64,000 nt of DNA from Pseudooceanicola nanhaiensis DSM 18065 (GTDB lineage Bacteria > Pseudomonadota > Alphaproteobacteria > Rhodobacterales > Rhodobacteraceae), in NCBI RefSeq assembly GCF_000688295.1, contig NZ_JHZF01000013.1, positions 496,001 to 560,000 of the forward strand, in the 5' to 3' direction. The notes under the pieces were generated by a model. The model did no database searches, was not told the DNA's origin, and saw nothing but the letters and a program-made list of their open reading frames with translations. Each line of letters starts with the position of its first letter. Position 1 is the stretch's first letter. The position numbers and the translations under genes were made by a program. Positions 1 through 64,000 of this stretch are shown here, one piece after another.

Positions 1-1
1 G

Positions 2-289
2 CGCGCGGTCGAGGCGGCCGGTGACGTCGGCGAGGAGAACGCGGCGCTGATCGAGGGCATCCAGCTGACGATGCGGGAGCTTCTGAACGTCTTCCGCAAG
101 CACGGAATCGAGCCGATTTCGCCGGAAGTCGGCGAGAAGTTCGATCCGAAGGTGCACCAGGCGATGTTCGAGGCGCCGGTGCCGGAGACCAGGGCGGGCG
201 ACATCATCCAGGTCGCCGCCGAGGGCTTCATGCTGCACGACCGCCTGCTGCGGCCGGCGCAGGTCGGCGTCTCGTCCAACCCGGGGTAA
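2..289 (+). CDS. grpE: Nucleotide exchange factor GrpE, C-terminal part
   Basis: GrpE is the dimeric exchange factor that drives ADP release from DnaK in the cytoplasmic Hsp70 cycle. The window starts inside the gene: an open frame runs from base 2 and supplies the last 95 residues. What is visible is the end of the long helix followed by the beta-domain, with the family pattern LLNVFRKHGIEPI, GEKFDPKVHQAMF and a terminal stretch close to VAAEGFMLHDRLLRPAQVGVS. These are hallmark GrpE C-terminal residues. A repeat element follows the stop codon directly, and mutS converges from the other side. The N-terminal coiled coil lies outside the window. Confidence 0.95.
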   Translation, partial: RAVEAAGDVGEENAALIEGIQLTMRELLNVFRKHGIEPISPEVGEKFDPKVHQAMFEAPVPETRAGDIIQVAAEGFMLHDRLLRPAQVGVSSNPG

Positions 290-353
290 GGGGGGCTCTG
301 CCCCCGTCGGGCCTCCGGCCCGACTCCCCCGGAGTATTTCCGGAAAGATGAAG
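290..353 (+). repeat. 3'-UTR hairpin/tail repeat, copy A
   Basis: The element begins one base after the grpE stop. It contains a GGGGGC-TCT-GCCCCC hairpin (291-305), a second hairpin TCGGGCC-TCC-GGCCCGA (307-323) and the tail CTCCCCCGGAGTATTTCC GGAAAGATGAAG. Four other copies in the window (near 23.4, 29.5, 34.3 and 59.9 kb) share this hairpin-tail order and also follow stop codons. It probably ends grpE transcription, although there is no U-tract. Confidence 0.75.
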
Positions 354-367
354 TGGGGGCGTTTCGC

Positions 368-3028
368 TTATGGGCGGGACGCCTCTTTCAGTTTGTAGAG
401 GATCTCGAGCGCTTCCCGCGGGGAGAGGTCGTCGGGGTTGGTGTCTTCGAGGAGCTTCGTCACTTCGGTGAGATGCGCGAGGGCGGCGGCTTTGGGCTGC
501 GGCGGCGGCGCGGCGGCGAAGAGGGGGAGGTCGTCGATCAGGGTATGGGCCTTGCCGCCCTCGCGGTCGCCCTGTTCCAGCATGTCGAGGATCGCGCGGG
601 CGCGGGAGACGACCGCCTCGGGGAGGCCGGCGAGGCGGGCGACCTGGACGCCGTAGCTCCGGTCGGCGGCCCCGTGGCGAACCTCGTGCAGGAAGATCAC
701 GTCGCCCTCGTGTTCGCGGACGGCCACCGTGGCGTTGTCGACGCCCTGGAGCTTGCCGGCCAGCGCCGTCATCTCGTGGTAATGGGTCGCGAAGAGGGCG
801 CGGCAGTGGTTCACCTCGTGCAGGTGTTCGAGCGTGGCCCAGGCGATGGAGAGGCCGTCATAGGTTGCCGTCCCGCGGCCGATCTCGTCGAGGATGACGA
901 GGGCGGAGGCGTCGGCCTGGTTCAGGATCGCCGCGGTCTCGACCATCTCGACCATGAAGGTGGAGCGGCCGCGGGCGAGGTCGTCGCTGGCGCCCACGCG
1001 GGAGAAGAGCTGGGAGACGACACCGATCTCGGCCTCCGTCGCCGGAACGTGGCTGCCCATCTGCGCGAGCAGCACGATCAGCGCGTTCTGGCGGAGGAAG
1101 GTCGATTTGCCGGCCATGTTCGGGCCGGTCAGGAGCCAGATGCGGGCCGGGTCGTCCGAGAGGTCGCAATCGTTGGCGATGAAGGGCGCGCCCTGGCGGG
1201 TGAGGGCGGCCTCGACGACCGGGTGGCGGCCGCCCTCGATGCGGAGCGCGCGGGTGGCGGAGATCTTCGGGCGGGTCCAGTTCTCGGTGCGGGAGATCTC
1301 GGCCAGTGCGGTGGCGAGGTCGAATTCCGAGAGCGCCCGGGCAGTGGCGGCGATCCGGTCGGCGGCGTCGAGAATGGCCGACTTGAGGTTGTCATAGAGA
1401 CGCTTTTCGATCTCCAGCGCCTCGCCGGCGGCATTGTGGATGCGGGTCTCGATCTCGGAGAGCTCGGGCGTGGTGAAGCGGAGCTGGTTGGCCGTCGTCT
1501 GGCGGTGCCGGAACGTGTCGGAGAGGGGCTCGGAGAGCATCTTCTCGGCATGGGTGGCGGTCACCTCGATGAAGTAGCCCAGCACGTTGTTGTGCTTGAT
1601 CTTCATCGAGGAGATGCCGGTCTGCTCGGCGTATTGCCCCTGCATTTTCGCGATCACGCCCCGGCCTTCGTCGCGCAGTTCCCGCGCGGCGTCGAGGTCG
1701 GGGTCGTAACCCGGTGCGATGAAGCCGCCGTCGCGGGCCAGCAGCGGGGGCTCGGCGACGAGCGCGGCGTCGAGCAGGGCGAGGAGGTCGTCGTGGCCGG
1801 TGAAATCGCGCGCGGCCTCGGCCAGCAGGGCGGGCAGCTCGGCCGTGCCGAGCAGGTCGCGGATCGCTTCGGCCTGGCCCAGCCCGTTGCGGATCGCGGC
1901 GAGGTCGCGGGGGCCGCCGCGGTCGAGCGAGAGGCGGGAGAGGGCGCGGTCGAGGTCGGGGACCTTGCGCAGCGCCTCGCGGAGGTCCGAGGCCAGCCGG
2001 GTGTTTTCCAGCGCGAAATCCACGGCTTCGAGACGGTTCTCGATCACGTGGGGCACGCGGGAGGGGCTGGAGAGCCGCCGCTCCAGCAGCCGCGCGCCGC
2101 CGGGGGTGACGGTCCGGTCGATCGTGGCCAGGAGCGACCCGGCGCGGCCGCCGCCCAGTGCATGGGTCAGCTCGAGGTTCCGGCGGGTGGCGGCGTCGAT
2201 CTGCATGACGCGCTCCTCGGCCTCGCGGACGGGCGGGCGGAGGAGCGGGAGCTTCCCGCGCTGCGTGATCTCGAGGTAGTCGACGATGGCGCCCATGGCG
2301 GCGAGCTCGGGGCGGGAGAAGGTGCCGAAGGCCTCGAGCGTGGAGACGGAGAAGAGCGAGGTGAGCCGCTGTTCGCCGTTCGTGCTGTCGAAGCTCGCCC
2401 GGGAGAGCGGCGTCAGGGCGGGCCCGATATCAGAGACCGTTTCGGCGAAATCGCGTTCGATCGCTTCGGAGATCAGCACTTCCGAGGGGGCCAGGCGGGC
2501 CAGCTCCGGCCCGAGGCGGACGGGCGGCAGGGGCATCACGTGGAAGGCGCCGGTCGAGATGTCGACCCAGGCCAGCGCGCCCGCGTCGCGGACCAGCGCA
2601 TAGGCGCAGAGGTAATTGTGCCGCCGGGCGTCGAGCAGGGACTCCTCGGTCAGGGTGCCGGGCGTGACCAGCCGCACCACGTCGCGCGCCACGACGGACT
2701 TCGAGCCGCGCTTCTTCGCCTCCTCCGGGCTTTCCATCTGCTCGCCGACGGCGACGCGGAAGCCCTTGCGGATCAGCGTCAGCAGGTAGCTCTCGGCCGA
2801 ATGCACGGGCACGCCGCACATCGGGATGTCCTCGCCCAGGTGCTTGCCGCGCTTGGTCAGGGCGATGTCCAGCGCCTCGGCCGCCGCGACGGCGTCGTCG
2901 AAGAACATCTCGTAGAAATCGCCCATCCGGTAGAACAGCAGGGCATCCGGATATTGCGCCTTGATCTCAAGGTACTGCGCCATCATCGGCGTCACGGCTG
3001 CGGTCTGCTGGTTCACTGGGTCCCCCAT
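368..3028 (-). CDS. mutS: DNA mismatch repair protein MutS
   Basis: MutS recognises base mismatches and small loops and recruits MutL using ATP. The protein is 886 residues, close to the usual 850-900. The N-terminal mismatch-binding domain carries the Phe-x-Glu region (YRMGDFYEMFFDDA). The ATPase has Walker A GPNMAGKST near residue 633 and Walker B VILDEIGRGT near 708, followed by the helix-turn-helix region. I chose the ATG giving MGDPVNQQ, because longer in-frame extensions run into the maeB promoter region and lack family similarity. The gene is divergent from maeB and convergent with grpE, with repeat copy A between them. Confidence 0.97.
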   Translation of the reverse strand: MGDPVNQQTAAVTPMMAQYLEIKAQYPDALLFYRMGDFYEMFFDDAVAAAEALDIALTKRGKHLGEDIPMCGVPVHSAESYLLTLIRKGFRVAVGEQMESPEEAKKRGSKSVVARDVVRLVTPGTLTEESLLDARRHNYLCAYALVRDAGALAWVDISTGAFHVMPLPPVRLGPELARLAPSEVLISEAIERDFAETVSDIGPALTPLSRASFDSTNGEQRLTSLFSVSTLEAFGTFSRPELAAMGAIVDYLEITQRGKLPLLRPPVREAEERVMQIDAATRRNLELTHALGGGRAGSLLATIDRTVTPGGARLLERRLSSPSRVPHVIENRLEAVDFALENTRLASDLREALRKVPDLDRALSRLSLDRGGPRDLAAIRNGLGQAEAIRDLLGTAELPALLAEAARDFTGHDDLLALLDAALVAEPPLLARDGGFIAPGYDPDLDAARELRDEGRGVIAKMQGQYAEQTGISSMKIKHNNVLGYFIEVTATHAEKMLSEPLSDTFRHRQTTANQLRFTTPELSEIETRIHNAAGEALEIEKRLYDNLKSAILDAADRIAATARALSEFDLATALAEISRTENWTRPKISATRALRIEGGRHPVVEAALTRQGAPFIANDCDLSDDPARIWLLTGPNMAGKSTFLRQNALIVLLAQMGSHVPATEAEIGVVSQLFSRVGASDDLARGRSTFMVEMVETAAILNQADASALVILDEIGRGTATYDGLSIAWATLEHLHEVNHCRALFATHYHEMTALAGKLQGVDNATVAVREHEGDVIFLHEVRHGAADRSYGVQVARLAGLPEAVVSRARAILDMLEQGDREGGKAHTLIDDLPLFAAAPPPQPKAAALAHLTEVTKLLEDTNPDDLSPREALEILYKLKEASRP

Positions 3029-3146
3029 GGTTGGGTCGGATTCTAATGACCCGGCCCACAGGGTGAAAGCCGAAAGCGCCTTTCTGTTGAGTGGCAGGCT
3101 GACCCCGTGTAAGACGCCCGGGCCTTGGACGAAGGGGAGAGAGGCC

Positions 3147-5408
3147 ATGACCCGCACCCGCAGCCGGATCACGCCGGAGGAAGCGCTGCAATTCCATCTT
3201 GAGCCGAGCCCCGGCAAGCTGGAAATCGCCGCCACCGTGCCGATGACCACCCAGCGGGACCTGTCGCTCGCCTATTCGCCGGGCGTCGCCGTCCCCTGCG
3301 AGGCGATCCACGAGAACCCCGAGACCGCCTATGACTACACGACGAAGGGCAACCTCGTCGCCGTGATCTCGAACGGGACGGCGGTTCTGGGGCTGGGGAA
3401 CCTGGGCGCGCTGGCCTCGAAGCCGGTGATGGAAGGGAAGGCGGTCCTGTTCAAGCGCTTCGCCGACGTGAACTCCATCGACATCGAGCTGGACACGCAG
3501 GATGTCGATGCCTTCGTCAACGCGGTGAAGCTGATGGAGCCGACCTTCGGCGGCATCAACCTGGAGGACATCAAGGCGCCCGAGTGCTTCATCATCGAGC
3601 AGCGGCTCAAGGAAGAGATGGAGATCCCGGTCTTCCACGACGACCAGCACGGCACCGCGGTGATCTGCGCGGCGGGTCTGATCAACGCGCTGCACCTGAA
3701 CGGGAAGACGATTGAGGAGTGCCGGATCGTGCTGAACGGCGCCGGCGCGGCGGGGATCGCCTGTATCGAGCTTCTGAAACGGATGGGCGCCAAGAACGAG
3801 AACTGCATCGTCTGCGACACCAAGGGCGTCATCTACCAGGGCCGGACCGAGGGGATGAACCAGTGGAAATCGGCCCATGCGGTGAAGACCGACCTGCGCA
3901 CCCTGGAAGAGGCGATGGTGGGGGCGGATGTCTTCCTGGGCGTCTCGGTGAAGGGCGCGGTGACGGCGAAGATGGTGGAGAGCATGGGGCCCGACCCGGT
4001 GATCTTCGCCATGGCGAACCCGGATCCCGAGATCACGCCGGAAGAGGCGCATGAGATCCGCGAGGATGCCATCGTCGCGACGGGGCGCAGCGATTATCCG
4101 AACCAGGTGAACAACGTGCTGGGCTTCCCCTATCTCTTCCGCGGCGCGCTCGACATCCATGCCCGCGCGATCAACGACGAGATGAAGATCGCCTGCGCCG
4201 AGGCGCTGGCCGAGCTGGCGCGCGAGGACGTGCCGGACGAGGTTGCCGTCGCCTATGGCAAGACGCTCACTTTCGGGCGCGATTACATCATCCCGACGCC
4301 CTTCGACCCGCGGCTGATCCACCGGATCCCGCCCGCCGTCGCCCGTGCCGGGATGGAGACCGGGGCCGCCCGGCGCCCGATCATCGACATGGAGGCCTAC
4401 GAGCTGAGCCTCAAGAGCCGCATGGACCCGACCGCCAGCATCCTGCGCGGGATCGCCACGCGGGCGCGCCGGGCGCAGGCGCGGATGATCTTTGCGGAGG
4501 GCGACGATCCGCGGGTGCTCCGCGCGGCGGTCATGTACCAGCGCAACGGCTATGGCGATGCGATCGTCGTGGGCCGCGAGGCGGACGTGAAGGCCAAGCT
4601 GGAAGCGGCGGGGATGGGGGATGCGGTCGGCGAGCTGCAGATCGTGAATGCGGCGATGACCCCGCATCTCGAGACCTACAAGCAGTTCCTCTACAACCGG
4701 CTCCAGCGGAAGGGGTTCGACCAGATCGACATTCATCGCATGGCCGCGCGGGACCGGCACGTGTTCAGCGCGCTGCTGCTGGCGCATGGTGTCGGCGACG
4801 GGCTGGTGACGGGCGCGACGCGGAAGTCGGCGCATGTGCTGGAGCTGATCAACAACGTCATCGACGCGAATACCGAGATGGGCGCGGCGGGGGTGACGGC
4901 GCTGCTTCACAAGGGGCGGATCGTGCTGATCGCCGACACGCTGGTGCATGAATGGCCGGACGAGAACGACCTCGCGAATATCGCCGAGCGGGCGGCCTCG
5001 GTGGCGCGGGATCTGGGGCTCGAGCCGCGGGTCGCCTTCGTCAGCTTCTCGACCTTCGGCTACCCGGTCTCGGAACGGGCCGAGAAGATGCATATCGCGC
5101 CGCGGGTGCTCGAAGAGCGCGGGGTGGATTTCGAGTTCGAGGGCGAGATGACGGTCGACGTCGCGCTGAACATGGAGGCCGCGCGGCATTTCCCGTTCTC
5201 GCGGCTGACCGGACCGGCGAACATCCTCGTGGTTCCGGCGCGGCATTCGGCCAGCATCAGCGTCAAGCTCATGCAGGAGATGGCGGGCGCGACGGTCATC
5301 GGGCCGATCCTTGCGGGCGTCGAAAGCCCGATCCAGATCTGCTCCACCAACTCGACCGTCTCGGACATCATGAACATGGCGCTGCTTGCCGCCTGCAAGG
5401 TCGGCTGA
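3147..5408 (+). CDS. maeB: NADP-dependent malic enzyme with phosphotransacetylase-like C-terminus
   Basis: The enzyme oxidatively decarboxylates malate to pyruvate, feeding acetyl-CoA and NADPH supply when cells grow on C2/C4 acids. It is 753 residues, typical of MaeB. The malic domain shows YSPGVAVPC and VFHDDQHGTAV. The nucleotide-binding loop is LNGAGAAGIAC, and from about residue 430 a phosphotransacetylase-like domain follows (ADTLVHEWPDENDLANIAE). In this family the PTA-like part is regarded as regulatory, not catalytic. The start ATG is preceded by a purine-rich GGGGAGAGAGG; upstream in-frame starts would intrude on mutS. The next gene starts one base after the stop, suggesting co-transcription. 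Confidence 0.95.
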   Translation: MTRTRSRITPEEALQFHLEPSPGKLEIAATVPMTTQRDLSLAYSPGVAVPCEAIHENPETAYDYTTKGNLVAVISNGTAVLGLGNLGALASKPVMEGKAVLFKRFADVNSIDIELDTQDVDAFVNAVKLMEPTFGGINLEDIKAPECFIIEQRLKEEMEIPVFHDDQHGTAVICAAGLINALHLNGKTIEECRIVLNGAGAAGIACIELLKRMGAKNENCIVCDTKGVIYQGRTEGMNQWKSAHAVKTDLRTLEEAMVGADVFLGVSVKGAVTAKMVESMGPDPVIFAMANPDPEITPEEAHEIREDAIVATGRSDYPNQVNNVLGFPYLFRGALDIHARAINDEMKIACAEALAELAREDVPDEVAVAYGKTLTFGRDYIIPTPFDPRLIHRIPPAVARAGMETGAARRPIIDMEAYELSLKSRMDPTASILRGIATRARRAQARMIFAEGDDPRVLRAAVMYQRNGYGDAIVVGREADVKAKLEAAGMGDAVGELQIVNAAMTPHLETYKQFLYNRLQRKGFDQIDIHRMAARDRHVFSALLLAHGVGDGLVTGATRKSAHVLELINNVIDANTEMGAAGVTALLHKGRIVLIADTLVHEWPDENDLANIAERAASVARDLGLEPRVAFVSFSTFGYPVSERAEKMHIAPRVLEERGVDFEFEGEMTVDVALNMEAARHFPFSRLTGPANILVVPARHSASISVKLMQEMAGATVIGPILAGVESPIQICSTNSTVSDIMNMALLAACKVG

Positions 5409-5409
5409 G

Positions 5410-6294
5410 GTGACGATCTGGTGCCTCGGCTCGGTCAATGCCGACCATTTCTACCGGCTGCCGCACCTGCCGGCACCGGGGGAAACGCTCGCCGCCAGTG
5501 ACTATTCAAGGGGTCTGGGCGGCAAGGGCGCCAACATGGCCGTCGCTGCGGCCCGCGGCGGGGCGCCGGTCGAACTGGTGGGCGCCGTGGGGCCCGACGG
5601 GCTCTGGATGAAGGCGCGGCTGGCGGATTACGGCGTCTCCGTGCGCCATCTGGCGGAAAGTGCCGAAGCGTCGGGCCACGCGATCATCTCGGTCGATGCG
5701 GCGGGCGAGAACCAGATCACGATCTACGGCGGCGCGAACCGCGCGCTCGAGCCCGCCCGCATCGACACCGCCTTCGCCGAGGCGCGGGAGGGCGACATCT
5801 TCGTCTGCCAGAACGAGACCAACCTCCAGCGCGCCGGCGCCGACATCGCGCGGTCGCGCGGGCTGCGGGTGGTCTATGCCGCCGCGCCTTTCGAGGTCGA
5901 AGCGGTGCGGAAGATGCTGGACGTCGCGGACCTGCTCGTGCTGAACGCTGTGGAGGCACGCCAGCTGCAAGAGGCAACGGGGCTGGCGCCCGAGGCGCTG
6001 CCGGTGGCCGGCATAGTCATCACGCTGGGCGCCGACGGGGTCCGCTGGATCGACACGAAGACAGGGCAATCGCGCGATTTCCCGGCTGTGGCGGTCACGG
6101 CGGTGGACACCACGGGCGCAGGCGACACCTTCACCGGCTATCTGCTGGCAGGGCTCGACCGGGGCCTGTCCATGGAGGCGGCGATCCCCCTTGCCGCGAA
6201 GGCGGCGGCGCTCAAGGTCACTCGGCGCGGCACCGCGGACGCCATCCCGTCGCTGTCGGAGGTGGAGACCTGGGCGCCCCCGGCGCATGGTTGA
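5410..6294 (+). CDS. PfkB-family carbohydrate kinase (ribokinase-like)
   Basis: This is a cytoplasmic sugar or nucleoside kinase of the ribokinase/PfkB superfamily, about 294 residues. Seen: the N-terminal substrate region GSVNADHFYRLPHLPAPGET, the GGKGANMAVAAARGG signature, and the C-terminal PfkB signature DTTGAGDTFTGYLLAGL with the catalytic Asp around residue 236. The GTG at 5410 is one base after the maeB stop, so translation is probably coupled. The substrate cannot be read from sequence. The two glycines of the GGKG motif and the overall size favour ribokinase-type sugars over 6-phosphofructokinase. Confidence 0.85.
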   Translation: MTIWCLGSVNADHFYRLPHLPAPGETLAASDYSRGLGGKGANMAVAAARGGAPVELVGAVGPDGLWMKARLADYGVSVRHLAESAEASGHAIISVDAAGENQITIYGGANRALEPARIDTAFAEAREGDIFVCQNETNLQRAGADIARSRGLRVVYAAAPFEVEAVRKMLDVADLLVLNAVEARQLQEATGLAPEALPVAGIVITLGADGVRWIDTKTGQSRDFPAVAVTAVDTTGAGDTFTGYLLAGLDRGLSMEAAIPLAAKAAALKVTRRGTADAIPSLSEVETWAPPAHG

Positions 6295-6416
6295 CCGGGG
6301 GCGCCGCGCCGCCCCAGAGCGCCTTGATCCTTTCGGCCGATGGAAAGAGGATCCGTTCGCACGGACTTGAGACGGTGTGATCGGGCGTCGATAAAGGCCG
6401 GAAAAGGAAGGACGCC

Positions 6417-7124
6417 ATGAAGATCGCCTGCTGGTCCGGCCCGCGCAACCTGTCGACCGCCATGATGTACGCTTTCGACAACCGGCCCGATTTCACTGCC
6501 GTGGACGAACCGTTCTACGCCGCCTACCTCGCGCGCACCGGGCGGGTGCACCCGATGGGCGACGCGATCCTCGCCGCGCAGCCGCAGGACCCGGCCGAGG
6601 TGGTCGCGAAGCTCGCCGCGCCCGAGCCCGAGGGGCGCCATGTCTGGCAGAAGCACATGGCGCAGCACATGGTCCCGGGCGTGCCGCGCGACTGGATCCG
6701 CGACATGGTTAACGTCTTCCTCATCCGCCATCCGGCCCGCGTGGTGGCCAGCTTCGCGGCCCGCTATGACCGCCCCGGGCTGGACGAGATCGGCTTCGTC
6801 CAGCAGGCCGAGCTGTACGAGCTGACCGGCGGCACGGCCGTGGTGATCGACGCCGCCGACATCCGCCGCGATCCCGAGGGGATGCTGCGTGCGCTCTGCG
6901 ACGCGATCGGGCTGGGCTGGGATCCGTCCGTGCTGGCGTGGAGGGCGGGGCCCCGCGCTGTGGACGGTGTCTGGGCCGCGCATTGGTACGACGCGGTGCA
7001 CCGTTCGACCGGGTTCGCGGGGGCCGAGGGGCCTCTGCCGGATCTGGAGGGCGATGCCGCCGCCCTGGCCGAGGCCGCGCTGCCTTACTATGAACGGCTG
7101 CATGCCCGGCGGCTGACCGTCTGA
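6417..7124 (+). CDS. Sulfotransferase-like family protein
   Basis: A 235-residue P-loop protein. The N-terminus MKIACWSGPRNLSTAMM resembles the PAPS 5'-phosphosulfate-binding loop of sulfotransferases, and VFLIRHPARVVASF matches the 3'-phosphate-binding strand-helix (RHP...S). A putative acceptor-side segment VDEPFYAAYL lies around residue 30. Such proteins are common in roseobacters as sulfotransferase family protein, but their acceptors are unknown. The gene stands alone, 120 bp after the PfkB kinase. An alternative is a P-loop hydrolase with no sulfonation role. Confidence 0.7.
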   Translation: MKIACWSGPRNLSTAMMYAFDNRPDFTAVDEPFYAAYLARTGRVHPMGDAILAAQPQDPAEVVAKLAAPEPEGRHVWQKHMAQHMVPGVPRDWIRDMVNVFLIRHPARVVASFAARYDRPGLDEIGFVQQAELYELTGGTAVVIDAADIRRDPEGMLRALCDAIGLGWDPSVLAWRAGPRAVDGVWAAHWYDAVHRSTGFAGAEGPLPDLEGDAAALAEAALPYYERLHARRLTV

Positions 7125-7203
7125 AACTCTCCCGCCGCGCCTCCCGTGTCTGGTGCAGCGCCCGGGACAAGCCCGGGCCGAAACCCCCAAGGGAGAGTAA
7201 TTC

Positions 7204-7617
7204 ATGAAGTTTCTTGCCATCCCCGCCGCCCTCATGCTGACCGCCGGCGCAGCCTTCGCCGACAACCACTCCATGACCCCCATGGTCGAGGCCTCGGATC
7301 AGGACGTGTCGAACGGCGTCGTCAGCGCAACCAGGATCGTCGCGCCCGAGAACGGCTGGCTGGTCGTGCACCGCACGGATTCCGAGATGAAGCCCGGCCC
7401 CGTGGTGGGCTATGCGCCGCTCCGGATGGGCGAAACGATGGACGTGGCGGCGATCCTGACCGAAGAGGTCGCCTCGGGCGACATGCTCATGCTCATGGTC
7501 CATTCCGAAGCCGGCGGCATGAAGACCGGCGCCTTCGAATACACGCTGGGCGCCAAGGAAGACGGGCCGATCAAGCCCGACGGCAACCTCGTGATGACGA
7601 CGATCACCGCCGAGTGA
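7204..7617 (+). CDS. Secreted DUF7282-like protein
   Basis: A 137-residue exported protein. A signal peptide is clear (basic MKF, hydrophobic core, cut after AGAAFA-D). The mature part VSNGVVSATRIVAPENGWL...HRTD followed by a beta-rich segment (MLMLMVHSEAGGMKTGAFEY) fits the DUF7282 all-beta fold, which is best known from secreted proteins. No catalytic residues are recognisable. An AAGGGAGAG Shine-Dalgarno sits just upstream of the ATG. A GCCCGGG hairpin (7160-7178) separates it from the sulfotransferase-like gene. Function is unknown; domain assignment is from memory of the family pattern. Confidence 0.6.
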   Translation: MKFLAIPAALMLTAGAAFADNHSMTPMVEASDQDVSNGVVSATRIVAPENGWLVVHRTDSEMKPGPVVGYAPLRMGETMDVAAILTEEVASGDMLMLMVHSEAGGMKTGAFEYTLGAKEDGPIKPDGNLVMTTITAE

Positions 7618-7924
7618 CTCCGCGACGTCCGGAAAAGCATCGACACCGGTGAAACTATCGTCACGCGTGTTTCGTGACTCTGCCAGTCGCGCCGTCTTTG
7701 GGGTCGGCGCGGCTGTTACCCAGTGCGGCCCGTGCGGCCACCCCGACCGGACGGGCTCTGCCATTGCCCCGGCGGAGCAGAAGATCCGGCGGACCGACAC
7801 ACCTGGGACCGGCCATTGCCGCCGGTCCCCTTCTCGTGTTCCGACGCGCAGGAGATGTGCGCGCACCCGCCTGTTCCCGCCCTCGCCGCAGCCCTAGATT
7901 GCGCGGAAACGAAGGGAGACGGCA
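7618..7924. other. 307-bp intergenic stretch with one strong hairpin
   Basis: No ORF of credible length or tRNA is seen. It contains a perfect 9-bp stem GGGACCGGC/GCCGGTCCC at 7805-7829 with a 7-nt loop, followed by a weakly pyrimidine-rich run. This could be a distal terminator for the DUF7282-like gene. The final 30 bases carry the Shine-Dalgarno (AAGGGAGA) of the monooxygenase gene. Confidence 0.5.
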
Positions 7925-8947
7925 ATGGAACTCGGACTCTACACATTCGGCGATGTCGGGCGGGACCCCGCGACCGGCACCGAGGTCAACTGGCAGCAGC
8001 GGCTCGAGAACCTCATGGAGGAGATCCGGCTCGCCGACGAGGTGGGCCTCGATTTCTACGGGCTGGGCGAACACCACCGGCCGAACTACGCGATTTCCTC
8101 GCCGCCCGTCGTGCTGGCGGCCGCCGCGCGTGAAACGAAGCGCATCCGCCTGAGCTCGGCCGTGTCGGTCCTGTCCTCGGACGATCCGATCCGCGTCTTC
8201 CAGCAATATTCGACGGTCGACAACCTTTCGCAGGGGCGGGCCGAGCTGATGGTGGGCCGCGGCTCGTTCATCGAGAGTTTCCCCTTGTTCGGGCATGATC
8301 TGCGCGATTACGACGAGCTGTTCGAGGACAAGCTGGCGATGCTGCTGGCGATCCGCGACAAGACCGAGCTGGTCTGGCCCGGCACCAAGTTCACGCCCGC
8401 GGTCGAGGGGCTGGGCGTCTATCCGCGTCCGGTCGGCGATCTGCCGGTCTGGATCGCGGTCGGCGGGACGCCGCAATCCGCGGTGCGCGCGGGCGCGCTG
8501 GGCCTGCCCATGGCGCTGGCGATCATCGGCGGGCAGCCGCGCCGCTTCGCGCCGCTGGCGGACCTCTACCGCAAGGCGGCGGCCCAGGCCGGCACCGCGG
8601 ACAAGACGCGGGTGTCGCTGAACGTGCACGGCTTCGTGGGCGAGGACAGCCAGCGCGCCGCCGACGTGTTCTTCCCGGCGCAGAAGGCGGTGATGGACCA
8701 GATCGGCCGGGAACGCGGCTGGGCGCCGCAGACCCGCGCGCAGTTCGACGCCTCGATCGGGCCGGAGGGGGCGATGTTCGTGGGGTCCCCGGCGCAGCTG
8801 GTGGACAAGATCCTCGGGCTGAAGGAGGACCTCGGCTTCGACCGCGTGGGCATCCAGATGGCGATCGGGATCATCGACCACGCCGAGATGATGAAGGCGA
8901 TCGAGGTGCTGGGGACGAAGGTGGCGCCGGAGCTGCGCAAGGCGTGA
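7925..8947 (+). CDS. LLM-class flavin-dependent oxidoreductase (luciferase-like)
   Basis: A 340-residue TIM-barrel monooxygenase of the bacterial luciferase family, expected to use reduced flavin. Typical elements are visible: LGLYTFGDVG at the first strand, DEVGLDFYGLGEHHR, a SSAVSVLSSDDPIRVFQQYS block and GRAELMVGRGSF in the middle, and IAVGGTPQSAVRAG toward the flavin phosphate site. The group matches the widely distributed LLM oxidoreductases of unassigned substrate. It is followed by a short GC hairpin (about 8952-8970) and then the bidirectional terminator shared with argG. Confidence 0.85.
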   Translation: MELGLYTFGDVGRDPATGTEVNWQQRLENLMEEIRLADEVGLDFYGLGEHHRPNYAISSPPVVLAAAARETKRIRLSSAVSVLSSDDPIRVFQQYSTVDNLSQGRAELMVGRGSFIESFPLFGHDLRDYDELFEDKLAMLLAIRDKTELVWPGTKFTPAVEGLGVYPRPVGDLPVWIAVGGTPQSAVRAGALGLPMALAIIGGQPRRFAPLADLYRKAAAQAGTADKTRVSLNVHGFVGEDSQRAADVFFPAQKAVMDQIGRERGWAPQTRAQFDASIGPEGAMFVGSPAQLVDKILGLKEDLGFDRVGIQMAIGIIDHAEMMKAIEVLGTKVAPELRKA

Positions 8948-9044
8948 GGGGGTGCCGGGCCGACGCCCGGCCTCCATCTCGTGACGGCCGGACATCTCCC
9001 TCCCTCCGGCGATCCCGCCTTGCGGGGCGGGGCACCACGGCAAA

Positions 9045-9077
9045 GAAAAAAGGCGCCCGGGGCGGGGCGCCTTTTTC
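9045..9077. terminator. Bidirectional rho-independent terminator
   Basis: A GGCGCCC/GGGGCGCC-type stem is flanked by A6 on the left and T5 on the right. It can therefore terminate the monooxygenase gene rightward and argG leftward. It lies between the two converging genes. Confidence 0.85.
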
Positions 9078-9094
9078 GGTCCGATCCGGAGAGC

Positions 9095-10321
<1,227 letters not shown>

Positions 10322-10689
10322 GGTGACTCCTGACGTCTGGGACGGTCAGGCGGGTAGCGCTTTTTCGCGTTGTGGACAAGGGCGCGCCGAACGGGGGCGC
10401 GTCCTTGTCCACGCTTCGCCGTCATTCCGTGAGTGGGGCCGCAAGCGCCAGGGTGAGTGTGACGCGCGCCATATGGCAGGCCTTCTGACGACGGCCGGCC
10501 CTGTTCAGGCCGGACCCGATGGTGTCCAGGGGGCCGCGTCCCGGACCTCCCGCCGGGGCTGGTGCAGAGCGGGACGCCGGCACCAGGATGCCCTTGCACA
10601 CCTTTAAGTTGTAATATGGGGTGATATTCTCCGATGTCCCGTCCTCGGGCGCTTGATCCTGCCGGACCGGCGGTTCATTGCTTGCAGCG
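10322..10689. other. 368-bp intergenic region between argG and ilvA
   Basis: It holds the divergent regulatory regions of argG and ilvA. A 17-bp inverted repeat (10372-10412) is the dominant structure. Another patch (10594-10617) has TTGCAC and TAATAT, but they are only 12 bp apart, so I do not call a promoter. No tRNA-like fold or credible small ORF was found. Confidence 0.5.
10372..10412. repeat. 17-bp inverted repeat upstream of argG
   Basis: GTGGACAAGGGCGCGCC pairs with GGCGCGTCCTTGTCCAC across a 7-nt loop, with a single mismatch that becomes G:U or A-C depending on strand. No U-run follows on either side, so it does not look like a simple terminator. It lies 50-90 bp upstream of the argG start and could act as an operator or as a leader RNA hairpin. 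Confidence 0.6.
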
Positions 10690-11913
10690 ATGACCCAGTT
10701 CCGAAAATCCGCTCATGCCGCCGCCGAGGCGATGCGCACGGTCTTCCCCGAGACCCCGTGCCAGCGCAACGATCACCTTTCCGCGCTTTACGACGCCGAG
10801 ATCTGGCTCAAGCGCGAGGACCTGTCCCCGGTGCGCAGCTACAAGCTGCGCGGCGCCTTCAACGCGATGCGCAAGGTCGAGGGCGCATCGCGCTTCGTCT
10901 GCGCCAGCGCCGGCAACCATGCGCAGGGCATGGCCTACATGTGCCAGTCCTTCGCCGTGCCCGGGGTGGTCTTCATGCCGGTCACGACGCCGCAGCAGAA
11001 GATCGACAAGACACGGATCTTCGGCGGCGCCTTCATCGAGATCCGGCTGGTCGGCGACTATTTCGACGACACGCTGGCCGAGGCCAAACGCTATTGCGCC
11101 GAGATCGGCGGGCATTTCCTCGCCCCGTTCGACGATGCGGACGTGATCGAGGGGCAGGCCAGCGTCGGGGTCGAGATCGAGGCGCAGATGGGCCGGCCCG
11201 ACCGGATCGTGCTGCCCGTGGGCGGCGGCGGCCTTGCGGCGGGGATCAGGCGGTACTTCGGGCCCGAGATGCCGATGACCTTCGTGGAGCCGGCAGGCGG
11301 GGCGAGCCTGTCCGCCGCCGTGGCGGCCGGCCATCCGGTGGCGCTGCCCCGCGTCGACAGCTTCGTCGACGGCGCGGCCGTGGCGCGGATCGGCGATGCG
11401 CCCTGGGCGGTCCTGAAGGAGACGCGGGCCGGGGATGTGCTGACGGCGCCCGAGGACCGGATCTGCACCACCATCCTCAGGATGCTCAATGTCGAGGGCA
11501 TCGTGCTGGAACCCGCGGGCGCGCTGTCGGTCGACGCGCTGGCGGACATCGCCGAGGAGATCCGCGGCAAGCGCGTGGTCTGCATCACCTCGGGCGGGAA
11601 TTTCGACTTCGAGCGCCTGCCCGAGGTCAAGGAGCGGGCGCAGCGCTTCTCGGGCGTGAAGAAGTACTTCATCCTGCGCCTGCCGCAGCGGCCCGGTGCG
11701 CTGCGCGATTTCCTCGAGATGCTGGGGCCGGACGACGACATCACCCGGTTCGAATACCTCAAGAAATCCGCACGCAACTTCGGGTCGGTCCTGATCGGGA
11801 TCGAGACGAAGGATGCGGCCAATTTCGGCACGCTTTTCCAGAGGATGGACGATGCCGGTTTCGCGTATCGCGACACCACGAACGACGTGATCCTCGCGGA
11901 ATTCCTCATCTGA
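10690..11913 (+). CDS. ilvA: Threonine ammonia-lyase (threonine dehydratase)
   Basis: A PLP enzyme that deaminates threonine to 2-oxobutanoate, the entry to isoleucine synthesis. The protein is 407 residues. The PLP lysine lies in SYKLRGAFNA (Lys near 52), the phosphate-binding loop GGGGLAAG is near 178-185, and an ACT-like regulatory domain begins near 323 (YFILRLPQRPGALRDFLEML). This short form has one ACT-like domain, unlike the two of E. coli IlvA. I prefer the ATG at 10690 over a TTG four codons upstream. Its 3' end overlaps the converging HPt gene by 8 bp. Confidence 0.93.
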   Translation: MTQFRKSAHAAAEAMRTVFPETPCQRNDHLSALYDAEIWLKREDLSPVRSYKLRGAFNAMRKVEGASRFVCASAGNHAQGMAYMCQSFAVPGVVFMPVTTPQQKIDKTRIFGGAFIEIRLVGDYFDDTLAEAKRYCAEIGGHFLAPFDDADVIEGQASVGVEIEAQMGRPDRIVLPVGGGGLAAGIRRYFGPEMPMTFVEPAGGASLSAAVAAGHPVALPRVDSFVDGAAVARIGDAPWAVLKETRAGDVLTAPEDRICTTILRMLNVEGIVLEPAGALSVDALADIAEEIRGKRVVCITSGGNFDFERLPEVKERAQRFSGVKKYFILRLPQRPGALRDFLEMLGPDDDITRFEYLKKSARNFGSVLIGIETKDAANFGTLFQRMDDAGFAYRDTTNDVILAEFLI

Positions 11914-12244
11914 CGGCCGCCGCCGGCAGGTCCGGAAGGCGGGCCGGCAGACCTTCGACAAAGGCGGCGCGGGAGCGGGCGTAACAGGCGCGCAGCGCGT
12001 CGATGTCCACGACGCGCCCGTGCGATGCCGCGATCTCCGCCGTGCTGCAGAGGTCGAGGAAGTCCCGGAACCCCATCGTCGTGGCGCTGCCCTTCAGGTA
12101 GTGCAGCTGCGCCTCGAGATCCCGGTCCGGCGCGAGGGCGCGGACCGCGGCATCGGTGTCGTCGAGGAAGAGGGTGACGACCTCTGCCATCTCGGCGGGC
12201 CCGACCGCCGCCATCAGCTCCGCCACGATGTCCCAGTCGATCAT
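11906..12244 (-). CDS. HPt (histidine phosphotransfer) domain protein
   Basis: A 112-residue stand-alone HPt protein that relays phosphoryl groups between a hybrid kinase and receiver domains. The phospho-acceptor region reads LHYLKGSATTMGF, with the His in the canonical HxxKG context near residue 59. The rest is an all-helical bundle, with no other domain. The start giving MIDWDIVAEL has a GGAGG Shine-Dalgarno. It is divergent from the receiver-PP2C gene, with 136 bp between the starts, which suggests that the two act in one phosphorelay; that link is inferred from position only. Confidence 0.85.
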   Translation of the reverse strand: MIDWDIVAELMAAVGPAEMAEVVTLFLDDTDAAVRALAPDRDLEAQLHYLKGSATTMGFRDFLDLCSTAEIAASHGRVVDIDALRACYARSRAAFVEGLPARLPDLPAAAVR

Positions 12245-12380
12245 CCGGACCTCCGTGCCCCCTCCTAGCGGAAAGGGCTTAAGGATCTGCGACCGGCGGA
12301 CCGCGGGGTCATTCACGCGGGCTTAACTCCGGCGGGGCTAGGTGTGAGGGGCGCCATATTCCGGCGCGGGGAAAGGACAT

Positions 12381-13634
12381 GTGACCCGGAACGCGATCGA
12401 CAAGACCACGCCGCCGGAGCAGGTCCGGGCGCGCCGGGTGCTGGTGGTGGACGACAATCCGCTGCAACGCCGGGTGCTGGGCAGCTACCTGCGCGGCTTG
12501 GGCTACGCTGTCGAAACGGCGGCCGGCGGCGCCGAGGCGCTGGAAATCTGCCGCTGCGACCCGCCGGAGCTGGTGATCAGCGACTGGATGATGCCGGGCA
12601 TGGACGGGCTGGCCTTCTGCCGCGCCTTCCGCGCGCTCGCGCGGGACGATTACGGCTATTTCCTCCTGCTCACCTCGAAGGGCGAAAAGGCGAACGTGGC
12701 CGAGGGGCTGGACAGCGGCGCGGACGATTTCCTGACCAAGCCGGTCAGCGCCGACGAGCTGCGCGCGCGGCTGACGGCCGGGGAGCGCATCCTCGACATG
12801 CAGCGCCAGCTGCGGGAGAAGAACCTCCTGCTTGTCGAGGCGCTGGCGCAATTGCAGGCGGTCCATGATTCCATCGACAGCGACCTCGTGGAGGCGCGCA
12901 AGCTGCAGCAATCCCTGGTGCGCGAGCGGTTCCGCGATTTCGGGTCGGCCCGGCTCGCGCTGACGCTCTGCCCGGCGGGGCGGGTGGGCGGCGATCTCGT
13001 CGGCTTCTTCCCGATCTGGCCAGACCGGCTGGGGCTCTTCGCCATCGACGTCTCGGGCCATGGCATCAGCTCGGCCCTGATGACGGCGCGGCTGGCGGGG
13101 CTGCTGTCCTCGGCCATCCCGGAGCGGAACGTGGCGCTGACCCGGGGCGCGGGCGGGCGGATCGAAGCGGTGCCGCCCGCCGAGGTCGCGGCGGGGCTCA
13201 ACCGGCTGATGCAGGAAGAGATGGAGGTGGAGCATTACTTCACCCTGTTCCTCGCCGCCTGCGACCTGCGCACCGGCGAGATGCGCGCGGTGCAGGCGGG
13301 CCATCCGCATCCGCTGCTCCAGCGGGGCGATGGCCGGATCGAGGTGATCGGGCGCGGGGGCCTGCCGATCGGCCTGATCCCCGACGCGACCTACGAGGAG
13401 ATCGCGCTGACCCTTGCCCCCGGGGACCGGCTGCTGGTGATGTCGGACGGCATGACCGAGATCCCGGACGGGGCGGGCGGCCTTCTGGGCGAGGCGGGGC
13501 TGACCCGCATGCTCGGGGAACTGGCGGCGACGCGGGGACCGGCCCTGCTCGAGACACTGGTCTGGCAATTGCGCGAGGCGAACGGCGGCCGCGACTTCCC
13601 CGACGACGTCTCTGCCATCGTGCTGGAGTTCTAG
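12381..13634 (+). CDS. Response regulator with PP2C-type (SpoIIE-like) phosphatase output
   Basis: A 417-residue protein with an N-terminal receiver (VVDDNP acidic pair near 24-25, phospho-Asp about 68 in VISDWMMPG, conserved Lys in FLTKPVS), a linker coiled coil near 135-180, and a PPM serine phosphatase domain (GGDLVGFF near 203, DVSGHG near 223, SDGMTE near 355). Such proteins dephosphorylate anti-sigma antagonists in partner-switching pathways. The architecture resembles RbaY of Rhodobacter capsulatus, but no antagonist or anti-sigma gene is adjacent. GTG start, preceded by GGAAAGGA. Its last bases overlap the converging NUDIX gene. Confidence 0.88.
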   Translation: MTRNAIDKTTPPEQVRARRVLVVDDNPLQRRVLGSYLRGLGYAVETAAGGAEALEICRCDPPELVISDWMMPGMDGLAFCRAFRALARDDYGYFLLLTSKGEKANVAEGLDSGADDFLTKPVSADELRARLTAGERILDMQRQLREKNLLLVEALAQLQAVHDSIDSDLVEARKLQQSLVRERFRDFGSARLALTLCPAGRVGGDLVGFFPIWPDRLGLFAIDVSGHGISSALMTARLAGLLSSAIPERNVALTRGAGGRIEAVPPAEVAAGLNRLMQEEMEVEHYFTLFLAACDLRTGEMRAVQAGHPHPLLQRGDGRIEVIGRGGLPIGLIPDATYEEIALTLAPGDRLLVMSDGMTEIPDGAGGLLGEAGLTRMLGELAATRGPALLETLVWQLREANGGRDFPDDVSAIVLEF

Positions 13635-14116
13635 GTGGCCAGGTTAGCCAGCAGCGTCCGCTCGCCTTCATTGGCGAGCAGGTCCATCGCGGTCTCGGCC
13701 GGCATCCAGACGGCCATGTGCCCGGGCTCGGTCGGCGGCCCGAGCCGGCGTACGGGGCGGGCCATGTAGATCGTGCAGATCTTCTCGGCCCAGAGATCGT
13801 ATTCCGGCATGTAGACGAAGCGGCGGAAGGCCCCGATCCGGCGCGGCGCGGCGATCGACCAGCCGGTCTCTTCATAGACCTCGCGGTGCAGCGCCCGCAG
13901 CGGCGATTCGCCCGGGTCGACGCCGCCGCCGGGCAGCTGGAACTCGGGCTCGGGCTCGATCTGGTGGGTCAGCAGGAGCGAGCCGTTCAGCGGCAGCATC
14001 GCGTAAACCCCCGGACGCGGGGTGTATCTGATGTCGGGCCTGACGGCCTCCCCGAACCTGCGCAACGCCTGCCGCTCCTTCCCGGGGCCCGCCTTGTCGG
14101 AAATGGCCACCGGCAT
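13631..14116 (-). CDS. NUDIX hydrolase
   Basis: A 161-residue protein that hydrolyses a nucleoside diphosphate linked to another moiety. The full Nudix box is visible: GGGVDPGESPLRALHREVYE followed by ETGW. The N-terminus RPDIRYTPRPGVYAMLPLNG is shared with roseobacter homologues. The substrate is not deducible. It is divergent from hslO (30 bp between the starts) and its stop overlaps the phosphatase stop. Confidence 0.85.
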   Translation of the reverse strand: MPVAISDKAGPGKERQALRRFGEAVRPDIRYTPRPGVYAMLPLNGSLLLTHQIEPEPEFQLPGGGVDPGESPLRALHREVYEETGWSIAAPRRIGAFRRFVYMPEYDLWAEKICTIYMARPVRRLGPPTEPGHMAVWMPAETAMDLLANEGERTLLANLAT

Positions 14117-14146
14117 TATGTGGGGGGCAACGCAAAGGACACCCCT

Positions 14147-15139
14147 ATGAACATTGGCTCCAAACTGGCCTGGGACGATTCGGTTCTGCCGTTCCAGCTG
14201 GACAACTCGGATATTCGCGGTCGCGTCGCCCGGCTGGACGGCGTGCTCGACGGCATCCTGAAGCAACACGATTACCCGCCCGTTGTCGAGGCGCTGGTGG
14301 CCGAAATGGCCCTGCTGACCGCGCTGATCGGACAGACCATCAAGCTGCGCTGGAAATTGCAGCTGCAGGTGCAGACCGACGGTCCGGTGCGGATGATCGC
14401 GACCGATTACTACGGCCCGACCGAAGAGGGCGAGCCGGCGCGCATCCGCGCCTATGCGAGCTACGACAAGGACCGGGTCAGCGGGAATGTCCCGATGGAT
14501 CAGCTGGGCGAGGGCTACTTCGCCATCATGATCGACCAGGGGCAGGGCATGACCCCCTACCAGGGCATCACGCCGATCACCCGCGAGGGCTTGTCGCGCT
14601 CGGCCGAGGCGTATTTCGCCCAGTCCGAGCAGATTCCGACCCGTTTCGCGCTGAGCTTCGGCGTCAGCCAGGCGCCGGGCCAGCCGGCCAGCTGGCGGGG
14701 CGGCGGCATCATGCTGCAGACCATGCCCAAGGCCTCGCCCCTGCATGGCGGCGGATCGGGCGAGGGCGGGCTGATCCTGGCGCAGGACCTCGTCGAAGGG
14801 GACGAGGAGGAGAACTGGAACCGGGTCAACATGCATCTCGACACCGCCGAGGACATGGAACTGGCCGGGCCGAGCCTCGCGCCGACCGACCTGCTGGTGC
14901 GGCTGTTCCACGAGGAGGCGCCGCGCGTCTTCGACGCCCAGCCGGTGCGCTTCGGGTGCTCCTGTTCCGAGGACAAGGTGCGGCAGTCGCTGTCGATCTA
15001 CTCGGCCAAGGACATCGGGAAGATGACGACGGACGAGGGCGTCGTCACGGCGGATTGCCAGTATTGCGGCGCGCATTACGTGCTCGACCCCGCGACCGTC
15101 GGGTTCGAGGCGAAGGATGGGGGCGCAACGGGTGAGTGA
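14147..15139 (+). CDS. hslO: Redox-regulated chaperonin Hsp33
   Basis: Hsp33 is a cytoplasmic holdase activated by oxidation when its zinc-bound cysteines form disulfides. The 330-residue protein has the HSP33 N-terminal domain (MALLTALIGQTIKLRWK). The C-terminal zinc centre shows CSC near 271-273 and CQYC near 304-307, the CxC...CxxC pattern that defines the switch. The gene starts a tight run with nudL and cca. The 3' end overlaps nudL. Confidence 0.95.
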   Translation: MNIGSKLAWDDSVLPFQLDNSDIRGRVARLDGVLDGILKQHDYPPVVEALVAEMALLTALIGQTIKLRWKLQLQVQTDGPVRMIATDYYGPTEEGEPARIRAYASYDKDRVSGNVPMDQLGEGYFAIMIDQGQGMTPYQGITPITREGLSRSAEAYFAQSEQIPTRFALSFGVSQAPGQPASWRGGGIMLQTMPKASPLHGGGSGEGGLILAQDLVEGDEEENWNRVNMHLDTAEDMELAGPSLAPTDLLVRLFHEEAPRVFDAQPVRFGCSCSEDKVRQSLSIYSAKDIGKMTTDEGVVTADCQYCGAHYVLDPATVGFEAKDGGATGE

Positions 15140-15719
15140 GTTCGAGCGGATCCGTGCGGCGCTGCTGGCGCCGGGCGGGCCGACCTCGGATTACGAGCTG
15201 AACCCGGGGGTCTTCGCGCCGACGGAGGCCACCCGCGCGGCCGGCGTGCTGATCCCGATCGAAGAGATCGACGGCCGGCTCTGGGTCATCCTCACCAAGC
15301 GCTCCTCCGCGCTCAAGCATCACCCCGGGCAGATCGCCTTCCCGGGCGGGAAGGTCGACCCGGTGGATGCCGACAGCACCGCCGCCGCCCTGCGCGAGGC
15401 CGAGGAAGAGATCGGCCTGCCGCGCCAGAACGTGGAGGTGCTGGGCTATCTGCCGGAGCATGACACGGTGACGAACTTCCGGGTGCAGCCGGTGGTGGGG
15501 CGCATCCTCGAACCCTTCGAGGTCCGGCCCGAACCGGGCGAGGTGGAAGAGGCGTTCCGCGTGCCGCTGGATCACCTGGCCAATCCCGACAATTACATGC
15601 GCGAGGGCCGGCGCTGGCGCGGCCAGCGACGCTATTACTACATCGTCCCCTACGGTCCCTATTACGTCTGGGGCGCGACGGCGCGGATGTGCCGGGTGCT
15701 GGCGGACCGGCTGTCATGA
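15117..15719 (+). CDS. nudL: CoA pyrophosphatase (NUDIX, NudL/YeaB type)
   Basis: A 200-residue enzyme that cleaves CoA and its esters to 3',5'-ADP and phosphopantetheines. It carries the CoA-specific UPF0035 pattern LTKRSSALKHHPGQIAFPGG immediately before a Nudix helix (DADSTAAALREAEEEIGL). The start is uncertain: ATG 15117 overlaps hslO by 23 bp, and GTG 15132 would overlap by 8 bp. The stop overlaps cca by four bases (ATGA), so translation is likely coupled. Confidence 0.9.
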   Translation: MGAQRVSEFERIRAALLAPGGPTSDYELNPGVFAPTEATRAAGVLIPIEEIDGRLWVILTKRSSALKHHPGQIAFPGGKVDPVDADSTAAALREAEEEIGLPRQNVEVLGYLPEHDTVTNFRVQPVVGRILEPFEVRPEPGEVEEAFRVPLDHLANPDNYMREGRRWRGQRRYYYIVPYGPYYVWGATARMCRVLADRLS

Positions 15720-16885
15720 CGAAGCTCGCGGGCGACTGGCTGGACCGGCCCGCGACGCAGGGGATCTGCGCGCTTCTGGAGGGCGGCGGGCACAAGGCGC
15801 TCTTCGTCGGCGGCTGCGTGCGGGACGCGCTGCTGGGCCGCCCGGTGGGCGACATCGACATCGCGACGGATGCCCGGCCCGAACGGGTGATGGCGCTGGC
15901 CGAAGTGGCGGGGGTCAAGGCCGTGCCGACCGGGATCGGGCACGGCACCGTCACGCTGGTCTCGGACGGCGTGCCGCACGAGGTGACGACCTTCCGGCGC
16001 GACGTGGAAACCGACGGGCGGCGGGCGGTGGTGGCCTTCTCGGACGACGTGGCCGAGGACGCGCGGCGGCGCGACTTCACCATGAACGCGCTCTATGCCG
16101 ATGCGCGCGGCGCGGTGACCGATCCGCTGGGCGGCATGGCGGACCTCCGCGCGCGCCGGGTGCGGTTCATCGAGGACCCCGAGACGCGTATCCGCGAGGA
16201 TTACCTGCGGATCCTGCGGTTCTTCCGCTTCCACGCCTGGTACGGTGACGCAGACGCCGGGATGGATGCCGAGGCGCTGGCCGCGATTGCCGCGCTTTCC
16301 CCCGGGTTGGAGACGCTTTCGCGCGAACGGATCGGGCACGAGATGCGGCGCCTGCTGGCCGCGCCGGACCCCGCGCCCTCGATCGCGGCGATGCGGCAGG
16401 CCGGGGTGCTGGCCGTCGTGCTGCCGGGGGCGGAGGACACCTTCCTCGCCCCGCTCGTGCATCTGGAGGGCGAGACGGGCACCGCGCCCGACGCGATGCG
16501 GCGGCTCGCCATCCTCGGCGGCGAGGACCTGCCCGGGGCGCTGCGACTCAGCAAGGCCGACCAGCGGCGGCTCGAGGCGCTGCGGAGCGTCATGACCTCT
16601 GCCGACACGCCTGCCGCGCTGGGCTTCCGGCATGGCGCCGGGCTGGCGCGCGATGCCCTGCTGATGCGCTGGGCGATGGCCGGGCAGGCGCCGGTGCCGG
16701 AGCAGCTCTCCGAGGTCGAAGCCGGCGCGGCACAGGTGCTGCCCGTGTCTGCCCGCGACCTGCCCGACAGCTATCAGGGCGCCGAGATCGGGCGACGCCT
16801 GAACCAGCTGGAGGCGGCCTTCGTCGCCTCGGGCTTCACGCTCGACCGCGCCGCGCTGCTGGCGCTGCCCGACCCGCGATCTTGA
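15716..16885 (+). CDS. cca: CCA tRNA nucleotidyltransferase
   Basis: It adds or repairs the 3'-CCA end of tRNAs (class II nucleotidyltransferase). It is 389 residues. The head domain shows GGCVRDALLGRPVGDIDIAT with the metal-binding DxD near residue 40, and the neck motif RRDFTMNALYAD. RIREDYLRILRFFRFHAWYG is the RNA-binding/neck junction. It is shorter than E. coli Cca and has no HD domain, as usual in alphaproteobacteria. Pairing with nudL is common in this lineage. Confidence 0.93.
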   Translation: MTKLAGDWLDRPATQGICALLEGGGHKALFVGGCVRDALLGRPVGDIDIATDARPERVMALAEVAGVKAVPTGIGHGTVTLVSDGVPHEVTTFRRDVETDGRRAVVAFSDDVAEDARRRDFTMNALYADARGAVTDPLGGMADLRARRVRFIEDPETRIREDYLRILRFFRFHAWYGDADAGMDAEALAAIAALSPGLETLSRERIGHEMRRLLAAPDPAPSIAAMRQAGVLAVVLPGAEDTFLAPLVHLEGETGTAPDAMRRLAILGGEDLPGALRLSKADQRRLEALRSVMTSADTPAALGFRHGAGLARDALLMRWAMAGQAPVPEQLSEVEAGAAQVLPVSARDLPDSYQGAEIGRRLNQLEAAFVASGFTLDRAALLALPDPRS

Positions 16886-16931
16886 CGCGGACCCGGAAGG
16901 GGCCAGTATCCGCAGGGTGAAAGGAGCCCCC

Positions 16932-18782
16932 ATGCGGCCGGAACAGATGATCGACGCCTTCCGCCCCGCAGAAGGACCTCCGCCGACAACCCTCTATCGT
17001 TTCATGGTCTGGGCGCTGCGCGGCGCCTTTCCGGCTCTGTTCCTCGCGGGCGGGCTCTCGGCGCTTGCGGGCGCGATGGAGGCGGGGACGGCCTGGATCC
17101 TCGGCCGGGTGATCGACACCGCCACCGCCGCGGGGCCCGAAAACTTCTTCACCGCGCAGCACATGGGGATCATCCTGGGCGCGGTGATCTTCTTCCTCGT
17201 CGCGCGCCCGATCTTCATCGCGGCCTCCTCCGCCGCGACGTCGATCATCGTGACGCCGAATGTGGACACGCTGGTGCTGCAGCGGCTCAACCGCTGGACG
17301 CTGGGCCAGTCGGTCAATTTCTTCGACAACGATTTCGCCGGACGGATCGCGCAGAAGCAGATGCAGGCGGCCCGGGCGCTGACCGACGTGACGGTCGAAT
17401 CGATCAACATGATCACCTTCGCGCTCGCCTCGCTGATCGGGGCCGTCGCGCTGATGGCCGGGATCGACTGGCGGATCGCGGCGGGGTTCATGGTCTGGCT
17501 CGGGTTCTACTTCCTGCTGATCCGCTTCTTCCTGCCGCGGATCCGGGTGCGGGCCAAGAACCGCGCGGCGGCGCGGGCGATGGTCACGGGGCAGATCGTC
17601 GACACGATCACCAACATCAAGACGGTGAAGCTGTTCGCCCATGACCAGCACGAGGACGCCGCGGCGCTGGATGCCATGGGGCGCTTCCGGGGCCGGGTGC
17701 TGGAGTTCGGCTACATGTCGGCCCAGTTCCGCATCTGCCTGAACACGCTGGCGGGCACGCTGCCGCTGTTCCTCGTCGGCGGGACGCTCTGGCTCTGGTC
17801 CGTGGGCTCGGCCAGTATCGGCGACGCGGTGGCGGCCGGGACCATTGCCATGCGCGTGGCGCAGATGACCGGCTGGGTCAGCTTCGCGCTGATGACGGTC
17901 TACGCCAACATCGGCGAGGTCGAGGACGGGATGCGGACGCTGGCCCGCGCCGTGCGGCTGGAGGACGAGCCGGGCGCGGTGCCGCTGGAGGTACCCGAGG
18001 GCCGCGTGACCTTCGAGGACGTGACCTTCACCTATGGCCGCGACAGCGACAAGGGCGGGATCCAAGGCATCCGGCTGGACATCCGCCCCGGCGAGAAGCT
18101 GGGGATCGTCGGCGCCTCGGGGGCCGGGAAATCGACCATGGTGGCGCTGCTGATGCGGCTGTACGACCCGGAACAGGGTCGCATCCTGATCGACGGGCAG
18201 GACATCCGGCATGTCACGCAGGAAAGCCTGCGGCGGTCCATCGGGATGGTCACGCAGGAAACCGCGATGTTCAACCGCTCCGCGCGCGAGAACATCCTCT
18301 ACGGCAACCCCGACGCCGACGAGAACGACCTGATCGCCGCCGCCGAGAAGGCCGAGGCGCATGATTTCATCAACGACCTCGAGGATCACACCGGCCGCGC
18401 GGGCTACGAGGCGCGGCTCGGCGAGCGGGGGGTGAAGCTGTCGGGCGGGCAGCGGCAGCGGATCGCGCTGGCCCGCGCCATCCTGAAGGACGCGCCGATC
18501 CTCGTGCTGGACGAGGCGACCTCGGCGCTCGATTCAGAGGTCGAGGCGGCGATCCAGTCCGCGCTGGAACGGGTGATGGAGGGCAAGACCGTCCTCGCCG
18601 TGGCGCACCGGCTTTCCACCATCAGCCACATGGACCGGATCGCCGTGCTGGACGCCGGCCGGGTGGTAGAGACCGGGACGCATTCCGAGCTTCTGGCGCA
18701 GAACGGGCTCTATGCCCGCTACTGGGCGCGGCAGTCGGGCGGGTTCCTCGGCTCGGATGGGTCGGAAGAGGCCGCCGAATAG
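16932..18782 (+). CDS. ABC transporter, fused permease and ATPase (exporter)
   Basis: A 616-residue half-transporter. The N-terminal half has about six hydrophobic helices (for example AGGLSALAGAMEAGTAWILG and GIILGAVIFFLVARPIFIAA). The C-terminal ATPase has Walker A GASGAGKST near 394, the signature LSGGQRQRIALARA near 503, Walker B ILVLDEATSALDSE and the H-loop AHRLST. It resembles MsbA/multidrug-type exporters, but the substrate is unknown. The ATG is preceded by AAAGGAG; an upstream GTG (16917) is less likely. It probably follows cca in one transcript (46 bp gap). Confidence 0.9.
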   Translation: MRPEQMIDAFRPAEGPPPTTLYRFMVWALRGAFPALFLAGGLSALAGAMEAGTAWILGRVIDTATAAGPENFFTAQHMGIILGAVIFFLVARPIFIAASSAATSIIVTPNVDTLVLQRLNRWTLGQSVNFFDNDFAGRIAQKQMQAARALTDVTVESINMITFALASLIGAVALMAGIDWRIAAGFMVWLGFYFLLIRFFLPRIRVRAKNRAAARAMVTGQIVDTITNIKTVKLFAHDQHEDAAALDAMGRFRGRVLEFGYMSAQFRICLNTLAGTLPLFLVGGTLWLWSVGSASIGDAVAAGTIAMRVAQMTGWVSFALMTVYANIGEVEDGMRTLARAVRLEDEPGAVPLEVPEGRVTFEDVTFTYGRDSDKGGIQGIRLDIRPGEKLGIVGASGAGKSTMVALLMRLYDPEQGRILIDGQDIRHVTQESLRRSIGMVTQETAMFNRSARENILYGNPDADENDLIAAAEKAEAHDFINDLEDHTGRAGYEARLGERGVKLSGGQRQRIALARAILKDAPILVLDEATSALDSEVEAAIQSALERVMEGKTVLAVAHRLSTISHMDRIAVLDAGRVVETGTHSELLAQNGLYARYWARQSGGFLGSDGSEEAAE

Positions 18783-18821
18783 GCCTTTGCCGCCGGGGCG
18801 TCGCTGCGCTATCGGAGCGGC

Positions 18822-20045
18822 ATGGACAGCTACCTGATCGAACGCCTAGGCCACATGGGTGACGGGATCGCCCGCGGCCCCGTCTTCGCGCCGCTCACCC
18901 TGCCGGGCGAGACGGTGACCGGACGGCTCGATGGCGACCGTCTGCACGAGGTGAAGATCGTCACCCCCGCGCTCGAACGTGTCGCGGCGCCCTGCCGGCA
19001 TTTCCGGACCTGCGGCGGCTGCGCCCTCCAGCACGCGGCGCCCGAATTCATCGCGGGCTGGAAGGCCGGGGTGGTCCGGCAGGCGCTGGCCGCGCAGGGG
19101 ATCGAGGGCGAGATCGCGGCGGTGCACACCTCGCCCGAACGGTCGCGGCGTCGGGCCACGCTCTCGGCGCGGCGCACGAAGAAGGGGGCGCTCGCCGGGT
19201 TTCACGCGCGCGGGTCCGACGTGGTGGTGGAGATCCCCGATTGCCACCTGCTCGCCCCCGGGCTGATGGCGGCGCTGCCGGTGGCCGAGGCGCTCGCGGT
19301 GGCGGGCGGCAGCCGGAAGGGCGAGATCTCGGTCCAGGCGACGCTGTCGCCGGGCGGGCTCGACATCGCGGTCACGGGCGGCAAGCCGATGGACGGGCCG
19401 CTGCAGGTGGAGCTTGCGCAGCTGGCCGAGGGGCTGGGGCTGGCCCGGCTGGCATGGGACGGCGAGGTCGTGGCGATGCGCCACGCGCCCGAGCAGGTCT
19501 TCGGGCGGGCGAAGGTGACGCCGCCCCCGGGCGCCTTCCTGCAGGCGACGGCGCATGGCGAGGCGCGGCTGCTGGCCGAGGTTTCGACCCTGACGCAGGG
19601 AAAATCGCGGGTGGTCGACCTGTTCGCGGGCTGCGGGACCTTCACCCTGCCGCTGGCCGAAGACGCCGAGGTGCATGCGGTCGAGGGCGAGGCCGAGATG
19701 CTGCGCGCGCTCGACCGCGGGTGGCGCAATGCGCCCGGGTTGAAGCGGGTGAGCACCGAGGCGCGCGATCTTTTCCGCCGCCCGCTGCTGGCCGAGGAGC
19801 TGTCGCGCTACGACGCCGCGGTGATCGACCCGCCGCGCGCCGGCGCCGCCAGCCAGATCGCCGAGCTGGCGCGGTCGGGCGTTCCGGTCATCGCCCATGT
19901 GTCCTGCAACCCGGTGACCTTCGCGCGGGACGCGGCGGTCCTGATCGGCGCGGGCTATGCCATGGGGCCGGTGACCGTGGTGGACCAGTTCCGCTGGTCG
20001 CCCCACGTGGAGCTGGTGGCGGGATTTTCACTCACTTCCGCGTGA
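18822..20045 (+). CDS. 23S rRNA m5U methyltransferase-like (TrmA/RumA family)
   Basis: A 407-residue class I SAM methyltransferase that makes 5-methyluridine in RNA. Seen: an iron-sulfur cluster motif CRHFRTCGGC near 57-66 with a further Cys downstream, the SAM loop DLFAGCGTFTLPL near 266, and the catalytic-Cys segment VSCNPVTFARD near 361. The TRAM domain at the N-terminus is present in reduced form (LIERLGHMGDGIARGP...LPGETV). Whether it is RlmC-, RlmD- or TrmA-like is unclear; the cluster cysteines favour RlmD-type rRNA enzymes. Confidence 0.88.
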   Translation: MDSYLIERLGHMGDGIARGPVFAPLTLPGETVTGRLDGDRLHEVKIVTPALERVAAPCRHFRTCGGCALQHAAPEFIAGWKAGVVRQALAAQGIEGEIAAVHTSPERSRRRATLSARRTKKGALAGFHARGSDVVVEIPDCHLLAPGLMAALPVAEALAVAGGSRKGEISVQATLSPGGLDIAVTGGKPMDGPLQVELAQLAEGLGLARLAWDGEVVAMRHAPEQVFGRAKVTPPPGAFLQATAHGEARLLAEVSTLTQGKSRVVDLFAGCGTFTLPLAEDAEVHAVEGEAEMLRALDRGWRNAPGLKRVSTEARDLFRRPLLAEELSRYDAAVIDPPRAGAASQIAELARSGVPVIAHVSCNPVTFARDAAVLIGAGYAMGPVTVVDQFRWSPHVELVAGFSLTSA

Positions 20046-20132
20046 GGCGGGATTACCCCCTTCGCAAATCATCACGGACCCGTTATTTTCTTGGGTTAAA
20101 GGGACCAAGATCTCAAAAGGGCAGTGGCAGAT

Positions 20133-20624
20133 ATGCGGATCATCAGGATCGTTCTCATCCTAGCCATCGCGCTCGGCGCGACGGCATGTTCGAAATTCAA
20201 GACCTACAACGGGCCGGAAGTGACCCGCGTGCTGGTCTACAAGCAGCAGCGGAAGATGTACCTGCTGCATCACAACCAGGTGCTGGAAACCTACGATTTC
20301 GGGCTGGGCTTCAGCCCGGTCGGGCACAAGCAGTTCCGCAATGACGGCAAGACGCCCGAGGGCGAATACGTCATCGACCGGCGCAACCCGAATTCGGAAT
20401 TCCACCTCTCCATCGGGATCAACTATCCCAACCGCAACGACCGGGAGTTCGCCTCCTCCCAGGGCAAGAGCCCCGGCGGCGACATCTTCATCCACGGGCG
20501 GCCCTACAAGTATCGCAAGGGCGGGCGCGACTGGACGGCGGGCTGCATCGCGGTGACGAACAAGGAGATGGAGCAGATCTATGCCATGGTCCGGGACGGC
20601 ACGCCGATCTCGATCTACCCCTGA
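20133..20624 (+). CDS. L,D-transpeptidase (YkuD domain), probable lipoprotein
   Basis: A 163-residue exported YkuD-domain protein that cross-links peptidoglycan stem peptides or attaches proteins to them. The N-terminus MRIIRIVLILAIALGATAC looks like a lipoprotein signal with Cys19 as the anchor (weak lipobox). The catalytic region is IHGRPY followed by the active-site Cys in GCIAVTN (Cys about 137). Spacing from AAAGGG to ATG 20133 is better than for GTG 20124. A GC-rich hairpin pair (20661-20725) follows, toward a converging gene. Confidence 0.85.
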   Translation: MRIIRIVLILAIALGATACSKFKTYNGPEVTRVLVYKQQRKMYLLHHNQVLETYDFGLGFSPVGHKQFRNDGKTPEGEYVIDRRNPNSEFHLSIGINYPNRNDREFASSQGKSPGGDIFIHGRPYKYRKGGRDWTAGCIAVTNKEMEQIYAMVRDGTPISIYP

Positions 20625-20660
20625 AGGGGGCGGGGCGACCCGCGCGGAGAGGACAGAAGA

Positions 20661-20725
20661 GGCCGGGCATGCGCCCGGCCCTTGTCGTCTGGCGGTCGGC
20701 TCCGGGGCCGGGCGGACGCCCGGCC
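20661..20725. terminator. Pair of GC-rich hairpins between converging genes
   Basis: GGCCGGGC-ATGC-GCCCGGCC (20661-20680) is followed by CTTGTCGTCT. A second GGCCGGGC-GGAC-GCCCGGCC (20706-20725) reaches the last base of the leftward gene. They are probable intrinsic-like terminators for the L,D-transpeptidase and the leftward gene, although the T-runs are poor. A near copy of the same palindrome lies at about 8952-8970. Confidence 0.5.
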
Positions 20726-21087
20726 TACCGCTTCAGCTTCACCTTGTAGGGTTCGGATGTGCCGCCGTCGTTCGAGCAATGGGCGACGATATAGACCTTG
20801 CGGGTGCCGTCGGGCACGGTCACGGAATGCAGGCTGCGGGTGAAGGGCTGCTCGGCCACGTGGGGATGGTGGAGCTTGCGGTAGGCGAGCCGGTTGCCCG
20901 CCTCGTCCAGCACCTCCCAGCCGGTGACGTAATGGTCCCAGCCGGTGTCCTCGTGCTCGATCGTCACCGAGATTTTCCAGCCCATGCCCGAATCGCGGAC
21001 CTTCACATCGAGGATGCGGGGCGGGTCGGCCTGCACGGCGGCGGCGGTCGTGGACAGGGCGAGCGAGAGGAGCAATGCGCGGATCAT
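20725..21087 (-). CDS. Secreted protein of unknown function
   Basis: A 120-residue exported protein not recognised as any named family. A signal peptide is clear (MIRALLLSLALSTTAAAVQA-D). The mature chain is beta-rich with ILDVKVRDSGMGWKISVTIE, a Trp/His-rich centre (TGWDHYVTGWEV, KLHHPHVAEQP) and a single Cys near the end (HCSNDGGTSEPYKVKL). The pattern suggests a small immunoglobulin-like or FixH-type periplasmic domain. It faces the L,D-transpeptidase and lies downstream of the DUF599 gene on the same strand (36 bp gap), so they may be co-transcribed. Confidence 0.6.
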   Translation of the reverse strand: MIRALLLSLALSTTAAAVQADPPRILDVKVRDSGMGWKISVTIEHEDTGWDHYVTGWEVLDEAGNRLAYRKLHHPHVAEQPFTRSLHSVTVPDGTRKVYIVAHCSNDGGTSEPYKVKLKR

Positions 21088-21123
21088 GGCAAATCTATAG
21101 GCACCTGACCCGCGCCGCGCATG

Positions 21124-21840
21124 TCACGATGGCGTGTCGGCATCGCGAGCGTTGCGCCGCATCAACACCTTTCGCGACTGTGAGGCGAACTCGCGGCGCC
21201 AGAGCACGCCAAAGGTGAGCAGGGCGGCGAAGAGAAGTGCGCCGCCCCCCAGAAGCCAGGCCGAGGCGGCGAGCGCGAAATAGACCGAGCGCAGGCCGCG
21301 GTTGAAGCTGCGCGCGGCGAAGATGTTGATCTCGGCCGCCTGCGCCGCGGTGTCATAGGCGGCGTCGTGATCGGGTTCGTTCGGGGTCGCGGCCATCAGC
21401 ACGGCGCAATAGCCGAAGAGCCGGTGCGACCAGACGAACTTCAGGAAGGCGTTGGCGAGGAAGGCGACGATCACCAGCACCTTGATCTCCCAGACGATGG
21501 CGGGGTCGCTTTCGAGGGTGAGCTGGTTGGCAAGCCCGGTCAGCCGGTCGGAATTGCCGATCATCGCGAAGGCGCCGCCGATGGCGATCATCGTGGCCGA
21601 GGCGAAGAACGAGGTTCCCTGCCGGAGCGTCGAGAGAGTCTGCGCGTCGAAGATCCGCGGCTGGCGGGTGACCATCTGCACCATCCAGTCGCGCCGGTAC
21701 TGGCCCATCAGGCGCGAGACCGACGGGTGCCGGCCCGGGTGTTCGATCCGCCAGCCGATCACCAGCCATGCCGTGACGAGCAGCGAGACCGCGGCATAGT
21801 CGAGCGGGGTGAAGAGGGCGAGGCGGTCGAACCAGTCCAT
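21124..21840 (-). CDS. DUF599 family membrane protein
   Basis: A 238-residue inner-membrane protein of the DUF599 family, whose function is unknown. About four to five hydrophobic helices are visible (AAVSLLVTAWLVIGW near residue 17, ASATMIAIGGAFAMIG near 78, VLVIVAFLANAFLKFVW near 115, and AWLLGGGALLFAALLTFGVL near 199). Conserved basic loops include RRDWMVQMVTRQPR and FAARSFNRGLRSVYFALA. I start at MDWFDRLALF; the longer frame reads into the glcD leader on the other strand. Confidence 0.82.
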   Translation of the reverse strand: MDWFDRLALFTPLDYAAVSLLVTAWLVIGWRIEHPGRHPSVSRLMGQYRRDWMVQMVTRQPRIFDAQTLSTLRQGTSFFASATMIAIGGAFAMIGNSDRLTGLANQLTLESDPAIVWEIKVLVIVAFLANAFLKFVWSHRLFGYCAVLMAATPNEPDHDAAYDTAAQAAEINIFAARSFNRGLRSVYFALAASAWLLGGGALLFAALLTFGVLWRREFASQSRKVLMRRNARDADTPS

Positions 21841-21946
21841 CCGCCCATCTAACCGCGCCGGGCGGCGCTTGTCAGCCGCGCGCGTGGGGGGTAGCCTCAC
21901 CGCAGTTTCCGGGCGTTGCAGAAACGCCGGAAAAGGGAGGCCCGCC

Positions 21947-23395
21947 ATGCAGATGCCAGCACCCGACCCGCATGTCCTGGCGCGGAAGCCCGAGCTTGTC
22001 GCGCGGCTGCGCGCGGTGCTGCCGCGCGATGCGGTGATCGACGACCCGGCGGAAACCCGCGCCTACGAGTGCGACGCGCTCACCGCCTACCGCTGCCCGC
22101 CGCTCTGCGCGGTGCTGCCCGCCTCGACCGCGGAGGTCGCGGCGGTGCTGGAGATCTGCCACGCGATGGACGTGCCGGTGGTGCCGCGCGGCTCGGGCAC
22201 CTCGCTGGCCGGCGGGGCGCTGCCGACCGGGGATTGCGTGATCCTGGGCGTGGCACGGATGAACGCGGTGCTCGAGACCGATTACGACAACCGCTTCATC
22301 CGGGTGCAGACCGGGCGGACGAACCTGAGCGTCACGGGCGCGGTGGAGGCGGAGGGGTTCTTCTACGCGCCCGATCCGTCGTCGCAGCTCGCCTGTGCGA
22401 TCGCCGGGAACATCGCGATGAACTCGGGCGGCGCGCATTGCCTGAAATACGGGGTGACGACAAACAACCTCATGGGCGTGACCATGGTCACGATGGCGGG
22501 CGAGGTGCTCGAGATCGGCGGCCCCTGGATGGATCCGGGCGGGCTCGACCTGCTGGGGGTGATCTGCGGGTCCGAGGGGCAGCTCGGCGTCGTGACGGAG
22601 GCCGTGCTGCGCATCCTGCCGAAGCCCGAGGGGGCAAGGCCGGTGCTGATGGGGTTCGCCTCTAACGAGGTGGCGGGCGCCTGCGTGCGCGACATCATCG
22701 AGGCCGGCGTCCTGCCGGTCGCCATCGAGTTCATGGACCGGCCCTGCATCCGCGCGACGGAGGCCTTCGCGGGCGCGGGCTATCCGGATTGCGAGGCGCT
22801 GCTGATCGTGGAGGTCGAGGGCTCCGACGACGAGATCGCCGAACAGCTGGAGGTGATCCTTGCGATCGCGCGGCGGCACGATCCGGTGGCGCTGCGCGAA
22901 AGCCGGAGCGCCGACGAGAGCGCGCGGATCTGGCTGGGCCGGAAATCGGCCTTCGGGGCCATGGGGCAGATCAACGATTACATGTGCCTCGACGGGACGA
23001 TCCCGGTCTCCGCGCTGCCGGAGGTGCTGCACCGGATCGGGGAGATGTCGAAGCACTACGGGCTGGAGGTGGCCAACGTCTTCCACGCGGGGGACGGCAA
23101 CATGCATCCGCTGATCCTGTTCGACGCGAACAGGCCCGGAGACCTGGAGACCTGCGAGGCCATGGGGGCGGAGATCCTGAAGCTCTGCGTCGAGGTCGGC
23201 GGCTGTCTGACCGGCGAGCACGGGGTGGGGATCGAGAAGCGGGACCTGATGAATGTGCAATATGATCCGGTGGACCTGGAGGCGCAGATGGCGGTGAAGG
23301 ACGTCTTCGACCCGAAGTGGCTTCTGAACCCGGCGAAGGTGTTTCCGCTGGGCGCCAGTGCCGGGCGGCGGGAAGGTTCGAGGGCGGCGCAATAG
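21947..23395 (+). CDS. glcD: Glycolate oxidase subunit GlcD (FAD-linked)
   Basis: The FAD-binding catalytic subunit of the membrane-associated glycolate dehydrogenase GlcDEF, which oxidises glycolate to glyoxylate. The 482-residue protein has the FAD-binding PP-loop VPVVPRGSGTSLAGGALPT near 75-95 and a C-terminal Fe-S/FAD oxidase domain with NVFHAGDGNMHPLILF and CLTGEHGVGIEKR. The ATG is preceded by AAAAGGGAGG. It is the first gene of glcD-glcE-orf-glcF; the stop codon runs into repeat copy B, whose tail provides the ribosome-binding site of glcE. Confidence 0.94.
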   Translation: MQMPAPDPHVLARKPELVARLRAVLPRDAVIDDPAETRAYECDALTAYRCPPLCAVLPASTAEVAAVLEICHAMDVPVVPRGSGTSLAGGALPTGDCVILGVARMNAVLETDYDNRFIRVQTGRTNLSVTGAVEAEGFFYAPDPSSQLACAIAGNIAMNSGGAHCLKYGVTTNNLMGVTMVTMAGEVLEIGGPWMDPGGLDLLGVICGSEGQLGVVTEAVLRILPKPEGARPVLMGFASNEVAGACVRDIIEAGVLPVAIEFMDRPCIRATEAFAGAGYPDCEALLIVEVEGSDDEIAEQLEVILAIARRHDPVALRESRSADESARIWLGRKSAFGAMGQINDYMCLDGTIPVSALPEVLHRIGEMSKHYGLEVANVFHAGDGNMHPLILFDANRPGDLETCEAMGAEILKLCVEVGGCLTGEHGVGIEKRDLMNVQYDPVDLEAQMAVKDVFDPKWLLNPAKVFPLGASAGRREGSRAAQ

Positions 23396-23457
23396 GGGGC
23401 TCTGCCCCCGCCGCGCCTGCGGCGCGACTCCCCCGGGATACATGGACCAGAGGAAAG
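23396..23457 (+). repeat. 3'-UTR hairpin/tail repeat, copy B
   Basis: Starts at the glcD stop codon: GGGGGC-TCT-GCCCCC hairpin (stem including the last base of TAG), a GCGCC/GGCGC second hairpin, and a CTCCCCCGGGATA tail ending AGAGGAAAG next to the glcE ATG. The element sits inside an operon, so it cannot be a full terminator; it may set the glcD:glcE ratio. Confidence 0.8.
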
Positions 23458-24618
23458 ATGGGACCTGCGAACGAGACCGAACTGGCGGAGCTGATCCGCG
23501 GGGCGAACGGTCCGCTGGACCTGCGGGGCGGCGGAACGCGGGTGGCCTGGCGGCCCGTGCGCGGGGAGGTCGTTTCCACGGCGGGGCTGTCGGGGGTGCA
23601 CCTTTATGAACCGGGCGCGCTGACGCTGGTCGTGGGCGCGGGGACGCCGGTCGCCGAGGTCGAGCGCGTGCTGGCCGAAAAGGGCCAGCGGCTGGCGTTC
23701 GAGCCGATGGATGCGCGCAAGTTGATGGGCACGGACGGCGTGCCGACCATCGGCGGGTTGATCGCGGCCAATGTCTCGGGGCCCCGGCGGGTGCAGGCGG
23801 GCGCGGCGCGCGATGTCCTGCTGGGGGTGCGGTTCGTGGACGGTGCCGGGCAGGTGGTGAAGAACGGCGGACGGGTGATGAAGAACGTGACGGGCTATGA
23901 CCTCGTGAAGCTGATGGCGGGGTCCTTCGGGACGCTGGGTGTCCTGACCGAGGTCGCGCTGAAGGTGATGGCGGTGCCGCAGGCCGAGGCCACGCTGGTC
24001 GCCCGCGGGCTTGGCACGGCGGAGGCGCTGACGACCCTGCGCGCCGCCCTGGCCACCCCTTTCGACGTGAGCGGCGCGGCGCATGCGGGTTTCGGCGGTG
24101 GCGAGACGCTGCTGCGGGTCGAGGGGATGGCGGGCTCGGTCGCCTACCGGGCGGAGCGGCTGCGGGCGGGGCTCTGCGCCGGCTGGGATCTGGTCGAGGG
24201 TGCGGAGAGCGCGGCGCTCTGGCGGGCGGTGCGCGACGTCGCGGCCCTGGCCGGCAGCGGCGAGGCGGTCTGGCGGATCTCGACCGTGCCGGGCCGGGCG
24301 GCGGGCCTGACCGCGGCGCTGGCGGCCGGGGGGCTGGGCCATCGGGCGCTCTACGATTGGGGCGGCGGGCTGATCTGGCTGGGCGTCCCGGCGGAGGGCG
24401 ACGGCGGCGCGGCGGCGATCCGGGCGGCGGTGCAGGCGGCCGGAGGGCATGCGACGCTGGTCCGGGCGCCAGAGGCGATCCATGACCGGGTGCCGATGTT
24501 CCAGCCGCAGGCGGCGGGGATCGAACGGCTGGCGGCGGGGCTTCGCGCGCGGTTCGATCCGAAGGGGATCCTCAACCCGGGCCTCATGGGCGGCCGGACC
24601 CGGGAGGTGGCCGCGTGA
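23458..24618 (+). CDS. glcE: Glycolate oxidase subunit GlcE (FAD-binding)
   Basis: The second flavin-binding subunit of glycolate oxidase. It is 386 residues. The FAD-binding domain begins with RGGGTRVAW near 25, then LVVGAGTPVAEVERVLAEKG and TIGGLIAANVSGPRR near 97-113; the glycine-rich segment KNVTGYDLVKLMAGSFGTLG is characteristic of this family. It lacks the C-terminal Fe-S region of GlcD, as expected. The start falls within the tail of repeat copy B. Its stop overlaps the GTG of the following membrane-protein gene (GTGA). Confidence 0.92.
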   Translation: MGPANETELAELIRGANGPLDLRGGGTRVAWRPVRGEVVSTAGLSGVHLYEPGALTLVVGAGTPVAEVERVLAEKGQRLAFEPMDARKLMGTDGVPTIGGLIAANVSGPRRVQAGAARDVLLGVRFVDGAGQVVKNGGRVMKNVTGYDLVKLMAGSFGTLGVLTEVALKVMAVPQAEATLVARGLGTAEALTTLRAALATPFDVSGAAHAGFGGGETLLRVEGMAGSVAYRAERLRAGLCAGWDLVEGAESAALWRAVRDVAALAGSGEAVWRISTVPGRAAGLTAALAAGGLGHRALYDWGGGLIWLGVPAEGDGGAAAIRAAVQAAGGHATLVRAPEAIHDRVPMFQPQAAGIERLAAGLRARFDPKGILNPGLMGGRTREVAA

Positions 24619-24968
24619 TCGGGCTCTTCGTCGCCGGGGCCTCGGTGCTCGGGCTCGCCGTCTTTGCCGCGCTGGTGCGGAACGAGCCGGAGCCGGCATT
24701 CTTCCGGGTGATCGGCGTGCTGGTCGTGCTCCTGGGGATCGCGGGGCTCGCCATCCTGCGGCTGCTGCCCAACGAGGCGGAGGGCGCGGCCGGGCGGCTG
24801 GTGTTTTCGCTGGGGCTTCTGTGGCTCGCATGGATCGGCGTGCTGGCCTTCGTGGCGCAGGCGCTGCGGTTGCGATTCCCGCAATCGGCGGATTGGCTGC
24901 TCCTGTCGGCCGGGCTGGCGACGCTGGCCCCGGTGACCGGCATGGTCGTGGCGCTCTGGACGGTGTGA
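24615..24968 (+). CDS. Small four-helix membrane protein in the glc operon
   Basis: 117 residues with four hydrophobic helices (roughly 2-19, 30-48, 65-84 and 93-115) and no recognised domain. The GTG overlaps the glcE stop by four bases, and glcF begins 6 bp after its stop. It is therefore translated with the glycolate oxidase subunits. A membrane anchor or quinone-coupling role for GlcDEF is a reasonable guess from position; the sequence itself shows no haem or quinone ligands. Confidence 0.75.
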   Translation: MIGLFVAGASVLGLAVFAALVRNEPEPAFFRVIGVLVVLLGIAGLAILRLLPNEAEGAAGRLVFSLGLLWLAWIGVLAFVAQALRLRFPQSADWLLLSAGLATLAPVTGMVVALWTV

Positions 24969-24974
24969 GGGACG

Positions 24975-26264
24975 ATGCAGACGAATTTCACCGAGGCCCA
25001 GTTGCAGGACCCCGACACCGCAAGGGCAAACCAGATCCTGCGGGCCTGCGTGCACTGCGGCTTCTGCACCGCGACCTGCCCGACCTACCAGGTGCTGGGG
25101 GACGAGCTGGATTCCCCCCGGGGCCGCATCTATCTGATGAAGGACATGCTCGAGAACGAGCGGGTGCCGGACGCGAAGACCGTCCAGCATATCGACCGCT
25201 GTCTCTCGTGCCTGGCCTGCATGACCACCTGTCCCTCGGGGGTGCATTACATGCACCTCGTGGACCATGCGCGGGCCTATATCGAAGCGCATTACCGGCG
25301 GCCGTGGCATGACCGGGCGCTGCGATCGGTCCTCGCCCGGGTGCTGCCGCATCCCATGCGGTTCCGTCTGGCGCTGGCCGGCGCGAAGCTGGCACGGCCG
25401 TTCCGGCGGCTGATCCCCGACGCACGGCTGCGTGCGATGCTGGAGATGGCGCCCAGGCGGATACCGCCGGTGTCGCGCAATGACGATCCGCAGGTCTTCC
25501 CGGCAGAGGGCGGCGCGCCCCGGATGCGGGTCGCCCTGATGACCGGCTGCGCGCAGCGGGCGCTGAACACCGACATCAACGATGCCACGATCCGGCTGCT
25601 GACCCGGCTGGGCTGCGAGGTCGTCGTGGCCGAGGGGCAGGGCTGCTGCGGCGCGCTCACCCACCACATGGGGCGCGAGAGCCAGGCGCATGCGTCGGCC
25701 GCGCGCAACATCCGGGCCTGGATGGCCGAGGTGACGGGCGCGGGGCTCGACGCGGTGGTGATCAACACCTCGGGTTGCGGGACGACGGTGAAGGATTACG
25801 GCCACATGTTCCGGACCGGGCCGCTGGCGGAGGAGGCGGCGGCGATCTCGGCGCTTGCCTGCGACGTGACGGAACTGGTGGCGCGGCTCGAGCTGCCCGA
25901 GGGGGCGGCGAAAGGCCTGCGCGTGGGCTATCACGCCGCCTGTTCGCTGCAGCACGGGCAGAAGGTGCGGGACACGCCGAAGGTCCTGCTCCGCCGCGCG
26001 GGGTTCGAGGTGGTGGAGCCCGCGGACGCCCATCTCTGCTGCGGTTCGGCGGGCACGTACAACCTGCTCCAGCCCGGGATCTCGGGCCGGTTGAAGGACC
26101 GCAAGCTCAGAACGCTCGAGGCGGTGGCGCCGGACGTGATCGCGGCGGGCAACATCGGCTGCATGATGCAGATCGGCTCGGGCGCCGCGGTGCCGGTGGT
26201 GCATTCGGTCGAACTGCTGGACTGGGCGACCGGCGGGCCGCGGCCGCGGGCGCTTTCCGAATGA
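24975..26264 (+). CDS. glcF: Glycolate oxidase iron-sulfur subunit GlcF
   Basis: The 429-residue electron-transfer subunit of glycolate oxidase. Two 4Fe-4S clusters are encoded by CVHCGFCTATCP near 17-28 and CLSCLACMTTCP near 76-87. The C-terminal half has two CCG-type domains (GCCGALTHHMG near 223 and CCGSAGTYNLLQP near 356), typical of heterodisulfide-reductase-like proteins that pass electrons to quinones. It is the last gene of the operon. The GTG/ATG spacing to the preceding membrane protein is 6 bp. Confidence 0.94.
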   Translation: MQTNFTEAQLQDPDTARANQILRACVHCGFCTATCPTYQVLGDELDSPRGRIYLMKDMLENERVPDAKTVQHIDRCLSCLACMTTCPSGVHYMHLVDHARAYIEAHYRRPWHDRALRSVLARVLPHPMRFRLALAGAKLARPFRRLIPDARLRAMLEMAPRRIPPVSRNDDPQVFPAEGGAPRMRVALMTGCAQRALNTDINDATIRLLTRLGCEVVVAEGQGCCGALTHHMGRESQAHASAARNIRAWMAEVTGAGLDAVVINTSGCGTTVKDYGHMFRTGPLAEEAAAISALACDVTELVARLELPEGAAKGLRVGYHAACSLQHGQKVRDTPKVLLRRAGFEVVEPADAHLCCGSAGTYNLLQPGISGRLKDRKLRTLEAVAPDVIAAGNIGCMMQIGSGAAVPVVHSVELLDWATGGPRPRALSE

Positions 26265-26335
26265 GGTCCGCCGCCCGCCCAACTTTCGCCCGCTTGGCCG
26301 CCTAGCCTGCCGCGACCCCGACGAAAGGCCCGCCG

Positions 26336-27178
26336 ATGATCAGACCGCTTCTTCTTCTCGCCGCGCTGGTTCTGCCGGCCGCCGCCGGGGCACAGGGCCT
26401 GTCCGACGCGATGTCGACGCGCGGGGCGCTGACCCGGCTCGACACCGGCGACCAGGGCCGGGGCTGGGAGGCGGTCGGCCGGCTCGACATCGGCGGCAAG
26501 GGGTTCTGCACCGGGGCGCTGATCGCGGAGGACATCGTGCTGACCGCGGCGCATTGCCTGTACGACAAGCACAGGGGGACGCGGGTCGAGGTGTCCGAGG
26601 TGGAATTCCTCGCCGGGTTCCGGAACGGGCGCGCCTCGGCCTATCGCCGGGTGAAACGCGCGGTCGTGCCGCCGGATTACCGCTATGCGCCCGAGATCAC
26701 GACCGCCAAGGTGCGCCACGACCTCGCGCTGCTGGAGCTCGACATGCCGATCCGCAACACGACGGTGATCCCCTTCGACACCGACGCGCGGCCGGACAAG
26801 GGCGACCGGATCGGCGTCGTCTCCTATGCGCACGACCGGGCCGAGGCGCCGTCGCTGCAGGAGATCTGCGGCGTCATGGGGCGGCAGGAGGGCGTGCTGG
26901 TGATGTCCTGCGACGTCGATTTCGGATCCTCCGGCGCGCCGGTCTTCTCGTTCGAGGCCGGGGTTCCGCGGATCGTCTCGGTCGTCTCGGCCAAGGCCGA
27001 GGCGGACGGCGCGCGGGTCGCGCTCGGCACCCAGCTCGGCGAGACGCTCGACGGCCTGCGCGCGGCGCTCGACACCGGAGCGGGCTACGCCTATGGCGCG
27101 GCGCCGCTCTCGAACCGGATCGGCATCGGGGGCGGGCGCGACCAGTCCGGCGCGAAGTTCATCCGCGCGGGGGAATGA
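26336..27178 (+). CDS. Secreted trypsin-like serine protease
   Basis: A 280-residue S1-family endopeptidase. There is an N-terminal signal peptide (MIRPLLLLAALVLPAAAGAQ). The triad is visible: His in TAAHCLYD near 65, Asp in RHDLALLELD near 138, and Ser in DFGSSGAPVF near 202. The serine motif is GSSGAP in place of the usual GDSGGP, which is common among bacterial glutamyl/V8-like members and may alter specificity. The fold probably acts in the periplasm or outside the cell. No adjacent partner is evident. Confidence 0.86.
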   Translation: MIRPLLLLAALVLPAAAGAQGLSDAMSTRGALTRLDTGDQGRGWEAVGRLDIGGKGFCTGALIAEDIVLTAAHCLYDKHRGTRVEVSEVEFLAGFRNGRASAYRRVKRAVVPPDYRYAPEITTAKVRHDLALLELDMPIRNTTVIPFDTDARPDKGDRIGVVSYAHDRAEAPSLQEICGVMGRQEGVLVMSCDVDFGSSGAPVFSFEAGVPRIVSVVSAKAEADGARVALGTQLGETLDGLRAALDTGAGYAYGAAPLSNRIGIGGGRDQSGAKFIRAGE

Positions 27179-27240
27179 CACCGGGATAATGCCGCGCTTT
27201 CAAGTGCTTGCGCAGTCGATGAGGCCCTGCACGCAACCCC

Positions 27241-27269
27241 CTTGAAACACGGTTTTCGGCTTCCCACAT
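27241..27269 (+). promoter_or_regulatory. Sigma-32 (RpoH) type promoter of the hsp20 gene
   Basis: CTTGAAA at 27241-27247 and CCCACAT at 27263-27269 are separated by 15 bp, close to the heat-shock consensus CTTGAAA-N13/15-CCCATNT. It lies 100 bp upstream of a small heat-shock protein, which is the expected target. Confidence 0.7.
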
Positions 27270-27368
27270 CTTGGACACCGGATCGCCGAAACGGGGTCCG
27301 GTGATTCAGAGCTGCCTGTCCCGAAGGGAAGGCGCCAACATCGTTATCGCTCAAAGAGGATGACCCAG

Positions 27369-27833
27369 ATGCGTAACTTCGATCTTGCCCCGCTGTATCG
27401 CGCGACCGTCGGTTTCGACCAGATCGCCGACATGATGGACCGTGTGCTTGCGGGCGAAACCACCAACACCACCTATCCCCCCTACAACATCGAGAAGACC
27501 GACGAGAACGCCTATCGCATCTCGATCGCCGTTGCCGGTTTCTCGGATGCCGACCTGAACGTCGAGGTCAAGGACCGCGCGCTGGTCGTGGCCGGCCGCA
27601 AGGCCGAGGATGAAGCCCCGCGGACCTACCTGCACCGCGGCATCGCCACCCGCGCGTTCGAACGCCGCTTCCAGCTGGCCGATCACGTCAAGGTGACGGG
27701 GGCTACACATTCCGACGGCATGCTCCATATCGATCTCGTGAAGGAAATTCCGGAGGCCCTTAAGCCGCGCCGGATCGAGATCGCCAGGGGCGATACGGTC
27801 GAAGCAAAGGCGATTGAAACCGCCGAGGCCTAA
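27369..27833 (+). CDS. Small heat-shock protein Hsp20 (IbpA-like)
   Basis: A 154-residue ATP-independent chaperone that holds unfolding proteins for refolding by DnaK/ClpB. Typical IbpA N-terminus MRNFDLAPLYRATVGFD and alpha-crystallin domain (PPYNIEKTDENAYRISIAVA, LVVAGRK, GIATRAFERRFQL) with an IPEALKPRRIEI C-terminal tail containing the I-x-I-like motif. I prefer ATG 27369 over ATG 27360 because AAAGAGGA is then properly spaced. It has a heat-shock promoter upstream and a strong terminator downstream. Confidence 0.93.
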   Translation: MRNFDLAPLYRATVGFDQIADMMDRVLAGETTNTTYPPYNIEKTDENAYRISIAVAGFSDADLNVEVKDRALVVAGRKAEDEAPRTYLHRGIATRAFERRFQLADHVKVTGATHSDGMLHIDLVKEIPEALKPRRIEIARGDTVEAKAIETAEA

Positions 27834-27871
27834 GAACCGACGGGGTTCCCAAGACCCTCGTATCTCAGTCA

Positions 27872-27899
27872 GGGCGCGGCTTCGGCCGCGCCCTTTTTT
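27872..27899 (+). terminator. Rho-independent terminator of hsp20
   Basis: GGGCGCGGC-TTCG-GCCGCGCCC stem with a tetraloop, followed by T6. It lies 38 bp after the hsp20 stop. Confidence 0.93.
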
Positions 27900-27969
27900 C
27901 GTGGCCCCGGTGGGCCAGGCCGCCGGTTTGGCCCTTCCTCGGTTCCCGCTTACCGGCTATGGAACGGAC

Positions 27970-28692
27970 GTGGCGAAACGGGCGAAACCAGGGGCGAAGA
28001 AGCGGGGCAAGGCGAAACGGGCACGGCCGTTCCGCCGTCTCTTCGGCTGGGCTGTCCGGTTGCTGGCACTCGCGGTCGTGCTGGTCCTCGTGGTGGTGCT
28101 GGCGCACAGCCGGCTGAACCCGACGCTCGATTACTACATGTGGAGCGAGGAGCAGCGGCTCGGGTCGATCGACCGCCACTGGGTCGACATCGAGGACGTC
28201 GCCCCGGTCATGGCGCGTTCGATCGTTGCGGCCGAGGATGCGAATTTCTGCAGCCACTGGGGGTTCGACATGAATGCGATCCGCGCCGCGCTGGAAGAGG
28301 GCGGCGGCCGGGGCGGATCGACGGTGACGCAGCAGGTCGTGAAGAACGTCTACCTCTGGCACGGGCGGAGCTACGCGCGCAAGGCGCTCGAGGCGCTGCT
28401 GACCCCGGTGGTCGAGACCTTCTGGTCCAAGCGCCGCATCCTCGAGGTCTACATGAACGTGGCCGAATTCGACGAGGGCGTCTTCGGCGTGGAGGCCGCG
28501 GCGCGTCATTATTTCGGGGTGTCTCCGGCCAGGCTCTCGGCCCTGCAGGCGGCGCGGCTGGCCGCCATCCTGCCCGCGCCGCAAAGCTGGTCGGCCTCGC
28601 AGCCCACCAATTACGTCCGCCGGCGCACCAGCTCGATCATGGACGGGGCCGCGACGATCGCCGCCGACGGCCGCGCCGCCTGCTTCGAGTGA
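27970..28692 (+). CDS. mtgA: Monofunctional peptidoglycan transglycosylase
   Basis: Polymerises lipid II into glycan strands in the periplasm while anchored to the inner membrane. The 240-residue protein has a basic N-terminus, one TM segment (LLALAVVLVLVVVLAH), and the GT51 domain with the catalytic Glu in VAAEDANFCSHWGFD, GGSTVTQQVVKNVYLW, KALEALLTPVVE and KRRILEVYMNVAEF. There is no transpeptidase domain. I chose GTG 27970 because upstream extensions run into the hsp20 terminator. Confidence 0.93.
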   Translation: MAKRAKPGAKKRGKAKRARPFRRLFGWAVRLLALAVVLVLVVVLAHSRLNPTLDYYMWSEEQRLGSIDRHWVDIEDVAPVMARSIVAAEDANFCSHWGFDMNAIRAALEEGGGRGGSTVTQQVVKNVYLWHGRSYARKALEALLTPVVETFWSKRRILEVYMNVAEFDEGVFGVEAAARHYFGVSPARLSALQAARLAAILPAPQSWSASQPTNYVRRRTSSIMDGAATIAADGRAACFE

Positions 28693-28792
28693 CGCAGGGG
28701 CGGCGATCCCGTGCCGGGCGGGGGCGCAGAGGTTGAATCCCCCATGGTTTCAAGGCAAGACTGCCCGACACCCCAGCGACGGTTCCCTTCAC

Positions 28793-29458
28793 ATGGCCAG
28801 GCTCTACCACGTTCCCCTCTCTCCCTATTGCCGCAAGGTCCGGCTCTCGCTTGCCGAGAAGAAGATCGAGTGCGAGCTGGTGGAGGAGCGATACTGGGAG
28901 CGCGATCCCGACTTTTTGCGCCGCAACCCGGCCGGCAAGGTGCCGGTGCTGCGCATCGACGGCAAGGTCATGGCCGAGAGCGCACCGATCTGCGAATGGC
29001 TGGAGGACATGTATCCCGAGCCCTCGCTGCTGCCCCTGACGCCCGATGAGCGCTACGAGGTGCGGCGGCTGATCAACTGGTTCGACGACAAGTTCCATGC
29101 CGAGGTGACCTCGAAACTGCTCTACGAGCGGGTGAACAAGAAGATCATGAAGAAGGGCTACCCGGACAGCTCGAACGTGAAGGCCGGGGCGCAGGCGATC
29201 AAGTTCCACCTCGATTACATGACCTGGCTGCTGGAACGGCGGCGCTGGCTGGCGGGCGACCGGATGACGCTGGCCGATTTCGCCGCCGCGGCGCACCTGT
29301 CCTGTCTCGACTACATCTCGGACGTGGACTGGAACCGGAGCGACACGGTCAAGGACTGGTATGCGAAGATCAAGTCGCGGCCCGCCTTCCGGTCGATCCT
29401 CGCCGACCAGGTGCCGGGGTTCCCGCCGCCGTCGCATTACGCCGACCTGGATTTCTGA
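28793..29458 (+). CDS. Glutathione S-transferase family protein
   Basis: A 221-residue protein with the thioredoxin-like N-domain (LYHVPLSPYCRKVRLSLAEK with a catalytic Ser/Cys region, and NPAGKVPVLRIDGKVMAESA for glutathione binding) and an all-helical C-domain ending WYAKIKSRPAFRSILAD. Proteins of this subgroup are conserved in roseobacters. The substrate is unknown. Repeat copy C follows the stop and leads into queG. Confidence 0.85.
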   Translation: MARLYHVPLSPYCRKVRLSLAEKKIECELVEERYWERDPDFLRRNPAGKVPVLRIDGKVMAESAPICEWLEDMYPEPSLLPLTPDERYEVRRLINWFDDKFHAEVTSKLLYERVNKKIMKKGYPDSSNVKAGAQAIKFHLDYMTWLLERRRWLAGDRMTLADFAAAAHLSCLDYISDVDWNRSDTVKDWYAKIKSRPAFRSILADQVPGFPPPSHYADLDF

Positions 29459-29472
29459 CACCCGGCGGGGGA

Positions 29473-29536
29473 GGGGGGCCAGCCCCCCGTCGGCCCCTGG
29501 CCGACTCCCCCCGGGATATTTCGGGCAAGAGGAAGC
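29473..29536 (+). repeat. 3'-UTR hairpin/tail repeat, copy C
   Basis: GGGGGGCCAGCCCCCC hairpin (29473-29488), a second hairpin TCGGCC-CCT-GGCCGA, then CTCCCCCCGGGATATTTC and the AAGAGGAAGC that acts as the Shine-Dalgarno for queG (ATG 29537). It begins 14 bp after the GST stop. It links the two genes and is probably leaky as a terminator. Confidence 0.8.
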
Positions 29537-30577
29537 ATGGGACCTTCGCTCAAGGACCGGCTGGTGGCGCAGGCCCTCGAGGAGGGGTTCTCGGCGTGCC
29601 GGATCTGCCGGCCCGGGGACGTGCCGGAGGTGCCCGGGCGCCTGGCGCATTTCCTGTCCGAGGGGCGGCATGGCCAGATGGACTGGCTGGCGGAGCGGTC
29701 GCACTGGCGCGGCGATCCCTCCCTGCTCTGGCCCGAGGCGCGCTCGGTCATCATGCTGGCGGAGAGTTACGCGCCCGGGATCGACCCTATGGCGGGGCTT
29801 TCCGAGCGCGACCGCGGGGTCATCTCGGTCTATGCGCAGGGGGCGGATTACCACGATCTCGTCAAGAAGCGGCTCAAGCGGCTGGCCCGCTGGCTGATCG
29901 CCGAGGCGGGCGACGAAACGGCGGTGAAGGTCTTCGTCGACACGGCGCCGGTCCCCGAGAAGGCGCTCGCCCAGGCCGCCGGCCTGGGCTGGCAGGGCAA
30001 GCACACGAACCTCCTGGGTCGCGACCTGGGCAATTGGGTCTTCCTCGGCGCGGTCTTCACCACGCTGGAGCTGCCGGTTGACGCGGCCGAGACGGAGCAT
30101 TGCGGGTCCTGCCGCCGCTGCCTGGACATCTGCCCGACCGATGCCTTCCCGGCGCCCTTCCAGCTGGATGCCCGGCGCTGCATCTCCTACCTGACCATCG
30201 AGCACCGGGGCCCGGTGGACGAGGCGCTGCGGCCGCTGATGGGCAACCGGATCTACGGCTGCGACGATTGCCTGGCCGTCTGCCCCTGGAACAAGTTCGC
30301 GGCCGAGGCGCGCGAGATGCGCTATCGCCCGCGCGATGGGATGCACCTGCCCGCGCTGGAGGCGCTGGCCCGGCTCGACGATGCCGGTTTCCGCGAGCGG
30401 TTCCGCGGCTCGCCGATCAAGCGGATCGGGCGCGACCGCTTCGTCCGCAACGTGCTCTACGCCATCGGCAATTCCGGCGATCCGGCGCTGGCCGGGGTGG
30501 CAGGCGAGCTCTGCGACGACGCGGACGCGACGGTGGCGGATGCCGCCCGCTGGGCGGTGGCGCGGCTTCAGGGCTGA
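29537..30577 (+). CDS. queG: Epoxyqueuosine reductase QueG
   Basis: Last step of queuosine synthesis on tRNA, reducing epoxyqueuosine with a cobalamin cofactor and iron-sulfur clusters. The 346-residue protein has two 4Fe-4S motifs: [12 protein letters not shown] near 189 and [13 protein letters not shown] near 242. Other blocks are [20 protein letters not shown] and [16 protein letters not shown]. The C-terminal HEAT-like part is present ([20 protein letters not shown]). It converges with the XRE regulator; the stops overlap by 10 bp. Confidence 0.94.
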
Positions 30578-31173
30578 TCGCGCGCCGCGTCGGGCTGCGT
30601 GCAGACCACGAGGATCCGCGCCGGTGCGTCGAGGGCCGAGGCGTAGAGATGCCCGCGGCCGCTGTCGAAATAGAGCGAGTCGCCCTGGTCCAGCAGCACG
30701 TCGTCGCGGTCGGCCAGCTGCACGATCACGCGCCCTTCGAGGACCAGCAGGAATTCCTCTCCGCCGTGGCTGACCATGCGGTCGAAGCGCATCTGTTCCA
30801 GCGGCTTGAGCGTGCCCATCATCGGCACCATCGCCTTGCCGCGGACCTGCGGGAACAGCATCTCGTAGCTGTAATTCTCGGTCTCGTGGTAGCCGAATTC
30901 GCCGCGCCGCGCGACCGCCACGCCACCGGTTTCGAAGCGGCTGCTTTCGTCCGCGAAGAGCTCGGCCACGTCGACGCCGAGACCGCGGGCCAGCCGGGTG
31001 AACCGGTCGTAGGTCGGGGCCATCAGGTTGCGCTCGATCTTCGAGACGGTCGAGATCGCGATGCCGCCGCGATCGGCCACCGCCTGGATCGTCAGCCCGC
31101 GCGCTTCGCGCAGCCGCCGCAGGCGCGAGGCCATGCGGGCCCGTCCGGTCAGGTCTGTGGTCTCGGCGCTCAT
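30568..31173 (-). CDS. XRE-family transcriptional regulator with cupin domain
   Basis: A 201-residue repressor-type regulator. An N-terminal HTH ([20 protein letters not shown] with [10 protein letters not shown], about residues 15-70) is followed by a C-terminal cupin ([20 protein letters not shown], about 105-190). It resembles PuuR-type regulators, which respond to polyamine or amino-acid metabolites. The neighbouring gene, a FAD amine/amino-acid oxidoreductase, is divergent with 115 bp between the starts, so it is the likely target; this is inferred from position. Confidence 0.88.
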
Positions 31174-31288
31174 GGGCCGAGTGTATCCGAAGGCCGGGCG
31201 AAATCCATTGCCAAGCCGCGCCGCGCCGCCGTCTTTCCTATCGGAAAAACGCGTGCTAGGGTCCGGACCGGGCCACATGCGGGGAACC

Positions 31289-32431
31289 ATGACCGGGCAG
31301 GAAACCTTCGACGTTGCGGTGATCGGTGGGGGCATTGCCGGGGTGTCCGCCGCCGCGGAACTGGCGCAGGATCTGCGGGTGGTGCTTCTGGAGGCCGAGA
31401 CGCAGCCGGGCTATCACGCCACCGGACGCTCGGCCGCGATCCTCGCGCAGACCTACGGGCCGCCGGTGATCCGGCGCCTGACGCAGGCCGCCTCGAAGGT
31501 CTTCGAGGCGCCGCCGGAGGGCTTCCCGGACGGGCCGCTGGTCTCTCCCCGCGGACTGGTGCGCTTCGCATCGGCCGAAAACATCGACGCCGTGCGGGCG
31601 GAGTTCGAGGCCACCGCGGCAGACGCGTCCCTGACATGGCTGGAGCCCGCCGCGCTGGAGGCCCGGGTGCCGCTGCTGCGCAAGGGCTATGCGGCGGGCG
31701 GTTTCGTGAACGACGCGGCGCAGGACATCGACGTGCACGCACTGCTGACGGGCTACCTGCGACAGTTCCGGGCGCGGGGCGGAGAGGTCCGCACCGGGGC
31801 ACCCGTGCGGGGGCTCGTGCGCAAAGGGACCGGATGGGAGTTGCGCACCGGCGCCGGAACGATCCAGGCCGGAATCTTGGTGAACGCCGCGGGGGCCTGG
31901 GCCGACGCCGTGGCGGGGATGGCGGGCGTCGCGCGGCAGGGGCTCGACCCGCGGCGGCGCAGCGCGATCACCTTCGAGGCGCCCAGGGGCTGCGACACCG
32001 CCGCCCTGCCGATGCTGGTCGGGGGCGACGAGGATTTCTACCTCAAGCCCGAGGCCGGACGGTTGATGGCCTCGCCCGCAGACGCGACCTCCTCCGCCCC
32101 CTGCGACGCGCGGCCCGAGGAGATCGACATCGCGGTCTGCGTCGACCGGATCACGCGGGCCTTCGACCTGGACGTCAGGCGCATCCTGTCAAGCTGGGCG
32201 GGCCTGCGCACCTTCGCCCCGGACGGGTCCCCTGTCTGTGGATTCGACCCTGAACAGGGGAATTTCTTCTGGCTGGCGGGGCAGGGCGGCTACGGCGTGC
32301 AGACGGCGCCGGCGCTCGCGGCCCTCGCCGCGGCGCTCATCCGGGGCGGGACGCCGGAGGGCGACCTGGCCGACCGCAGCCTTCTGCGCGACCTGGCCCC
32401 GGGGCGGTTCGACGCGACCGTCACCGGGTGA
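31289..32431 (+). CDS. FAD-dependent oxidoreductase (DAO family)
   Basis: A 380-residue D-amino-acid-oxidase-like flavoenzyme. The dinucleotide-binding site is FDVAVIGGGIAGVSAAAELA at the N-terminus, with GYHATGRSAAILAQTYG following and the second FAD motif LVNAAGAWAD in the middle. The C-terminus has GLRTFAPDGSPVCGFDP and WLAGQGGYGVQTAPALA. The substrate is likely an amine or amino acid. The start ATG 31289 has GGGGA upstream; MRGT at 31277 is an alternative. It is divergent from the XRE-cupin regulator and ends 13 bp before the converging SDR gene. Confidence 0.87.
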   Translation: MTGQETFDVAVIGGGIAGVSAAAELAQDLRVVLLEAETQPGYHATGRSAAILAQTYGPPVIRRLTQAASKVFEAPPEGFPDGPLVSPRGLVRFASAENIDAVRAEFEATAADASLTWLEPAALEARVPLLRKGYAAGGFVNDAAQDIDVHALLTGYLRQFRARGGEVRTGAPVRGLVRKGTGWELRTGAGTIQAGILVNAAGAWADAVAGMAGVARQGLDPRRRSAITFEAPRGCDTAALPMLVGGDEDFYLKPEAGRLMASPADATSSAPCDARPEEIDIAVCVDRITRAFDLDVRRILSSWAGLRTFAPDGSPVCGFDPEQGNFFWLAGQGGYGVQTAPALAALAAALIRGGTPEGDLADRSLLRDLAPGRFDATVTG

Positions 32432-32444
32432 GCGCGCGCGGCGG

Positions 32445-33239
32445 TCAGACCCCGTAGAGCCGGTCCTGCAGTTTCGCCATGCCGGTGATCCAGCGCCCGT
32501 AATCGGCCACCTTGCGCTGCATGTATTCGGCCACCTGCGCATGCGGCAGGATCAGGAACCGCTCCTCCGCCACGCCGTCGAGCGCCGCCTGCGCCACCGC
32601 CTCGGCCGAGAGCAGCCCGTCTCCGGCCTGCGGGCCCTCGCGTCCGCCGCCGCCCATCCCGTCGAGCATCGGCGTGTCCACCCCCTGCGGACAGAGGATC
32701 GAAACCCGGATCCCGCTGGAATGGTGAGAGATCGCGAGGTTCTCCGCAAAACCGACCGCGGCATGTTTCGTCGTGGAATAGGTGGCGGAGCCGATCTGGC
32801 TCAGAAGCCCCGCGGCGCTGATCGTGTGCAGGAAGTGCCCGCGGCCGCGCTCCTTCATGGCAGGCACCAGCAGGGCCGCCGCGTGGACATGGGCCATGAC
32901 ATTGACCTCCCAGGCCGCCTGCCACTCGGCCGGGTCGGCGCCTGCGGCATTGGCAAAGCCGGTGTCCACCCCGTTCGCGATCCCGGCGTTGGAACACATC
33001 AGGTCCACCGGGCCATGCGCCGCCTCGGACGCCGCGATCAGGGCCGCGATCTGGTCCCGGTCGCGGACGTCGCAGCGCAGACCCAGGCCGCCGATCTCCT
33101 CTGCCACCGCCTCGGCGCCCGGTCCGTTCACGTCGGCCACGGCGACGCGGGCACCCTCGGCCGCCAGCGCCCGGGCCAGCGCGGCCCCGATGCCCGAGGC
33201 GCCCCCGGTGACGATGGTCGATTGATCCTTGAACCGCAT
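32445..33239 (-). CDS. SDR-family NAD(P)-dependent oxidoreductase
   Basis: A 264-residue short-chain dehydrogenase. The cofactor site TGGASGIGAAL is near residues 11-21, NAG is in LMCSNAGIANG, and the active site is Ser (ISAAGLLSQ) with Tyr-x3-Lys in YSTTKHA. The C-terminal loop reads PQGVDTPMLDG. The substrate is unknown. It converges with the DAO oxidoreductase and is divergent from the alpha/beta hydrolase with 160 bp between the starts. Confidence 0.9.
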   Translation of the reverse strand: MRFKDQSTIVTGGASGIGAALARALAAEGARVAVADVNGPGAEAVAEEIGGLGLRCDVRDRDQIAALIAASEAAHGPVDLMCSNAGIANGVDTGFANAAGADPAEWQAAWEVNVMAHVHAAALLVPAMKERGRGHFLHTISAAGLLSQIGSATYSTTKHAAVGFAENLAISHHSSGIRVSILCPQGVDTPMLDGMGGGGREGPQAGDGLLSAEAVAQAALDGVAEERFLILPHAQVAEYMQRKVADYGRWITGMAKLQDRLYGV

Positions 33240-33399
33240 GACAGCCCTCCCTCCGGTCTCGGGCCGCAGCTTATCCGCTGCCCCGCCGGTGGCCAGTCGA
33301 AAGCGCCGCGCCCTCAGATGCATGAAATGCGGCACCGCAGCGATTGCCGCACCGCGACCCTGCCGGTAGGTTTGCCCGAAGCCGCGAAAGGACCGCCCC

Positions 33400-34260
33400 A
33401 TGCTGATGGACGATCTCGACGAACCCGATATCCCCGTCCTGCCCGACTGGATCCATGCGCTCGAGGCGCGGGCCGAGACGCCGGTCACGCGGGCCGGCGG
33501 CATCGAGCTGCAATGGCGGATCTGGGGCGAGGGCCGGCCGCTCGTCCTGCTGCACGGCGGGCATGGATCCTGGCAGCACTGGGTCCGCAATATCGAGCCG
33601 CTTTCGAAGCATTTCCGCGTCATGGCGGTGGATCTGCCCGCTTTCGGCGACAGTGACAGCTACGAGACCGACGACCTGCACGACTACGCGGGGCTGGTGG
33701 CAGAGGGCCTCGATACCCTGGCCCCCGGGGCGCCGGTGCGGGGCGCCGGTTTCTCCTTCGGCAGCGTCATCGGCTCGCTCATGCTGAAACAGGTCCGGGC
33801 GGGGGTGGAGAGCTGGGCGCTTCTCGGCTCGCCGATCCTCGGAGGCCGGACCGAGGTCGGCGCACGGCTGCGGAAATGGCGCGGCATGCCGATCCCCGAA
33901 CACCGGGCGGCGGCCCATGCGCATAACGTCGGAGAGCTGATGCTGACCGGTCCCGACAGCGTCACCGACGAGGCGACCGCCATCCAGATGGCCCATGCGG
34001 AAAAGGCGCGCGGCATGTTCCGCGGCCTGTTCTCCAAGCTCGACGTGCCCGCCGAACTCGCCGGTTACGAGGGTGAGCTGACGGTCATCTACGGTGACCG
34101 CGATGCCATCGCCGGCGATCACCTGGACGAGCGGCGGGAGACCATCGCCACGCTGCGCCCGGATGCGGAGTTCCACGTCATCCCGGGCGCCGGACATTGG
34201 GTGCAATACATGGCCGCCGAGAGGGTCAACGACATCCTGTTGCGGCGGTTCGGAGCCTAG
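33400..34260 (+). CDS. Alpha/beta hydrolase
   Basis: A 286-residue alpha/beta-hydrolase fold protein. Visible: the oxyanion-hole region LVLLHGGHGSWQHW near 50, the nucleophile elbow GFSFGS (Ser near 126), an acid residue region VIYGDRDAIAGDHL, and the catalytic His in GAGHWVQY near 266. A C-C bond hydrolase or haloperoxidase-like role is possible; the substrate is not deducible. The start could also be ATG 33406. Repeat copy D follows. Confidence 0.85.
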   Translation: MLMDDLDEPDIPVLPDWIHALEARAETPVTRAGGIELQWRIWGEGRPLVLLHGGHGSWQHWVRNIEPLSKHFRVMAVDLPAFGDSDSYETDDLHDYAGLVAEGLDTLAPGAPVRGAGFSFGSVIGSLMLKQVRAGVESWALLGSPILGGRTEVGARLRKWRGMPIPEHRAAAHAHNVGELMLTGPDSVTDEATAIQMAHAEKARGMFRGLFSKLDVPAELAGYEGELTVIYGDRDAIAGDHLDERRETIATLRPDAEFHVIPGAGHWVQYMAAERVNDILLRRFGA

Positions 34261-34265
34261 GACCC

Positions 34266-34314
34266 GCGGGGGCGCTGCCCCCGCACCCCCGGGATATTTC
34301 CGGCAAGAGGAAGA
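34266..34314 (+). repeat. 3'-UTR hairpin/tail repeat, copy D
   Basis: GCGGGGGC-GCT-GCCCCCGC hairpin 6 bp after the alpha/beta-hydrolase stop, then CCCCCGGGATATTTCCGGC AAGAGGAAG. It lacks the second variable hairpin. It is convergent with the enoyl-CoA hydratase gene, so here the tail has no gene to serve. Confidence 0.75.
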
Positions 34315-34443
34315 CAGGACCCCGCTCCACCCTTCCTCTGGTCGATGTATCCCCGCCGGAGGCAAGGCGCGATTTGGCCTCGGGCCAAATCGCAAGGCAT
34401 CGTGTGCGGCCCCGAAGGGGCCGCTCCGTTCTGTCGGAGCCGG

Positions 34444-35220
34444 TTACTTGTCGCGGAACTGGGCGGCGCGCTTTTCCTGGAAGGCGTCCATGCCCTCCTT
34501 CTGGTCTTCCGTCGCGAAAAGCGAATGGAACACCCGGCGTTCGAACAGGAGCCCCTCGCGCAGCGGCACCTCGAAGGAGCGGTTCACCGCTTCCTTCACC
34601 ACAGCGACGGTGATCATCGATTTCTCGGCGATCTTGTCCGCCGCGCTCATCGCCTCTTCCATCAGCTTCTTCGCCGGCACCACGCGGCTCACCAGCCCGG
34701 CGCGCTCCGCTTCGGTGGCGTCCATGAAGCGGCCGGTCAGGTTCATGTCCATCGCCTTGGCCTTGCCGACCGCGCGGGTCAGGCGCTGCGTGCCGCCCAT
34801 CCCGGCGACGACGCCCAGGTTGATCTCGGGCTGGCCGAACTTGGCGGTCTCGGAGGCGATGATGAAATCGCACATCATCGCCAGCTCGCAGCCGCCGCCG
34901 AGCGCGTAGCCCGAGACGGCGGCGATGATCGGCTTGCGGATGCGCATGATCTCGTCGTGCTCGCTGCCGAAGAGGTCGCCTGCGAAAGCGTCGACGAAGC
35001 TCTTCGACGACATCATCTTGATGTCCGCCCCGGCGGCGAAGGCCTTTTCCGAGCCGGTGATGACGATGCAGCGCACCTTGTCGTTGGCCTGCGCCGCCTG
35101 CAGCGCGTCGACCAGCTCGCCGAGGAGGACGTCGTTCAGCGCGTTCAGCGCATCCGGCCGGTTCAGACGGACCAGGCAGACGTGATCCTCGGTCTCGACG
35201 ACGATGGTTTCATAAGCCAT
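34444..35220 (-). CDS. Enoyl-CoA hydratase
   Basis: A 258-residue crotonase-fold enzyme that hydrates trans-2-enoyl-CoA in beta-oxidation or related pathways. The oxyanion loop [10 protein letters not shown] near 60 and [16 protein letters not shown] near 98-113 are intact, with both catalytic glutamates in place (CELAM and QPEINLGV). The sequence closely resembles the mitochondrial-type enzyme. It is a single gene; mutM, on the same strand, lies 74 bp upstream. Confidence 0.92.
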
Positions 35221-35294
35221 GTGTGAACTTCCTTCGCTGCATTGGCCTCGCTGCGTTGGAGGGAGTCCGTAGCACGTTGACGTGACCGTTCAAG

Positions 35295-36146
35295 CTATCT
35301 TTGACATTGAGGGCAATAGAACGAGGACCGGCCGGACTGCACGATCCGTCGAATCGGCGTGCCGCATTCCGGGGTCCGGCAGGGCAGGCCCTCGCGCCCG
35401 TAGACGTCGAAATTGTGCTGGAAATACCCCAGTTCGCCGTCCGCCTGCCGGAAATCCCTGAGCGACGATCCGCCCGCCGCGATCGCCTCGTCCAGCACCT
35501 GCCGGACGATCGGCACGAGGCTTGCGATCCGGGCCGCGGAGATCCGGCGGCAGGACCGGGTGGGCGCGATCCGGGCGCGGTAGAGCGCCTCGCAGACGTA
35601 GATGTTGCCCAGGCCCGCAACGATCCGCTGGTCGAGCAGCGCGGCCTTTATGGCCGTGTTCTTCCCCCGGAGCGCGGCCACGAGGTAGGTCTCGGAAAAC
35701 GCGTTTCCGAGCGGTTCGGGCCCCAGATGGGCGATCAGCCTGTGCTCGGCCTCCGCCCCCGTGGGCATCAGGTCCATCGCCCCGAACCGCCGCGGATCGT
35801 TGAAGGTGATCCGCGCGCCGCCCTGCATGTCGAACACGACGTGGTCGTGTTTCTCGGGCGCCGGGTGATCGTGGACAAAATGTCCCAGGGGATCGCCCGA
35901 GACCAGCATCCGCCCCGACATGCCCAGGTGAACGAGCAGGGTCTCGCCCCCGGCGAGATCGGCGAGGATGTATTTCGACCGCCGCCGAAGCCGCTCCACC
36001 CGCTGCCCGGTCAGCCGCTCGGCCATCCGCTCGGGGAAGGGCCAGCGCAGGTCGGGACGGTTCACGGCCGCCTTCTCGATCACCGCCCCTTCCATCACCG
36101 GCGCGAGGCCGCGGCGGACGGTTTCGACCTCGGGAAGTTCGGGCAT
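35295..36146 (-). CDS. mutM: Formamidopyrimidine-DNA glycosylase
   Basis: Removes 8-oxoguanine and formamidopyrimidines from DNA. The 283-residue protein begins [14 protein letters not shown], with the catalytic Pro2 and Glu3; the conserved Lys is in KYILADL near 57, and a zinc finger (C-terminal [12 protein letters not shown] with YCPQC) ends the protein. It is divergent from ubiE, a gene arrangement often seen in Rhodobacterales. Confidence 0.96.
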
Positions 36147-36240
36147 GGGTCCTCTCGTCAGGGCATGGGCCGGAGCGCCGCATTGCAGCGCGGCGGGAGC
36201 GCCCTATAAGAAGGGGGAGCAGAGGGAAAGCGCAAGGGCG

Positions 36241-36984
36241 ATGGACGAGAAAACCACCCATTTCGGATTCCAGGAAATCCCCGAGGAGCAGAAGGCCACC
36301 CGCGTCAGGGGCGTCTTCGGTTCGGTCGCGTCGAAATACGACGTGATGAACGACGTGATGAGCCTCGGGATCCACCGGCTCTGGAAGGACGCGATGATGG
36401 ACTGGCTGGCGCCGCGGCCCGGCCAGCGCCTGCTGGACGTGGCGGGCGGGACCGGCGACATCTCGTTCCGGTTCCTCAAGCGCGCGGGTCATGGCCACGC
36501 GACCGTGCTCGACCTGACCGAACCGATGCTGGTCGAGGGCCGCAAGCGCGCCGAGGCCGAGAAGATGGCCGACAGCCTCGACTGGATCACCGGCGACGCG
36601 ATGAAGCTGCCCTTCCCGGATGCGAGCTTCGACGTCTACACGATCAGCTTCGGCATAAGGAACGTGACCCGCCCGCAGGACGCGCTGGCCGAGGCCTACC
36701 GGGTGCTGAAACCCGGCGGCCGCCTCATGGTGCTCGAGTTCTCGCAGATCCCGACGCCCGGGCTGCAATGGGCCTATGACCGCTATTCCTTCAACCTGAT
36801 CCCGGCCATGGGCCAGCTGATCGCGAACGACCGCGACAGCTACCAGTACCTCGTCGAATCCATCCGCCGCTTCCCCGACCAGGAGACCTTCCTCGGCATG
36901 GTGCGCGCCGCGGGCTTCGAGCAGGCGAAGTACCGCAACCTCTCGCTCGGCATCGCCTGCCTGCATTCCGGGTGGAAGCTCTAG
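36241..36984 (+). CDS. ubiE: Ubiquinone/menaquinone C-methyltransferase UbiE
   Basis: Class I SAM methyltransferase adding the C-methyl group to the ubiquinone ring. The 247-residue protein has [20 protein letters not shown], the SAM motif [12 protein letters not shown] near 65, and the family signature [20 protein letters not shown] and [15 protein letters not shown]. The next gene, ubiB, starts 3 bp after the stop, forming a two-gene operon. Confidence 0.95.
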
Positions 36985-36987
36985 GAC

Positions 36988-38523
36988 ATGCGCGGACCCC
37001 ACAACATCCTGCGGCTGGCCCGGACCGGCGCGACCTTCGAACGCTCGGGCGCGATGAAGGTGCTTCTCGACGCCTACGAGGCGCCGCCGCTCCTGCGCAT
37101 GGCCGCTCGCGTCATCGGCTGGCCGCTGCAATGGCTGGGCCTGAAGGGCGATCCGGCGATGCCGCCGGTGCCCCGCGCGCTGACGGCGCTCGGCCCGGCC
37201 TACATCAAGTTCGGCCAGGTGCTGTCGACCCGGCCCGACCTTGTCGGCGACGAACTGGCGCTCCAGCTCCGCGTGCTGCAGGACAAGCTGCCGCCCTTCC
37301 CGCTGGCCGAGGCGCGCCGCGCCGTCGAGAGCGAGCTGGGCCTGCCTCTGCCGGCGCTCTTCTCGGAATTCTCCGAACCGGTCGCGGCCGCCTCGATCGC
37401 GCAGGTCCACAAGGCGCGCCTCGCCGAGACCGGCGAGGAGGTCGCGGTGAAGATCCTCCGGCCCGGGATCGAGCGCGCCTTCCGCAAGGATGTCGATGCC
37501 TTCTACTTCGCCGCCGCCTTCATCGAGACCCTCGCGCCCTTCTCGCGCCGGCTGCGGCCGTCCGAGGTGGTGAAGCATTTCGACGGCGTCGTCCGCGGCG
37601 AGCTGGACCTGCGGCTGGAGGCCGCCAGCGCCAGCGAATTCGCCGCGAACACCGCAAGCGACGCGGGCTTCCGCCTGCCCGAGGTGAAGTGGCAGCAGAG
37701 CGCCCGGCGGGTCATGACGCTGGGCTGGGCCGAGGGCGTCTCGATGGGCGACAACGCCGCGCTCGACGCGGCGGGTCACGACCGGGTGGAGCTCGGTCAG
37801 CGCGTGCTGCAGCTGTTCCTCAGCCATGCGCTGCGCGACGGGTTCTTCCACGCCGACATGCATCAGGGGAACCTGAAGGTCGCGGCGGACGGGGACATCA
37901 TCGCCTATGATTTCGGGATCATGGGCCATATCGACGAATACACCCGCCGGGTCTATGCCGAGATCCTCTATGGCTTCATCAGGCGCGATTACCAGCGCGT
38001 CGCCGAGGTGCATTTCGAGGCCGGTTACGTCCCGCCCGACCGTGACGTCGACGAATTCGCCCGCGCCCTGCGCGCCGTCGGTGAGCCGATCTTCGGCATG
38101 GATGCCACCCGGATCTCCATGGGCCGGCTGCTGTCCTACCTCTTCGAGGTGACCGAACGCTTCGGGATGGAGACGCGGACCGAGCTGATCCTTTTGCAGC
38201 GGACGATGGTCGTGGTCGAGGGCGTGGCCCGCTCGCTCGACCCGAACATCAACATCTGGCGCGTCGCCCGCCCGGTGGTCGAGGATTACATCCGCCAGAA
38301 CCTCGGCCCGCGGGCCCTGGCGCGGGACCTGAAGAAGACCGCGCTCGTGGTTGCCCGCTTCGGCCCCCGCCTGCCGGTTCTGGTGGAACGCGCGCTGGTC
38401 CAGCAGATGAACGAGGATGCGGCGGACGACCATCGCCGGTCACGCGCCTGGATGGGCTGGGGTCTGCTCGGGCTGGGCGTCGGCGGCGCCTTCGGGGCGC
38501 TGGCGGTCCTGGCCTTTCAGTAA
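36988..38523 (+). CDS. ubiB: 2-polyprenylphenol 6-hydroxylase accessory protein UbiB
   Basis: UbiB-family atypical protein kinase/ATPase required for ubiquinone synthesis, acting at the inner membrane. The 511-residue protein has the KxGQ-loop KFGQVLSTRPDLVGDEL near 72, ASIAQVHKARL, the ATP lysine region EVAVKILRPGI, the catalytic loop FFHADMHQGNLKV and DFGIMGH. The last about 25 residues are hydrophobic, a likely membrane anchor. The end overlaps the converging APH-like gene by 7 bp. Confidence 0.94.
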   Translation: MRGPHNILRLARTGATFERSGAMKVLLDAYEAPPLLRMAARVIGWPLQWLGLKGDPAMPPVPRALTALGPAYIKFGQVLSTRPDLVGDELALQLRVLQDKLPPFPLAEARRAVESELGLPLPALFSEFSEPVAAASIAQVHKARLAETGEEVAVKILRPGIERAFRKDVDAFYFAAAFIETLAPFSRRLRPSEVVKHFDGVVRGELDLRLEAASASEFAANTASDAGFRLPEVKWQQSARRVMTLGWAEGVSMGDNAALDAAGHDRVELGQRVLQLFLSHALRDGFFHADMHQGNLKVAADGDIIAYDFGIMGHIDEYTRRVYAEILYGFIRRDYQRVAEVHFEAGYVPPDRDVDEFARALRAVGEPIFGMDATRISMGRLLSYLFEVTERFGMETRTELILLQRTMVVVEGVARSLDPNINIWRVARPVVEDYIRQNLGPRALARDLKKTALVVARFGPRLPVLVERALVQQMNEDAADDHRRSRAWMGWGLLGLGVGGAFGALAVLAFQ

Positions 38524-39404
38524 CGCGCCAGCGCGGCGAGTTCCGCCGCCATCGCCGCGCCCTCGGCCGGGCAGGAGGCCGCCCCGCGCCAGAGGCAATA
38601 GGCTGCCATCCGCCAGTGAAACCACGGCGCCAGGCTGCGGTAGCGCGCGGCGGCCGGCGGGTCCGCGGCGGCGAGGAACGCCGCCTCCTCCGCCTCCGTC
38701 AGCGGGGTGCCGCGATAGAGCATCTGCATCGCCGGGGACAGGAAAATCCCGAGGTCCTCGGCCGGGTCGCCGAGGGCAGGGCATTGCCAGTCGATCAGCA
38801 CGAGCCCGTCCCCGGTGACGATCAGGTTGCCGGGCACCGGGTCGCCATGCAGGAAGGCCGCGCCGTCCGCGGGCGGCACCTCCGCGCCGGTCGGTCGGGC
38901 CGCGGCGACGCGGGCCTTTTCCGCCGTGTCCGGGCATTGCGCGAGAAGGCGCAGCGTCTCTGCCGCAAGCGCCTGCGATCCGCCCGGGCGCGGCCGCAGA
39001 CCCGGGGGCGGGGGCGTCTCGTGCAGGAGCGAGAGCCGCCGCGCCACCGAGGCGGCGCCCGAGGTCCATTCTCCGCCCGCCACGTGCCGGTAGATCAGCC
39101 ACGCGCCCTCCGGCACGGTGCCTGAGGCCAATGGTTCTGGCGCGATACCGGTCCCGGCGAGCCGCGCGAGACAGGCGCGTTCCGCGGCCGGATCGTTCGG
39201 AAACAGGGGGTTCTCCCGCCCGGTCGCATAGAGCTTCACGACCACGTCGCCCTGGGCCGCCGCGACCCGCCAGGCGCGGTTGCTGCGGCCGCCGTGGAAC
39301 GGGGTCCACTGCGTGCCGGGCTCCGCGTGACCAAGCGCGGTGACCTGCTCGCAGAGCCCCGCGGGGGCCGCGTCGTCCCTTCCGGCCTGTCCCGTCTCCT
39401 GCAA
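38517..39404 (-). CDS. APH/choline-kinase-like phosphotransferase
   Basis: A 295-residue kinase of the aminoglycoside phosphotransferase (PF01636-like) superfamily. The Brenner motif reads AFLHGDPVPGNLIVT near 190 and the metal site is VLIDWQCPALGDPAEDLG. It could phosphorylate a small metabolite such as choline, ethanolamine or thiamine; a resistance role is not implied. It ends within ubiB on the opposite strand and faces flgD upstream, with 103 bp in between. Confidence 0.8.
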   Translation of the reverse strand: MQETGQAGRDDAAPAGLCEQVTALGHAEPGTQWTPFHGGRSNRAWRVAAAQGDVVVKLYATGRENPLFPNDPAAERACLARLAGTGIAPEPLASGTVPEGAWLIYRHVAGGEWTSGAASVARRLSLLHETPPPPGLRPRPGGSQALAAETLRLLAQCPDTAEKARVAAARPTGAEVPPADGAAFLHGDPVPGNLIVTGDGLVLIDWQCPALGDPAEDLGIFLSPAMQMLYRGTPLTEAEEAAFLAAADPPAAARYRSLAPWFHWRMAAYCLWRGAASCPAEGAAMAAELAALARY

Positions 39405-39507
39405 CGCCGCGCCTCGCCGTGCTCACCTGATGACGGCCGGGGTAGGCGATGGCCCCCGCGCTGGCAAGGCCGAGGTCACGAAGCGATGGCGCCAGCGCCG
39501 GCACCGC

Positions 39508-40185
39508 TCACTGCAGTGGGGTGCCGGGATCGCGCAGGGCGGTCACCTCGGCGCTCGGGATCAGCGTCTCGCCATCCAGCACCACCATGATCTCTCCGTT
39601 CTCGTTGCGGGCCTCGGTGACGCGGGCATAGGTCTCGAGCGGGTCGGTCGCCAGCAGCTCGCCGTTCTGGTAGTTTTCGAGCGCGAAGCCGTAGCGGCCC
39701 GGCGGCAGGCGCTTGCCCTCCGCATCGCGGCCATCCCAGAAATAGGGCTCTGCCGAGACCGGGATCGGGATCTCGGCCAGCGTCGCGCCCCCGGGCGCCC
39801 GGACGAGGAGCACGGCCTTGTCGGCCGCGACCAGCGGGTTCGGCGCAAGCTCCACCGGGGTCGCACCGTCGAAACGGACGGGTGCCGCGCTGCGCGCCTC
39901 GAGCCCGATCCAGCCGGCCATGCCGCCCATCCCCGTGACGGTCTGCCGTGCCGCCAGCCCGCGCAGAAGCTCGTTGGTAAGCACCTGCTGCTCGACCGAG
40001 GAGAAGGTCGCGAGCTGCACGGCGTAATCTGACGACTCCACCGGGTTCAGCGGGTCCTGGTTCTGCAGCTGGGTCGCGAGCATCCGGAGGAAGGTCTCGA
40101 AATCCGACGAGACCGCCGGTCCCTTTGCTGCCGCGGTGGCCGGGGGGCCACCGGCCAGCGCGCTGCCGATCTGTGAGCTGTCCAT
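39508..40185 (-). CDS. flgD: Flagellar hook assembly (capping) protein FlgD
   Basis: Scaffold protein needed to assemble the flagellar hook. The 225-residue protein contains the FlgD N-terminal segment FLRMLATQLQNQDPLNPVES near 31-50 and FSSVEQQVLTNELL, followed by the FLG-Ig/tudor-like region (AEPYFWDGRDAEGKRLPPG). It is downstream of fliK, separated by 12 bp, on the same strand. The other hook and rod genes are not in this window. Confidence 0.92.
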   Translation of the reverse strand: MDSSQIGSALAGGPPATAAAKGPAVSSDFETFLRMLATQLQNQDPLNPVESSDYAVQLATFSSVEQQVLTNELLRGLAARQTVTGMGGMAGWIGLEARSAAPVRFDGATPVELAPNPLVAADKAVLLVRAPGGATLAEIPIPVSAEPYFWDGRDAEGKRLPPGRYGFALENYQNGELLATDPLETYARVTEARNENGEIMVVLDGETLIPSAEVTALRDPGTPLQ

Positions 40186-40197
40186 GGCGTCTCCGTT

Positions 40198-42327
40198 CTA
40201 GAGCCTGAGGTCGAGGCCGCCCGCCGCCACCTTTGGCGAGCCGGGCACGGCGGGGGCCACCGGCGCGGTCCCCTCCGGGTCGTTGGTTTCCGCGCCGAAC
40301 ATGGTCTCCGCCCGCGGATCGCCGGAGCGCGCCTGTCCGCCGGTGAAGGTCAGGTCCACGCTGTCATAACCGGCGGCATTGAGGGCGCGGACCAGATCGC
40401 CCGCATGGCGCCGCATCAGGTCCAGCGTCTCGGGCCGGTCCGCGGTGAGCAGCAGTGCGATGCCGTCCTCGCGCGGGCGCAGTGTCATGCGCACCTGCCC
40501 GAGCTCCTCTGGCGAAAGCCTGATCTCCAGCTGCCCTTCGCCGAGGCTCCGGGCCGCCCGCGCGATCTGGTCGTGGACCGGCGCCGGAAGGTTCGGCGGC
40601 GGCACCTCGGCCCGTGACGACGGGGTCGCGGGGGCGTCGAGACGCGCTGCGAGGATCGTCTCGTCAGGCAGGTCCGTGCCCGCCGTCCGCGTGGTGGCGG
40701 GGTCGGGCTTGAACGCTTCCGTCATCAGTCCGCCCGCCGATGCGAATGCCGGCTGCGGGGCCGATGGCCGGGACGTCCCGCTCTGCCGGGGCAGGGCTTC
40801 CGGCCGGACGAAGGCGTCCCGGCCGGGCCCGTCCGCAGGGCGCGGCGCACCGGGTTCAGCCAGGCGCTCCCTCTGCAGGCCCGGGTCGATTCGTTCCGGC
40901 CCCTGTCCGGGGAGGGCATGCCCGACCGGTAGCGCCCCGCGCCCGGCCGCTCCCGCCTCGCGAGCGTCGCTCGCCCGATTGCGGCTGTCTGCTCTGACCC
41001 TCTGACGGCTCTCCTCCGCTCCCACTTGCCACTCTGCCGGCAGCGTCCCGGGGACGCGCTGTCTTTCCAGGCGCGCCTCGTCCCGGGATAACGGCGCCGA
41101 GCGACCGGGCGCGCTCTCATGTTGAGCGCGCGTCGTCGTTTCCGGCGCTGTGGTCGACTGCGACCGATGCTGATGGCCCGTGGTGTCGGTTCCGGAGACA
41201 TCCTGCGATGGCCCCGCCTCGGTCATGGTGCGCGCAGGCCCTGCAGGCTGGGCCCCTCGCAAAGGGCCTGACTCATTGCCAGACGCGGTGGCCGCCGGCG
41301 CGTCGCCCGGAAGCGAAGACCTTGCGACCCCGGCGTGCGGCGAAGTGGATGCCGCCTCGCTGGCGATCCTGGCAGATGAGCTGGCGGATGCAGCGTGCCG
41401 CGGCCCATCCGTTGACGGCTCATGTCTGCCCGTCTCGAGACTCATCTCCGTGCCGGCAGCCGGTCTCGCTGGCTGCAAGGCCCCGCTGTTGGGCCCATGG
41501 GCCAGCGGGGTCAACCTCGCCGCGGACGTGTCCGGGGGCGCGGCGAATCGCCTCCGGCCTGGATGACCTCCGACGTCGATCCCCCCCGCGAAGACACGCG
41601 CGCCAGGGCCTTGTCCATGATCAGACGCGGCGGTCGGCGCAGCGCGAACCGCCTCCTGCCCGCTGGCGCCGAGAAGGTCTGCCCGGCTCTGCTGTCCGAC
41701 ACTCCCTCGCATCGGTCTTCCGTCTGCGCGCGCCATCGCGCTCTTCTCTTCCTCCGCGCGCGATGTCTGGGCACCGCTTCCCTGGGGGCGGAAGATCTGA
41801 GGCCCTTCGCCCGGAACCGACAACGTCCGCGTGACGTTCCGGCGAGCGGTCCCGTCAGGCAGAACCTCCCACGCGGAGACAAGGCCAGCCACGGCCGCAT
41901 CGCCCTGGCCTCCCCTGAGACCGGAGCTCGCCGTACGCAACTTGGACCGGGGCCCGAAAGCCCCATCTTCGATGTCCGGAGCGAAGGCCTCCAAAGCCTG
42001 CGCGGTGGCAGGAGCCTCCTGGTCAGACATGCCGACCCGCTCTGCGGCCCACTCATCTGGCATGACCCGCTCCGCGCCCTCCGTCTCGACAGCCGCTACA
42101 TCAGGTATCTCGCCGTCCCCGTCGCTGTTTCCAGGCCCGGATGGCCCTCCCGTATCCGCACCCGGCGAATGCCGGGATGCGGGCCGTTCATAGGCATCGC
42201 CGTTGGCCCCGCGCCTGTCTCCTGCGGCGGCAAGGTAGGTCGCCGAGAAATCGCCCCTCGGGTCTGCGGCCCTCACGAAGGGACGCGGCGGCGCGCTGTC
42301 TGCGGTGAGAAAGGGAGGGAGGTTCAT
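40198..42327 (-). CDS. fliK: Flagellar hook-length control protein FliK
   Basis: Measures hook length and switches the export specificity of the flagellar type III system. The 709-residue protein is long and low in order: its central part is rich in Ala, Gly, Pro, Ser and Arg with no predicted fold. The C-terminal hook-length-control domain is visible (LEIRLSPEELGQVRMTLRP, then TADRPETLDLMRRHAGDLVR). I start at MNLPPFLTADSAPP with AGGGAGGGA upstream. It is divergent from the rod-binding gene. Confidence 0.85.
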   Translation of the reverse strand: MNLPPFLTADSAPPRPFVRAADPRGDFSATYLAAAGDRRGANGDAYERPASRHSPGADTGGPSGPGNSDGDGEIPDVAAVETEGAERVMPDEWAAERVGMSDQEAPATAQALEAFAPDIEDGAFGPRSKLRTASSGLRGGQGDAAVAGLVSAWEVLPDGTARRNVTRTLSVPGEGPQIFRPQGSGAQTSRAEEEKSAMARADGRPMRGSVGQQSRADLLGASGQEAVRAAPTAASDHGQGPGARVFAGGIDVGGHPGRRRFAAPPDTSAARLTPLAHGPNSGALQPARPAAGTEMSLETGRHEPSTDGPRHAASASSSARIASEAASTSPHAGVARSSLPGDAPAATASGNESGPLRGAQPAGPARTMTEAGPSQDVSGTDTTGHQHRSQSTTAPETTTRAQHESAPGRSAPLSRDEARLERQRVPGTLPAEWQVGAEESRQRVRADSRNRASDAREAGAAGRGALPVGHALPGQGPERIDPGLQRERLAEPGAPRPADGPGRDAFVRPEALPRQSGTSRPSAPQPAFASAGGLMTEAFKPDPATTRTAGTDLPDETILAARLDAPATPSSRAEVPPPNLPAPVHDQIARAARSLGEGQLEIRLSPEELGQVRMTLRPREDGIALLLTADRPETLDLMRRHAGDLVRALNAAGYDSVDLTFTGGQARSGDPRAETMFGAETNDPEGTAPVAPAVPGSPKVAAGGLDLRL

Positions 42328-42377
42328 CCAGCTCTCCGGAGTTCTTCCGTGGTTGCGACGATATTCCCCGAATCCGG

Positions 42378-42393
42378 TTACCCGACCTTTACC
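42378..42393 (+). promoter_or_regulatory. CtrA-like box (relaxed) between fliK and the rod-binding gene
   Basis: TTAC-N7-TTACC at 42378-42393 matches the spacing of the CtrA box TTAA-N7-TTAAC with C in place of A in both half-sites. It sits in the divergent promoter region of two flagellar units. A weak match alone; it gains weight from the two others in the same locus. Confidence 0.35.
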
Positions 42394-42437
42394 GCTCCCG
42401 GCGCATGGTCTGAAAAATCCGGTCAATTGGAGAGACC

Positions 42438-42707
42438 ATGCCGATCGAAAGCCTGTCAGCCGCATCGCCTCCGCGCGCCGCGCTCCGCCGCGCCGCGGAA
42501 GAGCTCGAAACCGCGTTCTTGGCCGAAATGCTCGTCGCGGCGGGCGTCGGCGCGCCGCGCGACGGGCCATTCGGAGGCGGCGCCGGAGAGACCCAGTTCG
42601 CCTCGTTCCTCGTCCGCGAACAGGCGCGGGCCATGGTTGCCGCGGGCGGAATCGGATTGGCGGAAACAATTTTCGAAGCATTGAAGGAGAAAGACCATGA
42701 CGGATGA
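42438..42707 (+). CDS. Rod-binding protein, FlgJ N-terminal-like
   Basis: A short 89-residue protein like the rod-capping half of FlgJ, without the muramidase domain; such one-domain versions are normal in alphaproteobacteria. The conserved core is AAEELETAFLAEMLVAAGVG with FGGGAGETQFASFLVREQAR. It overlaps the FlgN-like gene by 11 bp and is divergent from fliK. Confidence 0.8.
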   Translation: MPIESLSAASPPRAALRRAAEELETAFLAEMLVAAGVGAPRDGPFGGGAGETQFASFLVREQARAMVAAGGIGLAETIFEALKEKDHDG

Positions 42708-43050
42708 AACGACCAGGATATTCGACGCACTCGATGCCTTGCTGGAACGGGAGCGGCTTGCCCTTCTCCAGGGGCGCCTTGAGCTGCTCTCGGACATCCT
42801 CGCCGAAAAGGAAGGGCTGATCGACCGGCTGACGGAGAGGCCTCTCGGAGGTGATGAACTGACCACGCTGCGCGGAAAGGCCGAGAGAAACCAGGAGCTT
42901 ATGGACAATACCCTTCGCGGGATCAGGTCCGTCGCCTCCCGTCTCGGCACGTTGCGGCGACTGCGTCGTTCGCTGGAGACCTACGATCAGGCCGGACGCC
43001 GGCAGACGATCGTGACCCAAGGCGGAAGCCAGGTCGAAAAGCGCGCGTGA
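42697..43050 (+). CDS. FlgN-like flagellar export chaperone
   Basis: A 117-residue, strongly helical coiled-coil protein (DALDALLERERLALLQGRLE, then LLSDILAEKEGLIDRL), fitting the FlgN family of chaperones for hook-associated proteins FlgK/FlgL. No catalytic residues. It overlaps the rod-binding gene. The family hit is by pattern only, so confidence is moderate. Confidence 0.7.
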   Translation: MTDETTRIFDALDALLERERLALLQGRLELLSDILAEKEGLIDRLTERPLGGDELTTLRGKAERNQELMDNTLRGIRSVASRLGTLRRLRRSLETYDQAGRRQTIVTQGGSQVEKRA

Positions 43051-43092
43051 CGATGTGTTTGTTTCAAATCGGACAGATCGGAGCTGTGTGCC

Positions 43093-43108
43093 TTAGGGAG
43101 TCGTTAGC
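43093..43108 (+). promoter_or_regulatory. CtrA-like box (relaxed)
   Basis: TTAG-N7-TTAGC, the exact spacing of the CtrA consensus with G for A at the fourth position of each half-site. It lies just after the FlgN-like gene; whatever gene it served seems to have been removed with the missing part of the cluster. Confidence 0.35.
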
Positions 43109-43267
43109 AAGTTGCGGCGATGTTGGACGGGCATCCGGAGCGATGGCGCGGCATGCGGGGCGATGAGCCCCGCACCGCATTGGTCAGAACGACGTCTGAT
43201 CCGTCCCGATGGGGGGACGGGATGTGAAACGGGCGCAAAGCGTCCTCCGACCAAAGGAAGTATGAAT

Positions 43268-43360
43268 GGCGACCTTCCACGCACCGCCATGGTGCCCGCC
43301 GCCGGCGACGACCTTCTTCCGCTTGATGATGACTGGCGCGGCATTCGCCTGCCCGCTCAT
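43268..43360 (-). pseudogene. motB: Truncated motB (N-terminal 31 codons only)
   Basis: The first 31 residues (MSGQANAAPVIIKRKKVV followed by AGGGHHGGAWKVA) match the N-terminal cytoplasmic tail of flagellar stator protein MotB. In intact MotB, GGAWKVA continues into YADFVTAMMAFF, the proton-channel helix with its essential Asp. Here the frame goes on as IHTSFGRR and stops at 43184, with no membrane helix or OmpA-like domain. So the gene has been cut at about 43268. The fragment cannot make a stator protein. A GTGAGG Shine-Dalgarno and a CtrA-like palindrome lie upstream, so the intact promoter end is kept. Confidence 0.85.
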
Positions 43361-43405
43361 CCTCACCACCCTTTTCTCACCCGGGGGCGGGTCTAGCGGG
43401 CAGAG

Positions 43406-43422
43406 GTTAGCGGAGGCCTAAC
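43406..43422 (-). promoter_or_regulatory. CtrA-like palindrome upstream of the motB remnant
   Basis: GTTAG-N7-CTAAC is a perfect palindrome with the half-site spacing of a CtrA box (TTAA-N7-TTAA). It lies 46 bp upstream of the motB remnant start, which is the expected position for a CtrA-regulated flagellar promoter. Confidence 0.4.
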
Positions 43423-43447
43423 GTCTCCAATTGAGCGCGAAGATCCG

Positions 43448-44464
43448 TCAGAGGCGGTAGACCCGTTTCGCCGTGTCGTGGAAGAGCATCCGCTTCTCCT
43501 CCGCGCTCGCCCCCGAGGCGAGGCGTTTGAAGGCGTTCCAGAGCACGGGGTAGGAATAGGATGCCTTGTCCACGGGGAAATTGCTCTCGAACATGCAGCG
43601 ATCGGGGCCGAAGAGCTCGATCGTGGTCTCGACCCAGGGGCGGAAGTCCTCGGCCAGCGTCTCGGAGCCCGGCGGCATCTCCTGCTCGGACCAGGTGCTG
43701 CCGGTGATGTCCATGCCGATCCCGCCGAGCTTCACGTTCACGTTCGGGCAGGTGGCGAGCTCGGCCATCGACGCCTTCCACGCCGCGAAGACCTCGTCGC
43801 GCCGCCCGCGGTAGGCGCCCAGGCCGAGCGGACCGCCGACGTGGTCGAGGATCATCGTGGTGTCCGGGAAGGCGCGGGCGAGGTCGGTGAACTGCGGGAT
43901 CTGCGGATGGTAGAGCCAGGCGTCGTAGCTGAGCCCGGCGGGCGCGAGACAGGCGACTCCGGCGCGGAAGGCCTCGGTCTGCATCGCGTCGGGGGCGACC
44001 TTGGGGAGGAAGGTGTCGAAGCTGGGCTCGTCCGCGGTGATGTGGCGGATGCCGCGGAAGCGTCCCTCGGCCAGCGCCTCGTGCGCGACCAGGGCCTCGG
44101 CCACGGCGGCGCCCTGCATCAGGTCGGCGAAGCCGACGATCCCGGCGCAGAGGTCGGTCTCCAGCCCGCGCGCCTGTCCCTCGCGCACGACGTCCATGAC
44201 CAGCCCGGTCTCGCGCACCGGGCGCAGCACCTCGGGGCCGTCCTCGGCGTGGCCGTAGCGGCACTGGACGAAGACCGTCGCGACGACATTGTGGCCCGAG
44301 CCGACATCCGCTGCGATCTCGTCCGTGAGATAGGTGCCGAGCCTGTCCCAGAGATGATGGTGCGGGTCGATGATCGGCAGCTCGGGCTCGAGGATCTCCT
44401 CCTCCACCCGGGCCAGCCAGTCGGGGCGTGGCGGCTCGATCGCGATGCGGTCACGTTTGGTCAT
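43448..44464 (-). CDS. Amidohydrolase family protein (TIM-barrel lactonase-like)
   Basis: A 338-residue metal-dependent hydrolase of the amidohydrolase 2 group, which includes 2-pyrone-4,6-dicarbonate lactonase and fuconolactonase. The metal-binding start is IIDPHHHLWD near residue 31, followed by strand motifs FRGIRHITADEP, TTMILDHVGGP, NVNVKLGG and DRCMFESNFPVD with the conserved Asp in the last strand. The family acts on sugar lactones or aromatic-degradation intermediates. It starts where the motB remnant region ends and is in the same direction as the export lipoprotein gene downstream of its promoter. Confidence 0.85.
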   Translation of the reverse strand: MTKRDRIAIEPPRPDWLARVEEEILEPELPIIDPHHHLWDRLGTYLTDEIAADVGSGHNVVATVFVQCRYGHAEDGPEVLRPVRETGLVMDVVREGQARGLETDLCAGIVGFADLMQGAAVAEALVAHEALAEGRFRGIRHITADEPSFDTFLPKVAPDAMQTEAFRAGVACLAPAGLSYDAWLYHPQIPQFTDLARAFPDTTMILDHVGGPLGLGAYRGRRDEVFAAWKASMAELATCPNVNVKLGGIGMDITGSTWSEQEMPPGSETLAEDFRPWVETTIELFGPDRCMFESNFPVDKASYSYPVLWNAFKRLASGASAEEKRMLFHDTAKRVYRL

Positions 44465-44527
44465 GTCGTGCTCCTCCTGTTCCGGCGGGAGCCTAGGGGC
44501 TTTCCCGCCGGAGAGAAGCGAAGCGCG

Positions 44528-45643
44528 TCAGATTGCACCGACCTGTGTGCTGACGTAGAACAGCCGGCCGATCAGGTTGATCACGGTCTGCGCCGCGGTC
44601 ACCGGGCTTTCGGTGGCCAGCACCGTGTCCTTGGGATTGATCTGGAAGTTCCGCGCGGCGAAGAGCCCGTCGGCGGTGGTCATGTCGATCACGAAGACCA
44701 CGTAGGGCAGGTCCGGGCCGGAGGCGTCGCGGCGCACGGCGCTCATCGGGTATTCGCGCAGGATCAGGATACCCTTCGGATCCGCCCGCACGTCGTCGAT
44801 CCCGCCCATCATCGAGACCGCTTCGAGCGCGGTGATGCTGGAGCGCTCGAAGGGCAGGATCTGCTCTTTCCCCGAGGCGCCGAGCGCGGTGAAGTACCGT
44901 TCGTCCTCCTGCACGACCACCTGGTCGCCGCCACGCATGACGACGTTCCGGGCCGGGTTCGACAGAAGTTCCTTCGCGGGGATCCGGAAGCTGGACCCGC
45001 CGCGGGTCAGGCGGACCGAGGGGTTGCGCAGCCCGGGCGAGATGCCGCCGCCCTGGGAGATCGCGCTGAGGATGCGGTAGTCGCGGTTCGGCAGCGGATA
45101 GGTGCCGGGCCGGGCCACGCCGCTGACGAGGTCGATGGAATTGTCCGACCCGGCCGCGAAGCCGAGCTGCACCTGCGCGTCGGGAAGGATCGCCACCAGT
45201 CGGTCCTGGATCAGCCGGCGCGCCTGGTCGGGCGTGTTCCCGGCGATCGGCACCTCGTCGACATAGGGCACGAAGATCGTGCCCGAGCTGGAGACGACGA
45301 GGCCCTCCATCTGGACCACCTTCTGCCCGGGGGCGGTGAGCAGCGAGTTTTCCTGCGAATCCCAGACCGCGAGGTTCACGACGTCGCCTGCGCGAATCAC
45401 GCTCGACTTGGGACCGCGGCTGCCGGAGGGCCAGTGGAATCCTTCCTCGAGCCCCGTCGTCGGCCAGCGCGAGATCATCGGAATGGAGGCGCGGCTGACC
45501 TCGACCACGGAATAGGTCGGCTTGTCATTATGCGCCGCCATCGTGATTTCGCTCTGCAAAGCAGCCCCGCGGGGAATAGAGCACGCCGCGAGAATCCCGC
45601 ACGCGGCGAGGGTGAGAGCGGTTCGAACCAGTCTCGTCTTCAT
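44528..45643 (-). CDS. Polysaccharide export lipoprotein (Wza-like)
   Basis: A 371-residue outer-membrane lipoprotein for capsule or exopolysaccharide export. The lipobox is LAACS (anchor Cys near 21 after a hydrophobic signal), followed by a polysaccharide-export domain (IRAGDVVNLAVWDSQENSLL, SSGTIFVPYVDEVPIAG) and SLBB-like soluble ligand-binding domains (GVARPGTYPLPNRDYRILSA). It is divergent from the sugar transferase gene. No inner-membrane Wzc-type kinase is adjacent. Confidence 0.88.
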   Translation of the reverse strand: MKTRLVRTALTLAACGILAACSIPRGAALQSEITMAAHNDKPTYSVVEVSRASIPMISRWPTTGLEEGFHWPSGSRGPKSSVIRAGDVVNLAVWDSQENSLLTAPGQKVVQMEGLVVSSSGTIFVPYVDEVPIAGNTPDQARRLIQDRLVAILPDAQVQLGFAAGSDNSIDLVSGVARPGTYPLPNRDYRILSAISQGGGISPGLRNPSVRLTRGGSSFRIPAKELLSNPARNVVMRGGDQVVVQEDERYFTALGASGKEQILPFERSSITALEAVSMMGGIDDVRADPKGILILREYPMSAVRRDASGPDLPYVVFVIDMTTADGLFAARNFQINPKDTVLATESPVTAAQTVINLIGRLFYVSTQVGAI

Positions 45644-45811
45644 GGTACTGACACTGTCCCCCAGGACCTTTCGGTGACCTTTATTAATCGCACTGCGCGA
45701 TGATAGACAAAGATGGCCGGGGTGAAAGCCCGACTTTGGATCAATCTGTGTGACCATCATGACGCAAAGCAGGAACCAGCCGATCCGCCACCGTGCGGTT
45801 TCCCCCGGGGC

Positions 45812-46417
45812 ATGCCGATGACGCCGGGCAAGCGTGCCCTCGACCTGCTGATCGTCTTGCTGCTGACCTGCCTGCTCTGGCCGGTGGTCATGGTGATCGC
45901 GCTGGTCATCCTGATCCGCGACGGCCGGCCGATCTTCTTCCTCTCCGAGCGGATGAAATCGCCGGACGAGGCCTTCATGCTGGTCAAGTTCCGCACCATG
46001 ACGAACGAGCCCGACGACGGCGCGGCCTCGGGCGGCTACAAGACCGCCCGGATCACGCCCACGGGCCGGGTGCTGCGGCGCTACCGGCTGGACGAGATCC
46101 CCCAGCTCTGGAACATCCTGCGCGGCGACATCAGCTTCGTCGGCCCGCGCCCGCCCCTGCGCCGCTATGTCGAGATGTTTCCCGCCCTCTACGGCGAGGT
46201 CCTGCGCGCGCGCCCCGGGCTGACCGGCCTTGCGACGCTGGTCTATCACCGGCGCGAGGCCGCGCTGCTCGACGGCTGCCATACGGCGGCGCAGAGCGAG
46301 GCGGTCTACATCCGCCGCTGCGTGCCGGCCAAGGCGCGGCTCGACCTGATCTACCGCCGGAACCGCTCCGTGTGTTACGACCTGAAACTCATGGTCCGGA
46401 CTGTCATGGGGCGGTGA
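45812..46417 (+). CDS. Sugar transferase (initiating glycosyltransferase)
   Basis: A 201-residue bacterial sugar transferase that loads a sugar-1-phosphate onto undecaprenyl phosphate. One TM helix (LLIVLLLTCLLWPVVMVIAL) is followed by the catalytic core: RMKSPDEAFMLVKFRTMT, RVLRRYRLDEIPQLWNIL and ISFVGPRPPLR. It is the short form without the large N-terminal membrane domain of WcaJ-type enzymes. The start is uncertain (ATG 45812 or 45818); upstream in-frame starts lack similarity. Confidence 0.87.
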   Translation: MPMTPGKRALDLLIVLLLTCLLWPVVMVIALVILIRDGRPIFFLSERMKSPDEAFMLVKFRTMTNEPDDGAASGGYKTARITPTGRVLRRYRLDEIPQLWNILRGDISFVGPRPPLRRYVEMFPALYGEVLRARPGLTGLATLVYHRREAALLDGCHTAAQSEAVYIRRCVPAKARLDLIYRRNRSVCYDLKLMVRTVMGR

Positions 46418-46643
46418 ACGACACGAAAGTCGTTGGTTTGTGACCACAATCGCGGGAAATCGCCCATTCCTTCGCGCATGCAGAAAGAAAATCTTGTCGT
46501 GCTTACCATTATGCAGCAAATCTGACGTGATATGTCTGGCCTGAGGGTCGGACGGGGCTGCATGATGACACGGGCACCCCGGGGGAAATCGGGTGCCGGT
46601 CCGGGTCCGGAAGACGAGCGCCGACGGCGTCGGAGACGACAAG

Positions 46644-48512
46644 ATGATTTACGACTGGGCGGTCAACCTGCGCCCTTCCCAGAAACGGGCCATTCTGCTT
46701 TGTCTGGACACCTTTCTGGTCCTCTCCTCATTGTTCCTCGCGGGTCTGCTCGTGCCGGGCGGGGCCAACGGATCGAGCGGGTTCGTCGTCGATCCGAAAT
46801 TCGCGATCCTCTCCGTCACCACCACGCTCGTCCTGACCAGCTACCTCGGGCTCGACCGGATCAAGCTGCTGGCCTACGAGGCGAACGGCATCGTCGACAC
46901 CGCCCTCCTGGCCATTGCGATCGGCGCGACCTGTTCGCTCGGCAGCCTGCTGCCCGGCGCGAAGATGTCGCTGCTGGAAATCGCCATCCTGACGATGCTC
47001 TTCCTGATCCTGTCGGTCAGCACGCGCCTTCTGATGCTGCGCGCGGTGAAATGGATCTACGTCCACCGGCGCGACCGCAAGCGCCTGCTGATCTACGGGG
47101 CCGGCCAGACCGGCCGCCAGCTGGCCGCCGCGCTCTCGACCGATGACGCCGTGGTGCCGGTGGCCTTCGTGGACGACAACCCGCGCCTTCAGAGCCTGAC
47201 GGTCGCCGGGCTGCGGGTGCATTCGCCGGTCCACATCAAGGACCTCGTCCAGCGCAACGACGTCGACCGCGTCATCCTCGCCATGCCCTCGGCCGGCCGC
47301 GCGGTGCAGGCGCGGATCACGCGACGCCTGCGCGACATCGGCTGCGAGGTGCAATCGCTGCCCTCCTTCGCCGAGATGGTCGCCGACCCGGGCCATGACC
47401 GGAAGCCGCTCAACGTCGACATCCAGGCCGTGCTGGGCCGCAACCGGCTGGAAGAGGAACTGCCCGGCGTCAGCGACACCTATGCCGGCAAGAACATCCT
47501 CGTGACCGGCGCCGGCGGCTCCATCGGGTCGGAGCTCTGCCGCCAGCTGATCGACTGCCGCCCCGCGCGGCTCGTCATCCTCGATCACAGCGAACTCGCG
47601 CTCTACAACGTCGAACGCGAACTCGGAGAGATGGAGAGCGGGATCGAGGTCGTGCCGATCCTCGGCTCGATCTGCGAACGCTCCCTGATCACGTCGGTCA
47701 TGCAGGACCACCGCATCGACGTCGTGCTCCACGCCGCGGCCTACAAGCATCTGCCGATGGTCCAGACCAACGCGATCGAGGGGCTGCGCAACAACGTGCT
47801 GGGCACCAAGATCGTGGCCGACGCGGCGGGCGAGGCCGGGGTGGAGCGCTTCGTGCTGATCTCGTCCGACAAGGCCGTGCGGCCCTCGTCGATCATGGGC
47901 TCGACCAAGCGGCTTGCGGAACAGATCGTGCAGGACCTCGCCACCCGCTCGAAGCGGACGCGCTATTCGATGGTCCGCTTCGGCAACGTGATCGGGTCGT
48001 CCGGATCGGTCATTCCCCTGTTCGAGGAACAGATCGCCCGCGGCGGTCCGGTGACCGTGACCGATCCGAAGGTGACCCGCTACTTCATGACCGTCTCCGA
48101 GGCCGTGCGCCTCGTCCTTCTGGCCGACAGCTTTGCCCGCGGCGGCGATGTCTTCGTGCTCGACATGGGCGAGCCGGTGCCGATCGTGCAGGTCGCCCGC
48201 CAGATGATCGAGGGCGCGGGATACGCCGTGAAGGATGCCGGCAACCCCAAGGGCGACATCGCCATCGAGTTCACCGGACTGCGGCCCGGCGAGAAGCTGC
48301 ACGAAGAACTGCTGATCGGCTCCGACATGCTGACGACGCCGCATCCCAAGATCCTCCGCGCGCAGGAGGAACACCTCTCCGAGATCGAGATGGCCGCGCT
48401 GCTGAACGACATCCGCCGCGCCGTCGAGTCGCGCGACCGGAACATGGCGGATGCCGCGCTCACCAAGTGGGTCGAGGAATACGCCGCCCGCGCCGAGAGC
48501 GTGGTCGGCTGA
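46644..48512 (+). CDS. NDP-sugar epimerase/dehydratase (CapD/WbpM/FlaA1 family)
   Basis: A 622-residue membrane-bound SDR enzyme that usually makes a UDP-4-keto-6-deoxy sugar for surface polysaccharide. The N-terminal part has about four hydrophobic helices, then a first Rossmann-like domain (YGAGQTGRQLAAAL) and the catalytic SDR domain (VTGAGGSIGSELCRQL near 288). The active site has ISSDKAVRP and SIMGSTKRLAE; the Met replaces Tyr in the MxxxK motif, as in FlaA1/WbpM. It follows the sugar transferase by 226 bp on the same strand. I prefer ATG 46644 over GTG 46593. Confidence 0.9.
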   Translation: MIYDWAVNLRPSQKRAILLCLDTFLVLSSLFLAGLLVPGGANGSSGFVVDPKFAILSVTTTLVLTSYLGLDRIKLLAYEANGIVDTALLAIAIGATCSLGSLLPGAKMSLLEIAILTMLFLILSVSTRLLMLRAVKWIYVHRRDRKRLLIYGAGQTGRQLAAALSTDDAVVPVAFVDDNPRLQSLTVAGLRVHSPVHIKDLVQRNDVDRVILAMPSAGRAVQARITRRLRDIGCEVQSLPSFAEMVADPGHDRKPLNVDIQAVLGRNRLEEELPGVSDTYAGKNILVTGAGGSIGSELCRQLIDCRPARLVILDHSELALYNVERELGEMESGIEVVPILGSICERSLITSVMQDHRIDVVLHAAAYKHLPMVQTNAIEGLRNNVLGTKIVADAAGEAGVERFVLISSDKAVRPSSIMGSTKRLAEQIVQDLATRSKRTRYSMVRFGNVIGSSGSVIPLFEEQIARGGPVTVTDPKVTRYFMTVSEAVRLVLLADSFARGGDVFVLDMGEPVPIVQVARQMIEGAGYAVKDAGNPKGDIAIEFTGLRPGEKLHEELLIGSDMLTTPHPKILRAQEEHLSEIEMAALLNDIRRAVESRDRNMADAALTKWVEEYAARAESVVG

Positions 48513-48587
48513 CACGGGGACCCGCGGGTCGCAGGCGGTGCCTGCGGGCACGCGGCAAGTGACGCGATGACCTCCGGGGTCAGGTGC

Positions 48588-48609
48588 GGGCCGGGCTTCG
48601 CCCCGGCCC
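48588..48609 (+). terminator. GC-rich hairpin after the CapD-like gene
   Basis: GGGCCGGG-CTTCGC-CCCGGCCC, an 8-bp perfect stem 75 bp after the stop, lacking a U-run. It also faces the end of the leftward CMD-family gene. Confidence 0.45.
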
Positions 48610-48637
48610 TCGCGGATCCGGGCTCAGCGCGGCATAC

Positions 48638-49210
48638 TCAATCCTGCAGCTCCAGCGGCTCGCCGTCCTCCGGCATCACGTTGAAGCTGTTCAGGGTCAC
48701 CGAGACAAAGCTGTAATACCCGATCAGCGCCACCAGATCGACGAGCCGGTCCTGCCCGAGCACCTCGAGCGTCCTGCGGTAGGTCGCATCGGACACCTGC
48801 TTGCGCGGGCTGGTGAAGGCCTCGTGGGCGAAGCGGTAGACGGCCTCCTCCTCCGCATCGGTGAAGGCGGGATCCCTGCGGTCGCGGATGGCTTCGGCCA
48901 CCGCGGGGTCGAGCCCGGCCTTGATCGCCAGCGGCTTGTGCGCGAACCACTCGAACTCGGCATCCCAGCACCGGGCCGTGGTGATGATCGCCAGCTCGGA
49001 CAGGCGCGGGCCGAGGGAATTCTCGTAGCGCAGGTAGGTGCCGAGCGCCGTCGCGGCATTGGCGAGCTCCGGCCGGTTCAGCCACAGCGCCAGCGGGCCC
49101 ACCACCCGGCCGCGGGGCGAGGCGAGGATGACGTCGTGCACCTCTTTCTGGCGGGGCGTGTACTGCGCGGGGTCGGGCGGCGACAGCCGCAGCTTGTCGG
49201 GGTTCATCAT
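48638..49210 (-). CDS. Carboxymuconolactone decarboxylase family protein
   Basis: A 190-residue AhpD/CMD-fold protein. The helix ELAIITTARCWDAEFEWFAH near 72-91 matches the CMD signature, but the AhpD CxxC pair is missing (only one Cys, in ARCWDAE). That argues against AhpD-type peroxidase activity and for a CMD-like or non-redox role. It is convergent with the CapD-like gene and divergent from the FAD oxidoreductase. Confidence 0.83.
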   Translation of the reverse strand: MMNPDKLRLSPPDPAQYTPRQKEVHDVILASPRGRVVGPLALWLNRPELANAATALGTYLRYENSLGPRLSELAIITTARCWDAEFEWFAHKPLAIKAGLDPAVAEAIRDRRDPAFTDAEEEAVYRFAHEAFTSPRKQVSDATYRRTLEVLGQDRLVDLVALIGYYSFVSVTLNSFNVMPEDGEPLELQD

Positions 49211-49315
49211 CGGGCCGGTCCTCCTTCGGGCCCGGCCAGCCTAGGGCGATTGACGGCGCCCGGGAAAGCGATATGGGAGCTCGCGCATATCCTTGAAACG
49301 TGATTGGATCGCCGC

Positions 49316-50581
49316 ATGACAGGGTTGGGAAATCTCTGGACCGACAGCGCGGCCGAGCGGATCGAGACCGATCCCCTCGGCGCGGACACGCAGGCCGATC
49401 TCTGCGTGATCGGCGGCGGCTTCACCGGATGCTCCGCCGCCCTGCACGCGGCGCAGGCCGGCGCGCGGGTGATCCTGATCGAGGCCGAAACGGTGGGCCA
49501 TGGCGGTTCGGGCCGCAACGTAGGTCTGGTGAATGCCGGGCTCTGGACCCCGCCCGAGACCATCGCGGAGATCCTGAAGGACCAGGCCGAGGCCTTCTCG
49601 GGCAAGCTCGCCGCCGCGCCCGCGCTGGTCTTCGACCTGATCGCGCGGCACCAGATGTCCTGCGAGCCGGTCCAGAACGGCACCCTGCACCTCGCCCACA
49701 ATGCCGCGGGCCTGCGCGATATCGCCGACCGGCACCGGCAGCTGTCGGCACAGGGCGCGCCCGTGCGCCTGCTGGACGCGGAGGAGACGCGCCAAAGGCT
49801 GGGCAGCGGCGTCTACCGCGGCGCGCTGCTCGACGGCCGTGCCGGGACGATCCAGCCGCTCGGCTATGTCCGCGGCCTCGCCCGGGCCGCGATCGCGGCG
49901 GGCGCGCGGATCCACGAACGCACCCCCGCCTCCGGGGTCGTCCACGAGGACGGCGCCTGGCGCATCCGCACCCCGGGCGGCACGATCCGGGCCGGCGCGC
50001 TGATCCTGGCCACCAACGCCTACCACCGGCCGCTCGACGGTCCGGGCGTGCCACCGGTCGTCGGCGTGAACTTCTTCCAGGCCGCCACGCCGCCCCTGGG
50101 GCCGGAGGCCGCCGGCATCCTGCCGGGCGGCGAGGGCTGCTGGGACACCGGCCTCGTGATGACCTCGGTCCGGCGCGACCGGGCAGGGCGTGTCATCCTG
50201 GGTGCCTTCGGCGCGCTCGACGGCGCGGGGCGGGACATCCACATCGGATGGGCGCGGCGGAAGCTGGCGGCGCTGTTCCCGGCGCTGCGCGAGGTGCCGT
50301 TCGAACACGCATGGTCCGGCCGGATCGCGATGACCGGCGACCACCTGCCCCGGATCCTGCGGCTCGGGCCTGCGGGCTATGCCGCCTTCGGCTATTCCGG
50401 CCGCGGCATCGGGCCGGGCACGCTCTTCGGCAAGGCGATGGCCGAGGCGCTGACCGGCGCCGGCGAAGCCGCGCTGCCGCTGCGGCCGGTGGAGGCGCAT
50501 CGCGACAGGTTCACCGCGATCCGCGGCGCCTGGATCGAGACGGGCGCAACCCTGGTGCACGCGACGGGCGCGCGGGTCTGA
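49316..50581 (+). CDS. FAD-dependent oxidoreductase (PuuB/DAO-like)
   Basis: A 421-residue flavoenzyme. The FAD-binding site is QADLCVIGGGFTGCSAALHA near 28-47, with the HGGSGRNVGLVNAGLW covalent/substrate region following, which is typical of gamma-glutamylputrescine oxidase-like enzymes. The C-terminus has GYAAFGYSGRGIGPGTLFGK. No glutamylpolyamine genes are adjacent, so the substrate is open. I use ATG 49316 rather than an upstream TTG. Confidence 0.87.
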   Translation: MTGLGNLWTDSAAERIETDPLGADTQADLCVIGGGFTGCSAALHAAQAGARVILIEAETVGHGGSGRNVGLVNAGLWTPPETIAEILKDQAEAFSGKLAAAPALVFDLIARHQMSCEPVQNGTLHLAHNAAGLRDIADRHRQLSAQGAPVRLLDAEETRQRLGSGVYRGALLDGRAGTIQPLGYVRGLARAAIAAGARIHERTPASGVVHEDGAWRIRTPGGTIRAGALILATNAYHRPLDGPGVPPVVGVNFFQAATPPLGPEAAGILPGGEGCWDTGLVMTSVRRDRAGRVILGAFGALDGAGRDIHIGWARRKLAALFPALREVPFEHAWSGRIAMTGDHLPRILRLGPAGYAAFGYSGRGIGPGTLFGKAMAEALTGAGEAALPLRPVEAHRDRFTAIRGAWIETGATLVHATGARV

Positions 50582-50786
50582 GGCGGGCCGGGCTCCGGCT
50601 CGGCGCCCGCGCCACGCAATGATCCGGAGGAAAGCGGGTGCGGACGGAGGTCTCCGCCCGCACCGCCGCAACGGGGTCGGGCCGGTGGTATGCGGCCTTG
50701 TCTCGGGGAATATATGGCCCCCGTCCCGGCACCTCCGACGCTAGCCCCGAAGAGGCCGGCAGGCAAAGGGGGCCGGGGCGGACCGG

Positions 50787-51791
50787 CTAGGACCAGCCGG
50801 TCAGCAGCGCTTCGGTGGGCTGGATCCTGCCGGCGGGAATGCCGCGGCGGCTGGCGATCGGGGTCTCGAGCAGGGCCCGCGCCGCCGGATGCTGCGGATC
50901 GAGCACGCCCAGCCCCGACAGGATCGCCGCCACCGCCGTCTCGGCGCCCCGGGTGGTGCCGTCGACGATCTTCACCGCGACGCCCAGCCCCTGGTCCGGC
51001 AGGATGGCGACGAAGACCGCCTCGGCCCCGGTCTTGACCGCGACCCCGTTCATCGCCCGCATCAGCGAGGTGCAAGCCCGGCCTTCCCCGGCGACGAGCT
51101 CGGGATGGGCCACCATCGCCTCGCGCAGCCGGACCATGGCGTCCTCGCGCGTGCCCTGGCCACTGCGCGCAGCCGCGAAGCGGGCCATGGCGCGGGCCAG
51201 ACCGTGCACGGAACAGGCGAAGTTGGGGGCCGAGCAGCCGTCGATCCCGTAGCCGGGGCTCGTCTCGTCGGTGACCGCCTCGAAGGCCTCGAGCACCGCG
51301 CGCTGCACCGGATGGTCGGGCTCGTGGTATTCGCTGCCCGCACCGAGGTGGCGGTTGAGCGTCAGGAAGCCGGAATGCTTGCCCGAGCAGTTGTTGTGTA
51401 CCTGGCAGGGGCTGTCGCCCGCGCGGATCAGCGCGTCGCGCGCGGGGATGTCGGCGGGCTCCTGCGGGCCGCAGCGCAGGTCGTCCTCGCCCAGCCCGAG
51501 CGCATTCAGCCATTCGGTCACCGGCCGGGTGTGGATCGCCGCGCCGTTGTGCGAGGCGCAGGAGAGCGCGAGCTGCCGCGGCCCGAGCCCCGCGGCATCC
51601 GCCGCGCCGCTCTCGATCAGGGGCAGGGCCTGGATCATCTTGCAGGAAGAGCGCGGGTAGATCGCCAGATCCGGGTCGCCCCAGCTTCTCACGATCCCGC
51701 CGGAGGCGTCGCAGATCACCGCGTGGCCTGCATGACGGCTCTCGACCATGTCTCCGCGGATGACATCCACCATGGGCACCGGCTGGGTCAT
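50787..51791 (-). CDS. Asparaginase (AnsA/type II-like family)
   Basis: A 334-residue enzyme of the thermolabile Rhizobium-type asparaginase family (PF06089-like), hydrolysing asparagine to aspartate and ammonia. Seen: SWGDPDLAIYPRSSCKMIQA, then LSCASHNGAAIHT and HNNCSGKHSGFLTL, which carry the conserved Ser, Cys and Lys residues expected for catalysis in this family. It is a single gene; the intergenic region to the left contains only a hairpin near 50634-50674. Confidence 0.86.
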   Translation of the reverse strand: MTQPVPMVDVIRGDMVESRHAGHAVICDASGGIVRSWGDPDLAIYPRSSCKMIQALPLIESGAADAAGLGPRQLALSCASHNGAAIHTRPVTEWLNALGLGEDDLRCGPQEPADIPARDALIRAGDSPCQVHNNCSGKHSGFLTLNRHLGAGSEYHEPDHPVQRAVLEAFEAVTDETSPGYGIDGCSAPNFACSVHGLARAMARFAAARSGQGTREDAMVRLREAMVAHPELVAGEGRACTSLMRAMNGVAVKTGAEAVFVAILPDQGLGVAVKIVDGTTRGAETAVAAILSGLGVLDPQHPAARALLETPIASRRGIPAGRIQPTEALLTGWS

Positions 51792-51964
51792 TCTTTCATT
51801 ACCTCAAATCTTAGCGACTTTTCGCCGACCGGCCTTTCGCCGGGGGGCAGAGATACGCTAGTCTAGCCGCATCGAGATTGGAATGGTCGGCACGCACCAT
51901 GAGCGCCCTGCAAATGGCGCCGGCGGCCGGCGGAAGAGGCACGGTACGGCTTGGAGGCTGGACA

Positions 51965-52495
51965 ATGAGAACACTGGTGGCCGGTGTGGCGGCGATGCTC
52001 ATGGCATACGCCGGAACAGGCGTTGCCCAAGCGCAGGACGCGAGCGAGAATCAGGTCGCCGCGAAGACGGACTGGAGCGTTTTCGTGGAGGACGACCCCA
52101 AGGAATGCTGGGCCGTCTCGGCGCCGAAGGAAACGGTGAACACCAAGGACGGCCGCGTGGTCTCGGTCCGGCGTTCGTCGATCCTGTTCATGGCCTTCTA
52201 CCGCCCCGGGGCCGACGTCGCGGGCCAGGTCACCTTCACCGGCGGCTATCCCTTCGCGGACCGCTCGACCGTGAACCTGAACATCGACGGCACGGAATTC
52301 GAACTCTTCACCGAAGGTGAATGGGCCTGGGCGGCATCGCCCGCCGAGGACACGAAGATCCTCACCGCCCTGAAGCGCGGGTCGAGCGCGGTCATCACCG
52401 GCGTCTCGGGCCGGGGCACGGCGACGAAGGACACCTTCTCGCTGCTGGGCTTCACCGCCGCGGTGGAAGAGGCCGAGTCGCGCTGCAAGGGCTGA
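51965..52495 (+). CDS. Invasion-associated locus B (IalB) family protein
   Basis: A 176-residue periplasmic protein of the IalB family. There is an N-terminal signal peptide (MRTLVAGVAAMLMAYAG with cleavage at AQA-Q) and an all-beta mature domain: DWSVFVEDDPKECWAVS, FMAFYRPGADVAGQVTF and a conserved terminal Cys. Two cysteines (ECWAV near 51 and SRCKG) may form a disulfide. Free-living relatives use these proteins in unknown envelope roles. A terminator follows. Confidence 0.88.
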   Translation: MRTLVAGVAAMLMAYAGTGVAQAQDASENQVAAKTDWSVFVEDDPKECWAVSAPKETVNTKDGRVVSVRRSSILFMAFYRPGADVAGQVTFTGGYPFADRSTVNLNIDGTEFELFTEGEWAWAASPAEDTKILTALKRGSSAVITGVSGRGTATKDTFSLLGFTAAVEEAESRCKG

Positions 52496-52523
52496 GCGCC
52501 CTTCGAGCTTGGGACATTCAAGG

Positions 52524-52563
52524 GGGATCGCACCGGCCACGGCGCGATCCCTGTTTCTTTTTC
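52524..52563 (+). terminator. Rho-independent terminator after ialB-like gene
   Basis: An 8-bp stem GGGATCGC/GCGATCCC with a 12-nt loop is followed by TGTTTCTTTTTC. It separates the IalB-like gene from rlmN. Confidence 0.75.
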
Positions 52564-52608
52564 GGGGGAAATCCCATATAGGACCCGACTTCCCCAGGAG
52601 TTTCGCAG

Positions 52609-53817
52609 ATGACCGAATCCGCGCCCCAGCCGTCGCACCAGGCCCCGATCACGCAGGACGTGATGACCATCCCCCGGAAACTGCCGGAGGGTGACGGCCG
52701 CCTGAACCTCGTCGGCATGACCCGCGACGGGATGACGGCCGCGCTGCTCGAGGCGGGGACGCCCGAAAAGCAGATCAAGATGCGGCTGAACCAGGTCTGG
52801 CAATGGGTCTACCACTGGGGTGTGCGCGACTTCGACGCGATGACGAACCTCAGCAAGGATTTCCGCCGGATGCTCTCGGAGCGCTTCGTGATCGAGCTGC
52901 CCGAGGTGGTGTCGAAACAGGTCTCGGCCGACGGGACACGTAAGTACCTCGTCCGCATCGCCGGCGGGCACGAGGTCGAGGTGGTCTATATCCCCGAGGC
53001 CGACCGCGGGACGCTCTGCATCTCGTCCCAGGTGGGCTGCACGCTGACCTGTTCCTTCTGCCATACCGGCACCCAGAAGCTGGTGCGCAACCTGACGCCC
53101 GGAGAGATCGTCGGCCAGATCATGCTGGCGCGCGACGATCTGGGCGAATGGCCGAAACCGGGCGAGCCGAAGCGCGAGGAGCGGCTTCTGTCGAATATCG
53201 TGCTCATGGGCATGGGCGAACCGCTCTACAATTTCGAGGGCGTCCGCGACGCGATGAAGATCGCGATGGATGGCGAGGGGATCGCGCTGTCGCGCCGCCG
53301 GATCACGCTGTCGACCTCGGGCGTGGTGCCCGAGATCGCCCGCGCGGCCGAGGAGATCGGCTGCCTGCTGGCGGTGTCGTTCCACGCCACGACGGACGAG
53401 GTGCGCAACAAGCTCGTTCCGATCAACAAGCGCTGGAACATCGAGACGCTGCTGACCGCGCTGCGGGAATACCCCCGGCTGTCGAATTCCGAGCGGATCA
53501 CCTTCGAATATGTCATGCTGAAGGGCGTGAACGACAGCGACGCGGATGCCCGGCGGCTGGTGAAGCTGATCTCGGGCATCCCCGCGAAGATCAACCTGAT
53601 CCCCTTCAACGAATGGCCCGGCGCACCCTACGAGCGGTCGGACTGGGACCGGATCCAGGCCTTCGCCGACATCGTGCACAAGGCGGGCTATGCCTCGCCG
53701 ATCCGCACCCCGCGGGGCGAGGACATCATGGCGGCCTGCGGACAGCTCAAATCGGCGACCGAACGGGCCCGGAAGTCGCGCGCCCAGATCGCCGCCGAGA
53801 CCGGCGTCGCGGGCTAG
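52609..53817 (+). CDS. rlmN: Dual-specificity RNA methyltransferase RlmN
   Basis: Radical SAM enzyme that makes 2-methyladenosine at position 2503 of 23S rRNA and 37 of tRNAs. The 402-residue protein has the cluster motif [12 protein letters not shown] with Cys144, 148 and 151. Other motifs are [30 protein letters not shown] and [13 protein letters not shown] with the catalytic Cys region near the end (AACGQL). It is followed closely by the amidoligase gene. Confidence 0.96.
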
Positions 53818-53854
53818 GCGCGGAACCGCCCGACCCGCCCGGCGTTCGTCCTGC

Positions 53855-54832
53855 ATGAACGCCGTGACTTTCCAGAACCTGCCCGTGGCCGTGAACGCCG
53901 AGGGCGATGCGCGCCGCACCGGCGTCGAGGTCGAGTTTGCCGGCCTCGGCGAAGGCGACGCGGCGCATCTGCTGGCCGAGGCGCTCAAGGGCCGTGCCCG
54001 GCGCACCGACAGCCACGACTGGCTGGTCGAGGGCAGCGTGATCGGTGACATCGAGGTCTACCTCGACGCCGCGTGGCGGAAATCCGAACACGCCGCCCTG
54101 CGCGAGGCCGGGCTGCGGCTCGGACGCGACATCATCCCCGTGGAACTGGTGACGGAGCCGCTCGACCGCGACGGGCTCACCCAGCTTGCGAGCGCCTGCG
54201 ACGTGCTGCGCGATGCGGGGGCCGAGGGATCGGGGCGGGGGATGCTCTACGGCTTCGGCGTGCATCTAAACGTCGAGATCGCGGGCGAGGACGCGGCCGG
54301 GATCACCCGCCCGCTTCTGGCCTATGCCCTGATCGAGGACTGGCTGCGCAAGGCGATGCCGATCGACCGCAGCCGGCGGGTCCTGCCGTGGACCGCTCCC
54401 TATCCCACCTCGGGCGTCAAGGCGCTGGCCAAGGCCGGTCCGGAGGCGGCGCCGCGCGAGGTGATGGAGATCTACCTCAAGCGGATGGCCGACCGGAACC
54501 ACGGGCTCGACATGCTGCCGCTCTTTGCCTTCCTCGACTCGGCGGCGGTCGAGAAGGCGACCGGCCAGGCGAAGGCGCTGAAGGCGCGCCCGGCCTTCCA
54601 TTTCCGACTGCCCGACTGCCGCATCGACGAACCCGACTGGAGCCTCTCCACGGAATGGGATCGCTGGTGCCTCGTCGAACGGGTGGCCGTCGACTGCGGG
54701 CTGCTCGACCGGCTGGCGGACGGGTGGCTCGACGAACACGGGCTCATCACGCTCAGCCGGTCGGGCTGGGCGGAACGCTGCGGGACGATCCTTGCCAGCG
54801 CGGGCCTGACCGCGGATCGGAAGGCGGCGTGA
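53855..54832 (+). CDS. Amidoligase family protein (glutamine-synthetase-fold COOH-NH2 ligase)
   Basis: A 325-residue protein of the amidoligase (PF12224) family, which is distantly related to glutamine synthetase and predicted to form amide or isopeptide bonds. Seen: TGVEVEFAGLG at the first conserved strand, ELVTEPLDRDGLTQLASAC, and YGFGVHLNVEI with the family's metal-binding His/Glu; then the PTSGVKALA loop. No substrate is known from the sequence. It overlaps the class I GATase-like gene by four bases (GTGA), so the two are made together. It starts 37 bp after rlmN. Confidence 0.82.
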   Translation: MNAVTFQNLPVAVNAEGDARRTGVEVEFAGLGEGDAAHLLAEALKGRARRTDSHDWLVEGSVIGDIEVYLDAAWRKSEHAALREAGLRLGRDIIPVELVTEPLDRDGLTQLASACDVLRDAGAEGSGRGMLYGFGVHLNVEIAGEDAAGITRPLLAYALIEDWLRKAMPIDRSRRVLPWTAPYPTSGVKALAKAGPEAAPREVMEIYLKRMADRNHGLDMLPLFAFLDSAAVEKATGQAKALKARPAFHFRLPDCRIDEPDWSLSTEWDRWCLVERVAVDCGLLDRLADGWLDEHGLITLSRSGWAERCGTILASAGLTADRKAA

Positions 54833-55548
54833 GGCGGCCGCTCATCGGGGTGACCACCTCGAACCGGTCGGGCTGGCGCATCTTTCCGCTCGTCGCGCTG
54901 AACATCTGGCTCGCGGGGGGCCGGGCCGTCCGCTGGGGCGCCGGCCGCCGGTCGGACATCGACGGGGTGGACGGCATCGTGATCGGGGGCGGGGACGACA
55001 TCTCTCCCACCCTCTACGGCGGTCAGCTGAGGGCGGAATCGCGGCTCGATCCCGACCGCGACCGGATGGAGCGGCGGCTGGTCGAGGAGAGCATGGCGCA
55101 GGGCAAGCCGGTGCTGGGCATCTGCCGGGGCAGCCAGATGCTGAACGTGGCGCTTGGCGGCGATCTGGACCAGGACGCCTATGCCACCTTCACCGACAGC
55201 CGGAAGTACCGCACGATCCTGCCCAGGAAAACGGTCAACGTGGTCGAGGGCACGCGTCTGGCAGGGCTCGCCGGGACCGAGGTGATGAAGGTCAACGCCC
55301 TGCATTCCCAGGCGGTCCGGCGGCTCGGGTCCGGCCTCCGCGTCGCGGCGCGGGACGAGGGCGGGATGATCCAGGCGGTCGAGCGGCTGCGCGACCCCTT
55401 CGCGATCGGCGTCCAGTGGCACCCGGAGCACCTGTTCTACGCGCGTCGCCAGCGGGCCATCTTCCGCGGCCTCGTCGCCGCGGCGCGCGCCGGTGCCGAG
55501 AACCGCGCGCAGCTGCCCGAGGTCGACGCGGAGGTCGAGCGGGTGTGA
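54829..55548 (+). CDS. Class I glutamine amidotransferase-like (peptidase C26) hydrolase
   Basis: A 239-residue gamma-glutamyl hydrolase-like enzyme of the C26/class I GATase fold. The catalytic Cys is in [11 protein letters not shown] near 97 and the His-x-Glu in [11 protein letters not shown] near 200, so the triad is intact. It likely hydrolyses a gamma-glutamyl or related amide. It begins with a GTG overlapping the amidoligase stop; pairing of this fold with an amidoligase is a recurrent arrangement. The product of the ligase could be the substrate. Confidence 0.85.
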
Positions 55549-55855
55549 GCCCCGCGCCAGGCGTCCGGGGGCCGCGGGGGCGCGTACCCACCAACAGGCG
55601 AAAGCCGGACGAGCGCCGGCCCGTGGGGTGGCGCGGCCGAACGCTCGAGCCTCTCGCTTTATGCCAGCCCTGGTAGCTGCCGCGCCGACACGATGCGCCC
55701 ACGTCAGCGAAGCGCCAGCCCGCGGGGACGGGCCGGCGCCTGTCCGGCGGCCTTCGGCCTTGTTCCGGACCGGGCGACATGCTCGACCTCCGCACCCCCC
55801 CCTTTTCTTTCCGCCCCGCATGGCCACATTAAGCACGACAGCCACGGAGGGTCCG
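55549..55855. other. 307-bp intergenic region with an inverted repeat
   Basis: No ORF of credible length. It is dominated by a long inverted repeat (arms at 55604-55629 and 55728-55748) and ends with the GGAGGG Shine-Dalgarno of msrB. In-frame extensions of msrB upstream (MATLST from 55820, or longer) are unlikely. Confidence 0.5.
55604..55748. repeat. REP/BIME-like inverted repeat
   Basis: GCCGGACGAGCGCCGGCCCGT (55604-55623 region) is matched in reverse by ACGGGCCGGCGCCTGTCCGGC (55728-55748); 19 of 21 positions agree. A third copy of the unit occurs at 62353-62373 in direct orientation. This looks like a small palindromic repeat family. Confidence 0.6.
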
Positions 55856-56305
55856 ATGGACAAGTATCGCAAGGACGAGGCGGCGATTGCCGCGCTTTCG
55901 CCGGAGCAGTTCTGGGTGACGCAGGAAAGCGGCACCGAACGGCCGGGCACGGGGGAATACCTCAACAACAAGGAGCCGGGGATCTACGTCGACATCGTCT
56001 CGGGCGAGCCGCTCTTCGCCTCGGGCGACAAGTACGAATCCGGCTGCGGCTGGCCGAGCTTCACCAAGCCGATCGAGCCCGCCCATGTCGCCGAGCTCCG
56101 CGACGAGACGCATGGCATGGTCCGGACCGAGGTCCGCTCCAGGCACGGCGACAGCCACCTCGGCCACGTCTTCCCGGACGGGCCGCGGGACCGGGGCGGG
56201 CTACGCTATTGCATCAACTCCGCCTCGCTCCGCTTCGTGCATCGCGACGACATGGAGGCCGAGGGCTACGGAGAGTACATCGACCAGGTGGAGGACGTGA
56301 GATGA
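55856..56305 (+). CDS. msrB: Peptide-methionine (R)-S-oxide reductase MsrB
   Basis: Reduces methionine R-sulfoxide in proteins. It is 149 residues. The SelR domain shows [11 protein letters not shown] near 58, the [14 protein letters not shown] region and the catalytic Cys in [12 protein letters not shown] near 122. The CxxC zinc-binding pairs of many MsrBs are missing, so it is a zinc-free type. It overlaps msrA by four bases (ATGA), so both reductases are translated together. Confidence 0.94.
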
Positions 56306-56811
56306 GCGAGAACCGCGCCGTTCTGGCAGGCGGCTGCTTCTGGGGCATGCAGGACCTGATCCGCAAGCTGCCCGGGGTGAAATCCACGCGCGTCGGCTAT
56401 ACCGGCGGCGACGTGAAGAACGCCACATACCGCAACCACGGGACACATGCCGAGGGGATCGAGATCATCTACGACCCCGAGACGATCTCGTACCGCAGGC
56501 TGCTGGAGTTCTTCTTCCAGATCCACGACCCGACCACGGTCAACCGGCAGGGCAACGACATCGGCATGTCCTACCGCTCGGCCATCTACTACGTGGACGA
56601 GGACCAGCGGCAGGTCGCGCTCGACACGATCGCCGACGTGAACGCCTCCGGCATCTGGCCGGGGCCGGTGGTGACCGAGGTGGAGCCTGTCGGCGATTTC
56701 TGGGAGGCAGAGCCGGAGCACCAGGATTACCTCGAGCGGATCCCGAACGGCTATACCTGCCACTTCCCGCGTCCCGACTGGGTGCTGCCGCGTCGTAACG
56801 CCGCGGAGTGA
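56302..56811 (+). CDS. msrA: Peptide-methionine (S)-S-oxide reductase MsrA
   Basis: Reduces methionine S-sulfoxide. The 169-residue protein has the catalytic Cys in [12 protein letters not shown] near 12, the [15 protein letters not shown] region and [19 protein letters not shown]. The C-terminal resolving cysteine is absent after NGYTCHF, so reduction may use the Cys in that motif or thioredoxin directly. It is the second gene of an msrB-msrA operon; the terminator follows at 56872. Confidence 0.95.
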
Positions 56812-56871
56812 TCCCGAAAACCCGGGCCGGCGTTGCGCGCCGGCACGTATCGCGCCGGAATATCGACCTCG

Positions 56872-56898
56872 GGGGCCGGAATCTGCGTCCGGCCCCTT
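56872..56898 (+). terminator. Probable terminator of msrBA
   Basis: A perfect 9-bp stem GGGGCCGGA/TCCGGCCCC with a 7-nt loop, followed by TT only. It is 61 bp after the msrA stop. The stem is strong, the U-run weak. Confidence 0.5.
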
Positions 56899-56954
56899 GC
56901 CGTGACCGGGGCCCTCGGGGAATGTGCGCCTGTGACGGGCAACGGAGGCGCATC

Positions 56955-58565
56955 ATGACGCGAGAGAACGCGGGACCAGCCGGAAGGGTGCGCGCGCTGC
57001 TGGCGGCGCTGCTGATCGTGCCGGGCGGCACGGCGCTGGCACAGGACGCCTCCTCGGCCATCGAGCTGCAGCCGAGCGAGTACGAGAATTTCATCACCGC
57101 GAACACGATGTGGCCCGGGGTGGCGCGTTTCGCGCTCGGCTTCCACCAGACGAACCCGTCGATCGAAACGCCCGGCACCTCGAACCAGGTCTATTTCGTC
57201 GATGTCGCCTTCTCGCCCTTCCAGGGGCTCGAGATCGGGGCCGACATCCAGACCTTCGTCGACCCGCCGCCCTTCCCGATCGCGGGCACGACCCCGCCGA
57301 TCGAGATGACGGGCGCCGGCGTCCATGCCAAGTACCGGTTCTACGACGACGGCGCGCTCTCGGTCGCGGCACAGGTCTCTGCCGAATGGATGCGCTTCGC
57401 CTCGACCATCTACGGCAGCACCTCGACCGAGTACCTGTTCATCGGCTCGGCGCATCTGCCGCTGTCCTACAACATCACGCCCAGGCTCCAGGCGCATCTG
57501 ACGCCCGGCATCTCGGTCTATCCCGACAGCCGCGAGGGCAATCCCTTCTACGGCACCGTCGCCAGCATCGGCGCGGGCCTGTCCTGGAAGCCCACCCCGC
57601 GCACGCTGGTCTACGGCACCGTGACCCAGCCGCTGACCGGGGCCAACACCATCCTGTCCGACGGCAGCTACGCGCGGCGTCCCGTCCTGACGCTCGGCGG
57701 GCGCTACGCGGTCGCGCCGAACACGGCGGTCGATCTCTATGCAACGAACGGCATCGGCGCGACGCCGGCGACGGGCGTGCTGAACTTCATGCCGAATGGC
57801 GACATCGTCCTGCTCGGCGCGCGGCTCGTGCACACCTTCGGCCCCGGCGCGCTGCAGAAGCGGCCCTACGGGCGTGCGCCGGGCCAGATGCGGACGCCGC
57901 GGCAACGCATCCTCGCCGGGGACGGCTTCACGCTGCCCGGCGCCCGCACCCGCGACCGCGGCACGGTCGAGCTGAACGGGTTCTACGGCATGCAGGACGC
58001 CCATGGCGCGTTCTTCGCCATGGCGATCGACCACAATGTCGAACTGCGGATGAGCTACGAGAGCATCGCCGACGACGGCTCCGGCGCGTCGTCGAAACTG
58101 ACCAGCGCCGAGGATCGCTGGACCGGGCGCTTCAAGCTCCAGTTCCTCGACCAGATGGACGGCTGGCCGGTCTCGCTCGCGGCGATCACCTCGCTCGGGC
58201 GCGATCTGGACGACAACGGCGCGTTCTACGTCGCGATGCCGGTCATGCGCGAGGTGACGGACAAGCTGGCGCTGCGCGTGGTGCCCGAGGCCGTGTTCTA
58301 CGGCAGCAACGAGGAGTTCGGCCTCGGCCTGGGGGCCAGCTACGCGGTCGGGCGCTACACCAACGTCTTCGGCGAATACACGGTGCGTGACAGCGGCGAC
58401 GGCATCTGGGCCGTCGGCGCCAAGGCCCGACTGGGCCGCGCCCCGTTCGAGGCCGGGCTCTACGCCACCAACGCCATCGGCGCCTTCGGGGTGAACGCGA
58501 TGACGGCGCAGGAGGACCCCCGAGTCGTGTTCTCCCTGTCCTACATCGACAAGCTGTTCCGGTGA
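56955..58565 (+). CDS. Predicted outer-membrane beta-barrel protein
   Basis: A 536-residue exported protein with no name that I recognise. There is a signal peptide (LLAALLIVPGGTALA-Q). The mature chain is built of alternating amphipathic strands with aromatic girdle residues, for example FALGFHQTNPSIE, VDVAFSPFQGLEIGADIQTF, HLPLSYNITPRLQAHLTPG and VYGTVTQPLTGANTI. The C-terminal part repeats barrel-like strands (YAVGRYTNVFGEYTVRDSG, ARLGRAPFEAGLYATNAIG) and ends YIDKLFR, which lacks the classic terminal aromatic. Function is unknown; a porin-like or YjbH-type exopolysaccharide barrel is possible. Confidence 0.65.
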   Translation: MTRENAGPAGRVRALLAALLIVPGGTALAQDASSAIELQPSEYENFITANTMWPGVARFALGFHQTNPSIETPGTSNQVYFVDVAFSPFQGLEIGADIQTFVDPPPFPIAGTTPPIEMTGAGVHAKYRFYDDGALSVAAQVSAEWMRFASTIYGSTSTEYLFIGSAHLPLSYNITPRLQAHLTPGISVYPDSREGNPFYGTVASIGAGLSWKPTPRTLVYGTVTQPLTGANTILSDGSYARRPVLTLGGRYAVAPNTAVDLYATNGIGATPATGVLNFMPNGDIVLLGARLVHTFGPGALQKRPYGRAPGQMRTPRQRILAGDGFTLPGARTRDRGTVELNGFYGMQDAHGAFFAMAIDHNVELRMSYESIADDGSGASSKLTSAEDRWTGRFKLQFLDQMDGWPVSLAAITSLGRDLDDNGAFYVAMPVMREVTDKLALRVVPEAVFYGSNEEFGLGLGASYAVGRYTNVFGEYTVRDSGDGIWAVGAKARLGRAPFEAGLYATNAIGAFGVNAMTAQEDPRVVFSLSYIDKLFR

Positions 58566-58702
58566 GTCGGCGGATCGCGGCGGCGTTCGCGCCCTGCGTT
58601 TGACGTGGCCTTCCCTTGCGTCCTATGCGTGCGAAATCACCGCAGATCACGAAAAGTTTTGCTTCGTAGTCAAGGCTCCGATAGCCGACCATTCGGTCAA
58701 GA

Positions 58703-58731
58703 TTGACCAAAGTGTTAAAAATGTGTTAAAA
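58703..58731 (+). promoter_or_regulatory. Possible promoter with embedded CtrA box
   Basis: TTGACC (58703-58708) and TTAAAA (58726-58731) are spaced by 17 bp. The CtrA box TTAA-AAATGTG-TTAA (58715-58729) lies over the spacer and -10 region. Such overlap is typical of CtrA-repressed promoters, while activated ones usually place the box near -35. Confidence 0.45.
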
Positions 58732-58819
58732 GAAAGATGGCTCCGGACATAATTCGGCGCGACGTGGACCCAAAACGTTTCTTTCTATCACATCGGCCGA
58801 TCCTTCCTGAGGATCGGCC
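58732..58819 (+). ncRNA. Candidate small RNA, about 85-90 nt
   Basis: A transcript from the promoter at 58703 would end at a perfect 9-bp hairpin GGCCGATCC/GGATCGGCC (58795-58819) followed by TATTCGTTT. No ORF is contained. No homology is known to me; the call rests on promoter, box and terminator arrangement only. Confidence 0.35.
58795..58819 (+). terminator. Hairpin terminator of the candidate small RNA
   Basis: A 9-bp perfect stem with a TTCCTGA loop, followed by the moderately T-rich TATTCGTTTCC. It is 230 bp after the outer-membrane protein stop and 130 bp before the transporter gene, too far to be an ordinary terminator for the former. Confidence 0.6.
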
Positions 58820-58951
58820 TATTCGTTTCCGCGGCCCGGCCCGCGGACGGTGCGAAACTGCATCCCTTCACGGCAGGGGCGCGGCACCCGATTGACCTTT
58901 CCCTGCCGGGCGGTCAGCATCGCGCCGACTTTCCCACGACCCGGACCGAAG

Positions 58952-59869
58952 ATGTACCCGCTGCGCGGAATTACCCTGAAGCTCGCGGCGGTGATGTGCT
59001 TCATCGTCATGATTTCCCTGATCAAGGCCGCCGACGTCCCCTCGGGCGAGGCGGTGTTCTTCCGCTCCTTCTTCGCAATCCCGGTGATCCTGGTCTGGGT
59101 GATGATCCGCGGGGACCTCGGCCAGGCGCTGAAGGTGCGCTCGGTCACCGCCCACGCCCTCAGGGGCGCGCTCGGGACATTGGCGATGCTCACCAACTTC
59201 GCCGCGATCGTGCTCCTCCCGCTGCCCGAGGCCACGGCGCTCGGCTATGCCATGCCGCTCCTCGTCGTGGTCTTCGCGGCGATGTTCCTGCACGAGAAGG
59301 TCGGCCTCTTCCGCTTCGGGGCCGTGGGGCTCGGCCTTTTCGGCGTGCTCGTGGTGATGGAGCCCTCGATCACCATGGGCGCGGCGGACGCGGTCGAGAC
59401 GGCGCAGCTGCTCGGCGTGGCGCTGGCGCTCTTCGGGGCGACCTGTGGCGCGCTTGCGCAGGTCCACATCCGCAACATGGTGCAGGTCGAGCAGACCTCG
59501 GCCATCGTCTTCTTCTTCTCGCTGACGGCCTCGGTCCTGGCGCTTCTGACGCTGCCCTTCGGATGGGACATGCCGCAGGGGATGCAATGGGTCTACCTGA
59601 TCTCCTGCGGGCTGCTCGGCGGGCTGGGGCAGATCTTCCTGACCTCGTCCTACCGTTTCGCCGATGCCTCGCTGGTGGCGCCCTTCGATTACGCCTCGAT
59701 GATCTTCGCCGTGCTGATCGGGTATTTCTGGTTCGACGAGGTGCCGGGCGTGCAGACCCTGATCGGGGCGGCCATTGTCATCGCGGCCGGGATCGTCATC
59801 ATCCTGCGCGAACGCTACCTCGGCCTGCAGCGCGGCAAGGCGCGCCAGGCGAAGAACCCGTTCGGCTGA
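58952..59869 (+). CDS. DMT-superfamily transporter (EamA-type)
   Basis: A 305-residue inner-membrane permease with ten hydrophobic helices in two EamA repeats. Typical segments include AAVMCFIVMISLIKAADVPS, FRSFFAIPVILVWVMIRG, LPEATALGYAMPLLVVVFAA and SLVAPFDYASMIFAVLIGYF. Such drug/metabolite exporters move amino acids, nucleotides or other small metabolites; the substrate is not deducible. I chose ATG 58952. It converges with petR; repeat copy E lies between the stops. Confidence 0.9.
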   Translation: MYPLRGITLKLAAVMCFIVMISLIKAADVPSGEAVFFRSFFAIPVILVWVMIRGDLGQALKVRSVTAHALRGALGTLAMLTNFAAIVLLPLPEATALGYAMPLLVVVFAAMFLHEKVGLFRFGAVGLGLFGVLVVMEPSITMGAADAVETAQLLGVALALFGATCGALAQVHIRNMVQVEQTSAIVFFFSLTASVLALLTLPFGWDMPQGMQWVYLISCGLLGGLGQIFLTSSYRFADASLVAPFDYASMIFAVLIGYFWFDEVPGVQTLIGAAIVIAAGIVIILRERYLGLQRGKARQAKNPFG

Positions 59870-59877
59870 GCGTCCCT

Positions 59878-59925
59878 CTTCATCTTTCCGAAAATACTCC
59901 GGGGGTGTGGGGGCAGAGCCCCCAC
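59878..59925 (-). repeat. 3'-UTR hairpin/tail repeat, copy E
   Basis: On the minus strand it begins 13 bp after the petR stop: GTGGGGGC-TCT-GCCCCCAC hairpin, then CCCCCGGAGTATTTTCGG AAAGATGAAG. The tail is nearly identical to copy A. There is no downstream gene on this strand for the tail to serve. Confidence 0.75.
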
Positions 59926-59938
59926 CCGGGGCGCCGGA

Positions 59939-60652
59939 TCAATCCGGCGCCAGCATGTAGCCCGCGCCGCGCACGGTCTGGAGATAGCGCGGCTGCTTCG
60001 GGTCCTCCTCGATCTTCCGCCGCAGCCGGGTGATCTGCACGTCCACCGCCCGCTCCTGCGCCTGCCCGCCGTCGCGCCCCGAGGACCGGCCGAGGTCCTC
60101 GACCAGCCGCATCCGCGACAGCGCCTCGCCCGGGTGCGCCGAGAAGATCCGCATCAGCTGGCTTTCGGTGGCGGTCAGCCGCACCGGGCTGTCGCCGCGC
60201 CACATCTCGCCCTTGTCGATGTCGTAGCGGATGGACCCGAGGTGCAGGACCTTCGGCACCGAATGGTCGGGATGCGCCTCGGGCATGCGCCGCAGGATGG
60301 CGTTGATCCTGAGCAGCAGCTCGCGCGGCTCGAAGGGTTTCGACAGGTAATCGTCCGCCCCGGCCTCGAGCCCGTTGATCCGGTCGCGCGTCTCGCCCTT
60401 GGCGGTCAGCAGCAGGATCGGCGTCTGGAGCCGTTCGCGCAACGATCGGGTCAGGCTGATCCCGTCCTCGCCCGGCATCATCACGTCGAGCACGATCATG
60501 TCGAACTCGAGGCCCCCCAGCAGACGCCGGGCCTGCTCCGCGTCACGGGCCGCGGTCACGAGGAACCCGTTGCGCTTCAGGAACTTGGCGAGCAGGTCCC
60601 GGATCCGCTCGTCGTCGTCCACGATCAGGAGGTGCGGCACCGGGTCGGTCAT
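59939..60652 (-). CDS. petR: OmpR/PhoB-family response regulator (PetR-like)
   Basis: A 237-residue DNA-binding response regulator. The receiver has HLLIVDDDERIR near residue 7, phospho-Asp in MIVLDVMMPGEDG near 56 and Lys in YLSKPFEP near 105. The C-terminal winged helix contains RLTATESQLMRIFS and RAVDVQITRLRRKIEEDP. It overlaps the MarR-like petP gene (ATGA), matching the petP-petR pair of Rhodobacter capsulatus, where it is linked to cytochrome bc1 gene expression. No petABC genes are in the window. Confidence 0.85.
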   Translation of the reverse strand: MTDPVPHLLIVDDDERIRDLLAKFLKRNGFLVTAARDAEQARRLLGGLEFDMIVLDVMMPGEDGISLTRSLRERLQTPILLLTAKGETRDRINGLEAGADDYLSKPFEPRELLLRINAILRRMPEAHPDHSVPKVLHLGSIRYDIDKGEMWRGDSPVRLTATESQLMRIFSAHPGEALSRMRLVEDLGRSSGRDGGQAQERAVDVQITRLRRKIEEDPKQPRYLQTVRGAGYMLAPD

Positions 60653-61146
60653 GCGCCCCCGTCGCGGAGGGACCCGTAGGTCGAACGCATCCGCGGCTCC
60701 ATCATCGCTTCCAGAACCTGCCGGAACCCGGCCACCGCGTCCGGGCCCGCCTGCCGGTAGGCCGCCCGCATCTGGCGGCGCTGCGCGTCCGACAGCCGGC
60801 TTTCCAGCGCGGCCCCGGTCTCGGTCAGGTAGAGGTGCCGTTCGCGCTTGTCGGCGGTGCCGACCCGGCTTTCGACCAGCCCGTCCTCGATCAGCGTGCG
60901 CAGCACGCGGTTGAGGGATTGCTTGGTCACGCCCAGGATTTCCAGAAGCCGCTTCACGTTCATGCCCGGCACCCGGGCGATGAAATGCAGCGCCCGGTGA
61001 TGGGCGCGGCCGTAATCCAGACCCTCGAGTATGGCGTCCGGCGCCGAGGTGAAGCCGCGATAGGCGAAGAACATCGCCTCGATCCCCTGCCGCAGCTGCT
61101 CGTCGGTCAGGAACAGCAGGGCGTCCCCGCTGCTGACTTCGCTCAT
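60649..61146 (-). CDS. petP: MarR-family regulator (PetP-like)
   Basis: A 165-residue winged-helix regulator with the MarR core: RAHHRALHFIARVPGMNVKR near 45-64, LEILGVTKQSLNRVLRTLIE as recognition region, and the wing VGTADKRERHLYLTETG. It is transcribed with petR (four-base overlap) and divergent from ilvE with 180 bp between the starts. I start at MSEVSSGD; an upstream extension (MSPGMS) is possible. Assignment to PetP rests on domain type and the pairing. Confidence 0.8.
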   Translation of the reverse strand: MSEVSSGDALLFLTDEQLRQGIEAMFFAYRGFTSAPDAILEGLDYGRAHHRALHFIARVPGMNVKRLLEILGVTKQSLNRVLRTLIEDGLVESRVGTADKRERHLYLTETGAALESRLSDAQRRQMRAAYRQAGPDAVAGFRQVLEAMMEPRMRSTYGSLRDGGA

Positions 61147-61326
61147 GCCTATGCCACGTTTCGTCATGCTCATCCCGGGGCTCACCTTAAGTCAGTGTTG
61201 TTGACATTCCAAGAGGCGTTTGTTAGCGAGTCGCATCATCTGCGCAACTTTATGTCCGATACGGTCATAATCGACGCAACAAATGGAAACGCAAGGCCCG
61301 AGAGGACCGAGAAAAGGAAAAGGCTG

Positions 61327-62196
61327 ATGGACGGCGCATACGACGATCGTGACGGCAAGATCTGGATGGACGGCAAGATGGTGGACTGGCGCGATGCCAA
61401 TGTACACCTGCTGACCCACGCGCTGCATTACGCCTCCTCGGTGTTCGAGGGCGAGCGCTGCTACAACGGCAGGATCTTCGAGGGCGTGAAGCATTCGGAG
61501 CGGCTGAAGAAGTCGGCCGAATGGCTCGATTTCGAGATCCCCTGGACGGTCGAGGAAATCGAGAAGGCCAAGTACGACATGCTCGCCGCAAACGGCTGGA
61601 CCGACGCCTATGTCCGGGCGGTGGCCTGGCGCGGCGCGGGCGAGGACATGGGCGTTTCGGCCCGGAAGAACCCCGTCCGGCTGGCGATCGCCGGCTGGGA
61701 ATGGGGGAACTACTACGGCGACGCGAAGATGAAGGGCGCCAAGCTCGACATCGCGAAGTGGAAGCGCCCCAGCCCCGAGACGATCCCGGTCCATGCCAAG
61801 GCGGCGGGGCTCTACATGATCTGCACGATGTCCAAGCACGCGGCCGAGAACAAGGGCTGCTCGGATGCGCTCTTCATGGATTACCGCGGCTACGTGGCCG
61901 AGGCGACCGGCGCCAACATCTTCTTCGTGAAGGACGGCGAGGTGCACACGCCGAAGCCCGACTGCTTCCTGAACGGCATCACCCGGCAGACCGTGATCGG
62001 GATGCTCGAGGAAAAGCAGATCAAGGTGCACGAGCGCCATATCGAACCCGGCGAGATGGAGAGCTTCGAGCAGTGCTGGCTGACCGGCACGGCGGCCGAG
62101 GTCACCCCGGTCGGCCAGATCGGCGATTACAACTTCGAGGTCGGCGCGCTCGCGAAGGACATGGTCCAGAGCTACGAGAAGCTCGTTCGGGCGTAA
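61327..62196 (+). CDS. ilvE: Branched-chain amino acid aminotransferase
   Basis: A PLP enzyme (class IV fold) that transaminates leucine, isoleucine and valine. The 289-residue protein starts MDGAYDDRDGKIWMDGK, typical of roseobacters, and has HALHYASSVFEGERCY near 30-45, the PLP Lys in HAKAAGLYMICTM near 153, and EATGANIFFV with GITRQTVI. The Shine-Dalgarno AAGGAAAAGG precedes ATG 61327; longer in-frame starts overlap the promoter region. A TTGACA at 61201 with a poor -10 could be its promoter. It ends at tandem hairpins. Confidence 0.93.
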   Translation: MDGAYDDRDGKIWMDGKMVDWRDANVHLLTHALHYASSVFEGERCYNGRIFEGVKHSERLKKSAEWLDFEIPWTVEEIEKAKYDMLAANGWTDAYVRAVAWRGAGEDMGVSARKNPVRLAIAGWEWGNYYGDAKMKGAKLDIAKWKRPSPETIPVHAKAAGLYMICTMSKHAAENKGCSDALFMDYRGYVAEATGANIFFVKDGEVHTPKPDCFLNGITRQTVIGMLEEKQIKVHERHIEPGEMESFEQCWLTGTAAEVTPVGQIGDYNFEVGALAKDMVQSYEKLVRA

Positions 62197-62203
62197 GATC
62201 GGG

Positions 62204-62267
62204 GGGTGGGGCGAACCCCACCCTGCGGCACGGACAGGAAACGGCGCGGGACAAGACCGCGCCGTTT
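62204..62267 (+). terminator. Tandem hairpins ending ilvE
   Basis: A GGGTGGGG-CGAA-CCCCACCC hairpin (62204-62223) is followed by a rho-independent terminator AACGGCGCGG/CCGCGCCGTTTT (62239-62267) ending in T4. The second one is the functional terminator by shape. Confidence 0.85.
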
Positions 62268-62352
62268 TCGTTTGAGTGCGCACCTGCCTCTGGTCGGGTC
62301 TGTCGGGCAAGCCGGGGCAAGGTCGGTTGTCTGCCCTCTCCACCCCGCACAA

Positions 62353-62373
62353 GCCGGACAGGCGCCGGCCCGT
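62353..62373 (+). repeat. Third copy of the REP/BIME-like unit
   Basis: GCCGGACAGGCGCCGGCCCGT, equal at all 21 positions to the reverse complement of the right arm at 55728-55748. It lies between the ilvE terminator and the ohr stop. It is a single unit, without a facing partner. Confidence 0.6.
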
Positions 62374-62388
62374 GGGAGCGTCCTCCGA

Positions 62389-62817
62389 TCACACCACCTC
62401 GGTCGTGACCTCGACGTTCCCCTTCACCGCGTTGGAATAGGGGCAGATCTTGTGCCCGGCCTCGGCGATCCGCTCGACCTCGGCCTTGTCCAGCCCGGGC
62501 ATCGAGACCTTGAGGTGCACCTTCAGGCCGAAGCCGCCATCCTCGCGCGGCCCGATGCCGACCTCGGCCTCGACCCTGGTGTCCGCGGGCAGTTTCCCGA
62601 GGCTCTTGTCCTGGCTCGTGGCGAATTTCATCGCGCCGATGTAGCAGGCGGAATAGCCGGCCGCGAAAAGCTGTTCCGGGTTCGCGCCGTCGCCCTTGCC
62701 GCCCATCTCCTTCGGCGGATCGAGCTTGATGGTCAGGTCGCGGTCCGGGATCGAGGCGGCGCCGTCGCGGCCCCCGGTGGCGAAGGCATGGGCGGTGTAG
62801 ACGGGGGAAACGGACAT
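62389..62817 (-). CDS. ohr: Organic hydroperoxide resistance protein Ohr
   Basis: A 142-residue OsmC-fold thiol peroxidase that reduces organic hydroperoxides. The two redox cysteines are in FAAGYSACYIGAM (Cys near 58) and HKICPYSNA (Cys near 122), an intact Ohr pair. It is divergent from ohrR, with two operator-like palindromes between the starts (62840-62923), so it is expected to be induced by organic peroxides. Confidence 0.95.
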   Translation of the reverse strand: MSVSPVYTAHAFATGGRDGAASIPDRDLTIKLDPPKEMGGKGDGANPEQLFAAGYSACYIGAMKFATSQDKSLGKLPADTRVEAEVGIGPREDGGFGLKVHLKVSMPGLDKAEVERIAEAGHKICPYSNAVKGNVEVTTEVV

Positions 62818-62839
62818 GGTGGGCTCCTGTATATCGTTG

Positions 62840-62861
62840 GCGATCATATCGTGTGCGATAG
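62840..62861. promoter_or_regulatory. OhrR operator-like site 1
   Basis: GCGATCATATCGTGTGCGATAG lies 23 bp upstream of ohr. It shares GCGATCATATCG and GCGAT with site 2. The core ATCGTGTGCGAT is an imperfect palindrome. Confidence 0.6.
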
Positions 62862-62895
62862 AGATAGGGGCGCTCCCCCGCGCTGACAAGAGCTT

Positions 62896-62923
62896 GCGAT
62901 CATATCGCGCGCGATTTATATCG
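62896..62923. promoter_or_regulatory. OhrR operator-like site 2
   Basis: GCGATCATATCGCGCGCGAT followed by TTATATCG, 6 bp upstream of ohrR. The core ATCGCGCGCGAT is a perfect 12-bp palindrome. Together with site 1 it should control ohr and the regulator's own expression. Confidence 0.65.
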
Positions 62924-62928
62924 AGGCG

Positions 62929-63375
62929 ATGACACAAACGCCCTCTCGACTGCCCGGCACGGGCGACATGCTCTGCTTCGCGCTCTATTCCGCGAACCAC
63001 GCGATGACGCGACTCTACCGGCCGCTTCTCCAGCCGCTCGGGCTGACCTACCCGCAATACCTCGTGCTCGTCGCCCTCTGGTCGGAGGACGAGCGTCGCG
63101 TCGGCGCGCTCGGGGAGGAACTGGGTCTCGACACCAATACGCTGACGCCGCTGCTGAAGCGCATGGCCGAGGCCGGGCTCGTCACCCGCGGCCGGAGCGC
63201 GGCGGACGAGCGCGTGGTGACGGTCAGGCTCACCGACAAGGGCCGCGCGCTGGAGGCCGAGGCGGAGCGGATCACCACCTGCGTGTTCGAGGCGACGGGC
63301 CTCTCGGTCGAGGAGCTTGCGGACCTGCGCGACCGGATCGCACGGCTGAACACCGAGATCGCCGAACATCTCTGA
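62929..63375 (+). CDS. ohrR: Organic peroxide sensor OhrR (MarR family)
   Basis: A 148-residue MarR-type repressor. The redox-sensing Cys is near residue 16 (DMLCFALYSANHAM), the position known from OhrR proteins, with the conserved tyrosines in LYRPLLQPLGLTYPQY. The winged helix includes LGLDTNTLTPLLKRM and the wing RGRSAADERVVTVRLTDKG. It is divergent from ohr. Confidence 0.93.
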   Translation: MTQTPSRLPGTGDMLCFALYSANHAMTRLYRPLLQPLGLTYPQYLVLVALWSEDERRVGALGEELGLDTNTLTPLLKRMAEAGLVTRGRSAADERVVTVRLTDKGRALEAEAERITTCVFEATGLSVEELADLRDRIARLNTEIAEHL

Positions 63376-63412
63376 GCGTTGACGACGGCGGTGGGGCAGG
63401 GCAGGAGGGGTC

Positions 63413-64000
63413 ATGCTTTCCTACCAGCACGCCTATCACGCCGGGAACCTCGCCGATGTCCACAAGCACGCGCTTCTGGCGCTGGCGCTGGACTACCTGA
63501 CCGCCAAACCCAAGCCCCTGAGCTACATCGAGACCCATGCGGGGCGTGCGCTCTATGACCTCGGCGGCGCCGAGGCGCTGAAGACGGGCGAGGCGGCGCA
63601 GGGGATCGGGCGGGTCCGCGACTGGTTCGGGGCCGACCATCCCTATGCCCGGGCGCTGGCCGGGGCGCAGGCGCGGGGCGGGCCGCGCGCCTATCCGGGA
63701 TCGCCGCTGATCGCGCAGGGACTGCTCAGACCGGACGACCGGATGCACCTGGCCGAGATGCACCCGCAGGAGGCCGAGGCCCTGCGCGCGGCGCTTCCCG
63801 GGGCGGACATCCGCAAGGCGGACGGGCCGCAGATGGCCCTCTCGCTCTGCCCGCCCGACCCGCGACGGGGGCTGCTGCTGATCGATCCGGCCTATGAGCT
63901 CAAGGGGGAATACGAGGCGATGCCGAAGCTTCTCGCGCAGGTCCATCGGAAGTGGAACGTGGGCGTGCTGATGCTCTGGTACCCGGTGCTGGTGAACCGC
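63413..64000 (+). CDS. rlmJ: 23S rRNA (adenine2030-N6)-methyltransferase RlmJ, N-terminal part
   Basis: Methylates A2030 of 23S rRNA. The first 196 residues are in the window; the gene runs off the right edge. Family features: MLSYQHAYHAGNLADVHKHA at the N-terminus, SYIETHAGRALYDL, PGSPLIAQGLLRP, and the catalytic DPAY motif in LLLIDPAYELKGEY near 163, followed by GVLMLWYPVL. The ATG is preceded by CAGGAGGGG. It follows ohrR by 37 bp on the same strand. Confidence 0.93.
   Translation, partial: MLSYQHAYHAGNLADVHKHALLALALDYLTAKPKPLSYIETHAGRALYDLGGAEALKTGEAAQGIGRVRDWFGADHPYARALAGAQARGGPRAYPGSPLIAQGLLRPDDRMHLAEMHPQEAEALRAALPGADIRKADGPQMALSLCPPDPRRGLLLIDPAYELKGEYEAMPKLLAQVHRKWNVGVLMLWYPVLVNR

Follow-up and report, generated by a model that had tools for sequence, protein, structure and literature searches.

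A CtrA-type box and a terminator-like hairpin in the AT-rich spacer upstream of an EamA-family gene of Pseudooceanicola nanhaiensis

Introduction

R. capsulatus, which belongs to the same order of bacteria as the strain examined here (Pseudooceanicola nanhaiensis DSM 18065), was the subject of a 2017 study by Grull et al. in RNA Biology that, judging by its title, reportedly identified small RNAs (sRNAs) genome-wide, among them sRNAs affected by the loss of CtrA. In Caulobacter, the promoters carrying a CtrA motif include those of six non-coding RNAs; according to the same report, full boxes near −35 accompany activation, repression is ascribed to a full box at −14, and one full box of the ctrA gene is proposed to serve two transcription starts (PMC4287350). 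A CtrA-associated RNA of Caulobacter crescentus, CcnA, is described as a 182-nt RNA lying in the replication origin, the transcription of which has been shown (PMC8959179). The R. sphaeroides CtrA promoters have a box that ends 23–24 nt before the start, an A at −11 and a G at −4 (PMC6180460). In R. sphaeroides, an sRNA derived from a 3′ untranslated region (3′-UTR), UdsC, has also been described (PMC9779115).

The window analysed here, i.e. the whole stretch of DNA under study, covers 64 kb (G000:C13:496001-560000) of a 4.66-Mb genome assembled in 20 contigs. An earlier note on this DNA had read one intergenic segment as an sRNA repressed or timed by CtrA. Parts of that reading stand, namely a CtrA encoded by the genome, a perfect CtrA-type box and a hairpin that could end an RNA, but no conservation of the segment was found in the genomes searched and its promoter is weak. 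We regard it as an even call that the locus is an ordinary, lineage-specific AT-rich spacer equipped with an intrinsic terminator, in which transcription would end at the hairpin, the downstream gene would be expressed from a start of its own and a dedicated sRNA gene would be absent.

Results

Organization of the locus

The elements discussed below are the following.

56808–58565, + strand: upstream neighbour, a 585-codon open frame with its stop at 58565; no protein family matched
58703–58708, + strand: TTGACC, the −35 element of the earlier note; right arm of the dyad 58695–58708, pair score within the shuffle range
58715–58729, no strand assigned: perfect TTAA-N7-TTAA box, TTAAAAATGTGTTAA, matching the CtrA full-site consensus
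58726–58731, + strand: TTAAAA, either the −10 element of the earlier note or the −35 element of an alternative promoter; three letters out of six shared with TATAAT
58748–58753, + strand: CATAAT, a better-scoring candidate −10 from a promoter scan, with a predicted start at about 58759–58761
58760–58825, + strand: hypothetical short RNA of 66 nt (about 88 nt if its start is at about 58738), consisting of the linker CGUUUCUUUCUAUCACAUC and then the hairpin
58795–58819, + strand: intrinsic-terminator-like hairpin, GGCCGATCC-TTCCTGA-GGATCGGCC, with nine perfect pairs and the tail TATTCGTTTC
58892–58920, + strand: promoter-like pair of EamA, TTGACC-17-CAGCAT, with TTGACC at 58892–58897; pair score 6.9
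58952–59869, + strand: downstream neighbour, an EamA-family transporter gene (Pfam EamA, 4.8e-24)

The gene-free gap of 386 bases given in the earlier note corresponds to 58566–58951, provided that EamA starts at the ATG at 58952. It contains an AT-rich dip: the GC content of two 100-base windows within 58650–58799 is 43–44%, versus 69% over the entire window.

The protein encoded upstream (56955–58562 tested) has no family match in Pfam or NCBIfam; by eye, its letters suggest a beta-barrel-like protein. The distribution of its gene is patchy: among the 394 family genomes searched (own included), 15 others have homologues, at 16 loci and with 27–40% identity, and a scan of named genomes confirmed no relative. 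Of the 21 other genomes of the genus, 20 contain an EamA homologue, the identity to the closest of them being only 76%; a search of named genomes returned seven loci, the closest being Pseudooceanicola records (74 and 72% identity). Within the 120 bases preceding the matched EamA start, a TTGAC lies 53–90 bases before that start in 10 of the 20 genus relatives, and at 60 bases here. This recurrence points to a separate promoter for EamA, located past the hairpin.

The CtrA-type box

The perfect TTAA-N7-TTAA box reported in the earlier note was confirmed by re-reading the letters at 58715–58729. It is the only perfect one in the window and appeared in none of 100 shuffles, and such a box arose in 5 of 2000 local shuffles of the AT-rich region 58590–58830. 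The genome as a whole contains 12 perfect boxes, against three for a reversed-pattern control. The strong enrichment that these numbers would imply was rejected, being unsupported at the level of the genus: the 21 other genomes hold 259 perfect boxes against 281 reversed-pattern controls (hand-summed), i.e. no enrichment, so that a perfect box is by itself no proof. Twenty letters over the box were found in four viral contigs, where no further similarity was visible by eye.

Just upstream lies an inverted repeat, GGTCAA-GA-TTGACC (58695–58708), which includes the candidate −35 and overlaps a GACC-N4-GGTC motif (58687–58698); it is possibly an operator.

CtrA itself is encoded in this genome (NF045991, 430.7 bits for a cut-off of 350), and its gene is preceded by a one-mismatch box only, 66 bases before the matched start. 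Other perfect boxes are found about 30 bp ahead of a gene for a CckA-like kinase (L093; partial protein with CckA as its best NCBIfam models, 154 bits for a cut-off of 1000) and about 50 bp ahead of the PAS-domain gene that follows regB. Some genes were provisionally labelled ‘DivL-like’, ‘MCP’ and ‘SLT’; the partial protein labelled ‘DivL-like’ displays PAS domains only and the one labelled ‘MCP’ Cache and HAMP domains only. Since sites have been reported before cckA and divL in Dinoroseobacter shibae (PMC4046655), the boxes ahead of the CckA-like and PAS-domain genes indicate that some of the boxes in this genome are probably used.

The response-regulator gene behind another box (L090) was considered as ctrA and discarded, as its best NCBIfam models are PmrA/QseB and the CtrA model gave 130.6 of the 350 bits. 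Three further perfect boxes (L091, L094 and L100) have no clear gene start nearby in a rough frame scan; they possibly mark further unannotated starts.

Promoter-like sequences and box geometry

We rated promoter pairs by a simple scoring derived from sigma-70 frequencies and compared them with the best score obtained in each of 300 shuffles (median 6.6, 95% point 9.1). The letters of the promoter proposed in the earlier note are as described there (TTGACC, a 17-bp spacer and TTAAAA), but the pair scores 5.4, inside the shuffle range, and its −10 does not have an A at position 2. The promoter scan listed TTAAAA-16-CATAAT (58726–58753) in its place, with a score of 8.5, and TTGACC-18-TAAAAG reaches 8.3. 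Altogether, no promoter pair near the box exceeds the 95% point of the shuffles; the promoter is weak and no pair stands out.

The position of the box depends on the pair chosen. With the pair of the earlier note, the predicted start is at 58738–58739 and the box spans positions −23 to −9, covering the −10, a repressor-like geometry relative to a start that is only predicted. The box overlies the −10 of both TTGACC-18-TAAAAG and TTGACC-17-TTAAAA, which score within the shuffle range. With the start predicted from CATAAT, the box spans about −45 to −31, an activator-like geometry in which the box is some 6–8 bp further from the predicted start than in the R. sphaeroides CtrA promoters. The activation spacing of the R. 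sphaeroides type (box end 23–24 nt before the start and A at −11) was not found for this predicted start, nor does the geometry amount to clear repression. More specifically, the letters 12–14 after the box are CTC on the + strand, where there is no A, and ATC on the − strand. On the gene side, an A is present 12–14 bases past the box in six of the eight other boxes judged to lie close to a gene start (L090, L095, L096, L097, L098 and L101) and missing at L092 and at L093, the box of the CckA-like gene; this count was made by eye and could be given by chance.

These elements bear on a second, less likely reading, in which the locus encodes a lineage-specific short RNA with a promoter touched by CtrA and an end at the hairpin. 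Its length would be about 66 nt with CATAAT as the −10, and about 88 nt with the −10 of the earlier note. A start at about 58760 would make CtrA its activator, a start at about 58738 its repressor, and a single-stranded, U/C-rich linker would target mRNAs. Such an RNA is consistent with the co-occurrence of a perfect full CtrA site and an encoded CtrA, with the placement of CATAAT 16 bp past the TTAAAA that overlaps the box, and with the fact that the CtrA-motif promoters of Caulobacter include those of six non-coding RNAs (PMC4287350). It fits less well with the distance of about 30–32 nt between the end of the box and the CATAAT start, compared to 23–24 nt in the R. sphaeroides CtrA promoters (PMC6180460), and with the lack of an A 12–14 bases past the box on the + strand, unlike six of eight boxes of this genome, many of which chance alone would account for.

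A more elaborate version would be a recent species-specific sRNA with a promoter acting as a CtrA switch, where one box blocks the start at about 58738 and supports the one at about 58760; the two RNAs, about 88 and 66 nt long, would overlap and be made under different levels of CtrA. We deem it very unlikely; it is modelled on the single-box, two-start arrangement proposed for the ctrA gene of Caulobacter (PMC4287350).

The hairpin

The earlier note had also described a perfect 9-bp hairpin with a T-rich end 64–88 bases past the −10. The hairpin is there, beginning 64 and ending 88 bases past TTAAAA, and its tail, TATTCGTTTC, comprises six T in ten letters with no T run longer than three. In a hairpin scan it has 11 pairs and a 3-base loop. 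The fold within 58785–58830 has an energy of −20.5 kcal/mol and a z value of −5.89 relative to shuffles; the z value of −4.29 obtained for 58760–58825 is owed largely to the hairpin. Under a lax rule, one terminator-like site was found, with 1.0 expected by chance per 1.5 kb, and the hairpin is one of seven distinct + strand hairpins of the window that have a stem of at least 7 and at least five T in a 10-base tail. Its + strand side is richer in T than the opposite side, and its letters were absent from the viral contigs.

The strength of this hairpin, its T-richer + side and its location between two + strand genes support the presence of an intrinsic terminator in an ordinary spacer. Counting against this are the distance of 230 bases between the upstream stop codon and the hairpin, the absence of a better hairpin nearer the upstream gene (z of 0.04 for 58563–58640 and of −1.57 for 58640–58735), the perfect, rare box and the weak T tail. 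The same distance speaks most strongly for a separate transcript, i.e. for the short RNA discussed above, which is also favoured by a hairpin z value far below the shuffles.

Alternatively, the hairpin might end a long 3′-UTR of the upstream gene, perhaps trimmed to a 3′-UTR-derived sRNA, and the box would then be irrelevant. The two genes are co-directional, the interval 58565–58795 contains no other good hairpin, and UdsC provides a precedent in R. sphaeroides (PMC9779115). We consider this reading unlikely, as the distance of 230 bases speaks against it and no such element lies behind the 16 homologues of the upstream gene. As regards these homologues, the 700 bases that follow them were searched: 15 of the 16 loci have no perfect box in this interval and none has one within 558 bases. 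The sole box (L082) is located 559 bases past a homologue with 27% identity. A hairpin of at least eight pairs with a tail of at least four T occurs in one case (L074, 597 bases on), with another sequence, and these regions have 12 letters or fewer in common with the candidate.

Contrary to the earlier note, which had seen no open reading frame in the segment, a 52-codon ATG frame (58737–58895) covers it. This frame could be taken for a leaderless small protein, given that its ATG (58737) lies almost exactly where the promoter of the earlier note would place the start (58738–58739). The frame has no family match in Pfam or NCBIfam and no DNA relative in the genus and family genomes searched, and it passes through the terminator-like hairpin, all of which makes a protein product highly improbable.

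Conservation of the segment

The earlier note had made its reading depend on the conservation of the box or the hairpin in relatives; the search over the 21 other genomes of the genus brought up only short, chance-level matches. A 141-base query (58690–58830) gave matches of 16–30 bases in nine of them, with E values of 0.158 or worse. A 391-base query against 99 other relatives, for which up to six candidates were scored per genome, gave a single match of 42 bases (G021), which falls in the EamA promoter region (58893–58934) and does not cover the candidate. The family search covered 394 genomes, this one among them, sampled evenly from a larger group, with up to two candidates scored per genome. 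There, the candidate had only five matches of 24–27 bases, in four other genomes, with E values of 0.003–0.01. In G307 (L086), the match consists of a TTAA-N7-TTAA box that lies there between a different pair of genes; both matches in G341 consist of box letters in AT-rich DNA, with no perfect box, and those in G048 and G188 correspond to the middle of the candidate segment, without box or hairpin. No match to the candidate was found in plasmid and phage records.

The G307 box (GTGTTAAAAATCTGTTAAAA, L086 1501–1525) is similar to the one studied here and lies between two converging genes, which we take to be lpxB- and mnmA-like.

The search was also done by position. None of the 20 other genus loci has a perfect box or this hairpin within 500 bases upstream of EamA; lax hairpins of other sequence are found upstream of EamA in four of the 20 (L035, L039, L041 and L042). 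The longest word that the candidate shares with the 600-base regions preceding the EamA homologues is nine letters.

As a positive control, we used a 141-base query built on an sRNA of the same genome:

G000:C13:728176-728248 (L134 277–349), − strand: SorX sRNA (RF02784), 67.4 bits for a cut-off of 46.6

Relatives of SorX were recovered in all 21 other genus genomes, with E values of 5.5e-4 or better; some of the weaker matches cover the core only, the weakest being 24 bases long (G008). Thus, the method sees a conserved sRNA of such a size at such distances. Note that the EamA identity to the closest genome is as low as 76%, so that a fast-evolving sRNA could escape the search. Non-conservation in the 21 other genus genomes, and the recovery of only short fragments in the 393 other family genomes, weigh against the short RNA. 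Since no relative was found to share the promoter letters, the box and the hairpin, the ordinary spacer is the most likely reading.

Comparison with sRNA families

No part of the window matches an Rfam family at the gathering threshold. The closest approach concerns RF00519 (mmgR/suhB): the candidate aligns over the full length of the model (1–77) with 19.7 bits and an E value of 0.088 for a 401-base stretch, which might point to a degenerate member of that family. The gathering score is 41, the best RF00519 match of this genome is SorX with 23.2 bits (search of 60 genomes, own included) and the CCUCCCU consensus core is absent from the candidate. We therefore rejected membership, the probability of which is close to negligible.

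A second SorX-related match was detected in this genome (G000:C11:1465741-1465789, E value 2.1e-9). In relatives, eight sub-threshold RF00519 matches (L019, L028, L032, L033, L017, L018, L022 and L031) among the 17 read by eye carry ACCUCCCUGUUGGACUU, a hairpin and a run of at least six T; by their likeness to the SorX gene found here, they look like SorX/SorY-type RNAs and not mmgR.

Discussion

In the ordinary spacer that we favour, RNA coming from upstream would fold at the hairpin (58795–58819) and the polymerase would stop, the hairpin acting as an intrinsic terminator, so that a separate start at about 58927 would provide most of the EamA transcription. Located in the AT-rich dip before the hairpin, the box match and the promoter-like hexamers show no visible shared selection and would not require a dedicated sRNA.

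A motif and a hairpin in one genome, with no relatives, do not identify an sRNA, and the SorX control of the same genome illustrates how easily a conserved sRNA of the candidate's size is found. At best, the locus encodes a small RNA private to one marine bacterium. If true, a CtrA-timed short RNA at this place would show fast recruitment of RNA outputs by the CtrA network in marine rhodobacterals.

Comparison with described systems places the candidate as follows. (i) SorX is a short intergenic RNA ending in a 3′ terminator hairpin, as proposed for the candidate; unlike the candidate, it has a CCUCCCUG core, an 8-T tail in this genome and relatives in each of the 21 other genomes of the genus. 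(ii) The CtrA-dependent flagellar promoters of R. sphaeroides likewise have a box upstream of the start, in a rhodobacteral genome. These boxes end 23–24 nt before the start, whereas the distance is about 30–32 nt (CATAAT) or about 9 nt (promoter of the earlier note) for the candidate, from predicted starts (PMC6180460). (iii) For CcnA, a box at −23 is stated (PMC8959179), and the candidate box begins at −23 under the promoter of the earlier note. CcnA is a transcribed RNA of 182 nt located in the origin, whereas the candidate is a hypothetical RNA for which no conservation was found; the two were compared by Rfam scan. As CtrA-linked sRNAs are already known in Caulobacter (PMC8959179 and PMC4287350) and, judging by the title of the 2017 study, in R. 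capsulatus, a confirmed RNA at this locus would add to a known kind.
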